From positions 1-64,000 of the forward strand of contig NZ_JABEQH010000013.1 of assembly GCF_014174305.1 (NCBI RefSeq): a stretch of 64,000 nucleotides of DNA. Reading direction: 5' to 3'. The stretch's first letter is position 1, and the number at the start of each line of letters is the position of its first letter. The notes beneath the pieces were generated by a model. That model was not told the origin of the DNA, ran no database searches, and saw only the letters and a program-made list of their open reading frames with translations. Positions 1-64,000 of the stretch are shown piece by piece. The position numbers were made by a program, and so were the translations under genes. Source of the DNA: Gluconacetobacter johannae (GTDB lineage: Bacteria > Pseudomonadota > Alphaproteobacteria > Acetobacterales > Acetobacteraceae).

Positions 1-189
1 CGTCGTCGAGACCGCGTCCACCGTCTCGGCCCGCAGTTCCTCGGCCAGCTGCTTCAGCTGCTCCACCGACAGGTTCCGCAGGTCCGCCGGATAGGCCACC
101 CGGTCCAGCAACGCAAAACGCCCGTGCGTCGGAACCGACGCCGTACGCGCGCTTCCCGTCGGCTGCCCCTCTGACTTCTGCTGGGTCAT
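1..189 (-). CDS. dxs: 1-deoxy-D-xylulose-5-phosphate synthase (N-terminal fragment)
   Basis: The N-terminal 63 residues are visible; the rest lies beyond the window edge. After a variable Gln/Ser/Thr-rich leader the protein reads [19 protein letters not shown] followed by an [14 protein letters not shown] segment. This is the conserved opening of Dxs, just before its thiamine-diphosphate-binding core. Dxs condenses pyruvate and glyceraldehyde 3-phosphate in the first step of the MEP isoprenoid pathway. It lies 5 bp downstream of ispA on the same strand, so xseB-ispA-dxs is very probably one transcript, an order common in proteobacteria. No catalytic residues can be checked because of the truncation. 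Confidence 0.9.
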
Positions 190-194
190 GACTG

Positions 195-1130
195 TCAGCT
201 CCTGCGATCGACCACGTAACGGATGAGATCCCGGAGCCTGTCGGCCTCGGTACCAAAAATATCGAGATGGGATTCAGCCTGTTCGGCCACGCGCCGCGCT
301 TCCCGCGCCGCGCCGTCGACCCCCAGCAGGGCGACGTAGGTGGATTTGCCGGCAGCCTGGTCCTTGCCCGCCGTCTTGCCCAGTTCCTCGGCGCTGGCCG
401 TCGCGTCCAGCACATCGTCCGCGATCTGGAACGCCGCCCCGAGATCGCGCCCGTAAGCCGCGATGCGCGACCGCACCGACAGGTCGGCATTGCCCAGAAT
501 GGCGCCGGATTCGGCGGAATAGCGGATCAGGCAGCCGGTCTTCAGCGCGTGCAGGCGTTCGACGTCCTGCAAGGCGAGGGCGCGCCCTTCTCCCTCCATG
601 TCGATCATCTGGCCGCCGACCATGCCTGCCGCGCCGGATGCGGCGGCCAGGGCGGCGACGAGACCGATCCGGACGACGGCGTCGGGGTGGGTCGCCGTAT
701 CGGCCAGGATCTCGAACGCCATGGTCTGCAGCGCGTCGCCGGCCAGGATGGCCGTGGCCTCGTCGAATTTCCGGTGCGTCGAAGGCTGGCCCCGGCGCAG
801 ATCGTCGTCGTCCATCGCCGGCAGGTCGTCATGGACCAGGGAATAGGCATGCAGCATCTCGACCGACGCCGCGACGCGATAGGCGCCGGATTCGGCGACG
901 CCGAACAGGCTGGCCACCTCGGCCGCCAGATAACCGCGCAGCCGCTTGCCGCCGCCGAGCGTGGCGTAGCGCATGGCGTCCACGACCCGCCCCTCGCTGC
1001 CGGGAACCGGCGGCAGAAGGCTGTCGATCGCGGCCTCGACCGCCGATGCCCGCCTTGCCATGGACGCACGCAGAAGGCTGCCCCGGTCTGCGGAATTTCC
1101 TGTGGGGGCTGTCGCTATTGTCTGGCTCAT
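195..1130 (-). CDS. ispA: Polyprenyl (farnesyl/geranyl) diphosphate synthase
   Basis: The 311-residue protein has the trans-prenyltransferase signature: a first aspartate-rich motif [14 protein letters not shown] and a second one, QIADDVLD. The [10 protein letters not shown] region that binds isopentenyl diphosphate is also present. It should condense IPP with DMAPP and GPP in the cytoplasm to make farnesyl diphosphate for undecaprenol, quinone and hopanoid synthesis. The residues before the first motif match short-chain synthases. It lies 7 bp downstream of xseB and directly upstream of dxs. The exact product chain length cannot be read from sequence. Confidence 0.94.
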
Positions 1131-1137
1131 CGGCGCA

Positions 1138-1368
1138 TCAATCCATAGATTTCGTCTCCAGCGTGCCGTCGGCCCGCTGGATGATCGCCTGAACGCGGGC
1201 CTCGGCCTCGTTCAGCTTGCTCTCACAATGTCGTCTCAGGGCGGCGCCACGCTCGTAGGACGCGATCGCGTCCTGCAGCCGGAGCTGCCCGCCCTCCAGT
1301 TGCCGAACGATCTCCTCCAACTGGACGAGGGCGTCTTCGAAGGACAGCAGGGACAGGTCGTCCGTCAT
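1138..1368 (-). CDS. xseB: Exodeoxyribonuclease VII small subunit
   Basis: This 76-residue protein matches XseB in length and pattern: LSFEDALVQLEEIVRQLEGGQLRLQ, then a YERGAALRRHCESKLNEAE coiled-coil region. XseB binds the large subunit XseA to form the nuclease that degrades single-stranded DNA in both directions. xseA is not in the window. The gene precedes ispA and dxs, a conserved association with no known functional link. Confidence 0.93.
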   Translation of the reverse strand: MTDDLSLLSFEDALVQLEEIVRQLEGGQLRLQDAIASYERGAALRRHCESKLNEAEARVQAIIQRADGTLETKSMD

Positions 1369-1506
1369 GGGTGCGGTGCTTCCATCATGAGGCGGGGATT
1401 ACTCCCTGCCGGGCGCATCTGCCAAGGGCATAGGGGGAATGGCAGGAATTTGTGGCGGCTGTGGCTTCCGCGCAACGTGTTCGGAATGCTGGTGGAAAAG
1501 CGCCGC

Positions 1507-1752
1507 CTAGGGTCCGGCGGCCGGGTCGGGACGGCGGCGGATGACAAAGGACAGAATTCCGCCATCCTCGCCGAAAGCGATAAGCGCGTGGCCGGTTTCC
1601 CGGCAGAACGCCTGGAAATCGGCGACGCTGGCACGGTCCGTCGCGATGACGCGCAACCGCTCGCCCGGCTGCATGCCGCGCAGGGTGCGATTGGCCTTGA
1701 GGACGGGAAGCGGGCAACTTAGCCCTTTGACGTCGAGCACGGTCTCGCTCAT
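1507..1752 (-). CDS. TusA/SirA-family sulfur carrier protein
   Basis: The 81-residue protein carries the family signature LSCPLPVLKANRTL (CPxP with Cys13), followed by the two-layer alpha/beta pattern of TusA-like proteins. In this family the first Cys of CPxP carries a persulfide for tRNA thiolation, molybdenum cofactor maturation or other sulfur trafficking. Several paralogues usually exist, so the specific partner is unknown and I give no symbol. It is 138 bp upstream of xseB on the same strand and divergent from the ROK kinase. Confidence 0.85.
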   Translation of the reverse strand: MSETVLDVKGLSCPLPVLKANRTLRGMQPGERLRVIATDRASVADFQAFCRETGHALIAFGEDGGILSFVIRRRPDPAAGP

Positions 1753-1856
1753 GAAAATGGGGGCTCCGACAGGGGCGGCCGCGTCCGGCCTGTGCTGGCG
1801 CGATGTTTACGCCACATTTCTGTGCATTATAGGCTCAAACAGCCAGCGGATAAAAT

Positions 1857-2792
1857 ATGACGAACAACGGGACGGACATGACCGGCTATCGGATCGGCAT
1901 CGATTTCGGCGGAACCAAGATCGAGATCGCGGCCCTCGCGGCCCACGATGGGCGCGAGCTTGTCAGGCGGCGCATCGCCAACCCCGGCCATTACGACGGC
2001 GCGATCCATGCCATCCGGGACCTGGTCGCGGGCGTGGATAGCGAACTGGGCGGCCAGGGCACCGTCGGCATCGGGATTCCCGGGTCGATCAGCCCCGACA
2101 CCGGCGTCATCAAGAACGCAAACGCCACATGGCTGAACAACCAGCCATTCGGCCGGGACCTGACCGCCGCCGTCGGTCGGGAAGTCCGCGTGGAGAACGA
2201 CGCCAACTGTTTCGCCCTGTCCGAGGCGGTGGACGGGGCGGGGGCCGGGAAACGCGTGGTCTTCGGCGTCATCGTCGGCACCGGGATGGGTGCCGGGATC
2301 GTCGTCGACGGCAAGCTTCTGATCGGCGCGCATCACATCGCCGGGGAGTGGGGGCATATTCCGCTGCCCTGGCCCCGACTTGAGGAAATGCCCATGCCCA
2401 AATGTTTCTGCGGAAACGAGGGCTGCCTGGAACGCTTCCTCAGCGGTTCGGCCCTGGCCCAGGACTGGAAGGGGCCAGGCAACCGCAGCACTGCCGGAAT
2501 CGAGGAGCAGGCCGAGGCCGGCGACCAGGCGGCGATCGGCGCGCTGGATCGCTACATGGACCGTCTGGCCCGGGCATGCGCCCTGGCGATCAATTTCCTC
2601 GATCCCGACGTCATCGTCCTGGGGGGAGGGGTGTCGAACCTGAATTCGATCTACGAGCGCGTGCCGCTGCTGATGCCGCGCTATGTCATCACGCCACGCT
2701 GTACCACGCCGATCATACGGAACCGGCATGGGGACAGTTCGGGCGTGCGCGGCGCGGCGTGGCTGTGGTCGAATGACGAGGGCGCGGCCTGA
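1857..2792 (+). CDS. ROK-family sugar kinase (fructokinase/glucokinase-like)
   Basis: The 311-residue protein starts with an ATP-binding motif IGIDFGGTKIEIAAL. It has VENDANCFALSEA (catalytic Asp region), GTGMGAGIVVDG, and the ROK zinc motif EWGHIPL...CFCGNEGCLE. LGGGVSN near the C-terminus is the second phosphate-binding element. It should phosphorylate a hexose, feeding glucose or fructose 6-phosphate into the pentose phosphate and Entner-Doudoroff routes. The sequence looks closest to fructokinase/Mak-type members, but substrate cannot be assigned. A second possible start is the ATG at 1878 (MTGYRIG), preceded by GGGACGG. An 8-bp hairpin follows the gene. Confidence 0.88.
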   Translation: MTNNGTDMTGYRIGIDFGGTKIEIAALAAHDGRELVRRRIANPGHYDGAIHAIRDLVAGVDSELGGQGTVGIGIPGSISPDTGVIKNANATWLNNQPFGRDLTAAVGREVRVENDANCFALSEAVDGAGAGKRVVFGVIVGTGMGAGIVVDGKLLIGAHHIAGEWGHIPLPWPRLEEMPMPKCFCGNEGCLERFLSGSALAQDWKGPGNRSTAGIEEQAEAGDQAAIGALDRYMDRLARACALAINFLDPDVIVLGGGVSNLNSIYERVPLLMPRYVITPRCTTPIIRNRHGDSSGVRGAAWLWSNDEGAA

Positions 2793-2816
2793 ATCGTGCG
2801 ACGAGACTGATCGCGT

Positions 2817-2836
2817 GCCCGCCCGGCAGGGCGGGC
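2817..2836. terminator. Hairpin between convergent ROK kinase and rlmE
   Basis: GCCCGCCC and GGGCGGGC form a perfect 8-bp stem around a GGCA loop, between the two convergent stop codons. No U-tract follows on either strand, so it may be a weak bidirectional terminator or an RNA-protecting hairpin. Confidence 0.5.
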
Positions 2837-2839
2837 CGT

Positions 2840-3622
2840 TCAGGCGTCCCGTCTGATCCGGTCGGGCCGGAACCCCGTGGCCACCACATAAAGCTCGCTC
2901 GATTCCTTGCGGCTGGCCGGTGGCTTGGCATGACGGACGGTGGCGAAGGCCTGCTTCATCGGGGTCAGCATCTGTCGCTCCGACCCGCCCTGGAAGACTT
3001 TGGCCACGAACGCCCCGTTTTCCGCCAGCACCTTGGTCGCGAAATCCAGCGCCAGTTCGGCCAGGCCGATGATGCGGAGATGGTCGGTCGGCGCGTGTCC
3101 GGTCGTATTCGGCGCCATGTCCGACAGCACCAGGTCCGCCGGGCCGCCCAGCAGGGCGATCAGGCGATCGGGCAGGTCGGGGTCGTTGAAATCCCCTTCC
3201 AGGATCGTCGCGCCGGATACCGGGTCGACCGGCAGCAGATCGACGCCGACCACATGCGCCGCACCCCGCTTGACCGCGACCTGCGTCCATCCGCCCGGCG
3301 CCGCCCCCAGATCCACGACCCGCATGCCCGGCCGGATCAGGTGAAAGCGGTCGTCCAGTTCGATCAGCTTGAAGGCCGCGCGGGACCGCCAGCCCTGCTT
3401 GCGCGCGGCCAGGACGTAAGGGTCGTTCAGTTGCCGGTTCAGCCAGCGCTGCTGGGCGGTCGTGCGGCCACGGGCCGTACGCAGCGACACCGCCTGCGCG
3501 CGCGTGGTCTTCGCCGCACCCGAATCCGCCTGTGCGGATGTGCCGCCCGGCGTCGCGCTGCTGGAAAGGGACTTGCCGGGAACCCGCGACTTGCCGCCTC
3601 CGGCCGAGGAACGGCGCGTCAT
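2840..3622 (-). CDS. rlmE: 23S rRNA (uridine-2'-O) methyltransferase RlmE/FtsJ
   Basis: The SAM-binding motif VVDLGAAPGGWTQVA lies near residues 102-116. The K-D-K-E catalytic tetrad of FtsJ enzymes is visible: RAAFKLIEL (K85), VLSDMAPN, FVAKVFQGG and SSELYVVATGF. The enzyme methylates the 2'-OH of the A-loop uridine in 23S rRNA (U2552 in E. coli) late in 50S assembly. At 260 residues it has an N-terminal extension of about 50 residues, rich in Ser, Gly, Lys and Arg, compared with the E. coli enzyme. Its start codon overlaps the ppx/gppA stop by 4 bp (ATGA), so the two are coupled. Confidence 0.94.
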   Translation of the reverse strand: MTRRSSAGGGKSRVPGKSLSSSATPGGTSAQADSGAAKTTRAQAVSLRTARGRTTAQQRWLNRQLNDPYVLAARKQGWRSRAAFKLIELDDRFHLIRPGMRVVDLGAAPGGWTQVAVKRGAAHVVGVDLLPVDPVSGATILEGDFNDPDLPDRLIALLGGPADLVLSDMAPNTTGHAPTDHLRIIGLAELALDFATKVLAENGAFVAKVFQGGSERQMLTPMKQAFATVRHAKPPASRKESSELYVVATGFRPDRIRRDA

Positions 3623-4662
3623 GGACGGGAGACGCCCGCCGTGGTCAGCCTGGACCCTGCATAGGGCAGGGCGGTGGGAAATGGCGACAGGGGCGCCATG
3701 GTCGAATCGTTAATCATGCGTAGCAGCATACCATCGCGCAGCCCGCGATCCGCCACGACGATCTCGGGCACCGGCCATATTTTGTGGATGGCCTCGAAAA
3801 TCGCGCATCCCGGCAGGACATACAACGCGCGTTCCGGCCCGACGCAGGAATGCTGCCGCAGGCCGTCCGGGCCGATTTCCGCCAGGGTCCGGATGGCCGC
3901 CAGGGCCGCGTCGGCGGAGAGGATGGTGCCATCGACCGCAGCCCGGCTGTAGCGCGCCAGCGACAGGGCGATGCTGGCCAGGGTCGTGATGGTGCCGCTG
4001 GTTCCCATCAGGCTGACATTGCCGCGGCTGATTTCCCGGCCGATGCAATGGACGTCCTCGAACGCGCGCAACTGCCGCGTCACGGTATCGACCATGTGGC
4101 GGTAGCCGTCCTCGGTGAAGGCCGTATCGCCGAACTGCTCGGCCAGGGTGATGACGCCTACCGGCAGGCTGATATAGCCGATCAGGTCCTGGCTGCGCGA
4201 CCGTCGCTCGGTCCGCACCCACGCCACTTCGGTCGAGCCGCCGCCGATGTCGAACAGAACGGCGCGGTTGCGCGCGGGGGACAGTCTCTCATCGTGCAGA
4301 AGCGCCGCACAGCTGTCCATGGCCAGCTCGGCTTCCTCGCGCGGCGAGATCACGCCGATATCCAGGCCCGTTTCGCGCCGGACGCGCTCGAGAAAGGCGG
4401 CGCCGTTCCCGGCGCGGCGGCAGGCCTCGGTCGCCACCGCGCGATACCGGCGCAGCCGGCGGCGCCCCATACGCGCGGCACAGATTTTCAACGCGTCGAT
4501 GGTCCGGTCCATCGCGTGCTGTTCCAGCAGCCCCGTCCGTTGCAGGCCGGCGCCCAGCCTGACGATACGGCTGAAACTGTCGACGACGCGGAATCCGTCG
4601 GCCGACGGCGTCGCGATCATCAACCGGCAATTGTTCGTCCCGAGGTCGATGGCAGCGTACAT
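3619..4662 (-). CDS. Ppx/GppA-family exopolyphosphatase/guanosine pentaphosphatase
   Basis: From MYAAIDLGTNNCRLMIA the protein is 347 residues long. It has the ASKHA phosphate-binding loop at the N-terminus, LFDIGGGSTEVAW (second loop with catalytic Glu) and MGTSGTITTLA. Family members hydrolyse polyphosphate and/or pppGpp; this short form lacks the extra C-terminal domain of E. coli Ppx. An upstream in-frame ATG at 4752 would add 30 residues without family character, so I prefer 4662. It is coupled to rlmE by a 4-bp overlap, an arrangement known in other alphaproteobacteria. Confidence 0.88.
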   Translation of the reverse strand: MYAAIDLGTNNCRLMIATPSADGFRVVDSFSRIVRLGAGLQRTGLLEQHAMDRTIDALKICAARMGRRRLRRYRAVATEACRRAGNGAAFLERVRRETGLDIGVISPREEAELAMDSCAALLHDERLSPARNRAVLFDIGGGSTEVAWVRTERRSRSQDLIGYISLPVGVITLAEQFGDTAFTEDGYRHMVDTVTRQLRAFEDVHCIGREISRGNVSLMGTSGTITTLASIALSLARYSRAAVDGTILSADAALAAIRTLAEIGPDGLRQHSCVGPERALYVLPGCAIFEAIHKIWPVPEIVVADRGLRDGMLLRMINDSTMAPLSPFPTALPYAGSRLTTAGVSRP

Positions 4663-4919
4663 GCCAGGGATTCCGTGATTCGTCGTGAATCCGGAGGCAT
4701 GGGAGAATGGCGGTCTCTCCTGGCTATCGCGCCAGGACATGCTGTTGTCCATCGGGCGGTTCCCTTGCCGCTGCTGGATTCATAGTGGAGTTCCAGCCGC
4801 GCGAAGGGCAAGTCAAATATGCCGCATGCAAGAAACTTCGTCACAAAGGTGCTTGTCACGTCGATCCACCGATGCTATCAGCCGCTCACCGCACGGCACT
4901 ACCGGCCGAAAGGCAGTGT

Positions 4920-4993
4920 TGGGGGATAGTTTAGCGGTAGAACTACCGGCTCTGACCCGGTCAGCCCTGGTTCGAATCCAGGTCCCCCAGCCA
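4920..4993 (+). tRNA. tRNA-Gln (anticodon CTG), CCA encoded
   Basis: The full cloverleaf can be drawn: acceptor TGGGGGA pairs with TCCCCCA, with discriminator G and an encoded CCA. The D-arm is GTTTAGCGGTAGAAC. The anticodon stem ACCGG/CCGGT holds the loop CTCTGAC, giving anticodon CTG, which reads CAG. The T-arm is CCTGG-TTCGAAT-CCAGG. The weak terminal T-A pair and a U-starting acceptor are typical of bacterial tRNA-Gln. Confidence 0.95.
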
Positions 4994-5435
4994 TTTCCCT
5001 GAAAACCAGTAAAATCGAGTATTTGGAAGCGCCCGATTCCGGGCGCCTCTGTGGAAGGCCGTGGGCAATCCCAGGTCGGCCATATCGCGCGCGCGTAGGC
5101 AGGCGTCACGGGTTTTCGTGATAAAACCTGCAGGCCCAAAGAATTCGGTTCAAACCGCTTCGGATGGCCGAAGAAACCCGTCCTCACGCGATTTCGCCAG
5201 CTATAAAATGGTGACACCTGGTCGAGAACTTTTCTCTCCATCAAGCGTATCGCAACCTGCCGCGACCAGACCGATAGCGAACCCGGCCTTAATATTCCTT
5301 ACTGTCCCGCTCTCGGTCATCGAATAAATTTCAATGGAATTTTGATAATTTATTTACAAATACAATCGAAACTTCAGCCTTCGATCCTTATTTTTACAGG
5401 TAAATGGAAGCATAGAATTCAAATTTTTTGGCCCG
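4994..5435. other. Gene-free stretch between tRNA-Gln and chemoreceptor
   Basis: About 440 bp without a convincing gene. A perfect 7-bp hairpin (GCGCCCG, loop ATTC, CGGGCGC) at 5029-5046 lies 36 bp after the tRNA but has no U-tract. Base composition falls sharply after about 5290, with runs such as TTTATTTACAAATACAA. That part probably contains the promoter of the chemoreceptor gene. I see no integrase, direct-repeat copy of the tRNA 3' end or transposase remnant here. Confidence 0.6.
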
Positions 5436-7022
5436 ATGAATTTGCCTAGAGGACATGCCTTCACCGTCTTTGTTGCTCCTTCCTGCTATCTGAACGAAGT
5501 GCTACGGGAGTTTGAATTGACCAAGACCAATAATGATCGCCTGGCAAAAAACACGCAAAATCGCGGACAAAAACTGGATGATATAAGACAGCGTCTGGAA
5601 TTCATGGATCTGACCGACGACAGTCTCCAGACCATTCGCTCCATGCAGGCGCTCATCGACCGGGAAATTCCGATCGCGCTTGAAAGCTTTTACAGGCAGG
5701 TGCGGAAAACGCCGGAAACCCGAAGATTCTTTTCTTCTGAAATGCAAATGCAGCATGCCAAAGGTGCACAGTCCAATCACTGGAAGAACATCTCGGCGGC
5801 AAATTTCGGCGCGGAATATTCGGCCCAGGTTCGTGAGATTGGCGCGGTTCATGCCCGTATCGGTCTGGAGCCAAGATGGTATATCGGCGGGTACGCCGTC
5901 GTTCTCGACCATCTCATTCATGCCATTACGGAAGAGCTAGTCCCAAAAAAAGGCCTGTTTTCGAGAGGAGGCACCGTCTCCGCCCAAAAGCTGGGGGACG
6001 CGATCGGCAGCCTGTGCAAGGCCGTTCTGCTCGATATAGATCTGGCACTTTCAGTCTATTATCCGGACGTCACGGAAAAGGCGGTGCGGGCCACCAGGGA
6101 TGAGGCGATCGAAAAAGAGCAGACTCTGGTTTCGCGGAGTTTCGGATCCGTCATCAGTCAGATCGCTGACGGGGACCTGACGGGCAGGGTGCATGGAGAC
6201 CTGCCCCTGTTCTATATCCCCTTACGCGACAACCTCAATGCGGCCGTTGAATCCCTGCGCGCCACGCTGGAAGTCGTGAACGCAACAGCGCAGACCATAG
6301 ACACGACGGCCACCCAGATTAATGGCGCGGCGCAGGATCTGTCTCATCGGACGGAGCGGCAGAAGTTTTCCGTGGAAAAGACGGCCGCGTCGATCGAACA
6401 GATAACCTCGACCGTTACCTTGACCGCGGCGCGGGTGGCGGAGGCTCATGCCCTTGTTACCGATTGCCAGACCATTACAGAGCAGTTTGGTGTCATGGTA
6501 AACGGGGCGACCGGTTCAATGGCCGAGATCGAACGGTCATCCAACGCGATCAGCACGATTACCGATGTCATGGATGCGATAGCCGTCCAGACCCATCTTC
6601 TGGCGCTGAACACGAGTGTCGAGGCGGGTCGCGTGGGAAACGGCGGCGCGGGCTTCAAGGCGCTTGCCCAGGAAATCCGGGAACTCGCCCGCCGTGCGGG
6701 AGAAGCCTCGAAAGACGTCAGGAAGCTCGTCACCGCGTCACAAAGTCAGGTCACGGCGGGGGCTCTGGTCATGGAAGGCATCAATTCCGGGATGCAGACC
6801 ATTATCACGCGCGTGACAAAGATAAGCGACCATTTGAAAGCCATTGCGGATGCGGCACAGGAGCAGGCCCAGGCGCTCCATAATATAAACGGCGCGGTGG
6901 CGACAATCGACCAGGGTACCCGGCAGAATGCGGCGATGGTCGAACAGACCTCGGCGGCGAGTGCCGACCTGGCGGGAAAAGCCGTTCATCTTCGCGATAT
7001 TCTTGAAACCTTCCAATTATAG
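5436..7022 (+). CDS. Soluble globin-coupled methyl-accepting chemotaxis protein (HemAT-like aerotaxis receptor)
   Basis: The 528-residue protein has no membrane helix. Residues about 45-170 form a protoglobin sensor domain: RLEFMDLTDDSL, KTPETRRFF and GAVHARIGLEPRWYIGGY, with His139 as the likely proximal haem ligand. A HAMP-like linker (IADGDLTGRV, 243-251) follows, then a signalling domain (about 280-528). Such receptors bind O2 and control CheA in aerotaxis. The hairpin tip (residues 381-420) reads AIAVQTHLLALNTSVEAGRV, then GNGGAGFKALAQEIRELARR. It is recognisable but diverges from the usual LALNAxVEAARAGExGRGFAVVAxEVR. Upstream DNA and the first 60 codons are AT-richer than the surroundings. 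No che genes are nearby. An internal start at M57 is possible. Confidence 0.9.
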   Translation: MNLPRGHAFTVFVAPSCYLNEVLREFELTKTNNDRLAKNTQNRGQKLDDIRQRLEFMDLTDDSLQTIRSMQALIDREIPIALESFYRQVRKTPETRRFFSSEMQMQHAKGAQSNHWKNISAANFGAEYSAQVREIGAVHARIGLEPRWYIGGYAVVLDHLIHAITEELVPKKGLFSRGGTVSAQKLGDAIGSLCKAVLLDIDLALSVYYPDVTEKAVRATRDEAIEKEQTLVSRSFGSVISQIADGDLTGRVHGDLPLFYIPLRDNLNAAVESLRATLEVVNATAQTIDTTATQINGAAQDLSHRTERQKFSVEKTAASIEQITSTVTLTAARVAEAHALVTDCQTITEQFGVMVNGATGSMAEIERSSNAISTITDVMDAIAVQTHLLALNTSVEAGRVGNGGAGFKALAQEIRELARRAGEASKDVRKLVTASQSQVTAGALVMEGINSGMQTIITRVTKISDHLKAIADAAQEQAQALHNINGAVATIDQGTRQNAAMVEQTSAASADLAGKAVHLRDILETFQL

Positions 7023-7136
7023 GATCCGGCGGCGCGAATGCGGGCCGACGTCAGGAATGGCGATAGCCTTCAAGGTTGCCATACGCATACGAGGTGGACA
7101 GCAGCGTCCCTGGGGGGATACTCACCGGCGTATCGT

Positions 7137-8300
7137 ATGGAGAAGATGCTGTTGCGGTACTGTATTGTAGGCGCTGGTTTCAGCGGAGCCATCATGGCCC
7201 GCGCCCTTGCCGAAGCCGGTCACAAGGTCCTGCTGCTGGACGAACGGTCGCATGTGGCGGGAAACTGCCATACCAGCCGCGACGGCGAGACCGGGGTCAT
7301 GGTCCATCGGTTCGGACCGCATATCTTCCATACCGCCGACGAACGGGCATGGACCTACATCAATCGTTTCGGCGTGATGAAGCCCTACGTCAACCGGGTC
7401 AAGGCGCAGTCGCAGGGCCGGATCTACAGCCTGCCCATCAACCTGATGACCATCAACCAGTTCTTCGGCACGACGCTACGCCCCGACGAGGCCCGGCAGT
7501 TCATCGCCGCGCGCGCCGATGCGTCCATCACCGCGCCCCAATCGTTCGAGGAGCAGGCGCTGTCGATGATCGGTCCGGAATTGTACCGGGCGTTCTTCCA
7601 TGGCTATACCAAGAAGCAGTGGGGGGTGTCGCCGACGGCGCTTCCGGCCTCGATTCTCAAGCGTCTGCCGGTTCGCTTCAACTACGACGACAATTATTTC
7701 AGCCATCCGTGGCAGGGCATGCCCCAGGACGGCTACACCGCCATCATCGAGAACATCCTGAAGACCGACGGGATCGAACTGCGTCTCGGCCAGTCGTTCG
7801 AGACGGTGGACGAGCGTTTCGCCCATGTCTTCTACACCGGGCCGATCGACCGGTATTTTTCCTACGCCCTGGGGCGCCTCGGCTACCGGACCCTCGATTT
7901 CGAGGCCTTCGTCGCCGACGGGGATTACCAGGGCACGGCGGTCATGAATTACTGCGACGAGACCGTGCCCTATACCAGGATCACGGAACACAGGCATTTC
8001 GCGCCGTGGGAGCAGGATCGTTTCACCCGCACCGTCTGCTTCCGCGAATACAGCCGCCAGGCCGGCGCGGACGACGTTCCGTACTACCCCATCCGTCAGG
8101 TCGGCGAGAAGGCGCTACTGACCCGCTATATCGAGATGGCGCGCGCGACGCCGGGCGTGTCGTTCATGGGGCGGCTGGGAACCTATCGCTACCTGGATAT
8201 GGACGTAACGATCTCGGAAGCCCTGGCGGCATCCGATCGCGTGTTGGATCTCGCGCGGCAGGGCGGCGTTATCCCGACCTTCTTCGTCGATCCGTCCTGA
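7137..8300 (+). CDS. glf: UDP-galactopyranose mutase
   Basis: The protein opens with an FAD-binding Rossmann motif, RYCIVGAGFSGA. It contains diagnostic Glf segments: VHRFGPHIFHT, YTKKQWG and YTGPIDRYF. A C-terminal EYSRQ...PYYPI block is also present. The flavoenzyme converts UDP-galactopyranose to UDP-galactofuranose, the donor for galactofuranose in O-antigen or exopolysaccharide. About 387 residues from the ATG at 7137; the ATG at 7146 is an equally plausible start, and neither has a clear Shine-Dalgarno. It stands alone with no glycosyltransferases beside it, unlike typical polysaccharide clusters. Confidence 0.93.
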   Translation: MEKMLLRYCIVGAGFSGAIMARALAEAGHKVLLLDERSHVAGNCHTSRDGETGVMVHRFGPHIFHTADERAWTYINRFGVMKPYVNRVKAQSQGRIYSLPINLMTINQFFGTTLRPDEARQFIAARADASITAPQSFEEQALSMIGPELYRAFFHGYTKKQWGVSPTALPASILKRLPVRFNYDDNYFSHPWQGMPQDGYTAIIENILKTDGIELRLGQSFETVDERFAHVFYTGPIDRYFSYALGRLGYRTLDFEAFVADGDYQGTAVMNYCDETVPYTRITEHRHFAPWEQDRFTRTVCFREYSRQAGADDVPYYPIRQVGEKALLTRYIEMARATPGVSFMGRLGTYRYLDMDVTISEALAASDRVLDLARQGGVIPTFFVDPS

Positions 8301-8306
8301 TCGTTC

Positions 8307-8341
8307 CCCCCGACAATCGCGCGGTGCGAAAGTCGGGGGGT
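8307..8341. terminator. Bidirectional hairpin between glf and eda
   Basis: CCCCCCGAC (8307-8315) and GTCGGGGGG (8333-8341) form a perfect 9-bp stem. A small inner TCGC/GCGA stem sits in the loop. It lies between the convergent stop codons of glf and eda. Confidence 0.6.
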
Positions 8342-8347
8342 GTCCAT

Positions 8348-8989
8348 TCAGCGGGTGGTCGCCAGTTGCGCCGCGGCAGCCGCGCGATGACGGATTTCGG
8401 CCCCATCCGGCGCGCCGGGGGGGACGAGCCACGATCCGCCGACGCAGCGCACCGACGGCAGTTCCAGCCACTGGGGCGCGCGTTCGAGGTCGATGCCGCC
8501 GGTCGGGCAGAAGCGGATCCGGCCGAACGGCGCGGACAGGGCCTTCAGCGCCTTGATGCCGCCGGACGCCTCGGCCGGGAAAAACTTGAAGCGATCAAGG
8601 CCCAGGTCCAGCCCGCGCATGATGTCGCTGCTGTTGGCGATGCCGGGCAGGAATGGAATGCGGCGGGCGATCGCGGCCCTGGCGAGGCCGTCGGTCAGGC
8701 CCGGACTGACGATGAATTCCGCGCCGGCCTCGATGCTGGCGTCCAGGTCGGCCTCGTTCAGCACGGTGCCCGCGCCGACAACCGCCCCCTCGACCTTGGC
8801 CATTTCCGCGATGACATCCAGTGCCGCCTCGGTGCGTAGGGTCACTTCCAGCACCCGCAGCCCGCCCGCCACCAGGGCCTCGGCAATCGGGCGGGCATGC
8901 GCCGCGTCCTGCACCACAAGCACCGGAATGACCGGCGAAAGGCCCATGATACGATCTATTTCGGACATATCTGCTTCTTTCTTCTTCAT
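8348..8989 (-). CDS. eda: 2-keto-3-deoxy-6-phosphogluconate (KDPG) aldolase
   Basis: Starting at the ATG at 8989 (MKKKEAD) the protein is 213 residues, the same length as E. coli Eda, and GGGGGAAG lies upstream. Class I aldolase features are present: LEVTLRT, GAGTVLN (with the catalytic Glu from LEVTLRTE) and the Schiff-base lysine in FKFFPAE. FCPTGGID and CVGGSWLVP also match the family. It splits KDPG into pyruvate and glyceraldehyde 3-phosphate, the last reaction of the Entner-Doudoroff pathway. It follows edd after a 108-bp spacer containing alternative hairpins. Confidence 0.95.
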   Translation of the reverse strand: MKKKEADMSEIDRIMGLSPVIPVLVVQDAAHARPIAEALVAGGLRVLEVTLRTEAALDVIAEMAKVEGAVVGAGTVLNEADLDASIEAGAEFIVSPGLTDGLARAAIARRIPFLPGIANSSDIMRGLDLGLDRFKFFPAEASGGIKALKALSAPFGRIRFCPTGGIDLERAPQWLELPSVRCVGGSWLVPPGAPDGAEIRHRAAAAAQLATTR

Positions 8990-9045
8990 ATGGCGCGCCG
9001 GCTTCCCCCGAAACGCGCCAAAGGCCACTGACCAATGATCGGGGT

Positions 9046-9096
9046 CCAGGGCCTCAGGCCCTGGTGGGTTCGGGCAAAGCCCGACTGTGTATCGGG
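9046..9096 (-). promoter_or_regulatory. Hairpin cluster in the edd-eda spacer (possible attenuator or RNA-processing element)
   Basis: Three inverted repeats are packed into 51 bp: CCAGGGCC-TCA-GGCCCTGG (9046-9064), CGGGC-AAA-GCCCG (9071-9083) and CCCGA-(7 nt)-TCGGG (9080-9096). The last two share bases 9080-9083, so they cannot form together. The third abuts the edd stop codon. This could tune eda expression relative to edd or stabilise mRNA ends. No U-tract follows, so a simple terminator is unlikely. Confidence 0.5.
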
Positions 9097-9097
9097 C

Positions 9098-10918
<1,821 letters not shown>

Positions 10919-11059
10919 TGGAAGGGACCGTCACAGCGGCGTCGGATTCGATGCAGAGCGGGCAAGACCGTAACTCCTGAATGTCATGTTCATGCACGCC
11001 GGAGGCGGATAGTTATGCATGAAACGCATAAGAAGGGTAAGGACGGGACAGATACCGGC

Positions 11060-11140
11060 TAAATATAATGTGAGCAAGTAAAATTTTGATATAAATGAGG
11101 CGATTTAATGCACATTTTTGTAATATTATTACAATTTTGA
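11060..11140. promoter_or_regulatory. AT-rich promoter region of edd with a HexR-type palindrome
   Basis: An 80-bp AT-rich block interrupts otherwise GC-rich DNA upstream of edd. It contains the inverted repeat TTGTAATATTATTACAA at 11118-11134, 7-bp arms around ATT. The core TGTAAT-N3-ATTACA resembles the HexR consensus known from gamma-proteobacteria, which controls edd, eda, zwf and other glucose genes in response to KDPG. The match is from memory and no hexR gene is in the window. Location beside an Entner-Doudoroff operon supports the assignment. Confidence 0.5.
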
Positions 11141-11488
11141 CCCTGCGCCCGGAGGGTAGGTGAGGCCCCGCGGGTTGAACGGGCGGGGGGGACGCCTTCG
11201 GGGATGCCGCGACCGTCGCGGCCCCCGTCGCTCATTACGACAGCCGGCATCCCAGCCGAAAGGGAGGCGGTTGGAAGGCCGACCTGCATTCGCTTCCCGC
11301 GGCGCTGCATCGCCCCCCGGTCGTCGCACGTCCCGCCCGTGGCGGCCCTCGTTTGCGCCAAAAGTCGCATAAGATATATTATGCCAACTCATTTTGCCGT
11401 TATTGCCGCCGGACGGGCCGGGCTTCCGAATTCCGGTTTCTCGGTTAAAAACGATCATTCTGGCGCTTTGTCTGACGATCGGGACCGC
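11141..11488. other. GC-rich gene-free leader upstream of comM
   Basis: No convincing gene is visible here. The segment has long-range self-complementarity: GGGATGCCG (11201-11209) pairs with CGGCATCCC (11245-11253). Between and around them lies CCGCGAC-C-GTCGCGG (11207-11221), which competes with the first stem. Short open frames on both strands have no RBS or recognisable sequence. Confidence 0.5.
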
Positions 11489-12994
11489 ATGAGTATCTCC
11501 ACTGTGTTGGGCTTTGCCTTTTCAGGCATCGAGGCGATCCCCGTGCGGGTGGAAGTGCAACTGGCGTCGGGCCTGCCGTCCTTCCTGATCGTCGGCCTGG
11601 CGGACAAGGCTGTGGCCGAAGCGCGCGAGCGCGTCCGCGCGGCGCTGTCGGCCATGGGGCTGGCGTTGCCGCCCAAGCGGATCGTGGTCAATCTGGCCCC
11701 GGCCAATATCGTCAAGGAAGGCTCGCATTTCGACCTGCCGATCGCGCTGGCGCTGCTGACGGCCATGAAACTGGTGCCCCCCGAGGACAGCGGACGTTTC
11801 GGGGCGATCGGCGAACTGTCCCTGGACGGCCGGATCAACGCGGTGCCCGGCGTCCTGCCTGCGGCCATCTGCGCGGTAGAACAGTCCATGGGGCTGGTGT
11901 GCGCCGCGGCCCAGGGCCGCGAAGCGCGCTGGGCGGGCGACGCGCTGGATATCCTGGCTGCCGACTCCCTGCTGGCCCTGGTCAATCATTTCAGCGGCGA
12001 GCAGGTCCTGCCGTCGGTGGAACTGCCCGAGCGCCTGCCCGACGATCCGGATGGACCACGGACGGATCTGGCCGACGTGCGCGGCATGGAAACCGCCAAG
12101 CGCGCCCTGGAAATCGCGGCGGCCGGGGGCCACTCCCTGCTGATGACCGGGCCCCCGGGGGCCGGCAAGTCGATGCTGGCCGCCCGCCTGCCGTCCCTGC
12201 TTCCGGATCTGGACGCTGAGGAAATCCTGGAGATCAGCCGCATCCACAGCGTCGCCGGGCACCTGCCCATGGGGATGCCGATCTTTCGTCCGCCCTTTCG
12301 CGATCCGCATCATTCGACCAGCCAGGTCGCACTGGTGGGCGGCAGCAGCCGCGTCAGGCCGGGCGAGGTCAGCCTGGCTCATCGCGGCGTTCTGTTTCTG
12401 GACGAACTGCCCGAATTCTCGCGTCCCGCGCTCGAGGCCCTGCGGCAGCCCATCGAAACCGGGACGATCACCATCGCACGCGCATCCGCCCATGTGACCT
12501 TCCCTGCCCGCTTCCAGCTGATTGCCGCGATGAATCCCTGCCGGTGCGGCTATCTGGGCGATGCCGCGCAGGAATGCCGGAAGGCGCCCCGCTGCGGCGA
12601 GGATTACGTATCGCGGATTTCCGGCCCGATGCTGGACCGGATGGACATGACCGTGCATGTCGAGCCCGTGCCGCCGTCGCAACTGGCCGGTCTGCCGACG
12701 GGCGAAACCAGCGCCGTGGTGGCGGCGCGGGTGGCGGCGGCCCGTGGGCGGCAAAAGGCGCGCCAGAACGGCCTGTGCAACACCGAGGCCTCGCCGGACC
12801 TGTTTCCCACCGCCGCCCCCGCGCGCGATTATGCCGTGCTGGTGGCCGAGCGGCTGCGCCTGTCGGCCCGTGGTTTCACGCGGCTGCTGCGGGTCGCCCG
12901 GACGATCGCCGACCTGGCGGGCCACGAGGAAACCGCGCAGCCTCATGTGGCCGAGGCCGCCGGATATCGGCTGCGGCGGCCGGACCGGCGATGA
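11489..12994 (+). CDS. comM: YifB/ComM-family Mg-chelatase-like AAA+ ATPase
   Basis: From MSISTVLGFAFSGIEAIPV, preceded by GGGA, the protein is 501 residues. The N-terminal Lon-protease-like/ChlI fold contains GLPSFLIVGLADKAVAEARERV. The AAA+ core has Walker A GPPGAGKS, Walker B VLFLDELPEF and NPCRCGYLGD (ComM Cys-rich element). The C-terminal RGFTRLLRVARTIADL is the lid. In naturally competent bacteria ComM is a hexameric helicase that promotes branch migration during recombination of incoming DNA. The gene is widespread in non-competent species, so competence is not implied. Confidence 0.93.
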   Translation: MSISTVLGFAFSGIEAIPVRVEVQLASGLPSFLIVGLADKAVAEARERVRAALSAMGLALPPKRIVVNLAPANIVKEGSHFDLPIALALLTAMKLVPPEDSGRFGAIGELSLDGRINAVPGVLPAAICAVEQSMGLVCAAAQGREARWAGDALDILAADSLLALVNHFSGEQVLPSVELPERLPDDPDGPRTDLADVRGMETAKRALEIAAAGGHSLLMTGPPGAGKSMLAARLPSLLPDLDAEEILEISRIHSVAGHLPMGMPIFRPPFRDPHHSTSQVALVGGSSRVRPGEVSLAHRGVLFLDELPEFSRPALEALRQPIETGTITIARASAHVTFPARFQLIAAMNPCRCGYLGDAAQECRKAPRCGEDYVSRISGPMLDRMDMTVHVEPVPPSQLAGLPTGETSAVVAARVAAARGRQKARQNGLCNTEASPDLFPTAAPARDYAVLVAERLRLSARGFTRLLRVARTIADLAGHEETAQPHVAEAAGYRLRRPDRR

Positions 12995-13015
12995 TGCTCA
13001 TTCGGAGGAAAATTT

Positions 13016-14125
13016 ATGTATATCGAAAGAATAAATTCGATAATCGAAGATATATATAAATGTTCTTCACATGAGGAAAACTGGCAGCCTACCCTCAGAT
13101 CAGTCGCAGAATGTGTAGGTGCGACTGGGGCGGCGATCGTCCCGACCGATCATTCGAATAAGGAACTGCGATTCAGTTCATCAGAGGACCGCGTTTCCGA
13201 TTTATTGTACTATGAACATTGGTGGCGATATAATCCTTATAAAACATACTGTCCCGACAAATTGGAAGGAGATGTATCCGACATCGAATTCATCAGCGAT
13301 GACGAAATGAAACGTCATCCGTTCTATCAGGATTTCCTGAGGAAATTCGATCGTGGACGGATGTGTCGTTTTGGTTTTGCGGAACCATGCGGCCCTGGAT
13401 TCAGCTTCTCGGTCCAAAGGGCCCTGAATGCGGAACCCGAGACGCCCGACGAGCGACGTGTCCGTGGCATTCTTGCACGCCATATCGCCCGGTCATTGAG
13501 CCTGTCCGCCGAAATCGGAAAGACGCGCCTTCTGGCCGGGGGCTTCGCGGATCTTTGCCATCGTCTTCAGTGCGGCGCCGCCCTGTTGAGGGGCGACGGG
13601 GGCGTGGTGCTCGTCAACCAGAAGCTCGGGAACATGCTCGGGGATGGGGTGGATTACATCAACGGCCGGATCATATGTGGCAATCGGGATAATCAGAGCC
13701 GTCTGGACGCCCTTCTGAAAGACACCGCCTCCGGCGAGGTGCAACTCGGCCACAAGGGGTTCATCGTGCTGAACTGCCCGTCCGGACAAAATCTGATCGT
13801 CAGGGTGGTCAGGCTTCCGCGCGACGGCATGTTCCACGTTCATGAGACGCGCCAGTCGGCCATGCTGCTGCTGGCCTATAAAACCGGGTCAAACGAACCG
13901 GATGTCTCTGCCGCGCTGCGCCCGCTGGGACTGACGGCTGCCGAAATCCGGCTCGCCCAGAAGGTCGGAAGCGGCGCATCGCCGAAGGATGCCGCGAAAT
14001 CGCTTGGCATTTCCGATCAATACGCACGTTCCATGCTGAAGGTCATATTCAGGAAACTGAACATCGCAAGCCAGAGCCAGCTATCAACCCTGGTGTCCGG
14101 CCTGTCGGCCCTGGGTGAAGTCTGA
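13016..14125 (+). CDS. Orphan LuxR-type helix-turn-helix transcriptional regulator
   Basis: The 369-residue protein ends with a LuxR/GerE-type DNA-binding domain at about 301-365: LTAAEIRLAQKVGSGASPKD, then AAKSLGISDQYARSMLKVIF and RKLNIASQSQLS. The first ~200 residues (CVGATGAAIVPTD, then an aromatic stretch with YYEHWWRYNPY) resemble a GAF/autoinducer-like sensing module, but I cannot name a ligand. A strong RBS, GGAGGAAA, lies 21 bp after comM. The 5' third is strikingly AT-rich (roughly 25-40% GC by eye in places) while the 3' part is GC-rich like its neighbours. No luxI is in the window. Confidence 0.8.
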   Translation: MYIERINSIIEDIYKCSSHEENWQPTLRSVAECVGATGAAIVPTDHSNKELRFSSSEDRVSDLLYYEHWWRYNPYKTYCPDKLEGDVSDIEFISDDEMKRHPFYQDFLRKFDRGRMCRFGFAEPCGPGFSFSVQRALNAEPETPDERRVRGILARHIARSLSLSAEIGKTRLLAGGFADLCHRLQCGAALLRGDGGVVLVNQKLGNMLGDGVDYINGRIICGNRDNQSRLDALLKDTASGEVQLGHKGFIVLNCPSGQNLIVRVVRLPRDGMFHVHETRQSAMLLLAYKTGSNEPDVSAALRPLGLTAAEIRLAQKVGSGASPKDAAKSLGISDQYARSMLKVIFRKLNIASQSQLSTLVSGLSALGEV

Positions 14126-14136
14126 TTTCGCGGCGC

Positions 14137-15378
14137 TCAGTCCTGAGGCATGGTCCTGCCGGCCAGGACATCCAGCCCGGCCGCCAGGTCGGCAATCAGG
14201 TCGTTCGGATTTTCCAGGCCGATATGCAGCCGGCAGGCGGGGCCGTCGTCGGCCGGCGCGGGGCATGACCGGGTAATGCCATGGGTCGTGGGCAGGACCA
14301 GGCTTTCGTAACCGCCCCACGACGCCCCCAGGCCGAACATGGTCAGGGAATCGATCATCGCGGTCATGTTCGCCACCCCGTATTCCGGCTTGAACACCAC
14401 GCCGAACAATGCCGACGCACCGGTGAAATCGCGCTCCCACAAGGCATGTCCCGGGCAGGACGGCAGCGCCGGATGCAGCACGCGGCTGACTTCCGGCCGC
14501 TGGGCCAGCCACAGGGCGACATCGATGGCCGCGCACGACTGCTTTTCCAGGCGGGCGCCCATGGTACGCAGGCCCCGGAGCGTCAGCCAGCAATCGTCCG
14601 GCCCAGCCACCTGCCCGATCTGGATGCAGGTGTCGCGCAGCACATGCCAATCCTGTTCATCCGCGACGGACACCGCGCCGACGATGGTATCGGAATGGCC
14701 GGACGGATATTTGGTCAGGGCCTGGATCGAGATGTCGACGCCATGCCGGAACGGCTGGAACACGCCGATGCCCCAGGTGTTGTCCAGCATGACCCGCGCG
14801 CCATGCTCGTGGGCCACGTCGGCGATCATGCGGATGTCCTGGACCTCGAACGTATGGCTGCCGGGGCTTTCGGTGAACACGATCTGGGTGTTCGGGCGCA
14901 TCGCCGCATGCAGGCCGGACGCGTCGATCGTCGGGGGGTAATAGGTCGTCTCCACCCCGAAGCGGCGCAGTACGGTGTTCGCGAAGCGTCGTGTCGGCCC
15001 ATAGACCGAGTCCGGGATCAGGCAGTGGCCGTTCTTGCCCAGGAACGCCAGCAGCGGGGTGGTGCAGGCCGCCAGGCCTGACGACACGATCTGGGTATGG
15101 CGCGCGCCCTCGATGGCGGCGATCGCCGTTTCGAGCTGATGCTGGATCGGCGTTCCCATCGCGCCATAGATCAGTTCGTGGTCATAACGCCGCTGGCCGT
15201 TGCGCTGCATGGCGTCGACGGTGGGAAACAGGACCGTGGACCCCCGCGTCACCGCCGGGTTCACCAGCACGCCGGCCCGGTCCGTCGGCTGGTCGCGGGC
15301 CATCTGGACCAGCAGCGTCGCCATCTCGCGCCATCCGCGCGAGACCTGTCGGTGCAAGGACTCCCGGTCGAACGTCAC
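14137..15378 (-). CDS. metC: Cys/Met-metabolism PLP enzyme, cystathionine beta-lyase type
   Basis: I place the start at a GTG (15378) with GGAGGG 7 bp upstream; it overlaps the sseA stop as GTGA. The 413-residue product is a gamma-family PLP enzyme: SSGLAACTTPLLAFL, DNTWGIGVFQPF and the PLP-lysine motif ALTKYPSGHSD, followed by the LRGLRTMGARL region. The DNTW and YDHELIYGAMGTP segments fit cystathionine beta-lyase, which releases homocysteine, pyruvate and ammonia in methionine synthesis. A related C-S lyase function cannot be excluded. Translational coupling to a sulfurtransferase suggests shared sulfur metabolism. Confidence 0.87.
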   Translation of the reverse strand: MTFDRESLHRQVSRGWREMATLLVQMARDQPTDRAGVLVNPAVTRGSTVLFPTVDAMQRNGQRRYDHELIYGAMGTPIQHQLETAIAAIEGARHTQIVSSGLAACTTPLLAFLGKNGHCLIPDSVYGPTRRFANTVLRRFGVETTYYPPTIDASGLHAAMRPNTQIVFTESPGSHTFEVQDIRMIADVAHEHGARVMLDNTWGIGVFQPFRHGVDISIQALTKYPSGHSDTIVGAVSVADEQDWHVLRDTCIQIGQVAGPDDCWLTLRGLRTMGARLEKQSCAAIDVALWLAQRPEVSRVLHPALPSCPGHALWERDFTGASALFGVVFKPEYGVANMTAMIDSLTMFGLGASWGGYESLVLPTTHGITRSCPAPADDGPACRLHIGLENPNDLIADLAAGLDVLAGRTMPQD

Positions 15379-16265
15379 GCCGTTTCCCTCCGCCCCGGCC
15401 CGGTCTCGATCGGCACGCCGGGCGTCGAGGCCCATTCGGTCCACGACCCGTCATAGAGCGCATGCGACGTCCAGCCGCATGCCGCAAGCCCCAGCGAGAG
15501 GACGGAGGCCGACACACCGGAGCCACATGTCGTGATCGCCAGCCGGTCGTCGGTGACGCCGGCCCGGATGAAACGCTCCCGCAGCACCGGGCCAGGCAGG
15601 AATGCCCGGTCTTCATCCAGCAGGTCGCCGTACGGCAGGCTGGCCGCGCCGGGCATATGGCCCGATGGCAGGCCGGCGCGCGGTTCGGCCGCCGTGCCGT
15701 CGAACCGGCCCCGCGATCGCGCGTCGAGGATCAGCACATCGTCCCGTCCGACGACGTCCTTCATGTCGCCCAGCCCGTACACCCGCCCGAAGCGGGGGGC
15801 GGCCCGGAAGGCGGTGGCCGTGTCGGCGGGGCCTGTCCCTTCCGGGGTGGTGTCCGCCTGTACCGGGCCGGCCTGCACCGCCCCCCCGGCGCGCAGCCAT
15901 GCCGGCAGGCCGCCGTCGAGCACCTGCACCCGGTCCAGTCCGAACAGTCCGGCCAGCCACCATGCGCGCGCCGCCGACGCCGCGTTGCCCTGATCGTAGA
16001 AGACGATGTGGGAATTACCGCCGATCCCCAGCCCCCGCGCCAGCCGTTCGAATCGGGCCTGCGACGGGATCATGTGCGGCAGGGTCGAATCGGGATCGGA
16101 GAACAGCTCGATGTCGAAATACCTGGCGCCGGGGATCCGGGCCTGGCCGAATCGCTGCAGGGGGTCGAAATTCTCGCCCGGCAAGGCAAGCGTGGCATCC
16201 AGGACGACCAGGCTGGACGAGGACAGGCCCTCCAGAAGCCGGGCCGGCGAAATCAGAGGATGCAT
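15375..16265 (-). CDS. sseA: 3-mercaptopyruvate sulfurtransferase
   Basis: The 296-residue protein contains two rhodanese domains. The active-site loop in the second reads CGSGVSA with Cys247, matching the CGSGVTA of mercaptopyruvate sulfurtransferases rather than the CRxGxR of thiosulfate sulfurtransferases. It moves sulfur from 3-mercaptopyruvate to thiols or cyanide through a Cys persulfide. DARSRGRFDG and GHMPGAASLPY are typical rhodanese elements. Its stop overlaps the start of the downstream MetC-type lyase. Confidence 0.92.
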   Translation of the reverse strand: MHPLISPARLLEGLSSSSLVVLDATLALPGENFDPLQRFGQARIPGARYFDIELFSDPDSTLPHMIPSQARFERLARGLGIGGNSHIVFYDQGNAASAARAWWLAGLFGLDRVQVLDGGLPAWLRAGGAVQAGPVQADTTPEGTGPADTATAFRAAPRFGRVYGLGDMKDVVGRDDVLILDARSRGRFDGTAAEPRAGLPSGHMPGAASLPYGDLLDEDRAFLPGPVLRERFIRAGVTDDRLAITTCGSGVSASVLSLGLAACGWTSHALYDGSWTEWASTPGVPIETGPGRRETA

Positions 16266-16501
16266 GCGCGGGTCCCTCGCCGGTTCGGCGCGCGACAGAC
16301 ACGCACCATCGACCGGTCAGCCCATGTCCTTACCGGAGCGTACGTGCCGCGATCAACTGGCGTCGAACGCCGGGCGTGGGGCATCACGACCGCGCACGAA
16401 CGACGGAGGCGGCGCAAGCGGGTCTTTACCGCCCTGCCGGTCTGCCACATCATCAGATCATGCCGGATACCGTCCGGCACCGGACGGAATGGCGGGAGCG
16501 C

Positions 16502-17578
16502 ATGGCCGAACGCATCATGATGGGGTTGTTGCTGGGCGGAGTGGCCTTCGGGTGCGGCGCCATCCTCTATCCGTTCATGTCCGCGCTGCTGTGGGCGGCG
16601 ATCCTGACATTCTCGACCTGGCCGATCCATGTCCGGATGCGCCAGCGGTCCAGTCCGGTCGTGGCCGCGATGGGCATGACCATCCTGTCGGCGCTGGTCG
16701 TGGTCCTGCCTTTCGGCCTGGTGGTGTCCAGCAGCATCGCCGATCTGCCGGGAACCATCGAGAATCTGGTGGCCACGGTGACGCAATCGGTCCATTTGCC
16801 CCCGCCGCCCCTCTGGCTGTCGCGCATTCCGCATTTCGGCCACGACCTGGCCGAGACCTGGACCCAGTGGGGAACCGACCTGGGGCATGCCGAACGCATG
16901 ATCCGGCCCTATGCCGGCAGCATCGCGCAATCCATGCTTGCCGGGCTGATGCTGATCGCAAGTGGCCTGGCCCATCTGGGCATGGCGCTGTTCATCGCGT
17001 TCTTCTTCTGGCTGGGCGGGGATTCGCTCGGTGCGACCTTCGCCGCGATCATCCGGCGGATTGCCGGGTCCTATGCCGACCGCATCCTGAACATCATCGG
17101 GCGGACGATCAGGGGCACGGTCTACGGAATCCTGGGAACCGCCATCGTCCAGGGCCTCCTGACCGGGATCGGGTTCGCGATCACCGGCCTGCCGTACCCC
17201 GTTCTGTTCGGCGGGATCGCGGCGTTCGTCGCCGTCCTGCCCATCGGCGCCCCGCTGATCTGGATTCCGGGGGCTGTCGCCCTGCTTCTGTCCCATCATG
17301 TCGGCTGGGGCGTCTTCCTGATCGTCTATGGAATCGCCATTATCTCCGGTGCGGATCATATCATCCGCCCCATGTTCATCTCGCGCGGCGCGCAGTTGCC
17401 CTATCTGCTGACGGTTCTGGGTGTCCTGGGCGGGGTGTGGACGTTCGGGGGATTGGGGATCTTCCTCGGGCCGGTGCTGTTGGGCGTCGGCTATACGCTG
17501 ACGGCGGAATTCGCCGCCAACGGGTCCGGCCGCGCACGACATGGCACCCCGTTACAGGAGCCTTTTTTCGAATCATGA
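16502..17578 (+). CDS. AI-2E family (PerM/YdiK-like) membrane permease
   Basis: The chosen ATG has GGGAG upstream and gives 358 residues; an ATG at 16460 would add 14 residues. The protein is an integral inner-membrane protein with about seven or eight hydrophobic segments. These include GLLLGGVAFGCGAILYPF, SALVVVLPFGLVV and the C-terminal LTVLGVLGGVWTFGGLGIFL. The last is typical of the AI-2E transporter family: FIxPLLxG...xPxLLxxLGVLGG. Members have been linked to signal export or Na+/H+ exchange, so the substrate is unknown. The stop overlaps the next gene by 4 bp. Confidence 0.85.
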   Translation: MAERIMMGLLLGGVAFGCGAILYPFMSALLWAAILTFSTWPIHVRMRQRSSPVVAAMGMTILSALVVVLPFGLVVSSSIADLPGTIENLVATVTQSVHLPPPPLWLSRIPHFGHDLAETWTQWGTDLGHAERMIRPYAGSIAQSMLAGLMLIASGLAHLGMALFIAFFFWLGGDSLGATFAAIIRRIAGSYADRILNIIGRTIRGTVYGILGTAIVQGLLTGIGFAITGLPYPVLFGGIAAFVAVLPIGAPLIWIPGAVALLLSHHVGWGVFLIVYGIAIISGADHIIRPMFISRGAQLPYLLTVLGVLGGVWTFGGLGIFLGPVLLGVGYTLTAEFAANGSGRARHGTPLQEPFFES

Positions 17579-18282
17579 CCCGCGCCCACCCTTTTTCGCA
17601 TGTTTCGGTGCCGCTGCCTCCGGGCACGCGGCCGCGCCCGATCCACCTGCCCGCGACCGCCAGCGGGTCCGAACGCAAGATCGTCAGTTGGAACCTGCTG
17701 CGGCGGGTGGGCGCCACGCCGCGCGACGTCATCCACCTGATCGAGGAGGAGACACCCGACCTGTTGCTGATGCAGGAGGCGACGTCCGATTTCGACGCCC
17801 TGCCCGACCTGATCGGCGGCTATTATGCCCGCGCCCCGTTGCCCGGCAGGATCCACGGCGTCGCGTGCTGGAGCCCGTGGCCCTTTCGCCGCCCCCCTCT
17901 GGCCTGCACGCTGCCGTCAGGCCCGCTGGTCAGGCGCGTCGCCCAGATGATCGAATGCGCGCCGTTCACCTTTTCGGTTGCGAATGTCCATCTGTCGCAC
18001 GGCCAGATCATGAACCGGCGGCAGTTGCGCCGCATTGCGGAGATCCTGCCCCCGCACGCGGCCGTCCTGGGCGATTTCAACCTGGTCGGGCCGACCATGA
18101 TGCCCCATTTCCGCGATGTCGGCCCACGGGCGCCGACCCATCGCATGGCCGACATGGTGCCCATCCGCATCGACCGCTGCCTGGTCCGGGGGCTGAGCTG
18201 CACCGAGGCCCGCGTGCTGGACAATTACGTGTCCGATCATCGCCCGATCACCGTCCGGCTGGAACTGTCGGGCTACAAGTAA
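17575..18282 (+). CDS. Endonuclease/exonuclease/phosphatase (EEP) family protein
   Basis: A 235-residue protein with the EEP catalytic landmarks: SWNLLRR (Asn), LLMQEAT (metal-binding Glu), VANVHLSHGQ, LGDFNLVG (Asp/Asn) and SDHRPITV (Asp-His pair). These metal-dependent hydrolases act on phosphodiesters in nucleic acids or lipids. There is no signal peptide. The gene is coupled to the upstream permease (ATGA) and its 3' end overlaps the convergent cardiolipin synthase gene by 10 bp. EEP proteins next to cls genes occur in other proteobacteria (recollection), hinting at phospholipid metabolism. Confidence 0.85.
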   Translation: MTRAHPFSHVSVPLPPGTRPRPIHLPATASGSERKIVSWNLLRRVGATPRDVIHLIEEETPDLLLMQEATSDFDALPDLIGGYYARAPLPGRIHGVACWSPWPFRRPPLACTLPSGPLVRRVAQMIECAPFTFSVANVHLSHGQIMNRRQLRRIAEILPPHAAVLGDFNLVGPTMMPHFRDVGPRAPTHRMADMVPIRIDRCLVRGLSCTEARVLDNYVSDHRPITVRLELSGYK

Positions 18283-19691
18283 GGCAGAAGCAGCCGCGCC
18301 CCGGCATCGCGGATCCGGATCGGCAGGCGGCGTCGGTCCAGGTCGTGATGGGTCAGGCGATCATGCCGGTGATGGATGACGAAATCGTCGATCATGGCGG
18401 CCAGCGCGTCGTCATAGGCTTCCAGGTTGATTTCGAAATTCAGCCGCAGGCTTCGCACGTCGAGATTGGAACTGCCGACGAACGTCCAGTGCCGGTCCAC
18501 CACCATCAGTTTCGAGTGATTGAACGGTGGACTCGCCTGCCAGACCCGGCAGCCTGAATCCAGGAAACGCGGCAGGTTGGCCGCCCGCGCCCAGTCGATC
18601 AGGGTGTGGTTGCTGCGGCGGGGAACGACGATGTCGACCTCGACCCCGCGCAGCGCCGCCAGGGCCAGCTCCGTCAGGAAGCGTTCGCCCGGCAGGAAAT
18701 AGGGTGTCATCAGGCGTACGGAACGCCGGGCCAGGGTGATGGCCTGCAGCATCGTGTATTCGATTTTCTCAAGGTCGGAATCCGGGCCGGCGGTGACGAT
18801 GCGCGTCAGGGTCTCGCCGCTCTGGGTCACGTCCGGAAAGAACGGGGCGGCATGCAGATCCTCGCCGGACGTGAAGGACCAGTCCTGGGCGAACGCCTCG
18901 GTCAACTGATGGATGACCGGCCCCTCGACATGGAAATGCGTGTCCGAGACCGGATGGGCGGGCCGGCTTGCGACCTGGTTTTCCTCCCCGATATTCAGCC
19001 CGCCCATGAAGCCCACGCGCCCGTCCACCACCAGGATCTTCCTGTGGTTACGCATGTTGATGAACGGCATGCGCCACGGCAGCATCGAATGCATGAAGCG
19101 CCCGACCGGGACGCCCGCGCCGTGCAGTGCGCGGGCCACGGGGCAGCGGAAGTAACCGCTGCCGATGCCGTCGACCAGCACGCGCACGGCGACGCCCCGC
19201 CGATGGGCGGCGACCAGGGCCGTCACGAACCGCGTGCCCACCTTGTCGTCACGAAAGATGTAGGAACACAGCAATATGCTGGTGGTGGCGTTCGCGATGG
19301 CCTCGAGCATCTGCGGATAGGCTTCGTCCCCGTCATGCAGCATGCGGACGCTGTTCCCCGCCATCAGCGGGCGTCCGGTCAGCTTGCCGACCATGTCCGC
19401 CAGCGGGGCGAAGCTGCCCTGCTCCGCCCGCTTCCAGCGCGAGGTCAGGGTGCGGCTGTGCCAGGATTGCCGCCCGATCAGCTTGCGCGCCCGCCGATGG
19501 ACGCGATTGATCCCGAACATGGCGTAAAGCACGCCGCCGGTGAACGGCATCAGCACCGCGATCCCGATCCAGCCGATGGACGCCCCGACGTCGCGTTTCG
19601 TCAGCAGGACATGCAGGCTGACCGTCCCCGCAACGACCACCCGGGCCGCCAGCACAACATACAGGAACGTCCGCCAGTACATGGGAAACAT
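18273..19691 (-). CDS. cls: Cardiolipin synthase
   Basis: Starting at [13 protein letters not shown] the protein is about 472 residues. It has two N-terminal membrane helices ([20 protein letters not shown] and [20 protein letters not shown]). Two phospholipase-D motifs follow: [16 protein letters not shown] and [18 protein letters not shown]. It joins two phosphatidylglycerol molecules, or PG with PE, to make cardiolipin at the inner membrane. Length is typical of ClsA. An ATG further upstream (19739) adds 16 residues before the membrane helix and looks less likely. Confidence 0.92.
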
Positions 19692-19791
19692 GAAACCATT
19701 TCGATCCAAGATACAGCCCGACAGGATTGCCGAATCCACCCTGATGGGCCACCGTCATGACCCGATGGCGTTCAGGCGGCAAGAACAGGGC

Positions 19792-20166
19792 ATGGTAAAT
19801 TCACGGCGTCTTGCAGGGGCGGCCTCGTACCGGCGCGGTCGACATGCCGAACAGGTCGCAATGGAGAAACTTGCGGGTGAAGGCTGGACAATCCTGAAAC
19901 ATCGTGCGCGCACCCCGTGGGGTGAAATCGACCTGATTGCCGCGCGGGGTGGGATGATGATTTTTGTCGAGGTCAAATGCCGCCCGACATTCTCGCAGGC
20001 CGCCTCCAGTCTCGGCACCCGCCAGATTCGCCGTCTGATCGACGCGGCGTCCATGCTGTGTGCCGAAAACCCCGGATGGGTTTATGATGAAATGCGTTTC
20101 GACGTCATCGTGGTGACGGCGGACAACGCCGTGCACCAGATCGCGGACGCATTCAGGCTGGAATAA
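19792..20166 (+). CDS. yraN: YraN/UPF0102 family endonuclease-like protein
   Basis: From [20 protein letters not shown] the product is 124 residues, the normal size of UPF0102. The PD-(D/E)XK core is intact: WGEIDLIA (Glu, Asp) and FVEVKCR (Glu-x-Lys), with [12 protein letters not shown] before it. The family resembles Holliday-junction resolvases but its role is not firmly established. An ATG at 19765 is an alternative start. In many bacteria yraN follows rsmI, which is absent here. Confidence 0.88.
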
Positions 20167-20178
20167 GGAGAAACCGGA

Positions 20179-20502
20179 TCAGGTCCGGTGATGTCCCTTG
20201 CGCGCGGCATGATGCGCGGCGGCATGCGGATGGAAGACGATATTATGCACCAGGCCCCGGCTGTGGACGGTCGAGGTGGCCGAGGCGCGATGAACCAGGG
20301 CCGGCATGGCGTGGCCGGACCGGCGATAGACGACATGCCTGACCGGCGGCGGCGCGGCCGTCAGGGCGTCGAGCGTCAGACGGCCTGCTTCATAATCGGT
20401 GACCAGATGCTGCGCTTGCGCCGAATGGGTTCCCACCGTCATCAGTAGGGTCGCTGTTCCGACCACGCACAAGGCGATTTTCCTGATCTCGACCTGAAAC
20501 AT
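20179..20502 (-). CDS. Small exported histidine-rich protein, unknown function
   Basis: A 107-residue product from the ATG at 20502, with AGGA 6 bp upstream. A cleavable signal peptide is evident: basic start, then IALCVVGTATLLMTV, cleavage likely after HSAQA. The mature part has no recognisable domain and is rich in Ala, Val and His, ending in a His-dense tail (FHPHAAAHHAARKGHHRT). The tail could bind metal, but that is inference. It is convergent with yraN, 12 bp away. Coding status rests on the signal peptide and RBS. Confidence 0.6.
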   Translation of the reverse strand: MFQVEIRKIALCVVGTATLLMTVGTHSAQAQHLVTDYEAGRLTLDALTAAPPPVRHVVYRRSGHAMPALVHRASATSTVHSRGLVHNIVFHPHAAAHHAARKGHHRT

Positions 20503-20584
20503 CGTTGTCCTCATCATCCACCCGGTCATTCAAGGCTAGGCGAAAGCCCGGTGCGGCGACAAGAGGCACATTGCGGGATGGTAC

Positions 20585-20616
20585 AAAAAAACGGACCGGA
20601 TGAATATCCGATCCGT
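20585..20616 (-). terminator. Intrinsic terminator of the purC...bolA-grxD transcript
   Basis: On the minus strand an 11-bp stem (ACGGATCGGAT pairing with ATCCGGTCCGT, one G-T wobble) with a 4-nt loop is followed by TTTTTTT. It is 28 bp beyond the grxD stop. This is a textbook Rho-independent terminator. Confidence 0.85.
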
Positions 20617-20644
20617 CCTTTCCGGCCCCTGAGGCGGTGTACTC

Positions 20645-20980
20645 TTACGCCGAGGCGGCAACGATGCCTTTTTCCTCGAACAGCTTTTCCAGTTCGCCGG
20701 ACTGGAACATCTCGGTCACGATGTCGCAGCCGCCGATGAACTCGCCCTTGACATAGAGCTGCGGCACCGTCGGCCAGTTCGAGAAATCCTTGATCCCCTG
20801 GCGCAGTTCCGGGTCATCCAGAACGTTGGCGGTCTGGAACGGGACGCCCATCTGGGTCAGGACCTGCACCACCCGGGCCGAGAAGCCGCACTGCGGGAAC
20901 AGGGCATTGCCCTTCATGTACAGCATGATGGGGTTCGTATCGATCTCGTTCTGGATACGCTGGGTAATGGTGTCAGCCAT
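20645..20980 (-). CDS. grxD: Monothiol glutaredoxin, Grx4/GrxD type
   Basis: The 111-residue protein has the monothiol active site CGFS (Cys31) in FPQCGFSARVVQVL. WPTVPQLYVKGEFIGGCDI (cis-Pro and GSH-binding region) follows. Such glutaredoxins carry [2Fe-2S] clusters with glutathione and pass them to targets, often together with a BolA partner. It lies downstream of bolA at the end of the purine gene group, an arrangement common in alphaproteobacteria. The start is MADTITQRI; the longer frame upstream has no family similarity. Confidence 0.95.
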   Translation of the reverse strand: MADTITQRIQNEIDTNPIMLYMKGNALFPQCGFSARVVQVLTQMGVPFQTANVLDDPELRQGIKDFSNWPTVPQLYVKGEFIGGCDIVTEMFQSGELEKLFEEKGIVAASA

Positions 20981-21044
20981 GGTTCGGTCCTGTCCGAAGG
21001 GCGGCCGGGGCGGCCGCACGATTGCTCTGTCTTATCGGGCCGTC

Positions 21045-21281
21045 TTATCGGTCCGGAGCACTGGTCTGCAGCGCCAGGGCATGGAGCTTGCCCCCCATGT
21101 GGCCCTGCAACGCCGTGTACACGATCTGATGCTGGCGCACGCGCGACAGTCCGCGAAAGGATTCGCAGACCACCGTGCAGGCATAATGGTCGCCATCACC
21201 GGCCAGATCCTCGATGGTGATCGAGGCGTCCGGCAACGCGGTGCGGATATAGTCTTCAACTTCCTGTGCCGTCATTGCCAT
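21045..21281 (-). CDS. BolA-family protein (YrbA/IbaG-like)
   Basis: A 78-residue BolA-fold protein: VEDYIRTALPDASITIEDLA, then DHYACTVVCESFRGLSRVRQH and QIVYTALQGHMGGKLHALAL. His and Cys residues in the DGDHYACTVV segment fit cluster binding with a monothiol glutaredoxin. It lies between purL and grxD. The BolA-Grx pair is thought to traffic or sense Fe-S clusters. Its 32-bp distance from purL suggests cotranscription with the purine genes. Confidence 0.92.
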   Translation of the reverse strand: MAMTAQEVEDYIRTALPDASITIEDLAGDGDHYACTVVCESFRGLSRVRQHQIVYTALQGHMGGKLHALALQTSAPDR

Positions 21282-21313
21282 CGGCGGGGAACTCCTCTTT
21301 TCGGCGCGTTAGC

Positions 21314-23530
21314 CTACTGGTCCATCAAGGCAGGAAAAAACGCCGAATTGACCGCATTCAGCCGTGCTATTGATATTGTAGCGCCCGTGGGCAATGTCAA
21401 ACCGTTGCCCCCCGAATGGCCCAAAACCCGAATCGCCACGCCTGCCTGCGTTGCAGCCAGGGTAAAGGCGTCCACGTCGCGGACCGCTACAACATATCGT
21501 GACTGATCCTCGCCGAACCAGAAGGCCTCGGGCCGCATGCCCGATTGCGGGGCCAGCAGAACGCAACCGACATCGCCGGCCATGACCATTTCCGCCAGGG
21601 TGACCAGCAGGCCGCCATCGGCGATATCGTGACACGCCACGATGGCGCCGGCCAGGATCTGCGCGCGGACGAAGTCGCCATTCCGACGTTCGGCCGCCAG
21701 GTCGAGTGCCGGTGGCGGCCCGTCCTCGCGCCCATGCACCTCGCGCAGCCACAGCGACTGGCCCAGTTCCCCGGTCGTCGCCCCCACGAGGACGAGCGTG
21801 CAATCGGCCGGCATGGACAGGCCGATCGCCGCGTTGACATCGTCCAGCACGCCCAGGCCGCCGATGGCCGGCGTCGGCAGGATCGAGACCGACGATCCGT
21901 CCGGCGCCCGCGTTTCGTTGTAGAGCGAGACATTGCCGCTGACGACCGGGAAGTCCAGCGCGCGGCAGGCCTCGCCCATGCCTTCGATGGCCGAGACGAA
22001 CTGGCCCATCACCTCGGGCTTTTCCGGCGATCCGAAGTTGAGGTTGTCGGTCACCGCCAGCGGGCGCGCGCCGGTCGCGACGATATTGCGCCACGCCTCG
22101 GCCACCGCCTGGGCCCCGCCGAGACGCGCGTCGGCGCGGCAATAGCGCGGCGTGCAATCCGTGGTCAGCGCCAGGCCGATGGACGTGTCCTCGATCTTGA
22201 CGATCGCGGCATCCGCAGCGCCGGGACGCTTGACCGTCTGCCCGCCGACCGTGCTGTCGTACTGGTTCCACACCCAGGCGCGCGACGCCAGGTCGGGGCA
22301 GCCGATCAGGCGGATCAGCGCCTGCTCGATCCCGAGCGGGTCGGTGATGGGGCCGAGCGGCGCCGGGGCGGGCGACGGCGCAGTCGGTCGGCGATAGATC
22401 GGCGCCTGGTCGGCCAGCGGGTCCAGCGGGATATCGGCCTCGACCTGTCCCTGATGACGGACCACGATATGGCCGGTATCGGTCAGATGGCCGATCACCG
22501 CGAAATCGAGTTCCCACTTGTCGAAGATCGCGCGCGCCACCTCGGTCCGGTCGGGCCGGATCACGATCAGCATGCGCTCCTGACTTTCCGAGAGCATCAT
22601 TTCGTAGGCGGTCATGCCGCGTTCGCGCTGCGGCACGGCGTCGAGGTCGAGGTCGATGCCCACCCCGCCCTTGCCCGCCATCTCGACGGACGAGGACGTC
22701 AGGCCGGCGGCCCCCATGTCCTGGATGGCCACGATCGCGTCCGTCGCCATCAGTTCCAGGCAGGCTTCGATCAGCAGCTTTTCCACGAACGGATCGCCGA
22801 CCTGTACGGTCGGGCGTTTGGCCAGCGCGTCCTCGTCGAATTCGGACGACGACATGGTCGCGCCGTGAATCCCGTCGCGTCCGGTCCTGGACCCGACATA
22901 GACGACCGGATTGCCGATGCCCGCCGCGGCGGACAGGAAGATCCGGTCCTGGCGCGCGACGCCCACCGTCATGGCGTTGACCAGCGGATTGCCGTCATAG
23001 GCCGGGTGGAAATTGACCTCGCCGCCCACGGTGGGCACGCCGACGCAGTTGCCGTAGCCGCCGACGCCGCGCACCACGCCATCGACGATGCGGCGGGTCT
23101 GCGGATTGTCCGGGCTGCCGAAACGCAGGGCGTTGAGGTTGGCGACCGGGCGCGCGCCCATGGTGAAGACGTCGCGCAATATGCCGCCCACGCCGGTGGC
23201 CGCCCCCTGGTAGGGTTCGATGAAGGAGGGGTGGTTATGGCTTTCCATCTTGAAGATGGCGGCCAGGCCCTGCCCGATATCGACGACGCCCGCGTTCTCG
23301 CCGGGGCCGTGGATCACCCATGGCGCCGTAGTCGGCAGGGTCTTCAGCCAGACGCGCGACGATTTGTAGGAACAATGTTCCGACCACATCACCGAAAAGA
23401 TGCCCAGTTCGGTCAGGGTGGGCGTGCGTCCCATGATCGACAGCACGTTGCCGTATTCCTCGGCGGTCAGGCCGAATTCCTGCGCCAGGGCTTGATCGAC
23501 GGGCTTCTGTCCCGCGCTACCGCTGCTCAT
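21314..23530 (-). CDS. purL: Phosphoribosylformylglycinamidine synthase, subunit PurL (small, three-component type)
   Basis: At 738 residues this is the Bacillus-type small PurL, which works with separate PurS and PurQ rather than as the 1300-residue fused enzyme. Family landmarks include [53 protein letters not shown] and [16 protein letters not shown]. It converts FGAR to FGAM using ATP and ammonia delivered by PurQ. Its start overlaps the purQ stop (ATGA). It is followed by bolA after 32 bp. Confidence 0.97.
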
Positions 23531-24228
23531 CGGACCAGAGCCTCCACCAGCCCCTCGAACAGGGGCTTTCCATCTTCTCCGCCCATCAGCGGATCAACCA
23601 GGTCTTCGGGATGCGGCATCATGCCGCAAATACGCAGGTTGGGACTCAGCACGCCCGCGATCGCGTTCTGGCTGCCGTTCGGGTTGCTCAGCCTGTCACC
23701 GGGGTCGACCCGGCCATCGGGCCGGGCATAGCGGAATGCCACGCGGCCTTCGCCCTCCAGCGCCTTGAGTGTGTCGGCATCGGCGATGTAGTTTCCGTCG
23801 CCATGCGCCATCGGCGTGCGGAACACGTCGCCCGTGGCCCAGTGGCGGGTAAAGGGCGTGTCGTTGCGTTCGACCCGCAGATGGCAATCCTGCGACAGGA
23901 AACGCAGCGCCGCATTACGCAGCAGCGCGCCGGGCAGCAGGCCGGTTTCGGTTAGGATCTGGAAGCCGTTGCAGACCCCCAGCACATGGCCGCCGGCCTC
24001 GGCGAAGCGCCGGATGGCCGCCATGATCGGGGCATGGGCCGCCATCGCGCCGCAGCGCAGATAATCGCCGTAGCTGAATCCGCCGGCCAGCACCACCAGG
24101 TCCAGGTCCGGCAGGTCGGTCTCACGATGCCAGATCATCGCCGGGGCGCGCCCGGTCACGGTCCGCAGTGCGATCGCCATGTCCCGTTCCCGGTTCGTCC
24201 CGGGAAAAACGACGATCCCCGCCTTCAT
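23527..24228 (-). CDS. purQ: Phosphoribosylformylglycinamidine synthase, glutaminase subunit PurQ
   Basis: A 233-residue class I glutamine amidotransferase. The nucleophile lies in [13 protein letters not shown], the oxyanion region in [12 protein letters not shown], and the His-Glu pair in GMMPHPEDL. It hydrolyses glutamine to supply ammonia to PurL. The start codon overlaps the stop of an unrelated exported protein, and the stop overlaps purL, so all are tightly coupled. Confidence 0.97.
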
Positions 24229-24608
24229 TTGCTACCGCCGCAGGGATAGGATTCGTGCAGGGCGGTGAACACCAGCCCGCCGACGGGGCTGTTCAGCTTG
24301 TCCGTATGGCCTTTCAGCCAGGCCACCACCTTGGTCCGCATGTCCGTGCTGGTCACGCCGGACGCCACGCAGAAACCGGTGGGCGCGGTCTTGTCGCCTT
24401 CGTTCCGGTCATACACATGCGTCAGCGCCACCGCGTCCGCCAGGCCGGAAATATAGGCGTCGCAGATCCCGATGCTGGGCGCGCGGGTGCAAAGCTGAAG
24501 GAAGCGTCCGCCCTGCAGGTTGGACACGCGCTGGGCCAGGGCCGAGCCCGCCGGCAGGCTGAACGCCAGGCCCGCGGCAAGCAGAAGGATCGGGCGTTTC
24601 GTCGTCAT
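24225..24608 (-). CDS. Exported Rap1a/Tai-like small protein inside the purine operon
   Basis: A 127-residue protein with a clear signal peptide ([20 protein letters not shown], cleavage probably after GSALA). Four cysteines remain in the mature part. The pattern [20 protein letters not shown], then GFCVASGVT and a C-terminal YPCGG, resembles the Rap1a/Tai immunity-protein family (C...C..YI.G...C), which is periplasmic. The assignment is by pattern only. The gene overlaps purS and purQ by 4 bp each, so it is translated as part of the purine operon, an odd place for a periplasmic protein. No T6SS effector genes are near. Confidence 0.72.
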
Positions 24609-24847
24609 GCCACGACCTCCGTCACGAAATCCTCGATGACCAGGTTGGCCAGCAGGCCGCGCGCCATGGCGTCCGCCTTCTCGCGGGCCTGGACGGGATC
24701 GGTCTCGTCCAGTTCCAGTTCGATGACACGGCCGATGCGGACATCGCCGACACCGCCGAAGCCCAGGACATGCAGCGCATGGGCCACGGCCTTGCCCTGC
24801 GGGTCCAGCACGCCGTCCTTCAGCATGACCGTCACGCGCACTTTCAT
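24605..24847 (-). CDS. purS: Phosphoribosylformylglycinamidine synthase, subunit PurS
   Basis: An 80-residue protein with the PurS pattern: [20 protein letters not shown], then [20 protein letters not shown] and a C-terminal [10 protein letters not shown]. PurS dimers bridge PurL and PurQ and allow ammonia channelling. The start is fixed by the 4-bp overlap with the purC stop codon. Confidence 0.95.
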
Positions 24848-25608
24848 TGCATCACCTCCGGCCCTTTCATGTCGGAATTCGTGGCTTCGGGCAGGATGCC
24901 CAGCCGCCACGCCACTTCCTGATATGCTTCCTCGACCCGCCCCAGGTCGCGACGGAAGCGGTCCTTGTCCAGCTTCTCGCTGGTCTTCGCATCCCACAGG
25001 CGGCAGTTGTCCGGCGAGATCTCGTCCGCCAGGACGATACGCATCTCCTCGCCTTCCCACAGCCGGCCGAATTCCAGCTTGAAATCGACCAGCGTGATGC
25101 CGATGCCGACAAACAGGCCGGACAGGAAATCGTTCACCCGCATGGTCAGCGCGACCATGTCATCCAGGTCGTTCGTGCAGGCCCAGCCGAATGCCGTGAT
25201 GTGCTCCTCGCTCACCATCGGGTCGTTCAGGCTATCGTTCTTGTAGTAATATTCGATGATCGTCCGGGGCAGGCGCGTGCCCTCGGGGATGCCCAGGCGC
25301 TTGGCCAGGCTACCGGCGGCGACGTTGCGGACCACGACCTCAAGCGGGATGATCTCCACCTCGCGGATCAGCTGCTCGCGCATGTTCAGCCGGCGGATGA
25401 AATGGGTGGGAATCCCGATATCGTGGAGGCGCAGCATCAGATGCTCGCTGATCCGGTTGTTCAGGACACCCTTGCCGGTGATGATCCCTTTCTTGGCGCC
25501 GTTGCCGGCGGTCGCGTCGTCCTTGAAATACTGGACCAGCGTTCCCGGTTCCGGACCCTCGAAGAGGATCTTGGCTTTTCCTTCATAGAGCTGACGGCGG
25601 CGGGCCAT
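24844..25608 (-). CDS. purC: SAICAR synthetase (phosphoribosylaminoimidazole-succinocarboxamide synthase)
   Basis: The 254-residue protein begins [18 protein letters not shown], the ATP-binding start of PurC, and contains [29 protein letters not shown] and [14 protein letters not shown] complete the family signatures. It ligates aspartate to CAIR. It is the first gene of the purC-S-x-Q-L-bolA-grxD series. An AAGGACGAG RBS precedes the ATG and an interrupted palindrome lies in the leader. Confidence 0.97.
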
Positions 25609-25630
25609 ACTCGTCCTTCATACGGCTGGT

Positions 25631-25653
25631 GGAGGCATGCCCGGGCATCCTCC
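25631..25653. promoter_or_regulatory. Interrupted palindrome in the purC leader
   Basis: GGAGG-C-ATGCCCGGGCAT-CCTCC is self-complementary over 22 of 23 bases with a single extra C. It begins 23 bp upstream of the purC ATG. The position suits an operator or an RNA hairpin close to the RBS. No regulator is known to me for this sequence. Confidence 0.4.
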
Positions 25654-25753
25654 CGATGAGACGTGCAACGCGGTCTCGGTAATGCGAGAGCCTCATAGCA
25701 ACGATTGCACGCGGAAGATACCACTCCCTTTCATGCAAACCTTCCCCTCCTTC

Positions 25754-26494
25754 TCAGGCAACAGGCCTGCCCAGGTCGATGGGGCGGTAGCCCACGCGAT
25801 CTGGTGCGCCGGCGGCGAAATACCATGAGGCGGGCGCGTCCCGGTCCGCCGGAACCCCGATGGCCGAGGAACTGCACGTCCCGAACCCCGATCGCGGCGG
25901 GATATTCAGCTCGCTGCCCGCGGGCAGCGAGCGGTCGGACAACAGCTGGGTCCAGGACGTCCAGTCCGGCGGAACGGGGCGGACGGCCGAGCGGAAGCGG
26001 GGAAGATGGCGGCCGATGCGCGGAATGGCCATGTCGTCCGGCCCGGTCGTCGCCGCCATGTGGACGCCGGGCTCCAGCGTCATGATTTCAGGCGTCGCGT
26101 AGCCCAGTCCCGAAATGTAATACGCCGCGTGGCGGTCGGCGATGAGCATGTTGAACGACCGCCAGGCCCCGGCATCCAGCGCGGCGATGGTCCGCACCGC
26201 CGCGGTCGCGCTGTCGTGCTCCAGCGCGATCAGCGGCAGTTCGCCGCGCGAACGCTTGCCCGGCGCCGGGCCCAGGCTGCCGACCCTGTTCATGACGCCG
26301 GCGACGACGCCGCTGTCGTTCAGGGCCAGCCAGGACCCGCCGGCGACCTGATCGCGTCCGCCCACGATCGCCGGCCGGTCCGGCCAGTGCCGCCCCGGTG
26401 CGTCCCAGGGGCGGTCCAGGCGTTCGTCACGGTTTGCGGCCACCAGAAGCGGCCACGCGGAATCGGGGGCAAAGGACAGGACGATGGTACACAC
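25754..26494 (-). CDS. NRDE-domain (TANGO2-like) protein
   Basis: The 246-residue protein starts MCTIVLSFAPDSAWPLLVAA and continues NRDERLDRPWDAPGRHW. The NRDE motif gives the family its name, and an N-terminal Cys sits right after Met as in Ntn-hydrolase-like TANGO2 proteins. GGRDQVAGGSWLALNDSGVV is also typical. Eukaryotic homologues are linked to haem or lipid handling; the bacterial role is unknown. It lies 57 bp downstream of purB on the same strand. Confidence 0.85.
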   Translation of the reverse strand: MCTIVLSFAPDSAWPLLVAANRDERLDRPWDAPGRHWPDRPAIVGGRDQVAGGSWLALNDSGVVAGVMNRVGSLGPAPGKRSRGELPLIALEHDSATAAVRTIAALDAGAWRSFNMLIADRHAAYYISGLGYATPEIMTLEPGVHMAATTGPDDMAIPRIGRHLPRFRSAVRPVPPDWTSWTQLLSDRSLPAGSELNIPPRSGFGTCSSSAIGVPADRDAPASWYFAAGAPDRVGYRPIDLGRPVA

Positions 26495-26551
26495 GGTTCT
26501 TTCTTCTATCCTGGATCCCGGCCCCGGTTGCGGCCGTGGGTTGCGGTCGGG

Positions 26552-27907
26552 TCAGCCCGCGCGGGATGGTCCGGTCTCGCCGAACACGCGGGCATAAGTA
26601 TGGTCAAGCGCCCCCAGATGGGCGTCGCTGTTCATCGCCGCATCCAGGATCGCGGGCGCCACGCGCCCGGCGACCTCGGGGTCTGCCGCAAGGTTTTCGC
26701 GGAAGCTGCGCCCGCCGGGCTTGCCCAGCAGGGTCCAGGTCGCCATCGCGTTGCGCTGGACGATGCGGTACGCATCCTCGCGCAGGATGCCCGCGCGCGC
26801 CAGGGCCAGCAGGACCTCGCCGGAATGGACGACTCCGCCCAGGCTTTCCAGATTGGCGATCATGCGATCCGGATAGACCACCAGCTTGTCCATCATGCCG
26901 GCCAGCCGGACCAGCGCGAAATCCAGGCCGATGGTGCCGTCGGGGCAGATGTTGCGCTCGACCGCCGAATGGCTGATGTCGCGCTCATGCCACAGGGCCA
27001 CGTTCTCCAGCGCCGGGATGACATGGGCGCGCACCAGGCGGGCCAGGCCGGTCAGATTCTCCGACAGGACCGGGTTGCGCTTGTGCGGCATCGCCGAGGA
27101 GCCCTTCTGGCCGGGATGGAAGAATTCTTCCGCCTCCCGAACCTCGGACCGCTGCAGATGCCGCACCTCGACCGCCAGGCGCTCGATCCCGCTTGCGATC
27201 ACCGCCAGCGCGCAGAAATAGGCCGCATGGCGGTCGCGGGGAATGACCTGGGTCGATACGCCCTCGGGCGCCAGGCCCAGCCGCGCGGCCACGAATTCCT
27301 CGACCCGCGGATCGACATGGGCGTAGGTGCCCACCGCGCCCGAAATCGCGCAGGTCGCGATTTCGGCCCGCGCATTCAGCAGGCGTTCGCGATTGCGGGC
27401 GAATTCGGCGTAATGCCCCGCCAGCTTCAGCCCGAACGAGGTCGGTTCGGCATGGATCGCGTGGCTGCGGCCGATGGTGATCGTGTATTTATGCTCGAAC
27501 GCGCGGCGCTTCAGGGCGTCCAGCACGGCGTCGAGGTCGGCCAGCAGAATGTCGGTGGCCTGCGTGAGCTGCACGGACAGGCAGGTATCGAGCACGTCGG
27601 ACGACGTCATGCCCAGATGCACGAAGCGGCTCTCCGGCCCGATCTTTTCAGCCAGCCACGTCAGGAATGCGATGACGTCATGCCGGGTCTCGGCCTCGAT
27701 CTCGTCGATCCGGTCCAGGTCGGCCTGCGAGAACGCGGCCATTGCGGCGTCGCCCTTTTCCCGCACCACCTGCGCGGCTTCGGCGGGTACGGCGCCGTAC
27801 TGCGCCATGGCCTCGCACGCCAGGGCCTCGATCTCGAACCAGATGCGATACCGGTTCTCGGGCGCCCAGATGGCGGCCATGGCGGGACGGGTATAACGCG
27901 GAACCAT
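26552..27907 (-). CDS. purB: Adenylosuccinate lyase
   Basis: From [20 protein letters not shown] the protein is 451 residues. It has [30 protein letters not shown] (catalytic His) and the fumarase-superfamily signature [12 protein letters not shown]. It cleaves SAICAR to AICAR and adenylosuccinate to AMP. The longer upstream frame has no family similarity. It lies upstream of the NRDE gene and purC on the same strand, so transcription of the purine genes may begin here as well as at purC. Confidence 0.96.
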
Positions 27908-28091
27908 CGTGTTCAGCTTCCTCTTGTCGGCAGATGCGGGCGGCCGCCCCTTTATCCGATTTCGGCCGCCGCGTCTCCTGCCGAAAATGGCCGCCCTTGC
28001 GGAGGCCCGGCGGTGACGGGCAAGATCCTCGCCTATCCCAAGCCTGTCCGCAGGACGTAGTCGAGATCCTTTTGCCGATGATTGTCTTTCC

Positions 28092-28694
28092 ATGAGCGAT
28101 ATTTTCTCGCTCTCCGCCCTCACCTCACTCCTGCAGGTTATCCTGATCGACCTGACCCTGGCCGGGGACAACGCCGTCGTCATCGGAATGGCCGTCCGGG
28201 GGCTGCCGGCCGATCACCGGCGAAAGGCCATTCTGTCTGGTGTCATGGCGGCGGCGCTGATCCGGGTCGGGCTCGCCATCGTCGCGGTCAGGCTTCTGGC
28301 GATCATCGGCCTGACCCTGGCGGGGGGCCTGTTGCTGCTGTGGGTCTGCTGGCGGATGTATCGCGAACTGCACGGCCCGCATGATGGGGATGCGGGAGGT
28401 GCGCCCCGCCCGCCGACCTCGCTGCGTACCGCGATCATCAGGATCGTGATCGCCGACCTGTCGATGAGCCTGGACAATGTGCTGGCGGTGGCCGGCGCCG
28501 CGGGCGAGCATGTCTGGGTCCTGATTATCGGCCTGGCGGTGTCGGTGCTGATGATGGCGGTTGCCGCGGCGCTGATCGCGCGCCTGCTGGAGCGCTATCG
28601 CTGGATCGCCTGGGTCGGCCTGCTGATCGTGCTGGGCGTCGCGGTGGAATTGATCGTCAAGGGGGGCGGCGAAATCTGGCATTCCGTGGCATGA
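28092..28694 (+). CDS. TerC-family (YjbE-type) integral membrane protein
   Basis: A 200-residue protein with six or seven membrane helices. The family Asp-containing signatures are DLTLAGDNAVVIGMAVRGLP and DLSMSLDNVLAVAGAAG. TerC/YjbE proteins are implicated in metal (often Mn2+) export or tellurite resistance. I looked for a yybP-ykoY Mn riboswitch in the 184 bp upstream and did not see one. The gene is divergent from purB. Confidence 0.9.
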   Translation: MSDIFSLSALTSLLQVILIDLTLAGDNAVVIGMAVRGLPADHRRKAILSGVMAAALIRVGLAIVAVRLLAIIGLTLAGGLLLLWVCWRMYRELHGPHDGDAGGAPRPPTSLRTAIIRIVIADLSMSLDNVLAVAGAAGEHVWVLIIGLAVSVLMMAVAAALIARLLERYRWIAWVGLLIVLGVAVELIVKGGGEIWHSVA

Positions 28695-28727
28695 TCGCCT
28701 TTCCCCGCCATCAGGTCATGCCGGCCC

Positions 28728-30737
28728 ATGCAGCGCGTACGACACCTCCCCGCCACATCGCGGACCGTCCGATCCCCGACTGATCGGTCCGGCCGATACC
28801 GGCGCCTGGCCTGGCTGGGCGTCGCGATCTTCGCCACGTTCCATGCCGGGGGGCACGCCGCGCCGGCCGCGCCCCCGCCCCCGATCGCGGTGGAGGGCGC
28901 CGACGTCGAGGCGCGGGTGGAGATGTATCTGCGCCTGCTGTCGCCGGAGGGCGGCACGGTCGCGGAGTATGTGGCCTTCCTGGCCCGGACGCCGGCATGG
29001 CCGCGACGTCCGGTGATGATGGCGCGCCTTCAGGCACTGATGGGGGCCGGGTTGCCCGTTCCCGGCATGGACGATGCCTGCGCCTCGGTGACGCTGACCT
29101 CGGCGCCGGCCCTGGTCGCCTGCGCGAATCGCCCTGCGCCGCCGCCGGATCTGCCCGTCAGGGCGCGGCGGGCCTGGATCGCCGGCATTGATTCGCCGAG
29201 GGACGAAGCGATTTTCCTTGCCGCTTTCGGCGCATCCGTGACGGCCGATGACCAATGGGCGCGCTTCGGGCGGCAGGAACTGGCCGGGCGGCTGGATGAC
29301 GCGGCCCGGCAGGCCGGGCGCTTGGATGCCGGGCGTCAGGCGCTGGCGCAGGCCCGGCTTGCGTTGCGGCGCGGGCGGGCGGACGCGCCGGATATGCTGC
29401 GCGCCCTGCCCCCCGGCCTGTCCGGCGACCCGGTGCTGATCCTGGACCAGGCCCGGTGGCTGCGCCGGGCCGGTCAATTCGACGAGGCCTACGCCGTGTG
29501 GACCCGCGCCGGCCTGGCGGCGGAGCAGCGCGTGCACCTGCCCGCCTTCTGGGCCGAGCGCGAGGCGCTGGCCCATGACATGCTGCTGGCCGGCAATGAC
29601 GACGCAGCGCTGGCCCTGGCATCGGCCACCGACGACATGCCCCCCGCCAGCCGGGATGAAGCGCGCTTTCTGACGGGCTGGATCCTGTTGCAGAGACAGC
29701 ATGACCCGCAGGCTGCCAAAGCGCAGTTCCAGCGCCTGTGCGATGCCCGGGCGCTGATTTCCCGCAGCCGGGGGTTCTACTGGACCGGCCGCGCGCTGGA
29801 GGCCGCGGGCGACCTGCCTGCCGCGCGTGCCGCCTGGACCGAGGCGACGCGCATGCCCGGCACATTCTACGGCCAGATGGCCCTGTCCAGGCTGGCCGGC
29901 GACACAGCCAGCCCCCTGCTGTTTCCGGAGCGATCCGGCGAACGGGTGCGCGACCTGCTGCGGCAACAGGCCGGGCCGGTCTGGACCCGCGCCGACATGG
30001 CGCGTTTCGAGGGCAGCGACCTGATCCAGGCCGCGCGGCTGGCGGCGCGCCAGGATGTGGGGCATGCGCGTGACTTCATCCTGTTGCAGGACGCCCGGAC
30101 CGATACGCCCGCCGGGCATGCCCTGGCCGCGATGCTTGCGCTCAGGCTCGGCATGCCCGACGTCGCGGTCGCCGTCGCGCGTCGGGCCGGGCGCGAGGGG
30201 ATCGCGCTGCTGCGGTCCGGATGGCCCAGCCCCGTTTTCCCCGATCCGCTCCTGCCGCCGGCGGGGGACACTCTGCCGCCCGGCTTCGTCATGGCGGTCA
30301 TCCGGCAGGAAAGCGGGTTCGATCCCGCCATCGTCAGTCCGGCGGGGGCCTACGGCCTGATGCAGCTTCTGCCCGCGGCGGCGCGGGACGTGACGCGACA
30401 GACCCGCATGGCCAGCGGCCCGGTCACCGGGGCGACCCTGGTCGACCCGGTCCTGAACATGCGGATCGGCACGGCCTACCTGTCCCGCCTGATGCGGAAA
30501 TTCGGCGGCGCGATTCCCTACGTGCTGGCCGCCTATAATGCCGGACCGCACCGGGCGGACGAATGGCTGGCGCAACTGGGCGATCCCACCAGGGGCACGC
30601 CGACATCCGACGCCATGCTGGACTGGATCGAGAGCATTCCGTTCGCCGAGACCCGGGGATATATCCAGCGCGTGGAGGAAAACATGGCCATCTACCAGGC
30701 CATGGCCTCCGATTCCCGGCCGGAGGCGACGCCATGA
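28728..30737 (+). CDS. slt: Soluble lytic murein transglycosylase (Slt-type)
   Basis: The 669-residue protein has an N-terminal basic stretch and hydrophobic segment (LAWLGVAIFATFHAGGHAA) acting as a signal peptide. A long alpha-helical repeat superhelix (about 50-500) follows. The C-terminal catalytic domain contains VMAVIRQESGF (catalytic Glu near residue 528), GAYGLMQLLPAAA and PYVLAAYNAGP. It cleaves peptidoglycan glycan strands in the periplasm to give 1,6-anhydro-muropeptides. Its stop overlaps pgpA by 4 bp. Confidence 0.93.
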   Translation: MQRVRHLPATSRTVRSPTDRSGRYRRLAWLGVAIFATFHAGGHAAPAAPPPPIAVEGADVEARVEMYLRLLSPEGGTVAEYVAFLARTPAWPRRPVMMARLQALMGAGLPVPGMDDACASVTLTSAPALVACANRPAPPPDLPVRARRAWIAGIDSPRDEAIFLAAFGASVTADDQWARFGRQELAGRLDDAARQAGRLDAGRQALAQARLALRRGRADAPDMLRALPPGLSGDPVLILDQARWLRRAGQFDEAYAVWTRAGLAAEQRVHLPAFWAEREALAHDMLLAGNDDAALALASATDDMPPASRDEARFLTGWILLQRQHDPQAAKAQFQRLCDARALISRSRGFYWTGRALEAAGDLPAARAAWTEATRMPGTFYGQMALSRLAGDTASPLLFPERSGERVRDLLRQQAGPVWTRADMARFEGSDLIQAARLAARQDVGHARDFILLQDARTDTPAGHALAAMLALRLGMPDVAVAVARRAGREGIALLRSGWPSPVFPDPLLPPAGDTLPPGFVMAVIRQESGFDPAIVSPAGAYGLMQLLPAAARDVTRQTRMASGPVTGATLVDPVLNMRIGTAYLSRLMRKFGGAIPYVLAAYNAGPHRADEWLAQLGDPTRGTPTSDAMLDWIESIPFAETRGYIQRVEENMAIYQAMASDSRPEATP

Positions 30738-31201
30738 CCCCTGCCCGCCTGATCGCCAGTTTCGGCGGCTGCGGCTTTTCCCCGAAGGCTCCTGGTACGG
30801 TGGGGTCGCTCGCCGCCCTTGTCTGCGGGGTGCCGCTGCTGTCCAGCCCTGTCCTGATGGGGGTGGCGATCCTGCTGTGCTGCTGGATCGGATATCGCGC
30901 GACCGAACGGGTCAGCGGCGGCGAGGACCACGGATGGATCGTGATCGACGAGGTCGCGGGCATGTGGATCGCCATGCTGCCCCTGGCCCCCGTCGATCCC
31001 CTGCATCTGTCGGGGCGGCACGTGCTGTTGCTGCTGCTTGCGTTCGCGCTGTTCCGCCTGTTCGACATCACCAAGCCCGGCCCGGTGGGCTGGTTCGACC
31101 GGCGTCACGATTCGGTGGGGATCATGGGCGACGATGTCGTGGCCGGGCTGCTTGCCGCGGCGATCGTGCTTGCCGTCCACTACCTGCCTGTCCTGTCCTG
31201 A
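30734..31201 (+). CDS. pgpA: Phosphatidylglycerophosphatase A
   Basis: A 155-residue membrane protein with the PgpA features GFSPKAPGTVGSLAAL, IVIDEVAGMWIAML and FRLFDITKPGPVGWFD, plus GDDVVAGLLAA near the end. It dephosphorylates phosphatidylglycerophosphate to phosphatidylglycerol at the inner membrane. The start is set by the ATGA overlap with slt. It also supplies the substrate for the Cls encoded 12 kb away. Only 15 bp separate it from pncC. Confidence 0.95.
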   Translation: MTPARLIASFGGCGFSPKAPGTVGSLAALVCGVPLLSSPVLMGVAILLCCWIGYRATERVSGGEDHGWIVIDEVAGMWIAMLPLAPVDPLHLSGRHVLLLLLAFALFRLFDITKPGPVGWFDRRHDSVGIMGDDVVAGLLAAAIVLAVHYLPVLS

Positions 31202-31216
31202 CCTGTGAGGCCGCGC

Positions 31217-31726
31217 ATGCCCCCCTTCCTGCTGGACGACGCGACACTGGACCAGGCGGGCGGGCTGCTGGCCCGGCTGCGCGAGGCCGGCCTGCGGGTC
31301 GTCACCGCCGAAAGCTGCACCGGCGGCCTGGTCGCTGCCGCCCTGACCCACCACGCGGGATCATCCGACGTGGTGGAGGGTGGGTTCGTGACCTATTCCA
31401 ACGCCATGAAGACCGTCCTGCTGGGCGTCGATCCTGTAGTGGTGGCCCGCCATGGCGCGGTCAGCGCCGAAACCGCCGCCGCAATGGCCGACGGCGCGCT
31501 GGCCCATGCCCCCAGCGCGGACATCGCGGTGTCCATTACAGGCATCGCGGGACCCGGAGGGGGATCGGCCGCCAAGCCGGTCGGGCTGGTCTGGTTCGCG
31601 ACGGCCCGCCGAAACGGGGAAACGGTCACGCTGTCGCGTGTGTTCGACGGGGATCGCACGTCGGTCCGGCAACAGGCGGTGGCGCAGGCGTTGAATTTGA
31701 TCGGGCAGCGCGTCCGATCCTCCTGA
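31217..31726 (+). CDS. pncC: Nicotinamide-nucleotide amidase (CinA C-terminal family)
   Basis: The 169-residue protein is the stand-alone CinA C-terminal domain, with VTAESCTGGLVAAALT (catalytic Ser region) and GFVTYSNAMKTVLLGV. VSITGIAGPGGGSAAKPVGL also matches. It deamidates nicotinamide mononucleotide to nicotinate mononucleotide, recycling NAD precursors. I chose the ATG at 31217 with GTGAGG upstream; a GTG at 31205 is an alternative. Confidence 0.92.
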   Translation: MPPFLLDDATLDQAGGLLARLREAGLRVVTAESCTGGLVAAALTHHAGSSDVVEGGFVTYSNAMKTVLLGVDPVVVARHGAVSAETAAAMADGALAHAPSADIAVSITGIAGPGGGSAAKPVGLVWFATARRNGETVTLSRVFDGDRTSVRQQAVAQALNLIGQRVRSS

Positions 31727-31741
31727 GGGTCCTGTCGTCCC

Positions 31742-32461
31742 TTATCTGGGCTCCCGACCGATCAGGCCGGGCGATTCTCCGGGGGACAGAAGATGCCGCC
31801 AGATCAGCGCCCCGATCGCGCCGCCGGCAAGCGGCGCGAGCCAGAACAGCCAGAGCTGGCCCAGGGCGGCGGTCTGCGCGAAGAACGCCACGGCGGTCGA
31901 GCGGGCCGGATTGACCGATGTGTTGGTCACCGGGATCGAGATCAGATGGATCAGGGTCAGCGCAAGCCCGATCGCGAGCGGCGCGAAGCCTGCCGGCGCG
32001 GCCGATGAGGTCGATCCGAGGATGACCAGAAGAAAGAATGCGCTCAGCGTCACTTCGCAGACCAGGGCGGACAGCACCCCGTAATGCCCGGGGGACAGGT
32101 CGCCATACCCGTTGGAGGCGAACCCTCCGGCCGCGAAACCGGGTGCCCCGGAGGCGATGAGGTAGAGAATCACAGCGGCCCCCACTCCGCCCAGAACCTG
32201 CGCGACCCAGTAGGAGGGAACATCCTTCCATGAGATCCGGCCTGCGACGGCAAGGCCCAGCGTCACCGCGGGGTTGAAATGCCCGCCCGAGATGCCGCCC
32301 ACCGCATAGGCCATCGTCAGGACCGTCAGGCCGAAGGCGAGTGCGACGCCAAGGAAGCCGATCCCATGTTCGGGAAACGCGGCAGCCAGGACAGCGCTGC
32401 CGCACCCTCCCAGCACCAGCCAGAATGTACCGAAGAACTCGGCGGCAAGTTTGCGGGGCAT
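31742..32461 (-). CDS. aqpZ: Aquaporin Z-type water channel
   Basis: A 239-residue MIP-family protein with six membrane helices and both pore motifs: [13 protein letters not shown] and [13 protein letters not shown]. The Arg after the second NPA is the selectivity-filter residue. The start [20 protein letters not shown] is very like AqpZ, so water rather than glycerol transport is expected. It lies beyond an intrinsic terminator from the gene upstream, so it probably has its own promoter in 32462-32560. Confidence 0.95.
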
Positions 32462-32551
32462 GGGACGTGTCCTGCCAATGCGGCGGGATCGCCGCGCGGT
32501 CATATCGCCCCAATACGTCCAGAGTTTCGCCCCGTGATTTCAGCGACCGGG

Positions 32552-32602
32552 AATAAAAATATCCTGAGCCTGAAGGTCATGCTCGACCTTCAGGCTCAGG
32601 AT
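32552..32602 (-). terminator. Strong intrinsic terminator (18-bp perfect stem)
   Basis: Arms at 32561-32578 and 32585-32602 are perfectly complementary over 18 bp around a 6-nt loop. On the minus strand the hairpin is followed by ATTTTTATTC. It terminates transcription from the small exported-protein gene, 27 bp beyond its stop codon, and insulates aqpZ. Confidence 0.9.
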
Positions 32603-32628
32603 ACCGGTCATTGCGGACGGCTGGGGGA

Positions 32629-32943
32629 TCAGTTGCCGTCGGGCGCGTTTCCGGGCATCGAAGGCGACGGGGCAGTCGGAGGGGTCGTGACCCCGGTCCC
32701 CGACGGCGTCATGGATGAGGGAGATTCGACCGATGGCGCGGTGGGCGTCGTCGTGCCGGCGCGGGCGGCGGCGAGGCTCTTGGCGTTCAGGTCTTCCGTC
32801 GCGCTGACTTGGGACTTCTTTTCGGTCCCCTTGGCCATATGATGCTTGTGCCTGGCCGCATGGGCCGGCGGCGCGGCAACAAGTGCCGGGGCGGTCGAGA
32901 CGATCGCTGTGGCGACAAGGATCGCGCCAAAAGACAATTTCAT
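32629..32943 (-). CDS. Small exported Ser/Thr/Pro-rich protein, unknown function
   Basis: A 104-residue product from MKLSFGAILVATAIVSTAPA, a clear signal peptide ending near PPAHAA. The mature part begins with a basic RHKHHMAKGTEKK stretch. It continues as a low-complexity Ala/Ser/Thr/Pro region (TTTPTAPSVESPSSMTPSG), probably disordered. I recognise no domain. GGAG lies 8 bp before the ATG but can pair with CTCC just after it, which might partly mask the RBS. It is downstream of coq10, 96 bp away, and ends at a strong terminator. Confidence 0.65.
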   Translation of the reverse strand: MKLSFGAILVATAIVSTAPALVAAPPAHAARHKHHMAKGTEKKSQVSATEDLNAKSLAAARAGTTTPTAPSVESPSSMTPSGTGVTTPPTAPSPSMPGNAPDGN

Positions 32944-33039
32944 CGGAGGGGCTCCTTCAACTGGGTCGTATCCGTCCATGACGCGCGACGGATCGGTGGC
33001 GGAGCCACCTGTACGCCCGGACATGGGGGGCAACGCCCG

Positions 33040-33540
33040 TCAGACGCCTCCGGTTCCGGCGGGCTGGATGCGGCCGGGCGGCTGGGTGCTTACCGGCGGT
33101 GTGCCGACAGGCGGGCCGTAGATTTCCCTGGCGCGACGGATGAAGGCCGACACCATCAGGCGCACGGCCTCGTTGAAGACGACCCCGATCGCGGCCTGCA
33201 GCAGGCGGGAGCGGAATTCGAATTCGACGAAGAAGTCGATCAGGCACCATTGCCGGTCCGGCGTGAAGGTCCAGACATTGTTCAGGTAGCGGAACGGCCC
33301 CTTTTCGTACTGCACGCGGATCCGCGACGGCCGTTCCAGGGAGACCCGGCTGGTGAACGTCTCGCGGAACGGCCCGAACCCGATGGTCAGGTCGGCGACC
33401 AGTTCGGTTGCGGTGCGCGTGCGGACCTGTGCGTTGGTGCACCACGGCAGGAATTGCGGATACTTGCCCACGTCGGCGACCAGATCGAACAGCTGCTCCG
33501 ACGAATAGGCGATCAGGCGACGTTCGGCATGGGTCGGCAT
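33040..33540 (-). CDS. Coq10/RatA-family START-domain protein (ubiquinone-binding)
   Basis: A 166-residue protein with the Coq10 pattern: SSEQLFDLVADVGKYPQFLP, then WCTNAQV and a central YLNNVWTFTP. DFFVEFEFRSRLLQAAIGVV completes the fold. Members bind ubiquinone or its precursors and help respiratory function. E. coli RatA is a homologue that was described as a ribosome-affecting toxin, but toxicity should not be inferred here. Its start shares one base with the lipA stop (TGATG). The lipA-coq10 order is conserved in alphaproteobacteria. The last ~15 residues are Pro/Gly-rich. Confidence 0.9.
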   Translation of the reverse strand: MPTHAERRLIAYSSEQLFDLVADVGKYPQFLPWCTNAQVRTRTATELVADLTIGFGPFRETFTSRVSLERPSRIRVQYEKGPFRYLNNVWTFTPDRQWCLIDFFVEFEFRSRLLQAAIGVVFNEAVRLMVSAFIRRAREIYGPPVGTPPVSTQPPGRIQPAGTGGV

Positions 33541-34529
33541 CAGGGCGCCTCCGCCACGATCCGCGCGGCCGCGAGCTTTGCCTCCCGCGTGGCGCGAAGT
33601 TCCGCGAAATCGGAATCGGCGTGATAGGACGACCGCGTCAGCGGCGAGGCGCTGACCTGCAGGAAGCCCTTGGCACGGGCCATCGCCGCGTAATCGGCGA
33701 ATTCGTCGGGCGTCACGAAATGCTGGACCGCCGCATGCTTGACGGTCGGCTGCAGATATTGGCCCAGCGTGATGAAATCGACATCGGCGACGCGCAGGTC
33801 GTCCATGACCTGCAGGATCTCCGGCCGCTCCTCGCCCAGTCCGACCATCAGGCCCGACTTGGTGAAGATCGACGGGTCCAGGCGCTTCACGTCGTCCAGC
33901 AGGCGCAGGGACTGATAGTAGCGCGCGCCGGGCCGGATGCCCGGATACAGGCGGGGAACGGTTTCCAGATTATGGTTGAAGACATCCGGCCGCGCCGCCA
34001 CCACAACCTCCAGCGCGCCCGGCTTGCGTAGGAAATCGGGGGTCAGGATTTCAATGGTCGTCGCGGGCGCGGCCGCCCGGATCGCGGCGATGACCCGTGC
34101 GAAATGGTGCGCGCCGCCATCGGTCAGGTCGTCGCGGTCAACCGACGTGATGACCACGTGACGCAGGCCCAGCTTCGCCACCGCGTCCCCCACCCGGGCG
34201 GGTTCGTCGCCATCCAGCGGGTTGGGCATGCCGGTGGTGACGTTGCAGAACGCGCAGGCCCGGGTGCAGATCTCGCCCATAATCATCATGGTGGCGTGGC
34301 GCTGCGACCAGCATTCGCCGATGTTCGGGCAGGCCGCTTCCTCGCAGACCGTCACCAGCTTCTGCTCGCGCATCAGCGTCCGGGTCTCGTGATAAATCGG
34401 GTGGGTGGGGGCCTTGACGCGAATCCAGTCCGGCTTGCGCGCGATCGGATTATCGGGCCGGTGCGCCTTTTCCGGATGGCGGACGGACACGCCGCCTTTT
34501 CTATGGTCGATCAACAGGCGCGTGGACAT
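33540..34529 (-). CDS. lipA: Lipoyl synthase
   Basis: From [13 protein letters not shown] the protein is 329 residues. It has the auxiliary-cluster motif [13 protein letters not shown] and the radical-SAM [27 protein letters not shown] and MVGLGE follow. It inserts sulfur at C6 and C8 of octanoyl groups on lipoyl domains. Downstream of the pdh/lpd genes, it supplies the cofactor for the lipoyl domains of PdhB and PdhC. A 168-bp gap separates it from lpd, so it could have its own promoter. Confidence 0.96.
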
Positions 34530-34697
34530 GGCGGCAAACCCAGCAGGACAATAGACACTCACAAGTGGAACGGCGCGGGGAACGCGTCAAGCAAACATCC
34601 CCGGCGCCGGGCCGACGACGATCACAAGCAGCGGAGGCGCCCCATCTGGAAGGGGAGCGACCCCGATGCCCGGATCGCCAACGCCGGATGCGCCTGC

Positions 34698-36107
34698 TCA
34701 GATATGCAGGGCGCCATCGTAAGCGGCCAGGACGGCCTCGTGCATCGTCTCCGAAATCGTCGGATGCGGAAATACCGTTTCCTTGAGTTCGGCCTCGGTC
34801 AGCTCGGACGTCCTGGCGATGACGTAGCCCTGGATCATCTCGGTCACTTCGGCGCCGATCATGTGTGCCCCCAGCAATTCGCCGGTGGCGGCGTCGAAGA
34901 CGGTCTTGACCATGCCCTCGGGCTCGCCGGCGGCGATGGCCTTGCCGTTTCCGATGAAGGGGAAGCGCCCGACGCGGATTTTATGCCCCGCCTCCCTGGC
35001 CCGGGCCTCGGTCAGGCCGACCGAGGCGATCTGCGGGCGGCAGTAGGTGCAGCCGGGGATGTTCGTGGGGTCGATCGGATGGACCGTGTGGCCCGCGATC
35101 GCCTCGACGCACAGGACGCCCTCATGGCTGGCCTTGTGCGCCAGCCACGGCGGACCGGCGATATCGCCGATGGCGTAGACCCCGGCCTCGCCGGTGCGGC
35201 AGTACGGATCGACCTTGATGTGGGTCCGGTCGACCGCGATCGCCGTGCCTTCCAGGCCGATATTTTCCACGTTGCCGACGATGCCCACCGCCGAGATGAC
35301 GCGATCGACCGTAATCTCCTGGCTCTTGCCGCCGGCCTCGACCGGGACGGTGACGCTGTCGCCGTTCTTGCGGACGGCGCCGAGCTTCGCCCCGGTCAGG
35401 ATGGTCATGCCCTGCTTCAGGAAAGCCTTGTGGGCCAGGGCGCTGATCTCCTCGTCCTCGACCGGCAGGATCCGGTCCAGGACCTCGACCAGCGTGACCT
35501 CGGCCCCCATGTTCCGGTAGAAGGACGCGAATTCCACGCCGATGGCCCCCGACCCGATCACCATCAGCCGCTTCGGCAGTTCGGTCGGCACCATGGCCTC
35601 GCGATACGACCAGATCAGCTTTCCGTCGGGTTCCAGTCCCGGCAGGACGCGTGCCCGCGCGCCCGTGGCCAGGATGACGTGCGGCGCCGTCAGGGTCGCG
35701 ACGGGCTTGCCGTCCTTGCTGACCGCGACCTTACGGCGCGCGCCGTCCTTGCCGGCCAGCTTGCCGAACCCGTCGAAGACCGTCACCTTGTTCTTCTTCA
35801 GCAGGTGCGCGACGCCCGACGACAACTGGCCCGCGACCTTGCGCGAGCGTTTGACCACCTTGTCGAGGTCGAAGCGGATGTTATCCGCCGTGAAGCCGAA
35901 TTCGCCCAGATGATGCAGAAGATGGTTGATCTCGGAGGATCGCAGCAGCGCCTTGGTGGGAATGCATCCCCAGTTGAGGCAGATGCCGCCCAGTTGCGCG
36001 GCCTCGACCACGGCGACGCTCAGGCCCAGTTGCGCCCCGCGGATGGCGGCGACATAGCCGCCGGGGCCACCGCCGACGATGACGATGTCGAACTCTGTCT
36101 TGCTCAT
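34698..36107 (-). CDS. lpdA: Dihydrolipoyl dehydrogenase (E3)
   Basis: The 469-residue flavoprotein starts MSKTEFDIVIVGGGPGGYVA. The redox-active disulfide lies in GGICLNWGCIPTKALL. An NAD-binding MVIGSGAIGVEFA and a C-terminal HPTISETMHEA with the active-site His complete the family signature. It reoxidises dihydrolipoyl groups of the PDH complex. It lies 11 bp after pdhC. The usual residue for FAD binding, AIGDIAGPPWLAHKA, is present. Confidence 0.97.
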   Translation of the reverse strand: MSKTEFDIVIVGGGPGGYVAAIRGAQLGLSVAVVEAAQLGGICLNWGCIPTKALLRSSEINHLLHHLGEFGFTADNIRFDLDKVVKRSRKVAGQLSSGVAHLLKKNKVTVFDGFGKLAGKDGARRKVAVSKDGKPVATLTAPHVILATGARARVLPGLEPDGKLIWSYREAMVPTELPKRLMVIGSGAIGVEFASFYRNMGAEVTLVEVLDRILPVEDEEISALAHKAFLKQGMTILTGAKLGAVRKNGDSVTVPVEAGGKSQEITVDRVISAVGIVGNVENIGLEGTAIAVDRTHIKVDPYCRTGEAGVYAIGDIAGPPWLAHKASHEGVLCVEAIAGHTVHPIDPTNIPGCTYCRPQIASVGLTEARAREAGHKIRVGRFPFIGNGKAIAAGEPEGMVKTVFDAATGELLGAHMIGAEVTEMIQGYVIARTSELTEAELKETVFPHPTISETMHEAVLAAYDGALHI

Positions 36108-36118
36108 GGATTCTGTCC

Positions 36119-37363
36119 TCAGACCACCAGGCTGAACGGCGCTTCGACCACCGAACGGAAGGTCGATACCCATTCGGCGGCCAAGGCCCCGTCGACGACG
36201 CGATGGTCGACCGACAACGTCACCGTCATGACGGTCGCGATCTTGATCGCGTCACCCTTGACGACGGCGCGCTTCTCGCCGGCCGCGATGGCCAGGATCG
36301 CCGCCTGTGGCGGGTTGATGATGGCCGAGAACTCCTTCACCCCGTACATCCCCATGTTGGAGATCGAGAACGATCCCCCCTGGAATTCCTGCGGCTTCAG
36401 CTTTCCCGCCCGCGCGCGCGCGATCAGGTCCTTGGCGTCCTGGCTGATCTGGCGCAGCGACTTGCCGTCGGCATTGCGGACGATCGGCGTAATCAGCCCG
36501 TCGGGGATCGACACGGCAATGGAAATGTCCACGTCGTCATACAGGATCGTCGCATCCTCGGTGTACGACGCATTGACCCCCGGCACCCGGCGTAGCGTCA
36601 CGGCGGCGGCCTTAACCAGCATGTCATTGACCGACAGCTTGAAGGCCTCCGGCCCCTCGGCCGGGGACGCGGCATTCAACTGCGTCCGCAGCGCCAGAAG
36701 GGCGTCGAGTTCGACATCGACCGCCACGTAGAAATGCGGAATGGTCGATTTGGCTTCGGTCAGGCGCCTGGCGATGACCTTGCGGATCGTGGAGTTCGGG
36801 ACCGTCTTGTGAGGGGCCTCGATGGCCACGGGGGCGGACGGGGCCGGCGCCGGTGCGGCCGACACGCCCTCGACATCGCGCCGGACGATGCGGCCGTTGG
36901 GACCCGAGCCCTTCACGCCGGACAGGTCGATGCCTTTCAGCTTCGCGATCCGCCGTGCGAGCGGCGATGCGAAGACACGCGTACCGCTCCGGGCCGGGGC
37001 CGATGCCGCGGGGGCCGGTGCCGCCGGAGGGGCTGCGGGGGCCGGCGCAGCCTTCGCGGGAGCCGAAGCCGCGACGGGCGCAGGCGCGGGCGCGGACGCC
37101 GTGCCCTCGGGCACTGCCTCGCCCTCGGCCACCAGGATGGCGATCGGCGCATTGACCTTCACGCCCTCGGTGCCCTCGGTGACCAGGATGCGCCCCAGGG
37201 TACCCTCATCGACCGCTTCGACCTCCATCGTGGCCTTGTCGGTCTCGATCTCGGCGATCACGTCGCCGGACTGGATGTGCTCGCCCTCTTTCTTCAGCCA
37301 GCGGGCCAGCTTGCCCTCGGTCATCGTCGGCGACAGCGCCGGCATCAGGATATTCACAGACAT
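36119..37363 (-). CDS. pdhC: Pyruvate dehydrogenase E2, dihydrolipoyllysine acetyltransferase
   Basis: A 414-residue E2 with one lipoyl domain (1-80; lipoyl-Lys43 in [12 protein letters not shown]) and an Ala/Pro-rich linker. A peripheral subunit-binding domain ([20 protein letters not shown], about 130-165) follows. The C-terminal acyltransferase domain has the [13 protein letters not shown] catalytic motif. It transfers acetyl from lipoate to CoA. The gene sits between pdhB and lpd. Confidence 0.97.
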
Positions 37364-37375
37364 CGCGACGCTCCC

Positions 37376-38725
37376 TCAGACCAGCTTGCGGACCGCATCC
37401 ACCACCCAGGTCGGGTTGGGAAGGGCCAGCTTTTCAAGATTGGCGGCGAAGGGCATCGGCACGTCGGCGCCGGCCACCCGCGCGGGCGGGGCGTCGAGAT
37501 AATCGAACGCATGTTCGATGACCTGCATCGAGATCTCGGCCCCGATGCCGGCGAACGGCCAGCCTTCCTCGACGCAGACCAGGCGGCTGGTCTTCCTGAC
37601 GCTGGCGACGATCGTCTCGGTATCCAGGGGACGGATCGTCCGCAGGTTGATGACCTCGGCTTCGATCCCCTGCTCGGCCAGGATCGCCGCCGCTTCCAGC
37701 GCGGTGCCGACCATGATCGAGAACGCGACGATGGTGACGTCACTGCCCTCGCGCTCGATCTTCGCGCGGCCGATCGGCAGGATGAAATCCTCGTCGACCG
37801 GGCACGGGAATTTCTGGCCGTAGAGAATCTCGTTCTCCAGCACGACCACCGGGTTGGGGTCGCGGATCGCGGCGCGCAGCAGGCCCTTGGCGTCGGCCGA
37901 CGACCACGGCGCCACGACCTTCAGGCCGGGGATATGGCCGTACCAGCTGGCATAGCACTGCGAATGCTGCGCCCCCACGCGCGACGCCGCCCCATTGGGG
38001 CCGCGGAAGACGATGGGGCACGACATCTGGCCGCCGGACATATAGCGGGTCTTGGCCGCCGAATTGATGATCTGGTCGATGGCCTGCATCGCGAAATTCA
38101 TGGTCATGAATTCCACGATCGGTTTCAGCCCGGTCAGCGCCGCACCGACGGCCATGCCGGTGAAGCCGTGCTCGGTGATGGGGGTGTCGATCACCCGCTT
38201 CTCGCCGAACTCGTCCAGCAGCCCTTGCGACACCTTGTAGGCGCCCTGGTACTGCGCGACCTCCTCGCCGATCAGGAAGACGTCCTCGTCCCGGCGCAGT
38301 TCGGCCGCCATGGCGTCGCGCAGGGCTTCGCGGACCGTGATCTCGGCCGTCTCGCCCCATTCCTTCTCGGGCGCGGCCGTGGGGGCGGCGGGTGGCTTGG
38401 GGGCCGACGCCTGGGGCGCCGGTTCCTGCGGGGCCTCAGGCCGGGCGGTAGCGGCCGGTGCGGATGCCGGCGCGGCGGCGGCGCCTTCGGATTGCAGGTT
38501 CGCGATCGGTGTGTTGACGGCGACGTTTTCCGTACCCTCGGCGATCAGGATGTCGCCCAGCGTCCCCTCGTCAACGGCCTCGACCTCCATCGTGGCCTTG
38601 TCGGTCTCGATCTCGGCGATCACATCGCCGGCCGCGACATGATCGCCCGTCTTCTTCAGCCAGCGCGCCAGCTTGCCTTCGGTCATCGTCGGCGACAGCG
38701 CCGGCATCAGGATCTGCGTGCTCAT
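37376..38725 (-). CDS. pdhB: Pyruvate dehydrogenase E1 beta with N-terminal lipoyl domain
   Basis: The 449-residue protein fuses a lipoyl domain (1-80, lipoyl-Lys43) and an Ala/Pro linker to a transketolase-like E1-beta domain. The E1-beta part begins at about residue 120 ([20 protein letters not shown]). [14 protein letters not shown] and [20 protein letters not shown] are family signatures. Lipoylated E1-beta is known in alphaproteobacteria. With pdhA it forms the thiamine-diphosphate-dependent decarboxylase. The lipoyl domain is nearly identical to that of PdhC, suggesting duplication. Confidence 0.96.
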
Positions 38726-38731
38726 GATCGC

Positions 38732-39742
38732 TCAGCCCTCCACCAGCACGTCAGTCCAGAGTTCCGACGGGTCGGGCTCGGGACTGGTCTGCGCGAAATC
38801 GGCAGCGTCCGTCACGACGGCCCGCACCTTGTCCTCCATGGCTTTCAGTTCGGCCTCGTCGACGCCCATGCCCAGCAGTTCCTTGCGTACCCGATCAATC
38901 GGGTCGTGATTTTTCCGCATCTCGTCCACTTCGCTCCGCGGGCGATATTTCGCGGGGTCGGACATCGAATGGCCGCGATAGCGATAGGTCGCCATCTCCA
39001 GCAGGAACGGTCCCTTGCCCTGGCGGCAATGCGTAATCGCTTCGCGCGCCGCCTCGCGCACGGCCTCGACATCCATGCCGTCGACCTTGCGGCCCGGAAT
39101 GCCCCAGGGTTCGCCATTGCGCCACAGCTCCTTCGAGGCCGAGGAGCGTTCGACGCTGGTGCCCATGCCGTAATGGTTGTTTTCCAGCACGAACACGCAC
39201 GGCAGCTTGTGCAGGGCCGCAAGGTTGAAGCTTTCGTAGACCTGGCCCTGGCTCGAGGCCCCCTCGCCGAAATAGGCGAGCGAGACCTCGTCCGTTCCAC
39301 GATATTTGTTGGCGAAGGCCAGGCCGATGCCCAGCGACACCTGGGCGCCGACGATCCCATGCCCGCCATAGAAATGCTTTTCGGACGAGAACATGTGCAT
39401 GGAGCCGCCCTTGCCGCGGGAATATCCCCCCTCGCGCCCGGTCAGTTCGGCCATGACCCCGCGCGGGTCCATGCCGGCCGCCAGCATCTGCCCGTGGTCG
39501 CGGTACGAGGTGATGATCTTGTCGCCCTGCTTCAGTTCCATCTGCAGGCCGACGACCACGGCTTCCTGCCCGATGTACAGATGGCAGAACCCGCCGATCA
39601 GCCCCATGCCGTAAAGCTGCCCGGCCCGTTCCTCGAACCGCCGGATCAGGACCATGTCATAAAACGCGCGCGCCAGGTCTTCCGCGCTCATCGACGGACT
39701 GTTGCGTCCGGCCTCTGTCTTGGGGTGTTGGTTCCCGCTCAT
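38732..39742 (-). CDS. pdhA: Pyruvate dehydrogenase E1 alpha
   Basis: A 336-residue protein from MSGNQHPKTEAGRNSPSMSA, with GGGAG-like GGGSMHMF, GHGIVGAQVSLGIGLAFANK and FGEGASSQGQVYESFNLAAL. VLENNHYGMGTS and YRYRGHSMSDPAKYR are also present; together these form the ThDP-binding fold. It decarboxylates pyruvate with PdhB. GGGAG precedes the chosen ATG. It is the first gene of pdhA-B-C-lpd; the 81-bp upstream gap carries a TGTTATAACA palindrome that may overlap the promoter -10. Confidence 0.96.
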   Translation of the reverse strand: MSGNQHPKTEAGRNSPSMSAEDLARAFYDMVLIRRFEERAGQLYGMGLIGGFCHLYIGQEAVVVGLQMELKQGDKIITSYRDHGQMLAAGMDPRGVMAELTGREGGYSRGKGGSMHMFSSEKHFYGGHGIVGAQVSLGIGLAFANKYRGTDEVSLAYFGEGASSQGQVYESFNLAALHKLPCVFVLENNHYGMGTSVERSSASKELWRNGEPWGIPGRKVDGMDVEAVREAAREAITHCRQGKGPFLLEMATYRYRGHSMSDPAKYRPRSEVDEMRKNHDPIDRVRKELLGMGVDEAELKAMEDKVRAVVTDAADFAQTSPEPDPSELWTDVLVEG

Positions 39743-39823
39743 TCTGAACGCTCCCTTGTTATTGTTATAACAGATGTCACCACATGCGGTTGCCGCCGGG
39801 CCGGGCATGATCGCCGCAATCGA

Positions 39824-40336
39824 CTACGTTCCGGGTGGTCGCCCCCCTGCCCCGGCTCGTTCATACAGGCCGGATCGTCCGCCTGCCTTGCGCTCCAGAT
39901 ACACGGCTTCGATCGTCATGCCGCGATCGATGGCCTTGCACATGTCGTACAGCGTCAGCGCCGCCACGCTGACCGCCGTCAGGGCCTCCATCTCCACCCC
40001 GGTCGGGCCGGTGGTCCCGACGCAGGCCTCGATGTCGATCCCTGTTCCGTCCTCGGCCGCCGTCAGCCCGACGCGCACCGACGACAGCGGCAGCGGATGG
40101 CACAGCGGGATGAGATCGGCCGTCTTCTTGGCCGCCATGATGCCGGCGATGCGCGACACCGCCAGGACGTCCCCCTTGGGCATGCCGCCCGACAGGATCA
40201 GCTCCAGTGTCTCGGCGCGCATGGAAACCCGGCCGCGCGCCAGGGCCTGCCGCGCCGTGGCCGGCTTGTCGGACACGTCGACCATCACGGCGTGTCCGGC
40301 CGCGTCAAGGTGGGACAGTTTCCCGCCGCCCGTCAT
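39824..40336 (-). CDS. moaC: Cyclic pyranopterin monophosphate synthase
   Basis: A 170-residue protein with MoaC signatures: [35 protein letters not shown] and [20 protein letters not shown]. It forms cPMP in molybdenum cofactor synthesis. One base separates its ATG from the trpC stop, so it belongs to the trp operon, as in many alphaproteobacteria. moeA, often next in that cluster, is instead 13 kb away on the other strand. Confidence 0.95.
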
Positions 40337-40337
40337 C

Positions 40338-41201
40338 TTATGACAGGCCGAGCAACGCGCGGGCGGCGTCGCCGGGGCGATCGTGACGCAGCAGGCTTTC
40401 CCCGACCAGGAAGCCACTGGCCCCGATGGTGCTGAGGCGGACAACGTCGTCATGCGTCCTGATGCCGCTTTCGGACACGACGATCCGGTCGGGCGGCACC
40501 AGCGGCGTCAGTTGGATCGTCGTCTCAAGATCGGTCTTCAACGTCCTGAGATTGCGGTTGTTGATCCCGATCAGCGCGGTATCGAGGGCCAGCGCGCGGT
40601 TCAGTTCCGCCTCGTCATGCACCTCGACCAGGACGTCCATGTCCAGGCCCCGCGCGACATCCAGCAGTTCCGATGCCTCGGCGTCGGTCAATGCCGCCAG
40701 GATCAGCAGGATGCAATCCGCCCCGATCAGGCGGCTTTCATGGACCTGCCATGGGTCCAGGATGAAATCCTTCCGCAGGATCGGCAGGCTGCACGCGTCG
40801 CGGACCCGTTCCAGATCCTCGGTGCAGCCATGGAAGCACGACCCTTCGGTCAGGACCGAGATACAGGCCGCCCCGGCCTGCTCGTACTGCGCGGCGATCG
40901 CCGCCGGGTTGTAGTCGGGGCGCAGAATGCCCGCCGAAGGGGATGCCTTCTTGATTTCAGCGATCAGCCCGATCTGGCGGTCTGCCGTCCGCTGCTTCAG
41001 CGCCTGGCCGAAACCTCGGGTCGGCGTATCCACCTCGCGCGCGCGGGCCGTGATGTCTTTCAGCGGCATGATCGTCGCACGCTGGGCGACATCGACCCGT
41101 GTCCTGGCGCAGATCCGTGCCAGGACGTCCGGAATGTCGTCCGGGTCCGGTGCGTTTCCGCCATCGGCCTCGGTCTGATTCGTCGGCGTGTCGTTCATCA
41201 T
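40338..41201 (-). CDS. trpC: Indole-3-glycerol phosphate synthase
   Basis: The 287-residue TIM-barrel protein has [46 protein letters not shown] and [18 protein letters not shown], all IGPS landmarks with catalytic Lys and Glu. It closes the indole ring in tryptophan synthesis. There is no fused TrpF domain. Its start overlaps the trpD stop by 4 bp. The first ~25 residues are a polar leader. Confidence 0.96.
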
Positions 41202-42316
41202 ATAGCTTGCACAATCCCCTCTACGGTATCGGCATTGCGGTCGCGCATGGTGTTCAGCACGGCCAGCGCCGCCCCGTTATCAAGAACCCGGGCGGCATCG
41301 GCGACCAGCATCCGCAATGCCGCCGGCCGGATGGCCCCATCGTGAAGCACCTCCCCGCGTCCCGCAACATGAAGTGCCGCGGCGGTATTCAGCAGGACCG
41401 TGTCGCGATAGGCGCCATGGGCGCCGGCCAGCATGGCCGCCAGGGCCTCGGCATTGTCCCTGGGGCTGCCGCCGGTAATCGCTTCGATCGGCGCGGCGCG
41501 CAAGCCCGCGTCCTCGGGCTCCAGCGTCAGCTCATGGATTTGCCCGTCCTGGAGCGCCACGATGTCGGTCGTCCCCGCCAGCGTCAGCTCGTCAATTCCG
41601 CGCCCCGCCCCGCACTGGCCATGGACGGCCCAGACGCGCTCGCTTCCCAGAAGCTGCAAGGTCTCGACGACCGGCCGCAGCCAGACAGAATCGGGAACGC
41701 CGACCAGTTGGCGCGTCACGTTGGCCGGGTTGCACAGCGGCCCGACAAGGTTGAACAGGGTCCTGATCCCCAGCGCCACGCGTGCCGGGGCCGCGTGCCG
41801 CATGGCCGGATGATGGGCGGGCGCCGCCATGAACGCCAGATTCAGCCGGGTGAGCCTGTCGCTGATGACTGCCGGGTCGTCCGACAGCGGCACGCCCAGC
41901 TCCCCCAGCACATCCGTGGCGCCCGACCGCGATGACAGGGCACGGTTGCCGTGCTTCGCGACCGGCACGCCCAGTGCCGCCAGGACAAAGGCCACGGCCG
42001 TCGAGATATTGAGGGTCCCCAGCCCGTCGCCACCGGTCCCGCAGACGTCGATCGTGCCCGCGGGCACAGGGGCGACGGCGCGCATGCGTGCGCGGACGGC
42101 CCGGACCGCACCCAGCAGTTCGGCATGCCGCTCGCCCCGCACGCGCAGGCCCATCAGGAAGGCCGCGATCAGCGTGTCGGGCACGCCGCCGTCCATAATC
42201 AGGCCGAATGCCTGTTCGGCCTCACGCTCGGTCAGGTATTCGCCCTGCGCCACGCGGCCCAGGACGGCCCGAAACGCTCCGACCGGATCGACGGACAGGG
42301 ACGGCGCATTTTCCAT
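41198..42316 (-). CDS. trpD: Anthranilate phosphoribosyltransferase
   Basis: From MENAPSLSVDPVGAFRAVLG the protein is 372 residues. DVCGTGGDGLGTLNISTA is the PRPP-binding loop, KHGNRALSSRSGATDVLGELG the Mg/anthranilate region, and LFNLVGPLCNPANVTRQLVGV is also present. It transfers phosphoribosyl to anthranilate. It lies 7 bp after trpG and overlaps trpC. Confidence 0.96.
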   Translation of the reverse strand: MENAPSLSVDPVGAFRAVLGRVAQGEYLTEREAEQAFGLIMDGGVPDTLIAAFLMGLRVRGERHAELLGAVRAVRARMRAVAPVPAGTIDVCGTGGDGLGTLNISTAVAFVLAALGVPVAKHGNRALSSRSGATDVLGELGVPLSDDPAVISDRLTRLNLAFMAAPAHHPAMRHAAPARVALGIRTLFNLVGPLCNPANVTRQLVGVPDSVWLRPVVETLQLLGSERVWAVHGQCGAGRGIDELTLAGTTDIVALQDGQIHELTLEPEDAGLRAAPIEAITGGSPRDNAEALAAMLAGAHGAYRDTVLLNTAAALHVAGRGEVLHDGAIRPAALRMLVADAARVLDNGAALAVLNTMRDRNADTVEGIVQAI

Positions 42317-42323
42317 GGTCGGG

Positions 42324-42920
42324 TCAGGCCGCTTTCCGCGGCGTGTTACGGCCCCGCGCGATCGCCATGAAATTGGCCAGGATATCGTGCCCATGTTCGG
42401 ACGCGATGCTTTCCGGATGGAATTGCACGCCGAAGATGGGCAGGGTACGATGACGCAGCCCCATGATGACCCCGTCCTCGGTCCGGGCGGTCGGGATCAG
42501 GTCGGACGGCAGGCTTGCCGGATCGACCGTCAGGCTATGATAGCGCGTCGCGCGGAAGGGGTTGGGCAGCCCTTCGAACACGCCGGTCCCGTCATGCAGG
42601 ACGGGGCTGACCTTGCCGTGCATCGGCGCCGGAGAACGGACGACCGTGCCGCCGAAGACCTGGCCGATTGCCTGGTGCCCCAGGCAGACGCCGAAGATGG
42701 GAACCTGGCCCGCGGCCTTGCGGACCAGGTCGCAGCAGATCCCCGCCTCGTTCGGCGAACAGGGGCCGGGCGAAAGCACGATGGCCTCGGGGTTCAGCGC
42801 CAGGGCCTCCTCGGCCGTCAGGGCGTCGTTGCGACGGACGTCGCACCTCTCTCCAAGGTCGCCCAGATAATGGACGAGGTTGAAGGTGAAGCTGTCGTAA
42901 TTGTCGATCAGCAGGATCAT
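42324..42920 (-). CDS. trpG: Anthranilate synthase component II (glutamine amidotransferase)
   Basis: The 198-residue protein opens with [20 protein letters not shown]. Its nucleophile motif is [18 protein letters not shown] and its His-Glu pair lies in [15 protein letters not shown]. It feeds ammonia to TrpE, and in some bacteria also to PabB for folate. The RBS GGGAGG lies about 13 bp upstream. A 154-bp spacer with a 12-bp hairpin separates it from trpE. Confidence 0.95.
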
Positions 42921-43010
42921 GGCGATATGATGACCTCCCGTTTCGGCCCGGTCAAACAGCAGATCGGGAATTGATCGAAATAATGTTTATCCGCGGAAAA
43001 CAGGCGTTTT

Positions 43011-43039
43011 ATTGCGCCTGTCCGCAAGACAGGCGCAAT
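43011..43039. promoter_or_regulatory. 12-bp perfect hairpin in the trpE-trpG spacer
   Basis: ATTGCGCCTGTC (43011-43022) pairs perfectly with GACAGGCGCAAT (43028-43039) around a 5-nt loop. In the direction of trp transcription it is followed by AAAACGCC, not a U-tract. It is therefore not a classical terminator for trpE. It may act in mRNA processing or attenuation of trpGDC. Confidence 0.5.
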
Positions 43040-43074
43040 TTTATGACGGGGACGGCCGAGGCCGCTCCCATCGC

Positions 43075-44637
43075 CTATTCCTCGTTCCGGCCACGGGTGA
43101 ACTGGGCGGCCGCCTCGGCCGCACGGAACAGCGCTCGCGCCTTGTGCTGGGTTTCCTCGTACTCGGCCTCGGGGATGCTGTCGGCAACGACGCCGCACCC
43201 GGCCTGGACATGCATCTCGCCGTCCTTCACCACCGCCATGCGCAGGCCGATGCAGGTGTCCATCTCGCCGCTGGCCCCGAAATAGCCGATGCAGCCGGCG
43301 TAGGCGGCGCGGCGCGTCGGCTCGACCTCGTCGATGATTTCCATCGCCCGGATCTTCGGGGCGCCGGTCAACGTGCCGGCCGGAAAGCCGGCGACCAGGG
43401 CATCCAGCGCTTCCAGCCCCGGACGCAGCCGGCCCTCGACATTGGACGAAATGTGCATCACGTGGCTGAACCGCTCGATCACGAATTTTTCCGTGACGCG
43501 GACCGAGCCGATCTCGCACACGCGCCCGACATCGTTGCGGCCCAGGTCGATCAGCATCAGATGTTCGGCCCGTTCCTTGGGATCGGCCAGCAGTTCCTCC
43601 TCCAGCGCGCGGTCTTCGGCGGCGGTCCGGCCACGGGGGCGGGTGCCGGCCAGCGGGCGCACCGTCACCTGGCCGTCGCGCAGGCGCACGAGGATTTCGG
43701 GCGACGAGCCCACCAGGCTGAACCCGTCCAGCGCCAGATAGAACAGGAACGGCGCCGGATTGATGCGGCGCAGCGCCCGGTACAGTGCCAGCGCCGGCAG
43801 CGTGAATGGGGTCGAGAACCGCTGGCTCGGCACCACCTGGAACGCATCTCCGGCAGCGATGTAATCCTGGATCCGCCGGACGGCGTCGCAGAATGCCTCA
43901 CGCGTGAAGGTCGATCGCGGTGGATCGACCGGCCCGGCGTAGGTCGGCATGATCTCCTGCAACGCCAGGGGCTCGGACAAGGTCCGGCGCGCCAGCGCCA
44001 GAAGGTCCTGCGCGCGCTGCCAGGCCTCTTCAGGCGACCGGTCGCCCCGGGGGCGGATGGGGACGGCCAGGGTCAGTTCGTCGCGGACGGTGTCGAAGAT
44101 CGCGAACAGTCCCGGCCGGATCATGATCCCTTCCGGCAGGCCGAGATCGTCCGGCGGCATGTCGGGCAGATATTCCATCTGCCGCACCATGTCGTACCCC
44201 AGGTAGCCGAACACGCCGCCCGTCATCGGCGGCAGGCCGTCGGGAAGCGTCATCTGGCTGTCCCGGATGATCGTCCGCAACGAGTCCAGAGGCCGGCCGG
44301 CCACGGGTTCGTAGGACGCGGCCGCGTCGTCGGGGGCGCCGTTGACCGCCGCCTTGCCGTCATGGCAGCGCCAGATCAGGTCGGGCAGCAGGCCGATGAC
44401 GGAATAGCGCCCGCGCGCCACGCCGCCCTCGACGCTTTCCAGAAGGAAAGCGTTGCGCGGGGGGGACGAATCGCTGGCCCCCGCCAGGCGGGACAGGCGC
44501 ATGAATGCCGAAACCGGCGTCAGCAGGTCGGCGACCTCGATGCTCCAGACCACGCTGGCGCATCCTCGGCCCAGGGCCGACAGCACGTCCTCGCGGTCGG
44601 GCGAGGCGGGGCGGGACGAATCGGAAAAGAGGGTCAC
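43075..44637 (-). CDS. trpE: Anthranilate synthase component I
   Basis: A 520-residue chorismate-utilising enzyme. FLLESVEGGVARGRYSVIGL contains the LLES tryptophan feedback site, so end-product inhibition is likely. The catalytic region has AGTRPRGRT, LIDLGRNDVGRV, HISSNVEGRL and GAPKIRAMEIIDE. It makes anthranilate from chorismate with TrpG. Its ATG overlaps the ppiD stop by 4 bp. Confidence 0.96.
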   Translation of the reverse strand: MTLFSDSSRPASPDREDVLSALGRGCASVVWSIEVADLLTPVSAFMRLSRLAGASDSSPPRNAFLLESVEGGVARGRYSVIGLLPDLIWRCHDGKAAVNGAPDDAAASYEPVAGRPLDSLRTIIRDSQMTLPDGLPPMTGGVFGYLGYDMVRQMEYLPDMPPDDLGLPEGIMIRPGLFAIFDTVRDELTLAVPIRPRGDRSPEEAWQRAQDLLALARRTLSEPLALQEIMPTYAGPVDPPRSTFTREAFCDAVRRIQDYIAAGDAFQVVPSQRFSTPFTLPALALYRALRRINPAPFLFYLALDGFSLVGSSPEILVRLRDGQVTVRPLAGTRPRGRTAAEDRALEEELLADPKERAEHLMLIDLGRNDVGRVCEIGSVRVTEKFVIERFSHVMHISSNVEGRLRPGLEALDALVAGFPAGTLTGAPKIRAMEIIDEVEPTRRAAYAGCIGYFGASGEMDTCIGLRMAVVKDGEMHVQAGCGVVADSIPEAEYEETQHKARALFRAAEAAAQFTRGRNEE

Positions 44638-46562
44638 CGGACAGTGCCTTCCGCGCCATCGGGGCCGGTCACGGAGGACAGGACCGACTGGACCGCGCTC
44701 ATGTTGGTCTTGGGTTTTACGTCATTCTGCAGCGCCATGGCGTAGGACATCTCGATATCCTCGGCGATGGACTGGCTCAGGCCCGTGCGGATGCGGCCGA
44801 CCTGCATCGGCTGCGTGGAGGGGTCGGGACGCGTGATGGCGGTCAGGGTCGCGACGTAGAACCCGTCGGGCTCCTCGACCATCACCGACTGGCCGATCGC
44901 CCCGATCCGGAAGGCCAACTGAGCCAGGCTGTCGGGCACGCCCGTCGTCTGGCGGCCGCGCACCAGCGGCGGGCTGTGCACCACCTGGGCAGCCGGGGCC
45001 GACAGCGCCACTCCGCCTTTGGTCTTCGCCGCCAGGTACAGATCCGTCGCCTGCACATTTGCCGCATGGCGACGGGCCTCATCCTGCCAAGCCGCGGCGG
45101 CCTGGTCCGAAATGGCCGAAAAGGCCTGGATCTGGCCGGGCGTTACGCTGTCGACCGACACCGCGTACCAGGTCTGGTCCGGTCCCTGGACCAGGGTGGG
45201 ATTCGCCCCTTTCGCCTGGCTGAAGATCCGCGCCAGAATCGCCAGGCGGGCCTCGCCCGACGCGGGAATGGGCGCCGCGTCGCCGGATTGCGTCCGGCCC
45301 TGGGCATCCAGCGTTCCGCCGGTGGCGCTGGCGCCGAGCGTATCGGGAATCCGGTCCAGGCCGCCACCGGCGATGGCGTCCTGCAGCTGCTGGACGCGGA
45401 CGCCGACCTGTTCGCCGGCGCGGGCCTGGGCGATCTGGTCGTGCAGTTCCTGCCGGGCGGCGGCGAAGTCCGTGTCGTGCGGCGGCAGGACCTGCGTCAC
45501 CTTGAACACGACCCAGCCGGTATCGGTCTGCGTGGGGCCCTGCAAGCTGTCCACCGGGGCGGCGAAGACCAGCTTGGACAGGGCCGGCGACGGAATGGAG
45601 GCGGCCCGAACCCCATCCATCTGCACCGACGCACTGCCCTTCGCGGCGGCCTGGACCTGCGCCCAGGTCGCGCCGGCCTGCCATTGGGCCGCGACCGTGC
45701 GGGCGCTGGCCTCGTCGGGGGCCGTCACGATCTGTACGGTCCGGGTTTCCGGCAGATGGTATTTCGCCTGCTGGGCGTCATACAGGCGATGCAGTTCCTC
45801 CTCGGGAACCTCCATCGAACGGGCGATCGTCTCGGGCGACAGGACGACGATCCGTGCATGGCGGTATTCCGGCGTCTGGAACAGCCAGGGATGATTGTCG
45901 TAGAACCGGCGCTGCTGCGCGGGGTCCGGCGTGGGGGCGGACTGGTCGCCGATGGCGATGCGGACCAGATCGAGCGTCCGGGTCTGGGCGTCGAAATCGA
46001 AGGCCCGGCGCACCATCGTCTCCGGCGCGCGCGCGCTGTTCCGAATCGGCTCCATCAGGGCGCGGGACGCGATGTCCGTCCGGACCAGGTCCAGAAGGCG
46101 GCCTTCGGTCATGCCGATCTGCCGCAGGCGTGTATCGAACAGCTTGCGGTCGAAGCGCCCGTCGGGCCCCTTGAAGTCCCGCAGGCCGAAGACCTCGTCG
46201 CGCAGTACGTCATCGGGAACGATCAGGCCATGCCGGTCGGCCGACAAGGCGACCTCGGACTGCATGACAAGGCGCTGCAGGACCTGCCGGGCCGCTTCCC
46301 GCCGCGTCGCGACCGGGATCTGCGATGCGTCGGCAAGACCCATCTGCCGCGCCACCTGGGGCATTTCACTCTGCACCGCCCCCATGAACGCATCGGTCGT
46401 GATGGTGTTGGGTCCTACATGCGCCACGACGTCCGCGCGCTCGCTTCCCATGTTCGACAGCACGTCGCCGACCCCCCAGCCGACGAAGGCAAGAAACAGC
46501 AGGCCGGCGATGACACGGCCCAGCCAGGAATCGACGAAGGCATGGCGCAGAAAGGAAATCAT
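44634..46562 (-). CDS. ppiD: PpiD/SurA-type membrane-anchored peptidyl-prolyl isomerase
   Basis: A 642-residue protein with a short cytoplasmic start and one membrane anchor (VIAGLLFLAFVGWGVGDVL). A SurA/PpiD chaperone N-domain (SEMPQVARQMGL, RQVLQRLVMQSEVALSADR) follows. The parvulin-like domain (about 240-370) is degenerate. In this family such proteins help fold outer-membrane proteins in the periplasm. It precedes trpE with a 4-bp overlap, and is divergent from tpiA, a conserved alphaproteobacterial order. Confidence 0.88.
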   Translation of the reverse strand: MISFLRHAFVDSWLGRVIAGLLFLAFVGWGVGDVLSNMGSERADVVAHVGPNTITTDAFMGAVQSEMPQVARQMGLADASQIPVATRREAARQVLQRLVMQSEVALSADRHGLIVPDDVLRDEVFGLRDFKGPDGRFDRKLFDTRLRQIGMTEGRLLDLVRTDIASRALMEPIRNSARAPETMVRRAFDFDAQTRTLDLVRIAIGDQSAPTPDPAQQRRFYDNHPWLFQTPEYRHARIVVLSPETIARSMEVPEEELHRLYDAQQAKYHLPETRTVQIVTAPDEASARTVAAQWQAGATWAQVQAAAKGSASVQMDGVRAASIPSPALSKLVFAAPVDSLQGPTQTDTGWVVFKVTQVLPPHDTDFAAARQELHDQIAQARAGEQVGVRVQQLQDAIAGGGLDRIPDTLGASATGGTLDAQGRTQSGDAAPIPASGEARLAILARIFSQAKGANPTLVQGPDQTWYAVSVDSVTPGQIQAFSAISDQAAAAWQDEARRHAANVQATDLYLAAKTKGGVALSAPAAQVVHSPPLVRGRQTTGVPDSLAQLAFRIGAIGQSVMVEEPDGFYVATLTAITRPDPSTQPMQVGRIRTGLSQSIAEDIEMSYAMALQNDVKPKTNMSAVQSVLSSVTGPDGAEGTVR

Positions 46563-46826
46563 GAAATGCAGGATCCGAACATAAGCGGCAGAGGCGTCGG
46601 GGCCGGCAGGCGGCCACCTTTTCGGCCGCGCACCATAGGGACAGGACCGCGGCTTGACCAGAACCCTGTTCGCGCCCTTGCGGCGGATTTAGGGCCGTTG
46701 CGGCATTGCCACGCGGTGGCGCGCATGGTGTAGGGTGGCCTATCCGGTCGGTACTCCCCCTGGAAAAAGAAAAGACCGTCGAAGACCGGACGAAACGACG
46801 GCACGCAGGCAGAGGGATCGAGACAC

Positions 46827-47570
46827 ATGATGCAGATGATCGTCGGCAACTGGAAAATGAACGGGCTGGGCGCCTCGTCGCGCGATCTGGTCACGGAGGT
46901 GGCGCAGGGGCTGGCCGCCATGCCCTCCGCGCCCCAGGTCGTGGTCTGCCCCCCCTTCACACTGCTCGCGCAACTGGCGCCGATGCTGAAGGGAACAGGC
47001 ATCCTTCTTGGCGCGCAGGACTGCCACCAGGCAGCGTCCGGCGCGCATACCGGCGATATCTCCGCCGCGATGCTGGCGGATGTCGGCGTCGAATACGTCA
47101 TTCTCGGCCATTCCGAGCGTCGCCGCGACCATGGCGAACTGGACGAGACGGTGCGGGAAAAGGCGACGGCCGCGGCGGCGGCCGGACTGACGCCCATCGT
47201 CTGCGTGGGCGAAAGCGAGGACCAGAGGGCTTCGGGCGAATGCCGGGACGCGATCGGCTGGCAGATCAAAGGGTCGCTGCCCGACGGGTTTTCCGGGATC
47301 GTGGCCTATGAACCCATCTGGGCGATCGGTTCGGGCGTCCCGGCCTCCAGCCAGGATATCGCGGACATGATGGCGTTCATCCGCGCCGAACTGGTGCGGC
47401 AGTTCGGCGCGACTGGAAAAACGATCCGGATCCTCTATGGTGGGTCGGTGAATGCGCGCGACGCCGCGACCATCCTGCCCATCGCGGAGGTCGGGGGCGC
47501 GCTTGTCGGCAGCGCCAGCCTGCGGGCCGAAACATTTCTCCCGATTGTCCGGGCCGCCGTCGACCTGTAA
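46827..47570 (+). CDS. tpiA: Triosephosphate isomerase
   Basis: A 247-residue TIM barrel with the catalytic residues in IVGNWKMNG (Lys), ILGHSERR (His) and VAYEPIWAIGSG (Glu). ILYGGSVNARDA is the phosphate-binding loop. It interconverts DHAP and glyceraldehyde 3-phosphate. GAGGGATCGAG serves as RBS. It begins a tpiA-secG pair that ends at an intrinsic terminator. Confidence 0.97.
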   Translation: MMQMIVGNWKMNGLGASSRDLVTEVAQGLAAMPSAPQVVVCPPFTLLAQLAPMLKGTGILLGAQDCHQAASGAHTGDISAAMLADVGVEYVILGHSERRRDHGELDETVREKATAAAAAGLTPIVCVGESEDQRASGECRDAIGWQIKGSLPDGFSGIVAYEPIWAIGSGVPASSQDIADMMAFIRAELVRQFGATGKTIRILYGGSVNARDAATILPIAEVGGALVGSASLRAETFLPIVRAAVDL

Positions 47571-47606
47571 ACGGTCCGTCACGTGGCGTCTCATCTGGAA
47601 GCGAGT

Positions 47607-47900
47607 ATGATTACCGTCCTTCTCTTTTTGCATCTGTTCGTCACCCTCGCCCTGATCGGAACGGTCCTGATCCAGCGCAGCGAGGGTGGTGGTCTGGGAA
47701 TCGGCAGCAGCCAGGGCATGGGGACCTTCATGTCCGGCCGCGGGACCGCCAACCTGCTGACTCGCACCACCTCGATCCTGGCGGCGATCTTCATGGCGCT
47801 GTCGCTGACGCTGGCGGTGCTGAATCGCGGCGCCTCGACCGGCGCCGGACATGATATCCTGGCGCAGCCTCCGGCGCCGACGGCCCCACCGTCCCACTGA
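47607..47900 (+). CDS. secG: Preprotein translocase subunit SecG
   Basis: A 97-residue protein with two membrane helices (TVLLFLHLFVTLALIGTVLI and ILAAIFMALSLTLAVL). The SecG linker contains QRSEGGGLGIGSSQG and ANLLTRTTSILA. It assists SecYE-mediated export. GGAAG precedes the ATG; a GTG at 47583 is a less likely start. The C-terminal tail is Pro/Ala-rich as in other alphaproteobacteria. Confidence 0.95.
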   Translation: MITVLLFLHLFVTLALIGTVLIQRSEGGGLGIGSSQGMGTFMSGRGTANLLTRTTSILAAIFMALSLTLAVLNRGASTGAGHDILAQPPAPTAPPSH

Positions 47901-50482
<2,582 letters not shown>

Positions 50483-50491
50483 GGGCCGGCC

Positions 50492-50968
50492 TTATACCAG
50501 CCGGACCAGCAGGACGGCCGCAAGGCACGTCACCACGACAACGGTAACGCACAGGCGCAGGGCGAGGTAACCCGACGGCAGGTCTCCCCTGCGCCATGCC
50601 GCCCGCTCCGCCAGGAAAACGCCTCCGAATCCGGCCAGCAGAACGGCCAGGCCTATCGTCATGTGACCCAGGAAGGTCACATGGATCGCCAGCCAGCCGA
50701 TCAGGACGGGCAGCCCGCCCAGCAGCAGCCGCCGGTTATCGGTCCGCGCCATTCCCGGCACAGCGACGATGGCCGGCGACTCCAGCGCCAGCCCCCAATG
50801 GACCGCCCCGGTAAAGGCCAGCAGAAGGGCGGAATATTCCACCAGCGCCATCATAAGGCCGGGCACCGGGCGATCGGCGGGGAAAAAGATCACCCCGGCG
50901 GAGCAGACGATGACTGGAAACAGGCTGGCGATCCCCATTATGATCGCCAGAAGGGGCAGGCGTTTCAT
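50492..50968 (-). CDS. DUF3429-family membrane protein
   Basis: A 158-residue protein with four or five membrane helices and the family motif LLLAFTGAVHWGLAL. A GWLAIHVTF segment follows. The start MKRLPLLAIIMGIA has GGAGAAG upstream; in-frame ATG/GTG codons at 50980 and 50983 next to AGGAGG could add 4-5 residues. Function of DUF3429 is unknown. It interrupts the kdsA-eno order on the opposite strand. Confidence 0.82.
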   Translation of the reverse strand: MKRLPLLAIIMGIASLFPVIVCSAGVIFFPADRPVPGLMMALVEYSALLLAFTGAVHWGLALESPAIVAVPGMARTDNRRLLLGGLPVLIGWLAIHVTFLGHMTIGLAVLLAGFGGVFLAERAAWRRGDLPSGYLALRLCVTVVVVTCLAAVLLVRLV

Positions 50969-51096
50969 GTTCTTCTCCATCACCTCCTGCTATGGTCCCC
51001 GCCGTGACGGGGCGCCCCCTGTCCGGTCTTCATGGGGCGAGCCGGTCGCCGTTGCGTCTTCCGGCCAAACCTGCAACGGGCCCAATATCCACATAA

Positions 51097-52392
<1,296 letters not shown>

Positions 52393-52410
52393 TTTCCGTC
52401 ACAAATTTGC

Positions 52411-52470
52411 CCCGATCCGGCGGAAACTGAAAGAAGACAGTTCCACACTCCCGCCGGATCGGGAATAATT
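52411..52470 (+). terminator. Hairpin terminator downstream of eno
   Basis: CCCGATCCGGCGG (52411-52423) and CCGCCGGATCGGG (52451-52463) give a perfect 13-bp stem. An inner AACTG/CAGTT stem lies in the loop, and AATAATTT follows. It begins 18 bp after the eno stop. Confidence 0.75.
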
Positions 52471-52526
52471 TCCCACGGAAACCGCCCCGCCGCATGTCCG
52501 GGGCCAGTTGGAAGGGAAGATCGCCC

Positions 52527-52856
52527 ATGCAGATCGGCCGGATGATCCGACGGGCAGCCCGCATGGTCGTTCCCCCTGCCCTGTTCATCGGCCTGACCGC
52601 CTATTTCGGCTGGAACGTCATGCAAGGCGACCATGGGCTGCACAGCTACGCTGCCCAGCTTCACCTGCTGGACGAAGCCAGGGCCGCCCAGCAGGACGCG
52701 ATGTCGGAGCAGGCGGCCTGGAGCCGGCGGGTGCATGGCCTCAAGGAAAGCGCGCTGGACACCGATACGCTGGACGAGCGGTCACGGGCGATGCTCAACC
52801 TTGCCCGGCCGGATGAACTGGTCGTGCCCTACGGGCCGCACGATCATCTGTACTGA
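52527..52856 (+). CDS. ftsB: Septum formation initiator FtsB-like protein
   Basis: A 109-residue protein: short basic start, one membrane helix (VVPPALFIGLTAYFGWNVMQ), then a coiled coil (AAQLHLLDEARAAQQDAMSE) and the DTLDERSRAMLNLARPDELV end typical of alphaproteobacterial FtsB/DivIC. It would link FtsL and FtsQ in the divisome. Its place after eno matches E. coli and alphaproteobacteria. Confidence 0.88.
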   Translation: MQIGRMIRRAARMVVPPALFIGLTAYFGWNVMQGDHGLHSYAAQLHLLDEARAAQQDAMSEQAAWSRRVHGLKESALDTDTLDERSRAMLNLARPDELVVPYGPHDHLY

Positions 52857-52880
52857 AGCGCAGGACAGCGTGCCGAACAA

Positions 52881-52920
52881 AAAAAGCCGGGCGGCCCGAT
52901 GTCGGGCCGCCCGGCTTTTT
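52881..52920. terminator. Bidirectional intrinsic terminator between ftsB and rpmG
   Basis: A near-perfect palindrome: GCCGGGCGGCCCG, a short loop, then CGGGCCGCCCGGC. It is flanked by an A-run on the left and a T-run on the right, so it works on both strands for the two convergent genes. Confidence 0.92.
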
Positions 52921-52965
52921 CATGACATGCCTTCGGGGAAAGTCCCCGATGGACACGTCGGTGCG

Positions 52966-53133
52966 TTATTTGATCTTCGCTTCACGGAAGGCGACATGCT
53001 TCCGCGCGACGGGATCGTATTTCCGCATCTCGAGCTTGCCGGTCTGGGCACGGGCGTTCTTCTTCGTGACGTAGAAGTACCCGGTGTCCGCCGTCGAGAC
53101 GAGCTTGATCTGGATGGTGTTGGTCTTGGCCAT
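52966..53133 (-). CDS. rpmG: 50S ribosomal protein L33
   Basis: A 55-residue L33 ([40 protein letters not shown]). There are no cysteines, so this is the zinc-independent C- form. It is a large-subunit protein near the E site. It is transcribed alone, convergent with ftsB. Confidence 0.96.
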
Positions 53134-53292
53134 GGAATCCTCAGCACTGCTCCGCCGCTGCTGGAACAATCAGGTGCAGCAGTGGTTCAAGTCGGCGGAA
53201 AATGCGCATACACAGCCCTCAGGTCAAGCGTTAGTCACGCGAATCGGCGAGATATATGTCGATCCCGCCAGGAAACAGGGAAAATCCGATAG

Positions 53293-54501
53293 ATGCTGAG
53301 TGTTTCCGAGGCCCAGGAACGGATTCTGGCGAACCTTGCGCCAACGGGAACCGAACTGGTCCCGCTGGCCGAGTCCTGGAGGCGGGTCGCCGCGGCCGAC
53401 ATCACCGCCCGGCTGGACAACCCGCCGGCGGATATGTCGGCCATGGATGGCTACGCCGTCCGCGCGGCGGAATGCCGGTCGGGCGACACGCTGCGCGTCA
53501 TCGGCGAAAGCCCGGCGGGCCGCCCCTTCACCGGCGGGGTGGAGCCCGGCACCTGTGTGCGCCTGTATACCGGAAGCGTCCTGCCCGCCGGGGCGGACAG
53601 CATCCTGATCCAGGAGAACGCGCGGGTGGAGCCGGGTGAGCGGATCACGGCACTGTCCGACGCGGAGGCGGGCCGGCATATCCGCCGACGCGGGCAGGAT
53701 TTCGGGCTGGGGCAGACGGTCGTGCCGGCGGGACGCCACATCCTGGCGCGCGAGGTCGGGCTGATCGCGGCGGCGAACCATGCCTGGGTGCCGGTTCACC
53801 GGCGCCCCGTCGTCGCGATCCTGTCGGCGGGGGACGAGATCACCCTGCCCGGCGGGGACATTCCCCCGGGCGGGATCGTCAATTCCAACGCGCCGATGCT
53901 GGCCGCGCTGGTGCGGGCCTGCGGGGGGACGCCGGTGATCCTGCCGACCGCGCGCGACGACGCGGCCGAGATCGCGCGCCTCGCCGGCGGGCTGGAGACC
54001 GCCGACCTGCTGCTGACCGCGGGCGGCGCCAGCGTCGGGCGCTACGACCTGGTGCAGGAGGGATTGGGCCGGATCGGGTTGAAGGTCGATTTCTGGAAGA
54101 TCGCCATGCGTCCGGGCAAGCCCCTGATGCATGGCCGAATCGGCCGGCTGCCCGTGCTGGGCCTGCCCGGCAACCCGGTGGCGGCGCTGGTCTGCGGGGT
54201 CCTGTTCATCCTGCCGGCGATTCGGGCGATGTCCGGCCGGTCGGACGTGATGGCGGAACATGATGTGGCGCGACTGGGCAGCGCGTTGCCGGCCAATGAC
54301 CAGCGGCTGGATCATCTGCGCGCCGGCGTGGCCCGCGCGGACGACGGCGGGCTGGTCGCGACGGCGTTTTCCCGGCAGGATTCGGCCATGTTGCGGACCC
54401 TGGCCGACAGCCAGGCGCTGCTTGTCCGCCCCCCGCACGCCCCGGCCGCGGAACCGGGCGAACTGTGCCGGATCATTCGGCTGGACAATATGTTCATCTG
54501 A
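53293..54501 (+). CDS. moeA: Molybdopterin molybdotransferase
   Basis: A 402-residue MoeA with LDNPPADMSAMDGYAVRAAE, PAGADSILIQENA, VVAILSAGDEI and NSNAPMLAALVRACGG. DLLLTAGGASVGRYDLVQE and PVLGLPGNPVAALVCGVLF are the C-terminal signatures. It inserts molybdate into molybdopterin. It is divergent from rpmG and followed by lexA, which matches the moeA-lexA order of alphaproteobacteria, but here the pair is detached from trpC-moaC. Confidence 0.95.
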   Translation: MLSVSEAQERILANLAPTGTELVPLAESWRRVAAADITARLDNPPADMSAMDGYAVRAAECRSGDTLRVIGESPAGRPFTGGVEPGTCVRLYTGSVLPAGADSILIQENARVEPGERITALSDAEAGRHIRRRGQDFGLGQTVVPAGRHILAREVGLIAAANHAWVPVHRRPVVAILSAGDEITLPGGDIPPGGIVNSNAPMLAALVRACGGTPVILPTARDDAAEIARLAGGLETADLLLTAGGASVGRYDLVQEGLGRIGLKVDFWKIAMRPGKPLMHGRIGRLPVLGLPGNPVAALVCGVLFILPAIRAMSGRSDVMAEHDVARLGSALPANDQRLDHLRAGVARADDGGLVATAFSRQDSAMLRTLADSQALLVRPPHAPAAEPGELCRIIRLDNMFI

Positions 54502-54536
54502 TATCCGGGCGGGCCGTGATGTTGACGGAGGGGCAG

Positions 54537-54577
54537 GAACCAATATAGAACATTCGAAAGAGGTTTCCTGTTTGTTC
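54537..54577 (+). promoter_or_regulatory. Two LexA (SOS) boxes upstream of lexA
   Basis: GAAC-CAATATA-GAAC at 54537-54551 is the complement of the alphaproteobacterial LexA consensus GTTC-N7-GTTC. A second, imperfect site GTTT-CCTGTTT-GTTC lies at 54563-54577. Both are 55-100 bp before the lexA start, which fits autorepression. Confidence 0.82.
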
Positions 54578-54633
54578 CAAATTCTGGCAACGGAACGGTC
54601 AACCATCGGAACGGCACGATCACGGGGGCTCCA

Positions 54634-55350
54634 ATGCTGACGCGCAAGCAACATGAACTCCTGCTGTTCATCGACCGACACCTGAAACAGACGGGTTTTT
54701 CGCCCTCCTTCGATGAAATGAAGGATGCGCTGAACCTGCGATCCAAATCCGGAATCCATCGCCTGATTTCCGCGCTGGAGGAACGCGATTTCCTGAAACG
54801 GCGCCACCACCGCGCTCGCGCGCTGGAGGTGCTGCGCCTGCCCGAAGTCGCCCCGCCGGTGCAGGAGGACCCGCCGGCTCCACTGCCGGCCGAGGCCTTC
54901 GTGCCCAACGTCATCAAGGGCGATTTCGCCAGCCGCCTGACCGGCGCCCCGGTTGCGACCGAGGCCGGGGCCATCAATCTGCCGTTCTACGGGCGGATCG
55001 CCGCCGGCCAGCCGATCGAAGCCATGCGCGACACCGGCGCGCAGATCGAGGTCCCGCTGACGCTGCTGGGGTCGGGCGACCATTACGCGCTGGAGGTTGC
55101 GGGCGATTCGATGATCGAGGCCGGAATCCTGGACGGCGACACCGTCATCATCCGGCAAAGCGACAGGGCCGAGAACGGGCAGATCGTCGTCGCGCTGATC
55201 GACGATCTGGAGGTCACGCTGAAACGGCTGCGCCGGCGTGGCAGCACGATCGCCCTGGAGCCGGCCAACGCGCGCTACGAATCCCGCATCGTCCCATCGG
55301 ACCGCGTGCGTATCCAGGGGCTTCTGGTCGGCCTGCTGCGACAATATTAG
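54634..55350 (+). CDS. lexA: SOS repressor LexA
   Basis: A 238-residue repressor-protease. The N-terminal winged helix ([40 protein letters not shown]) binds DNA. Self-cleavage would occur at Ala124-Gly125 in GRIAAGQP. The Ser-Lys dyad is Ser159 ([10 protein letters not shown]) and Lys197 ([10 protein letters not shown]). RecA-stimulated cleavage derepresses SOS genes. The boxes upstream indicate autoregulation. Confidence 0.97.
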
Positions 55351-55357
55351 AGGTTGC

Positions 55358-56776
55358 TTAAAGGCGTCCCCGCCACAGGGCGTCGAAGGGCGGCAGCATC
55401 CCGGCCAGTTGTCCGACCTGTTCTGGTCCGATCGTCTCCAGATGCGGAAATTCCGCCAGGACCCTGGTTGCGCCGAACAGTGCAATCGCCCGTCGGGCCT
55501 CGGCGGACGGTGGTCCGTTCAGGATCACCCCGGCCACCGCAATCCCTCTTTGCCGCAGGGCCGACAAACTCATCAGCGTGTGGTTGATCGTGCCCAACTG
55601 GCTGCGTGCGACCAGGACCACCGGCAGGGCGAAGCGGGCGATCAAGTCGATCATCAGGCAATCCGCGCTGACGGGAACCATGATCCCCCCTGCCCCTTCG
55701 ACCACCAGCGGCCCGTCGTCGATCGCGGCCGGCAGGACGATGGCCTCGGCATCAATCGCGGTCCCTTCCCGTTCCGCCGCATCGAAGGGCGACAGGGGCG
55801 CCGCCAGGACGGCCGCGGGCGCGTGCAGGCGCGCGGTGTCCAGGCCGGCCAGCGCCGTGACCGTGTCGCTGTCGGCGGTCTCCTCGGCAATGCCGGTTTG
55901 CAGCGGTTTCCAGTAGGACGCATCCCACGCCCGCAGCAGGCAGGACGAGACCAGGGTCTTGCCCACACCGGTATCGGTACCGGTGACGAAGACCCCCTGC
56001 CGTGCGGGCCTGCGAAAAAGCCCGTAGCCAATCTCATAGCTCGCGGTGACCGCCCCGTCCTGCCCCAGGTCGCCCAGAAGGCGCCGCAACGTGCCTGGAT
56101 CGGCGGGCCGTGCCCCTTCACGCGGCAGCGAGGCGCCGATCTGGCGCAATTCCCGCACGAAATCGAGCGCCGTGGCCGGACGGTCGAGGATGGTCTCGCC
56201 GGCCCACCTGCCCTGGAGCGGCCAGGGCCGGTCCGCATCCAGTTGGCGCAGGTCCGGATAGGACGGCACCGGGCAGGCCAGGCCCCGTCGCGCGTAGGCC
56301 GCGCGCCATTCGGCGAAGCTGCCAGCGCACAGGGTGGACAACGCCAGCATGCCCCCCGGCGCCAGCAGACCAGCCAGCCGACCGAGTGCGCCCGCGCGGT
56401 CCCCGAACCATTGCATCGCCAGGCTGGAACAGACCAGGTCGAAGCTCTCGCCCGCCAGGGCCGGGCTTTCCGCGTCCATTGCCAGAAAACGGGTATCGCC
56501 CCCCAGCGGGGCCAGCCGCCGTCGCGCGCGCGCGACCATCGCGGGGGCCAGGTCGGTCACCGTCAGGGCGGCATCGGGGAACATCCGGCGCAGCATGTCG
56601 CTCAGGAAGCCGGTGCCGCACCCGATTTCCAGGATGCGGGCCGGTGGGGCGGCCGGATAGGCCGAGGCGATGCGATCGGCCAGACGGCGCGCCACCAGCA
56701 ACTGGACCCGCGCGACGGCATCATACGAATCGGCGCCGCCGAATCGCGCGGCGATCGCCTGGCGGCGTGTCGTCAT
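55358..56776 (-). CDS. Fused BioC-BioD: malonyl-ACP O-methyltransferase plus dethiobiotin synthetase
   Basis: One continuous 472-residue frame. Residues 1-258 match BioC: SAM motif ILEIGCGTGFLS (48-59), SSLAMQWFGD, FVRELRQIGAS and the terminal SYEIGYGLF. Residues 260-472 match BioD: P-loop GTDTGVGKT (266-274), KPLQTG (290-295), VVEGAGGIMVPVS and VARSQLGTINHT. BioC starts the disguised pimeloyl synthesis and BioD closes the ureido ring, so non-consecutive steps sit on one chain. There is practically no linker. The start MTTRRQAIAARFGGA is set by a 4-bp overlap with the esterase gene. Confidence 0.92.
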   Translation of the reverse strand: MTTRRQAIAARFGGADSYDAVARVQLLVARRLADRIASAYPAAPPARILEIGCGTGFLSDMLRRMFPDAALTVTDLAPAMVARARRRLAPLGGDTRFLAMDAESPALAGESFDLVCSSLAMQWFGDRAGALGRLAGLLAPGGMLALSTLCAGSFAEWRAAYARRGLACPVPSYPDLRQLDADRPWPLQGRWAGETILDRPATALDFVRELRQIGASLPREGARPADPGTLRRLLGDLGQDGAVTASYEIGYGLFRRPARQGVFVTGTDTGVGKTLVSSCLLRAWDASYWKPLQTGIAEETADSDTVTALAGLDTARLHAPAAVLAAPLSPFDAAEREGTAIDAEAIVLPAAIDDGPLVVEGAGGIMVPVSADCLMIDLIARFALPVVLVARSQLGTINHTLMSLSALRQRGIAVAGVILNGPPSAEARRAIALFGATRVLAEFPHLETIGPEQVGQLAGMLPPFDALWRGRL

Positions 56777-57459
56777 GCGCCCAGGCCCCTGCGCGTCATC
56801 CGCGATATGGCGGCGGCGCAGATGTCCGGATGGGTCAACGGCAGCAGATGTCCGCCATCCGCCACCCACTCGATCGGCACGGCGGTACTGAAACAGGTCC
56901 GGGTCATGTTCGCCGTCACAATTGGGTCGTCCAGCCCCGCAAGAACGGCCATGGGCGGCAGCGTCGCACCGATCGCCGCCTCGTCCAGCGCGGGGCGGGC
57001 GTCTTCGTCACGCAGCATTGCCAGCCCGGCCGCCAGTCGCCCGGCCTGGGCCGGGCCCGGCAGGTCGGCCGCGATTCCGGCGCGGCGGCGGAATGTCAGG
57101 ACAACGTCGTCGGGATTCTGTTCCAGGCCCTGGATCATGCGCCCGACGACGCGGGGCGGAACGCCCGCCGGAAAATCCGCCGCCGCGCTGAAGCGGGCAA
57201 AACCGTTAATCAGCACCATCCCGACGCACCCTTCAGGAGGATGGCGCAGCAGCCACAGCGCCCCCAGCGAATGACCGACGGCGACGAAGGGGCGCGCCGG
57301 ACGTGCCGCCATCCGCTCCGGCCCGAAAAATCCGAAATCGAGGTCAATTCCATCTGTCCTGCCCAGGGCGGAGCGGATGGGGGTCCAGAAACCGGGGGCG
57401 AATCCCCAGCCATGCACGAACATCAGGCCGGGCTCCGTCCCTGCCCGATCAGACGCCAA
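56773..57459 (-). CDS. BioH-like alpha/beta hydrolase (pimeloyl-ACP methyl ester esterase candidate)
   Basis: A 228-residue alpha/beta hydrolase: FVHGWGFAPGFW (oxyanion region), nucleophile elbow VGHSLGAL (Ser64), acidic residue in AGLDDPIV (Asp177/178) and catalytic His204 in DGGHLLPLTHPD. It sits between bioF and the bioC-bioD gene and overlaps both (11 bp and 4 bp). It therefore most likely removes the methyl group from pimeloyl-ACP methyl ester, the step that BioH does in E. coli. Assignment to BioH versus a non-orthologous type such as BioG or BioK cannot be made by eye. Confidence 0.82.
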   Translation of the reverse strand: MASDRAGTEPGLMFVHGWGFAPGFWTPIRSALGRTDGIDLDFGFFGPERMAARPARPFVAVGHSLGALWLLRHPPEGCVGMVLINGFARFSAAADFPAGVPPRVVGRMIQGLEQNPDDVVLTFRRRAGIAADLPGPAQAGRLAAGLAMLRDEDARPALDEAAIGATLPPMAVLAGLDDPIVTANMTRTCFSTAVPIEWVADGGHLLPLTHPDICAAAISRMTRRGLGA

Positions 57460-58645
57460 GGCCGAGGTCCTTCACGGCGGCGCCCAGCGCATGCAGCAGG
57501 CTGTCGATCATGTCGTCCCCATGTGCGGCGCTGAGCGCCAGGCGGATGCGCGCCCCGCCCGCCGGCACCGTCGGTGGGCGGATCGCCGTGCCGACGATGC
57601 CGCGTGCCGCCAATGCCTGCGCCAGGGCCAGCGCCGCTCCGGATTCCCCCACCATGACAGGGACGATCTGGGTGCTGGACGCGCCGGTGGACAGGCCCAG
57701 GGCCGCGACGGCCGACCGCACCCGGTCACCCAGGCCGGCCAGGCGGCGCCGTTCGTCGTCCAGGCTCGGCACGAGGTCGAGTGCCGCGTCGATCGCGCCC
57801 AGGACCCCTGGCGGCAGGGCGGTCGTATAGATGAAGCCCGAACAGGTGCTGGTCAGCCAGTCGCACAGCGCCCGTGACCCCGCGATATAGGCGCCGAACC
57901 CGCCCAGGGCCTTGCTGAACGTTCCCATGGTCAGGTCGACGCCGCCGGCCGCGACGGACAACCCCCGGCCGCCCGGCCCCAGGACGCCGGTCGCGTGGGC
58001 CTCGTCCAGATACAGGAACGCATCGTGCCGATGGGCCAGCGCGCGCAGGGCCGCGACGTCCGCACGGTCGCCATCCATGCTGAACACGCTTTCGGTCACG
58101 ATGAAGCGCAGGCCCGGCTCGGCCCGGCGCTGTTCAAGAAGACGCTGGAGATGGTCGATATCGTTATGCGCGAAGCGGATCTGCCGTATGCCGGCGGCCA
58201 TGCAGCCATGATGTAGGCTGGCGTGGTTCAGCCGGTCGGTAAAGACCACGGCCGGGGCGCCGGTCTGCTCGGCCGACAGGCGGAACAGCGCCGGCAGGAC
58301 GGCCGCGTTGGCCTGCCAGCCCGATGCCAGCAGCAAGGCGGCCTCCGTGCCCTTGAAACGGGCCAGCTTGTCCTCGACCGACAGATGCTGCGTGCTGGTG
58401 CCCGTCACCAGCCGCGACGCGCCGCTGCCGGTTCCGAACCGGTCGGTCCATTCGGCGGCGCGCCGGCGCAGGGCGGGATGCCAGGACAGGCCCAGATAGT
58501 CGTTCGATGAAAAATTCAGCAGCCTTGCGCCGTCCCTGCGAACGACCACCGGCCCCTCGCGCCCGACCGGCGACAGGCTGCGACGCACCTGTCGTCGGGA
58601 CAGGTCGTCCAGGGCGCTCTGGAAAAAAGGATCGAAACGGGTCAT
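57449..58645 (-). CDS. bioF: 8-amino-7-oxononanoate synthase
   Basis: From MTRFDPFFQSALDDLSRRQV the protein is 398 residues. NFSSNDYLGLSWHP, GSGASRLVTGTSTQH, LYLDEAHATGVLG and the PLP-lysine motif GTFSKALGGFGAY are the family landmarks. It joins pimeloyl-ACP and alanine to give KAPA. It is the first gene of bioF-bioH-bioCD and is divergent from bioA with only 51 bp between the starts. Confidence 0.95.
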   Translation of the reverse strand: MTRFDPFFQSALDDLSRRQVRRSLSPVGREGPVVVRRDGARLLNFSSNDYLGLSWHPALRRRAAEWTDRFGTGSGASRLVTGTSTQHLSVEDKLARFKGTEAALLLASGWQANAAVLPALFRLSAEQTGAPAVVFTDRLNHASLHHGCMAAGIRQIRFAHNDIDHLQRLLEQRRAEPGLRFIVTESVFSMDGDRADVAALRALAHRHDAFLYLDEAHATGVLGPGGRGLSVAAGGVDLTMGTFSKALGGFGAYIAGSRALCDWLTSTCSGFIYTTALPPGVLGAIDAALDLVPSLDDERRRLAGLGDRVRSAVAALGLSTGASSTQIVPVMVGESGAALALAQALAARGIVGTAIRPPTVPAGGARIRLALSAAHGDDMIDSLLHALGAAVKDLGLGV

Positions 58646-58696
58646 GAAGCGACGTTTTCTGCCGGACCCCAAGGTGCCGGTCAATTCCCGTCTATC

Positions 58697-59980
58697 ATGT
58701 CGGAGGACGCAGCGATGACCGCGCCGGACTGGTTCGAGGCCGGATTGCCCCATATCTGGCTGCCCTACACGCAGATGCACACGGCATCGCCTCCGCTGGC
58801 CGCCGTCGCGACCGACGGCTGCCGGATCCGGCTGGCCGACGGTCGCGAACTGATCGACGGCATCGCGTCCTGGTGGACGGCCTGCCACGGATATAACCAT
58901 CCCTACATCCGGCAGGCCGCCACCCAGCAGTTGGCGCGCATGCCGCACGTCATGTTCGGCGGGCTGGTGCATGAACCGGCGTTGCGTCTGGCGCATCGCC
59001 TGGCCGGCCTGTTGCCGGGTGACCTGGAGCGCGTGTTCTTCACCGATTCCGGGTCCGTCGCCGTCGAAGTCGCGATCAAGATGGCGATCCAGTACTGGCT
59101 GAACCGGGGCGAGAACCGGCGCACCCGCCTGGTGGCGTTTCGTGGCGGCTACCACGGGGACACCCTGGCGACGATGGCCGTCTGCGACCCCGAGGAAGGG
59201 ATGCACAGCCTGTTTTCAGGGGTCCTGCCGACGCATCTCATTGCCGACCTGCCCCGCGACGACGCATCGCGGGCGGCGCTGGACGCCCTGCTGGTCACCG
59301 AAGGCGAAACTGTGGCGGCGATCCTGGTCGAACCGCTGGTCCAGGGTGCGGGCGGGATGGTCTTCCACGATCCGGCGACCCTGCGTCATCTGCGCGCCCT
59401 CGCCGATCGCCATGGAATCCTGCTGGTCTTCGATGAAATCTTCACCGGGTTCGGACGCACCGGCACGTTCTTCGCCTGCCAGCAGGCCGGGGTGGTGCCG
59501 GATATCGTGACGCTGTCCAAGGCGCTGTCGGGCGGCACCGTGCCCCTGGCCGCGACCGTCGCCCGGCGGCATGTCTATGAGGCCTTCCTGTCCGATAATC
59601 CGCTGCATGCCCTGATGCATGGCCCGACCTTCATGGCCAATCCTCTAGCCTGCGCGTGCGCCAACGCGTCGCTGGACCTGTTCGCGCGCGAGCCGCGCCT
59701 GGAACAGGTCGCGGCGATCGGCGCGCAGATGCACACGGAACTGGAATCGTGTCGCCACCTGCCGGGCGTCCGGGACGTGCGGGTCATGGGGGCCATCGGT
59801 GTCGTGGAACTGGAGCGGATCGAAGACATGAACCGCCTGAAGGCGCGTCTTGTCGACCAGGGCGTCTGGATCCGCCCGTTCCGGACGATCGTCTATCTGA
59901 CGCCATCCTTCACCATCGCGCCGTCCGAACTGGCGCATCTGACCCGCGCCATCCGGACCGTATTGTCCGATCCGGCCTGA
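58697..59980 (+). CDS. bioA: Adenosylmethionine-8-amino-7-oxononanoate aminotransferase
   Basis: A 427-residue class III aminotransferase. WLPYTQMHTASPPLAAVATD, GIASWWTACHGYNHP, RGGYHGDTLATMAV and the PLP-lysine motif TLSKALSGG identify BioA. It aminates KAPA to DAPA using SAM. GPTFMANPLACACANASLDL is another BioA signature. An ATG at 58715 is a possible alternative start. bioB is not in the window. Confidence 0.95.
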   Translation: MSEDAAMTAPDWFEAGLPHIWLPYTQMHTASPPLAAVATDGCRIRLADGRELIDGIASWWTACHGYNHPYIRQAATQQLARMPHVMFGGLVHEPALRLAHRLAGLLPGDLERVFFTDSGSVAVEVAIKMAIQYWLNRGENRRTRLVAFRGGYHGDTLATMAVCDPEEGMHSLFSGVLPTHLIADLPRDDASRAALDALLVTEGETVAAILVEPLVQGAGGMVFHDPATLRHLRALADRHGILLVFDEIFTGFGRTGTFFACQQAGVVPDIVTLSKALSGGTVPLAATVARRHVYEAFLSDNPLHALMHGPTFMANPLACACANASLDLFAREPRLEQVAAIGAQMHTELESCRHLPGVRDVRVMGAIGVVELERIEDMNRLKARLVDQGVWIRPFRTIVYLTPSFTIAPSELAHLTRAIRTVLSDPA

Positions 59981-59983
59981 TCG

Positions 59984-60029
59984 GCGATCGGGCCTGTCCG
60001 GGTCATGCGTCCCGGACAGGCCCGATCGC
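59984..60029. terminator. 19-bp perfect hairpin between bioA and the DUF4167 gene
   Basis: Arms at 59984-60002 and 60011-60029 are perfectly complementary over 19 bp with an 8-nt loop. The hairpin begins 4 bp after the bioA stop and ends 6 bp before the convergent gene's stop. No T-run follows, so it is probably a shared mRNA-end structure or bidirectional terminator. Confidence 0.7.
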
Positions 60030-60035
60030 GGGAAA

Positions 60036-60482
60036 TCAGACCTCGGCCGAAGCCAGTTCCACGTCGGCCTGCGGCTTGCCCTTGTCGTTCGACACGTCTT
60101 CGGCCGGTGCGGGCTCGTCGCCTTCGCTGTCGTCGCTTTCCGTAATGGCGGCGGCGGGGCGCTGGCGGGCCTGGCGTTCCTGCTGGTTCTGCTGCGCCGC
60201 CTGGGTCATGGCGTTGAGAATGCGGAAATAATGTTCGGCATGCTGGAAGTAGGCTTCCGCCATGACCCGGTCGCCCGAACCGCTGGCATCGCGGCCCAGT
60301 TGCAGATATTTTTCAAATAACTGCTGGGCCGTTCCGCGAATACGCAGATCGGGGCCATTGCTGTCGAACACATGGTTCCGGTTCAGCGGGATCTGGCCGT
60401 TTTGCTGGCGTACACTGCCGCCACCGCCGCCACTGCTGCCGCCCGAACGATGGTGACGGCCTCGCATGCGTTTCATGTTCAT
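60036..60482 (-). CDS. DUF4167-domain protein
   Basis: From MNMKRMRGRHHRSGGSSGGG the product is 148 residues. The conserved core reads VFDSNGPDLRIRGTAQQLFE, then KYLQLGRDASGSGDRVMAEAYFQHAEHYFRI. This is the hallmark of the alphaproteobacterial DUF4167 family. The N-terminus is Arg/Gly-rich and may bind nucleic acid. The C-terminus is acidic and probably disordered. Function is unknown. In many alphaproteobacteria it lies beside prmC and prfA, as it does here. Confidence 0.9.
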   Translation of the reverse strand: MNMKRMRGRHHRSGGSSGGGGGSVRQQNGQIPLNRNHVFDSNGPDLRIRGTAQQLFEKYLQLGRDASGSGDRVMAEAYFQHAEHYFRILNAMTQAAQQNQQERQARQRPAAAITESDDSEGDEPAPAEDVSNDKGKPQADVELASAEV

Positions 60483-60753
60483 AAGCTGTCGCAGCACTTT
60501 CCTGTTAACGGTCGCCATCGGAAACCGTCGGGACCACCAGTCCCCTATTGCCCTTTTGGGTGCCCGGCATACCACCCGGCATGTGATCCCATCGCCCTAC
60601 GCAACAATCGCAGTTTTCTGCCGCCTTTGCGGTCAGACCCGTTGTCACGCGTTCAGGATCGGGACGCGGCAGTTATAAGGGGCCATATGCCCCCTGCCAG
60701 CATTCCACGGGCAATTTATTCCCTTATACACGCTCTGCCAAATGGTTTTTTGT

Positions 60754-61626
60754 TCAACAGCCGCGCAGCTGCATCAGGACTGCACGCGGAATACCGCCCA
60801 GGTCGGCACGGACGTCCAGGATTTCCAGTCCTGCCTGCCGCGCCAGCGCCGGCATGTCGCCTTCCTGGCCGATCCCAATTTCGAAAATCGCAATGCCGTC
60901 ATGCGCCAGAAGCGACGGTAGCGCCGCCGTCAGGATACGGTAGGCGTCCAGCCCGTCGATCCCGCCATCCAGCGCCCGTGCGGGTTCATGGTCGCGGACG
61001 TCGGGCATCAGGCCCGCCAGGTCCCCATGTGGAATATAGGGCGGGTTGCTGAACACGACGTCGAATCTGCCGTCGATCGCCGATGCCCAGCTGGCGTTTA
61101 TCATGGCGCACCGCGCCGCCAGTCCGGTATGGCGCGCGTTACGGGCCGCCAGCCGGGCGGCGTCGGGCGAGATATCGACCCCCATCCCCCAGGCGTCGCC
61201 ATATTCGGACAAGGCGGCCAGCAGCAGGCAGCCCGTGCCCGTGCCCAGATCCAGCACGCTGCGGACCGACGCGCGATCCGGACGGTGGTGCAGCAGGGCC
61301 TCGACCAGCGTTTCGCTGTCGGGGCGAGGAATGAGGGTCGCCGGCGAGGTTTCCAGGTCCAGGGACCAGAAACCGGCACGACCGGTAATATAGGCGATCG
61401 GTTCATGCGCCGCCCGGCGGTCGATCGCGTCGAGGAACGCCCCGCGCGCCGACATGTCCACGCTGTGCCGCGCCAGCAGGCCGGCAAGGTCGGTCCGCAG
61501 GACATGGGCCAGCAGCAGCCGTGCCTCGCGCCGCGGATTGTCCAGGCCGGCCGCCCGCAGACGTTCGGCCCCTTCGGCGAGAAGCGGCCCCGGCGCCTGA
61601 TGGCCTGCTGTATCCGCCCCTTTCAT
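60754..61626 (-). CDS. prmC: Release factor glutamine methyltransferase PrmC/HemK
   Basis: The 290-residue protein has an N-terminal helical domain (RRAAHEPIAYITGRAGFW region) and a SAM motif VLDLGTGTGCLLLAAL. The Gln-binding VVFSNPPYIPHGDL is present. It methylates the GGQ glutamine of release factors. ATG 61626 is preferred; ATG 61659 would add 11 residues and overlap the opposite-strand gene further. prfA lies upstream on the same strand but a small gene on the other strand intervenes. Confidence 0.93.
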   Translation of the reverse strand: MKGADTAGHQAPGPLLAEGAERLRAAGLDNPRREARLLLAHVLRTDLAGLLARHSVDMSARGAFLDAIDRRAAHEPIAYITGRAGFWSLDLETSPATLIPRPDSETLVEALLHHRPDRASVRSVLDLGTGTGCLLLAALSEYGDAWGMGVDISPDAARLAARNARHTGLAARCAMINASWASAIDGRFDVVFSNPPYIPHGDLAGLMPDVRDHEPARALDGGIDGLDAYRILTAALPSLLAHDGIAIFEIGIGQEGDMPALARQAGLEILDVRADLGGIPRAVLMQLRGC

Positions 61627-61657
61627 TTCAACGATGATCCATCCTAATCTTGCCTCC

Positions 61658-62122
61658 ATGAACGTTCCCGTCCGTCCACGGATATGCGTTTGCGTGCTGT
61701 TGTCCGGCCTGGCCCTGGCGGTACCGCTGCGGCAGGCCCAGGCCGGGTCGTTCGTCGTGGTCGATGTGCGGGCCCAGTCCGAGGTATCGGAAATATCCCG
61801 CCTTTATGTCGATGACCAGCTTGTCGCCACGTTCAGCCTGGATGCCGACCACCCGCAGCAGATGGCCAGGATCGAGATTCCGGCGGAACGCGTGAACCAC
61901 AGCTATGTGCTGTGTGGCGAGATTACCCTGCGCCTGGCCGACGGGCGCACCGAAATCCACGAGGTCAACGGCGCAGGACTGTTGCATCACCCCGACGGGC
62001 ACACGCTCGACGCCCTGGGGTCGCGGAATTTCACCGAATTCTATCTGTCCGACCCCGAGGACCCTACGGTGGTGGAACGCCATGCCGGCCGGTCCAGCGT
62101 GTGCGCGACGCCATCCTCGTGA
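61658..62122 (+). CDS. Small exported protein of unknown function between prfA and prmC
   Basis: A 154-residue product from MNVPVRPRICVCVLLSGLAL, a signal peptide with cleavage probably after RQAQA. The mature part has alternating beta-strand-like segments (SFVVVDVRAQ, SRLYVDDQLVATFSL, YVLCGEITLRLADGRTEIHE) and two cysteines that could pair. I recognise no family. It is transcribed against prmC and prfA, with its 5' end about 30 bp from the prmC start. Confidence 0.7.
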   Translation: MNVPVRPRICVCVLLSGLALAVPLRQAQAGSFVVVDVRAQSEVSEISRLYVDDQLVATFSLDADHPQQMARIEIPAERVNHSYVLCGEITLRLADGRTEIHEVNGAGLLHHPDGHTLDALGSRNFTEFYLSDPEDPTVVERHAGRSSVCATPSS

Positions 62123-62138
62123 CGGTCCGGCCCGCTGC

Positions 62139-63197
62139 CTACAGCCCTTCCGCCGCCAGCAGGGTCGCCTGCTCGTCCTGGGTCAACGCATCGACGAATT
62201 CGTCGAGTTCGCCGGCCATGACCCGATCGATCTTGTAGGCTGTCAGGTTGATGCGGTGGTCGGTCACCCGGCCCTGTGGGAAATTATAGGTCCTGATCCG
62301 CTCCGACCGGTCGCCCGTTCCCACCTGCGACTTGCGATCGGCGGCGCGGGTGGCGTGGGCGGCGGCGCGTTCGCGTTCGTACAGCCGGGCCATCAGGATC
62401 TTCATCGCCTTGGCGCGATTCTTGTGCTGGCTCTTTTCTTCCTGCATCGCCACCACCAGCCCGGTGGGCAGATGGGTGATGCGTACCGCACTTTCGGTCT
62501 TGTTGACATGCTGGCCGCCCGCACCGGACGCGCGATAGACGTCGATCCGCAGGTCGCCGTCATTGATGTGGACATCGACGTCGCCGGCCTCGGGCAGGAC
62601 GGCCACGGTTACGGTCGAGGTATGGATGCGCCCCTGGCTTTCGGTCGCGGGCACGCGCTGGACCCGGTGCACGCCGGATTCGTACTTCAGCCGCGCGAAG
62701 ACGCCGCGCCCGGTGATGTTGGCGATGCCTTCGCGCAGGCCGCCCAGTTCGGATTCGTCGAATTCCATGACCTCGAACCGCCAGCCCCGCAACGCGGCAT
62801 AGCGGCGATAGGCGTCGAACAGCGCCGCGGCGAACAGGGCGGCCTCGTCCCCACCGGCCGCCGGGCGGATTTCCAGGATCGCGCTGCGTTCGTCGGCCTC
62901 GTCGCGCGGCAGCATGGCGATGCGGATATCCTGCCGGATATCGGGAATGCGCGCGCGCAGCGCCTGCAGCTCCATCTCCGCCAGTTCCCGCATTTCGGGG
63001 TCGGACAGCAGGGATTGCGACTGGCGTTCCTCCTGCTCGGCCTGGCGCAGTTCGCCGATCTTCGCCACGATCGGCTCGAGGTCGGCATATTCGCGCGAGG
63101 CCTTGCTGAAGGCCTCGCCATCCAGCCCCTGGGACAGCATCGCCTGCAATTCTTCGGACCGTGCGACGATCCTGTCCAGCCTGTCGTCGAGCCCCAT
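62139..63197 (-). CDS. prfA: Peptide chain release factor 1
   Basis: A 352-residue RF1 with the GGQ motif in [20 protein letters not shown], contacting the peptidyl-transferase centre. The codon-recognition domain has the RF1-type [18 protein letters not shown]. The C-terminal [18 protein letters not shown] is also typical. It ends translation at UAA and UAG. Six bp separate it from the hisS stop, so hisS-prfA form one transcript. Confidence 0.97.
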
Positions 63198-63202
63198 GAT
63201 CG

Positions 63203-64000
63203 TTACCCGCGCACGGCCCCGGCGAGGTAGGCGGCCACCGCGTCCAGCGCGATTTCGGCCTGGCTTCCTTCATCCAGTGCCTTGACCTGCGCCACGCCGC
63301 GCGCGATCTCGTCTTCGCCGATCAGGACGGCATGGGTCGCCCCGATCCGGTTTGCCCGCTCCAGCCGGCGCTTGGCATTGCCGCGATAGGCGATCTCGGC
63401 CCGGACGCCGTTGGCGCGCAGGGCCTGCAGCAGCGTGACGGAAACGCCGCCGGCGGTATCGCCCAGCGGCACGATCGCCACGGGGCGCGGCGCGGGCGGC
63501 GTCGCCTCCAGCAGCATCGACAGCCGCTCGATCCCGCCGGCCCAGCCGATGGCCGGCGTGCGCGGCCCGCCCATCTCGGCCACCAGCCCGTCATAGCGGC
63601 CGCCCGCCAGGACGGTGCCCTGTGCGCCCAGGCGTTCGGTCACGAATTCGAAGGCGGTGTGGCCGTAATAATCCAGGCCACGCACGATGCCCGGATTTTC
63701 GCGGAACGGCACCCCCAGCAGGTCCAGGGCCGAGCGCAGCCCGTCCCAGAAGGCGCGCGCGTCGTCGGTCAGGAACGCGCCGATCATCGGCGCATCGGCG
63801 ACCAGCGCCCGGTCCTGCGGCGCCTTGCTGTCGAGGATACGCAACGGATTGCGTTCCAGGCGGGTACGGCTGTCCTCGGACAGTTGGTCCTTGACCTCGG
63901 TAAAATAGGCGACCAGCGCGGCGCGCCATGCGGTCCGGCTTTCGGCATCGCCCAGCGTGTTCAGCTCCAGCACCGTCTCGTCCGCGATGCCCAGCGCCTG
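63203..64000 (-). CDS. hisS: Histidyl-tRNA synthetase (C-terminal part)
   Basis: About 265 C-terminal residues are visible; the N-terminal half lies beyond the window. The class II HisRS signature [20 protein letters not shown] and [15 protein letters not shown] are present, as is [17 protein letters not shown] (motif 3). The C-terminal anticodon-binding domain ([20 protein letters not shown] onward) completes it. It charges tRNA-His. Confidence 0.96.

Follow-up and report, generated by a model that had tools for sequence, protein, structure and literature searches.

What, if anything, is gained by joining the first enzyme of biotin synthesis to the penultimate one in a single polypeptide chain? 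The question is raised by a gene in the 64,000-nucleotide stretch of DNA analysed here (the window), in which a complete BioC-like methyltransferase runs directly into a complete dethiobiotin synthetase, BioD. BioC carries out the first step of the pathway, forming the methyl ester that allows pimelate to be assembled by fatty acid synthesis, while BioD closes the ureido ring in the penultimate step. A preliminary description of this DNA had already placed both enzymes in one polypeptide, and its coordinates proved correct, the gene being a single open frame on the minus strand with no internal stop across its 472 residues. The gene, its parts, and its neighbours in the biotin cluster are the following:

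55358..56776, minus strand: bioCD fusion gene, 472 aa, with ATG at 56776-56774 and stop codon at 55358-55360
56009..56776, minus strand: BioC-like malonyl-ACP O-methyltransferase domain, about residues 1-256, with the SAM motif LEIGCGTG at 49-56
55997..56011, minus strand: junction RPARQ, residues 256-260, placed from the predicted model and the sequence
55361..56002, minus strand: BioD dethiobiotin synthetase domain, about residues 259-472, with the P-loop GTDTGVGKT
56773..57459, minus strand: BioH-like alpha/beta hydrolase with a GHSLG motif, 228 aa if the start is the TTG at 57459
57449..58645, minus strand: bioF, overlapping the BioH-like frame, its ATG at 58645-58643 being our own reading
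58697..59980, plus strand: bioA, divergent from bioF, with 602.7 bits against NF004624 (cut-off 494) and 537.9 against TIGR00508 (cut-off 405)

In the C-terminal half, residues 260-452 match Pfam AAA_26 (E 1.7e-63), the family that includes BioD, and residues 263-420 score 147.3 bits against the NCBIfam bioD model TIGR00347, above its curated cut-off of 83.3; the source genome has two matches to the bioD model, and bioCD alone exceeds that cut-off. The motifs of BioD are a P-loop GxxxxGKT, a KP, and EGAGG, and this half has all three types, aligns to E. coli BioD, and was matched to solved BioD proteins by Foldseek. The three motif types are also kept in the 56 fused rows of our alignment, which represent 51 genomes (source included) plus five named contigs, three of them duplicating sampled genomes. 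The claim that both halves have intact motifs holds as well, with GTDTGVGKT, YWKP, EGAGG, and LEIGCGTG all found and with most residues of the BioD motifs and the SAM motif at least 95% conserved in the 56 fused rows.

For the N-terminal half, seven Pfam methyltransferase families match within residues 18-157, and the NCBIfam BioC model TIGR02072 aligns to residues 15-255 (model 6-243 of 244) with 146.9 bits, under its equivalog cut-off of 184.95; all 14 control genomes gave some match to this model, and one of them was above the cut-off. Since the cut-off is missed, the name BioC rests on whole-length resemblance, context, and fold. Foldseek paired this half with the solved BioC 8x8j (titled AbBioc; E 6.9e-12, 20% identity), of class I SAM methyltransferase fold, and put the methyltransferase OxaG 5w7k (E 4.3e-12) slightly ahead of it, so that the fold match is not specific to BioC. 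The source genome contains 11 matches to the BioC model, with bioCD the best at 149 bits. The runner-up, at 96.9 bits, is a second protein encoded outside the window (G000:C13:73803-74384), which we suppose may be an alphaproteobacterial relative of NDUFAF5. Across the 56 fused rows, 30 positions of the BioC half are at least 95% conserved.

The predicted model of the protein (mean pLDDT 90.6 and pTM 0.80, with 67 aligned rows as input) puts the final BioC strand at 245-255 and the initial BioD strand at 261-266, with five residues between them, and these strand ends (255 and 261) match the domain limits 1-258 and 260-472 of the preliminary description. Likewise, the strand that starts BioD lies within a few residues of the final BioC strand in the 56 fused rows, with no inserted domain and with slight variation in junction length between lineages. 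Between 25 codons upstream and 7 codons downstream of F263 (the F of FVTGTDT), the source gene lacks any in-frame ATG, GTG, or TTG, and a separate translation of its BioD half is therefore unlikely; in 37 of the 56 fused rows (ATG in 12), at least one of these codons occurs in frame within the last 16 codons ahead of the BioD core, in some cases with a purine-rich stretch upstream, so that separate BioD translation may occur in some of the fused relatives. At the split loci of the family, an ATG of the bioD frame and the bioC stop overlap exactly as ATGA in 11 of 25 cases.

The fusion gene is the third of a tight, overlapping minus-strand set of bioF, BioH-like gene, and bioCD, in which the TGA of the BioH-like gene overlaps the bioCD ATG (ATGA, 56776-56773). 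The hydrolase matches Abhydrolase_6 (E 1.5e-7) and scores 41 bits against the bioH model TIGR01738, under its cut-off of 206.95, and for this reason we label it BioH-like only; the bioF assignment corresponds to a TIGR00858 match on 57452-58612 of 415.3 bits, slightly under the cut-off of 426.45. A bioB match above its cut-off lies on a different contig of the source genome, and together with bioF, bioA, the BioH-like gene, and bioCD, it makes the late biotin pathway look complete. Apart from the source locus, 53 of 55 fused loci have same-strand matches to BioF and to the BioH-like protein upstream, as do all 25 split loci of the family. The operon layout tracks the state of the pair: 22 of the 25 split loci have an upstream bioA in the same orientation, whereas a bioA match was found at 22 of the 55 other fused loci and always on the opposite strand, 28 of the other 33 being short loci. 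Three loci (L124, L132, and L133) are split, yet have a divergent bioA. On the other side of bioCD, a plus-strand frame at 54634-55350 of the window, presumably a LexA-like repressor by its sequence features, converges on the fusion gene with seven bases between the two stop codons.

How widespread the fusion is was examined in samples of relatives, a check that the preliminary description had proposed. Uninterrupted fusions are present in 51 of 299 sampled Acetobacteraceae genomes, source included, from 17 genera, among them all six other sampled genomes of the genus. Separate tandem genes, bioC and then a close bioD, occur in 25 of the 299 (nine genera), and the rest have no bioC-bioD pair among the matches listed. 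A contig scan, in which 80 loci from 149 relatives were kept, gave five fused contigs, each from the Acetobacteraceae (Gluconacetobacter azotocaptans, G. tumulisoli, Novacetimonas hansenii, G. entanii, and N. maltaceti), three of them with rows that the tree shows as identical to those of sampled genomes. A stop or frameshift near 55995-56005, named in advance as the observation that would undo the fusion, is absent, and the junction is open in all 56 fused rows.

Among the matches listed for a class sample of 385 genomes and a phylum sample of 398, which partly overlap, none outside the family ran without a stop through most of both halves. Long open frames or single-stop matches drew attention to six candidates outside the family (G318, G638, G415, G510, G439, and G407), all of which have a stop between the halves, and in a further candidate, G340, the best BioC and BioD matches lie in different frames. 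A search of 72,556 plasmid records gave 116 matches, seven of them over at least 80% of the query and all seven from Azospirillum, matching over 96% of the protein and all annotated "bioD: dethiobiotin synthase". With these seven records, the idea that the fusion is limited to Acetobacteraceae was dropped; it is frequent in acetic acid bacteria, yet it is found beyond Acetobacteraceae too. The BioC-BioD fusion is real, conserved, and widespread.

Several single loci were recorded alongside this survey. In one alphaproteobacterium (L189, from G403), BioH-like and BioC-like sequences apparently share one open minus-strand frame of 541 aa with bioD apart, which appears to be a fusion at the neighbouring junction of the operon. 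Two loci (L142 and L143, from G273 and G296) have bioC and bioD in the same frame with one TAA and then an ATG between them. At L130 (G136), the BioD match is divided between two frames (query 260-331 and 315-471), and this separate bioD thus looks broken or holds a sequence error. Finally, L164 (G031) has a divergent bioCD fusion at 1204-2574, shortly after bioF, with no BioH-like match between the two and with a long branch in the trees.

For the history of the fusion, the doubtful BioC match L110 was dropped from the 45 split rows, leaving 100 rows in all. Fused and split rows cluster on the trees, where none of 500 shuffles gave a value as low, a result to which near-copies contribute. A 91-row tree, with nine distant or duplicate rows left out, has a split clade nested in fused lineages and needs five changes, three of them forced by starred branches. 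When the long or doubtful rows L164, L124, L134, L132, L133, and L051 were also removed, the quick tree of the 85 remaining rows needed three changes, and a single fused clade was not rejected (p-AU 0.81, the tree constrained to that clade being even better); the careful tree of the same rows needed two changes, one of them forced, and 0% of 200 bootstrap trees needed only one. A tree that included three Azospirillum rows and omitted 28 of the resulting 103 rows needed two changes, both forced. The number and direction of the changes between fused and split forms thus vary with the rows kept, and these trees are consistent either with a possible single early fusion that was later split again within one acetic acid bacterial clade or with separate fusions. 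The fusion itself probably came about through loss of the stop and restart separating tandem and often overlapping bioC and bioD genes.

We consider it likely that bioCD encodes a bifunctional biotin enzyme, with both activities inferred. The N-terminal BioC domain would initiate the pimelate chain by methylating malonyl-ACP, the BioD domain at the C-terminus would produce dethiobiotin by closing the ureido ring, and most likely the two halves catalyse independently. It had been argued at the outset that this is not simple channelling, and established pathway knowledge agrees, direct channelling being unexpected between a first and a penultimate step. Given that BioC and BioD share no intermediate, the reasonable benefits of the fusion are a fixed dose, regulation as a single product, or support for an enzyme that is awkward, and it is also reasonable that there is no benefit at all. 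The likeliest effect would be a fixed 1:1 dose of BioC and BioD per translation event, and whether that dose brings a real benefit seems to us evenly balanced. More speculatively, BioD might hold BioC through a presumed homodimer. The separate genes of 25 of the 299 relatives indicate that any benefit of fusion is dispensable.

It is quite possible, if somewhat short of an even chance, that the fusion is neutral, a small mutation having merged two neighbours into a bifunctional protein that tolerates a useless tether. Such an origin is compatible with bifunctionality, and it is favoured by the occurrence of fused and split tandem forms within one family (51 and 25 of 299), by the slightly different junction lengths among lineages, and by the non-consecutive steps of the two enzymes. 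Persistence of the fused form across 17 genera speaks against it, and so does the selection seen at the junction, where dN/dS over 19 codons is 0.05-0.19, which is a weak argument because few codons are involved and dS there exceeds 0.9 in five of the six within-genus pairs compared, two of which are with named Gluconacetobacter. In the same six comparisons, dN/dS (by NG86, in a Biopython module marked experimental) was 0.15-0.34 for BioC, 0.18-0.33 for BioD, and 0.16-0.32 for the whole gene, values that point to purifying selection on both halves.

Rather unlikely, in our estimate, is that the fusion serves as a stabiliser or brake for BioC, with a BioD homodimer holding two BioC domains and so either keeping BioC soluble or limiting a draw on malonyl-ACP that is harmful in excess. 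BioD is a homodimer, and the junction is very short in the predicted model, both of which favour this possibility. According to the accessible text of a 2024 review, BioC overproduced in E. coli is prone to form inclusion bodies, and soluble B. cereus BioC blocks fatty acid synthesis (PMC11089781); these statements would fit the two suggestions of the preliminary description, equal expression and relief of BioC instability. The B. cereus enzyme, however, is described as monomeric (PMC3494674, in the part available) and soluble (PMC11089781), which argues that BioC need not be held. Going one step further, BioCD might act as a built-in control of pathway entry, in which two BioC domains carried on a BioD homodimer would change in activity or lifetime depending on whether BioD has its late substrate or nucleotide bound. 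We regard this as a long shot; if true, the penultimate step would report to the first and keep the malonyl-ACP methylating enzyme low.

That only the BioD half functions, the BioC half having decayed or taken up some other methylation, is very improbable. The BioC score beneath the equivalog cut-off and the second protein that matches the BioC model (96.9 bits) could be read in its favour, but the BioC half is under purifying selection, keeps its 30 highly conserved positions in the fused rows, and is encoded directly after a BioH-like gene and bioF. An assembly artefact or frameshift that merged two genes has a negligible chance and was ruled out by the same open junction, uninterrupted, in all six other congeneric genomes sampled and in 44 more from the family.

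Fusions elsewhere in the biotin pathway are already known, and the bifunctional BioCD proposed here can be compared with them. In Arabidopsis, the DAPA aminotransferase-DTB synthetase (of the BioD-BioA kind, PDB 4a0g), which Foldseek also matched, likewise has BioD fused to a biotin enzyme. BioA acts directly before BioD, and channelling is plausible in the Arabidopsis fusion; in contrast, the partner in bioCD, BioC, belongs to the start of the pathway. The BioG-BioC protein of B. fragilis is similar in that BioC is fused to a neighbour from the biotin operon, the steps are non-consecutive, and relatives keep separate genes; it differs in its partner, the pimeloyl-ACP methyl ester esterase, in its ten-residue linker, and in that both activities were shown, as described in the available part of PMC3494674. 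In bioCD, the partner is BioD on the C-terminal side, and both activities are predicted ones. The B. fragilis fusion replaces both E. coli enzymes (PMC3494674, same part), showing that a BioC fusion can retain both activities. BioWF is another natural two-domain fusion of biotin enzymes, but it joins consecutive steps, pimeloyl-CoA synthetase and BioF (PMC9544090, in its accessible portion). The two genes also stand in this order in the tandem bioC-bioD pairs of Magnetospirillum-like bacteria and other acetic acid bacteria, often overlapping, which differ by the stop and restart between the genes. The Azospirillum bioCD (NZ_CP012917.1 and six further plasmid records) is the same fusion, with 54-56% identity across 96% of the protein, and in three of these records a CDS of 469-473 aa annotated bioD lies in the order bioF, hydrolase, bioCD, bioA, bioB on one strand, whereas the source genome has a divergent bioA and its bioB on a different contig.

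Whether the fusion had been described was left in doubt by the preliminary description, and this is answered in part: no paper on a BioC-BioD pairing was found among the matches listed in the open-access literature, and the plasmid records already carry the fusion under the name bioD. No BioC-BioD fusion was seen in the accessible parts of PMC5438404, PMC545781, PMC4751477, PMC7026016, PMC5664097, and PMC11089781, and the word biotin is absent from the main text of the fusion survey PMC4921024. In the available part of a paper on an insect symbiont of the Acetobacteraceae, "bioCD" denotes two pseudogenised genes (PMC11264691). A prior mention of the pairing in the literature is possible. The fusion is easily missed, since databases may name only one half of it; with the Azospirillum fusions named dethiobiotin synthase only, and with the BioC half under its cut-off, automatic reconstructions may wrongly report BioC as missing.

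In summary, the BioC-BioD fusion is probably a modest and ordinary variation on the biotin pathway. BioC is reportedly hard to produce, so this naturally fused version of it is worth trying in biotin engineering, and the Acetobacteraceae, having both the fused and the split forms, offer a natural test of why genes fuse.
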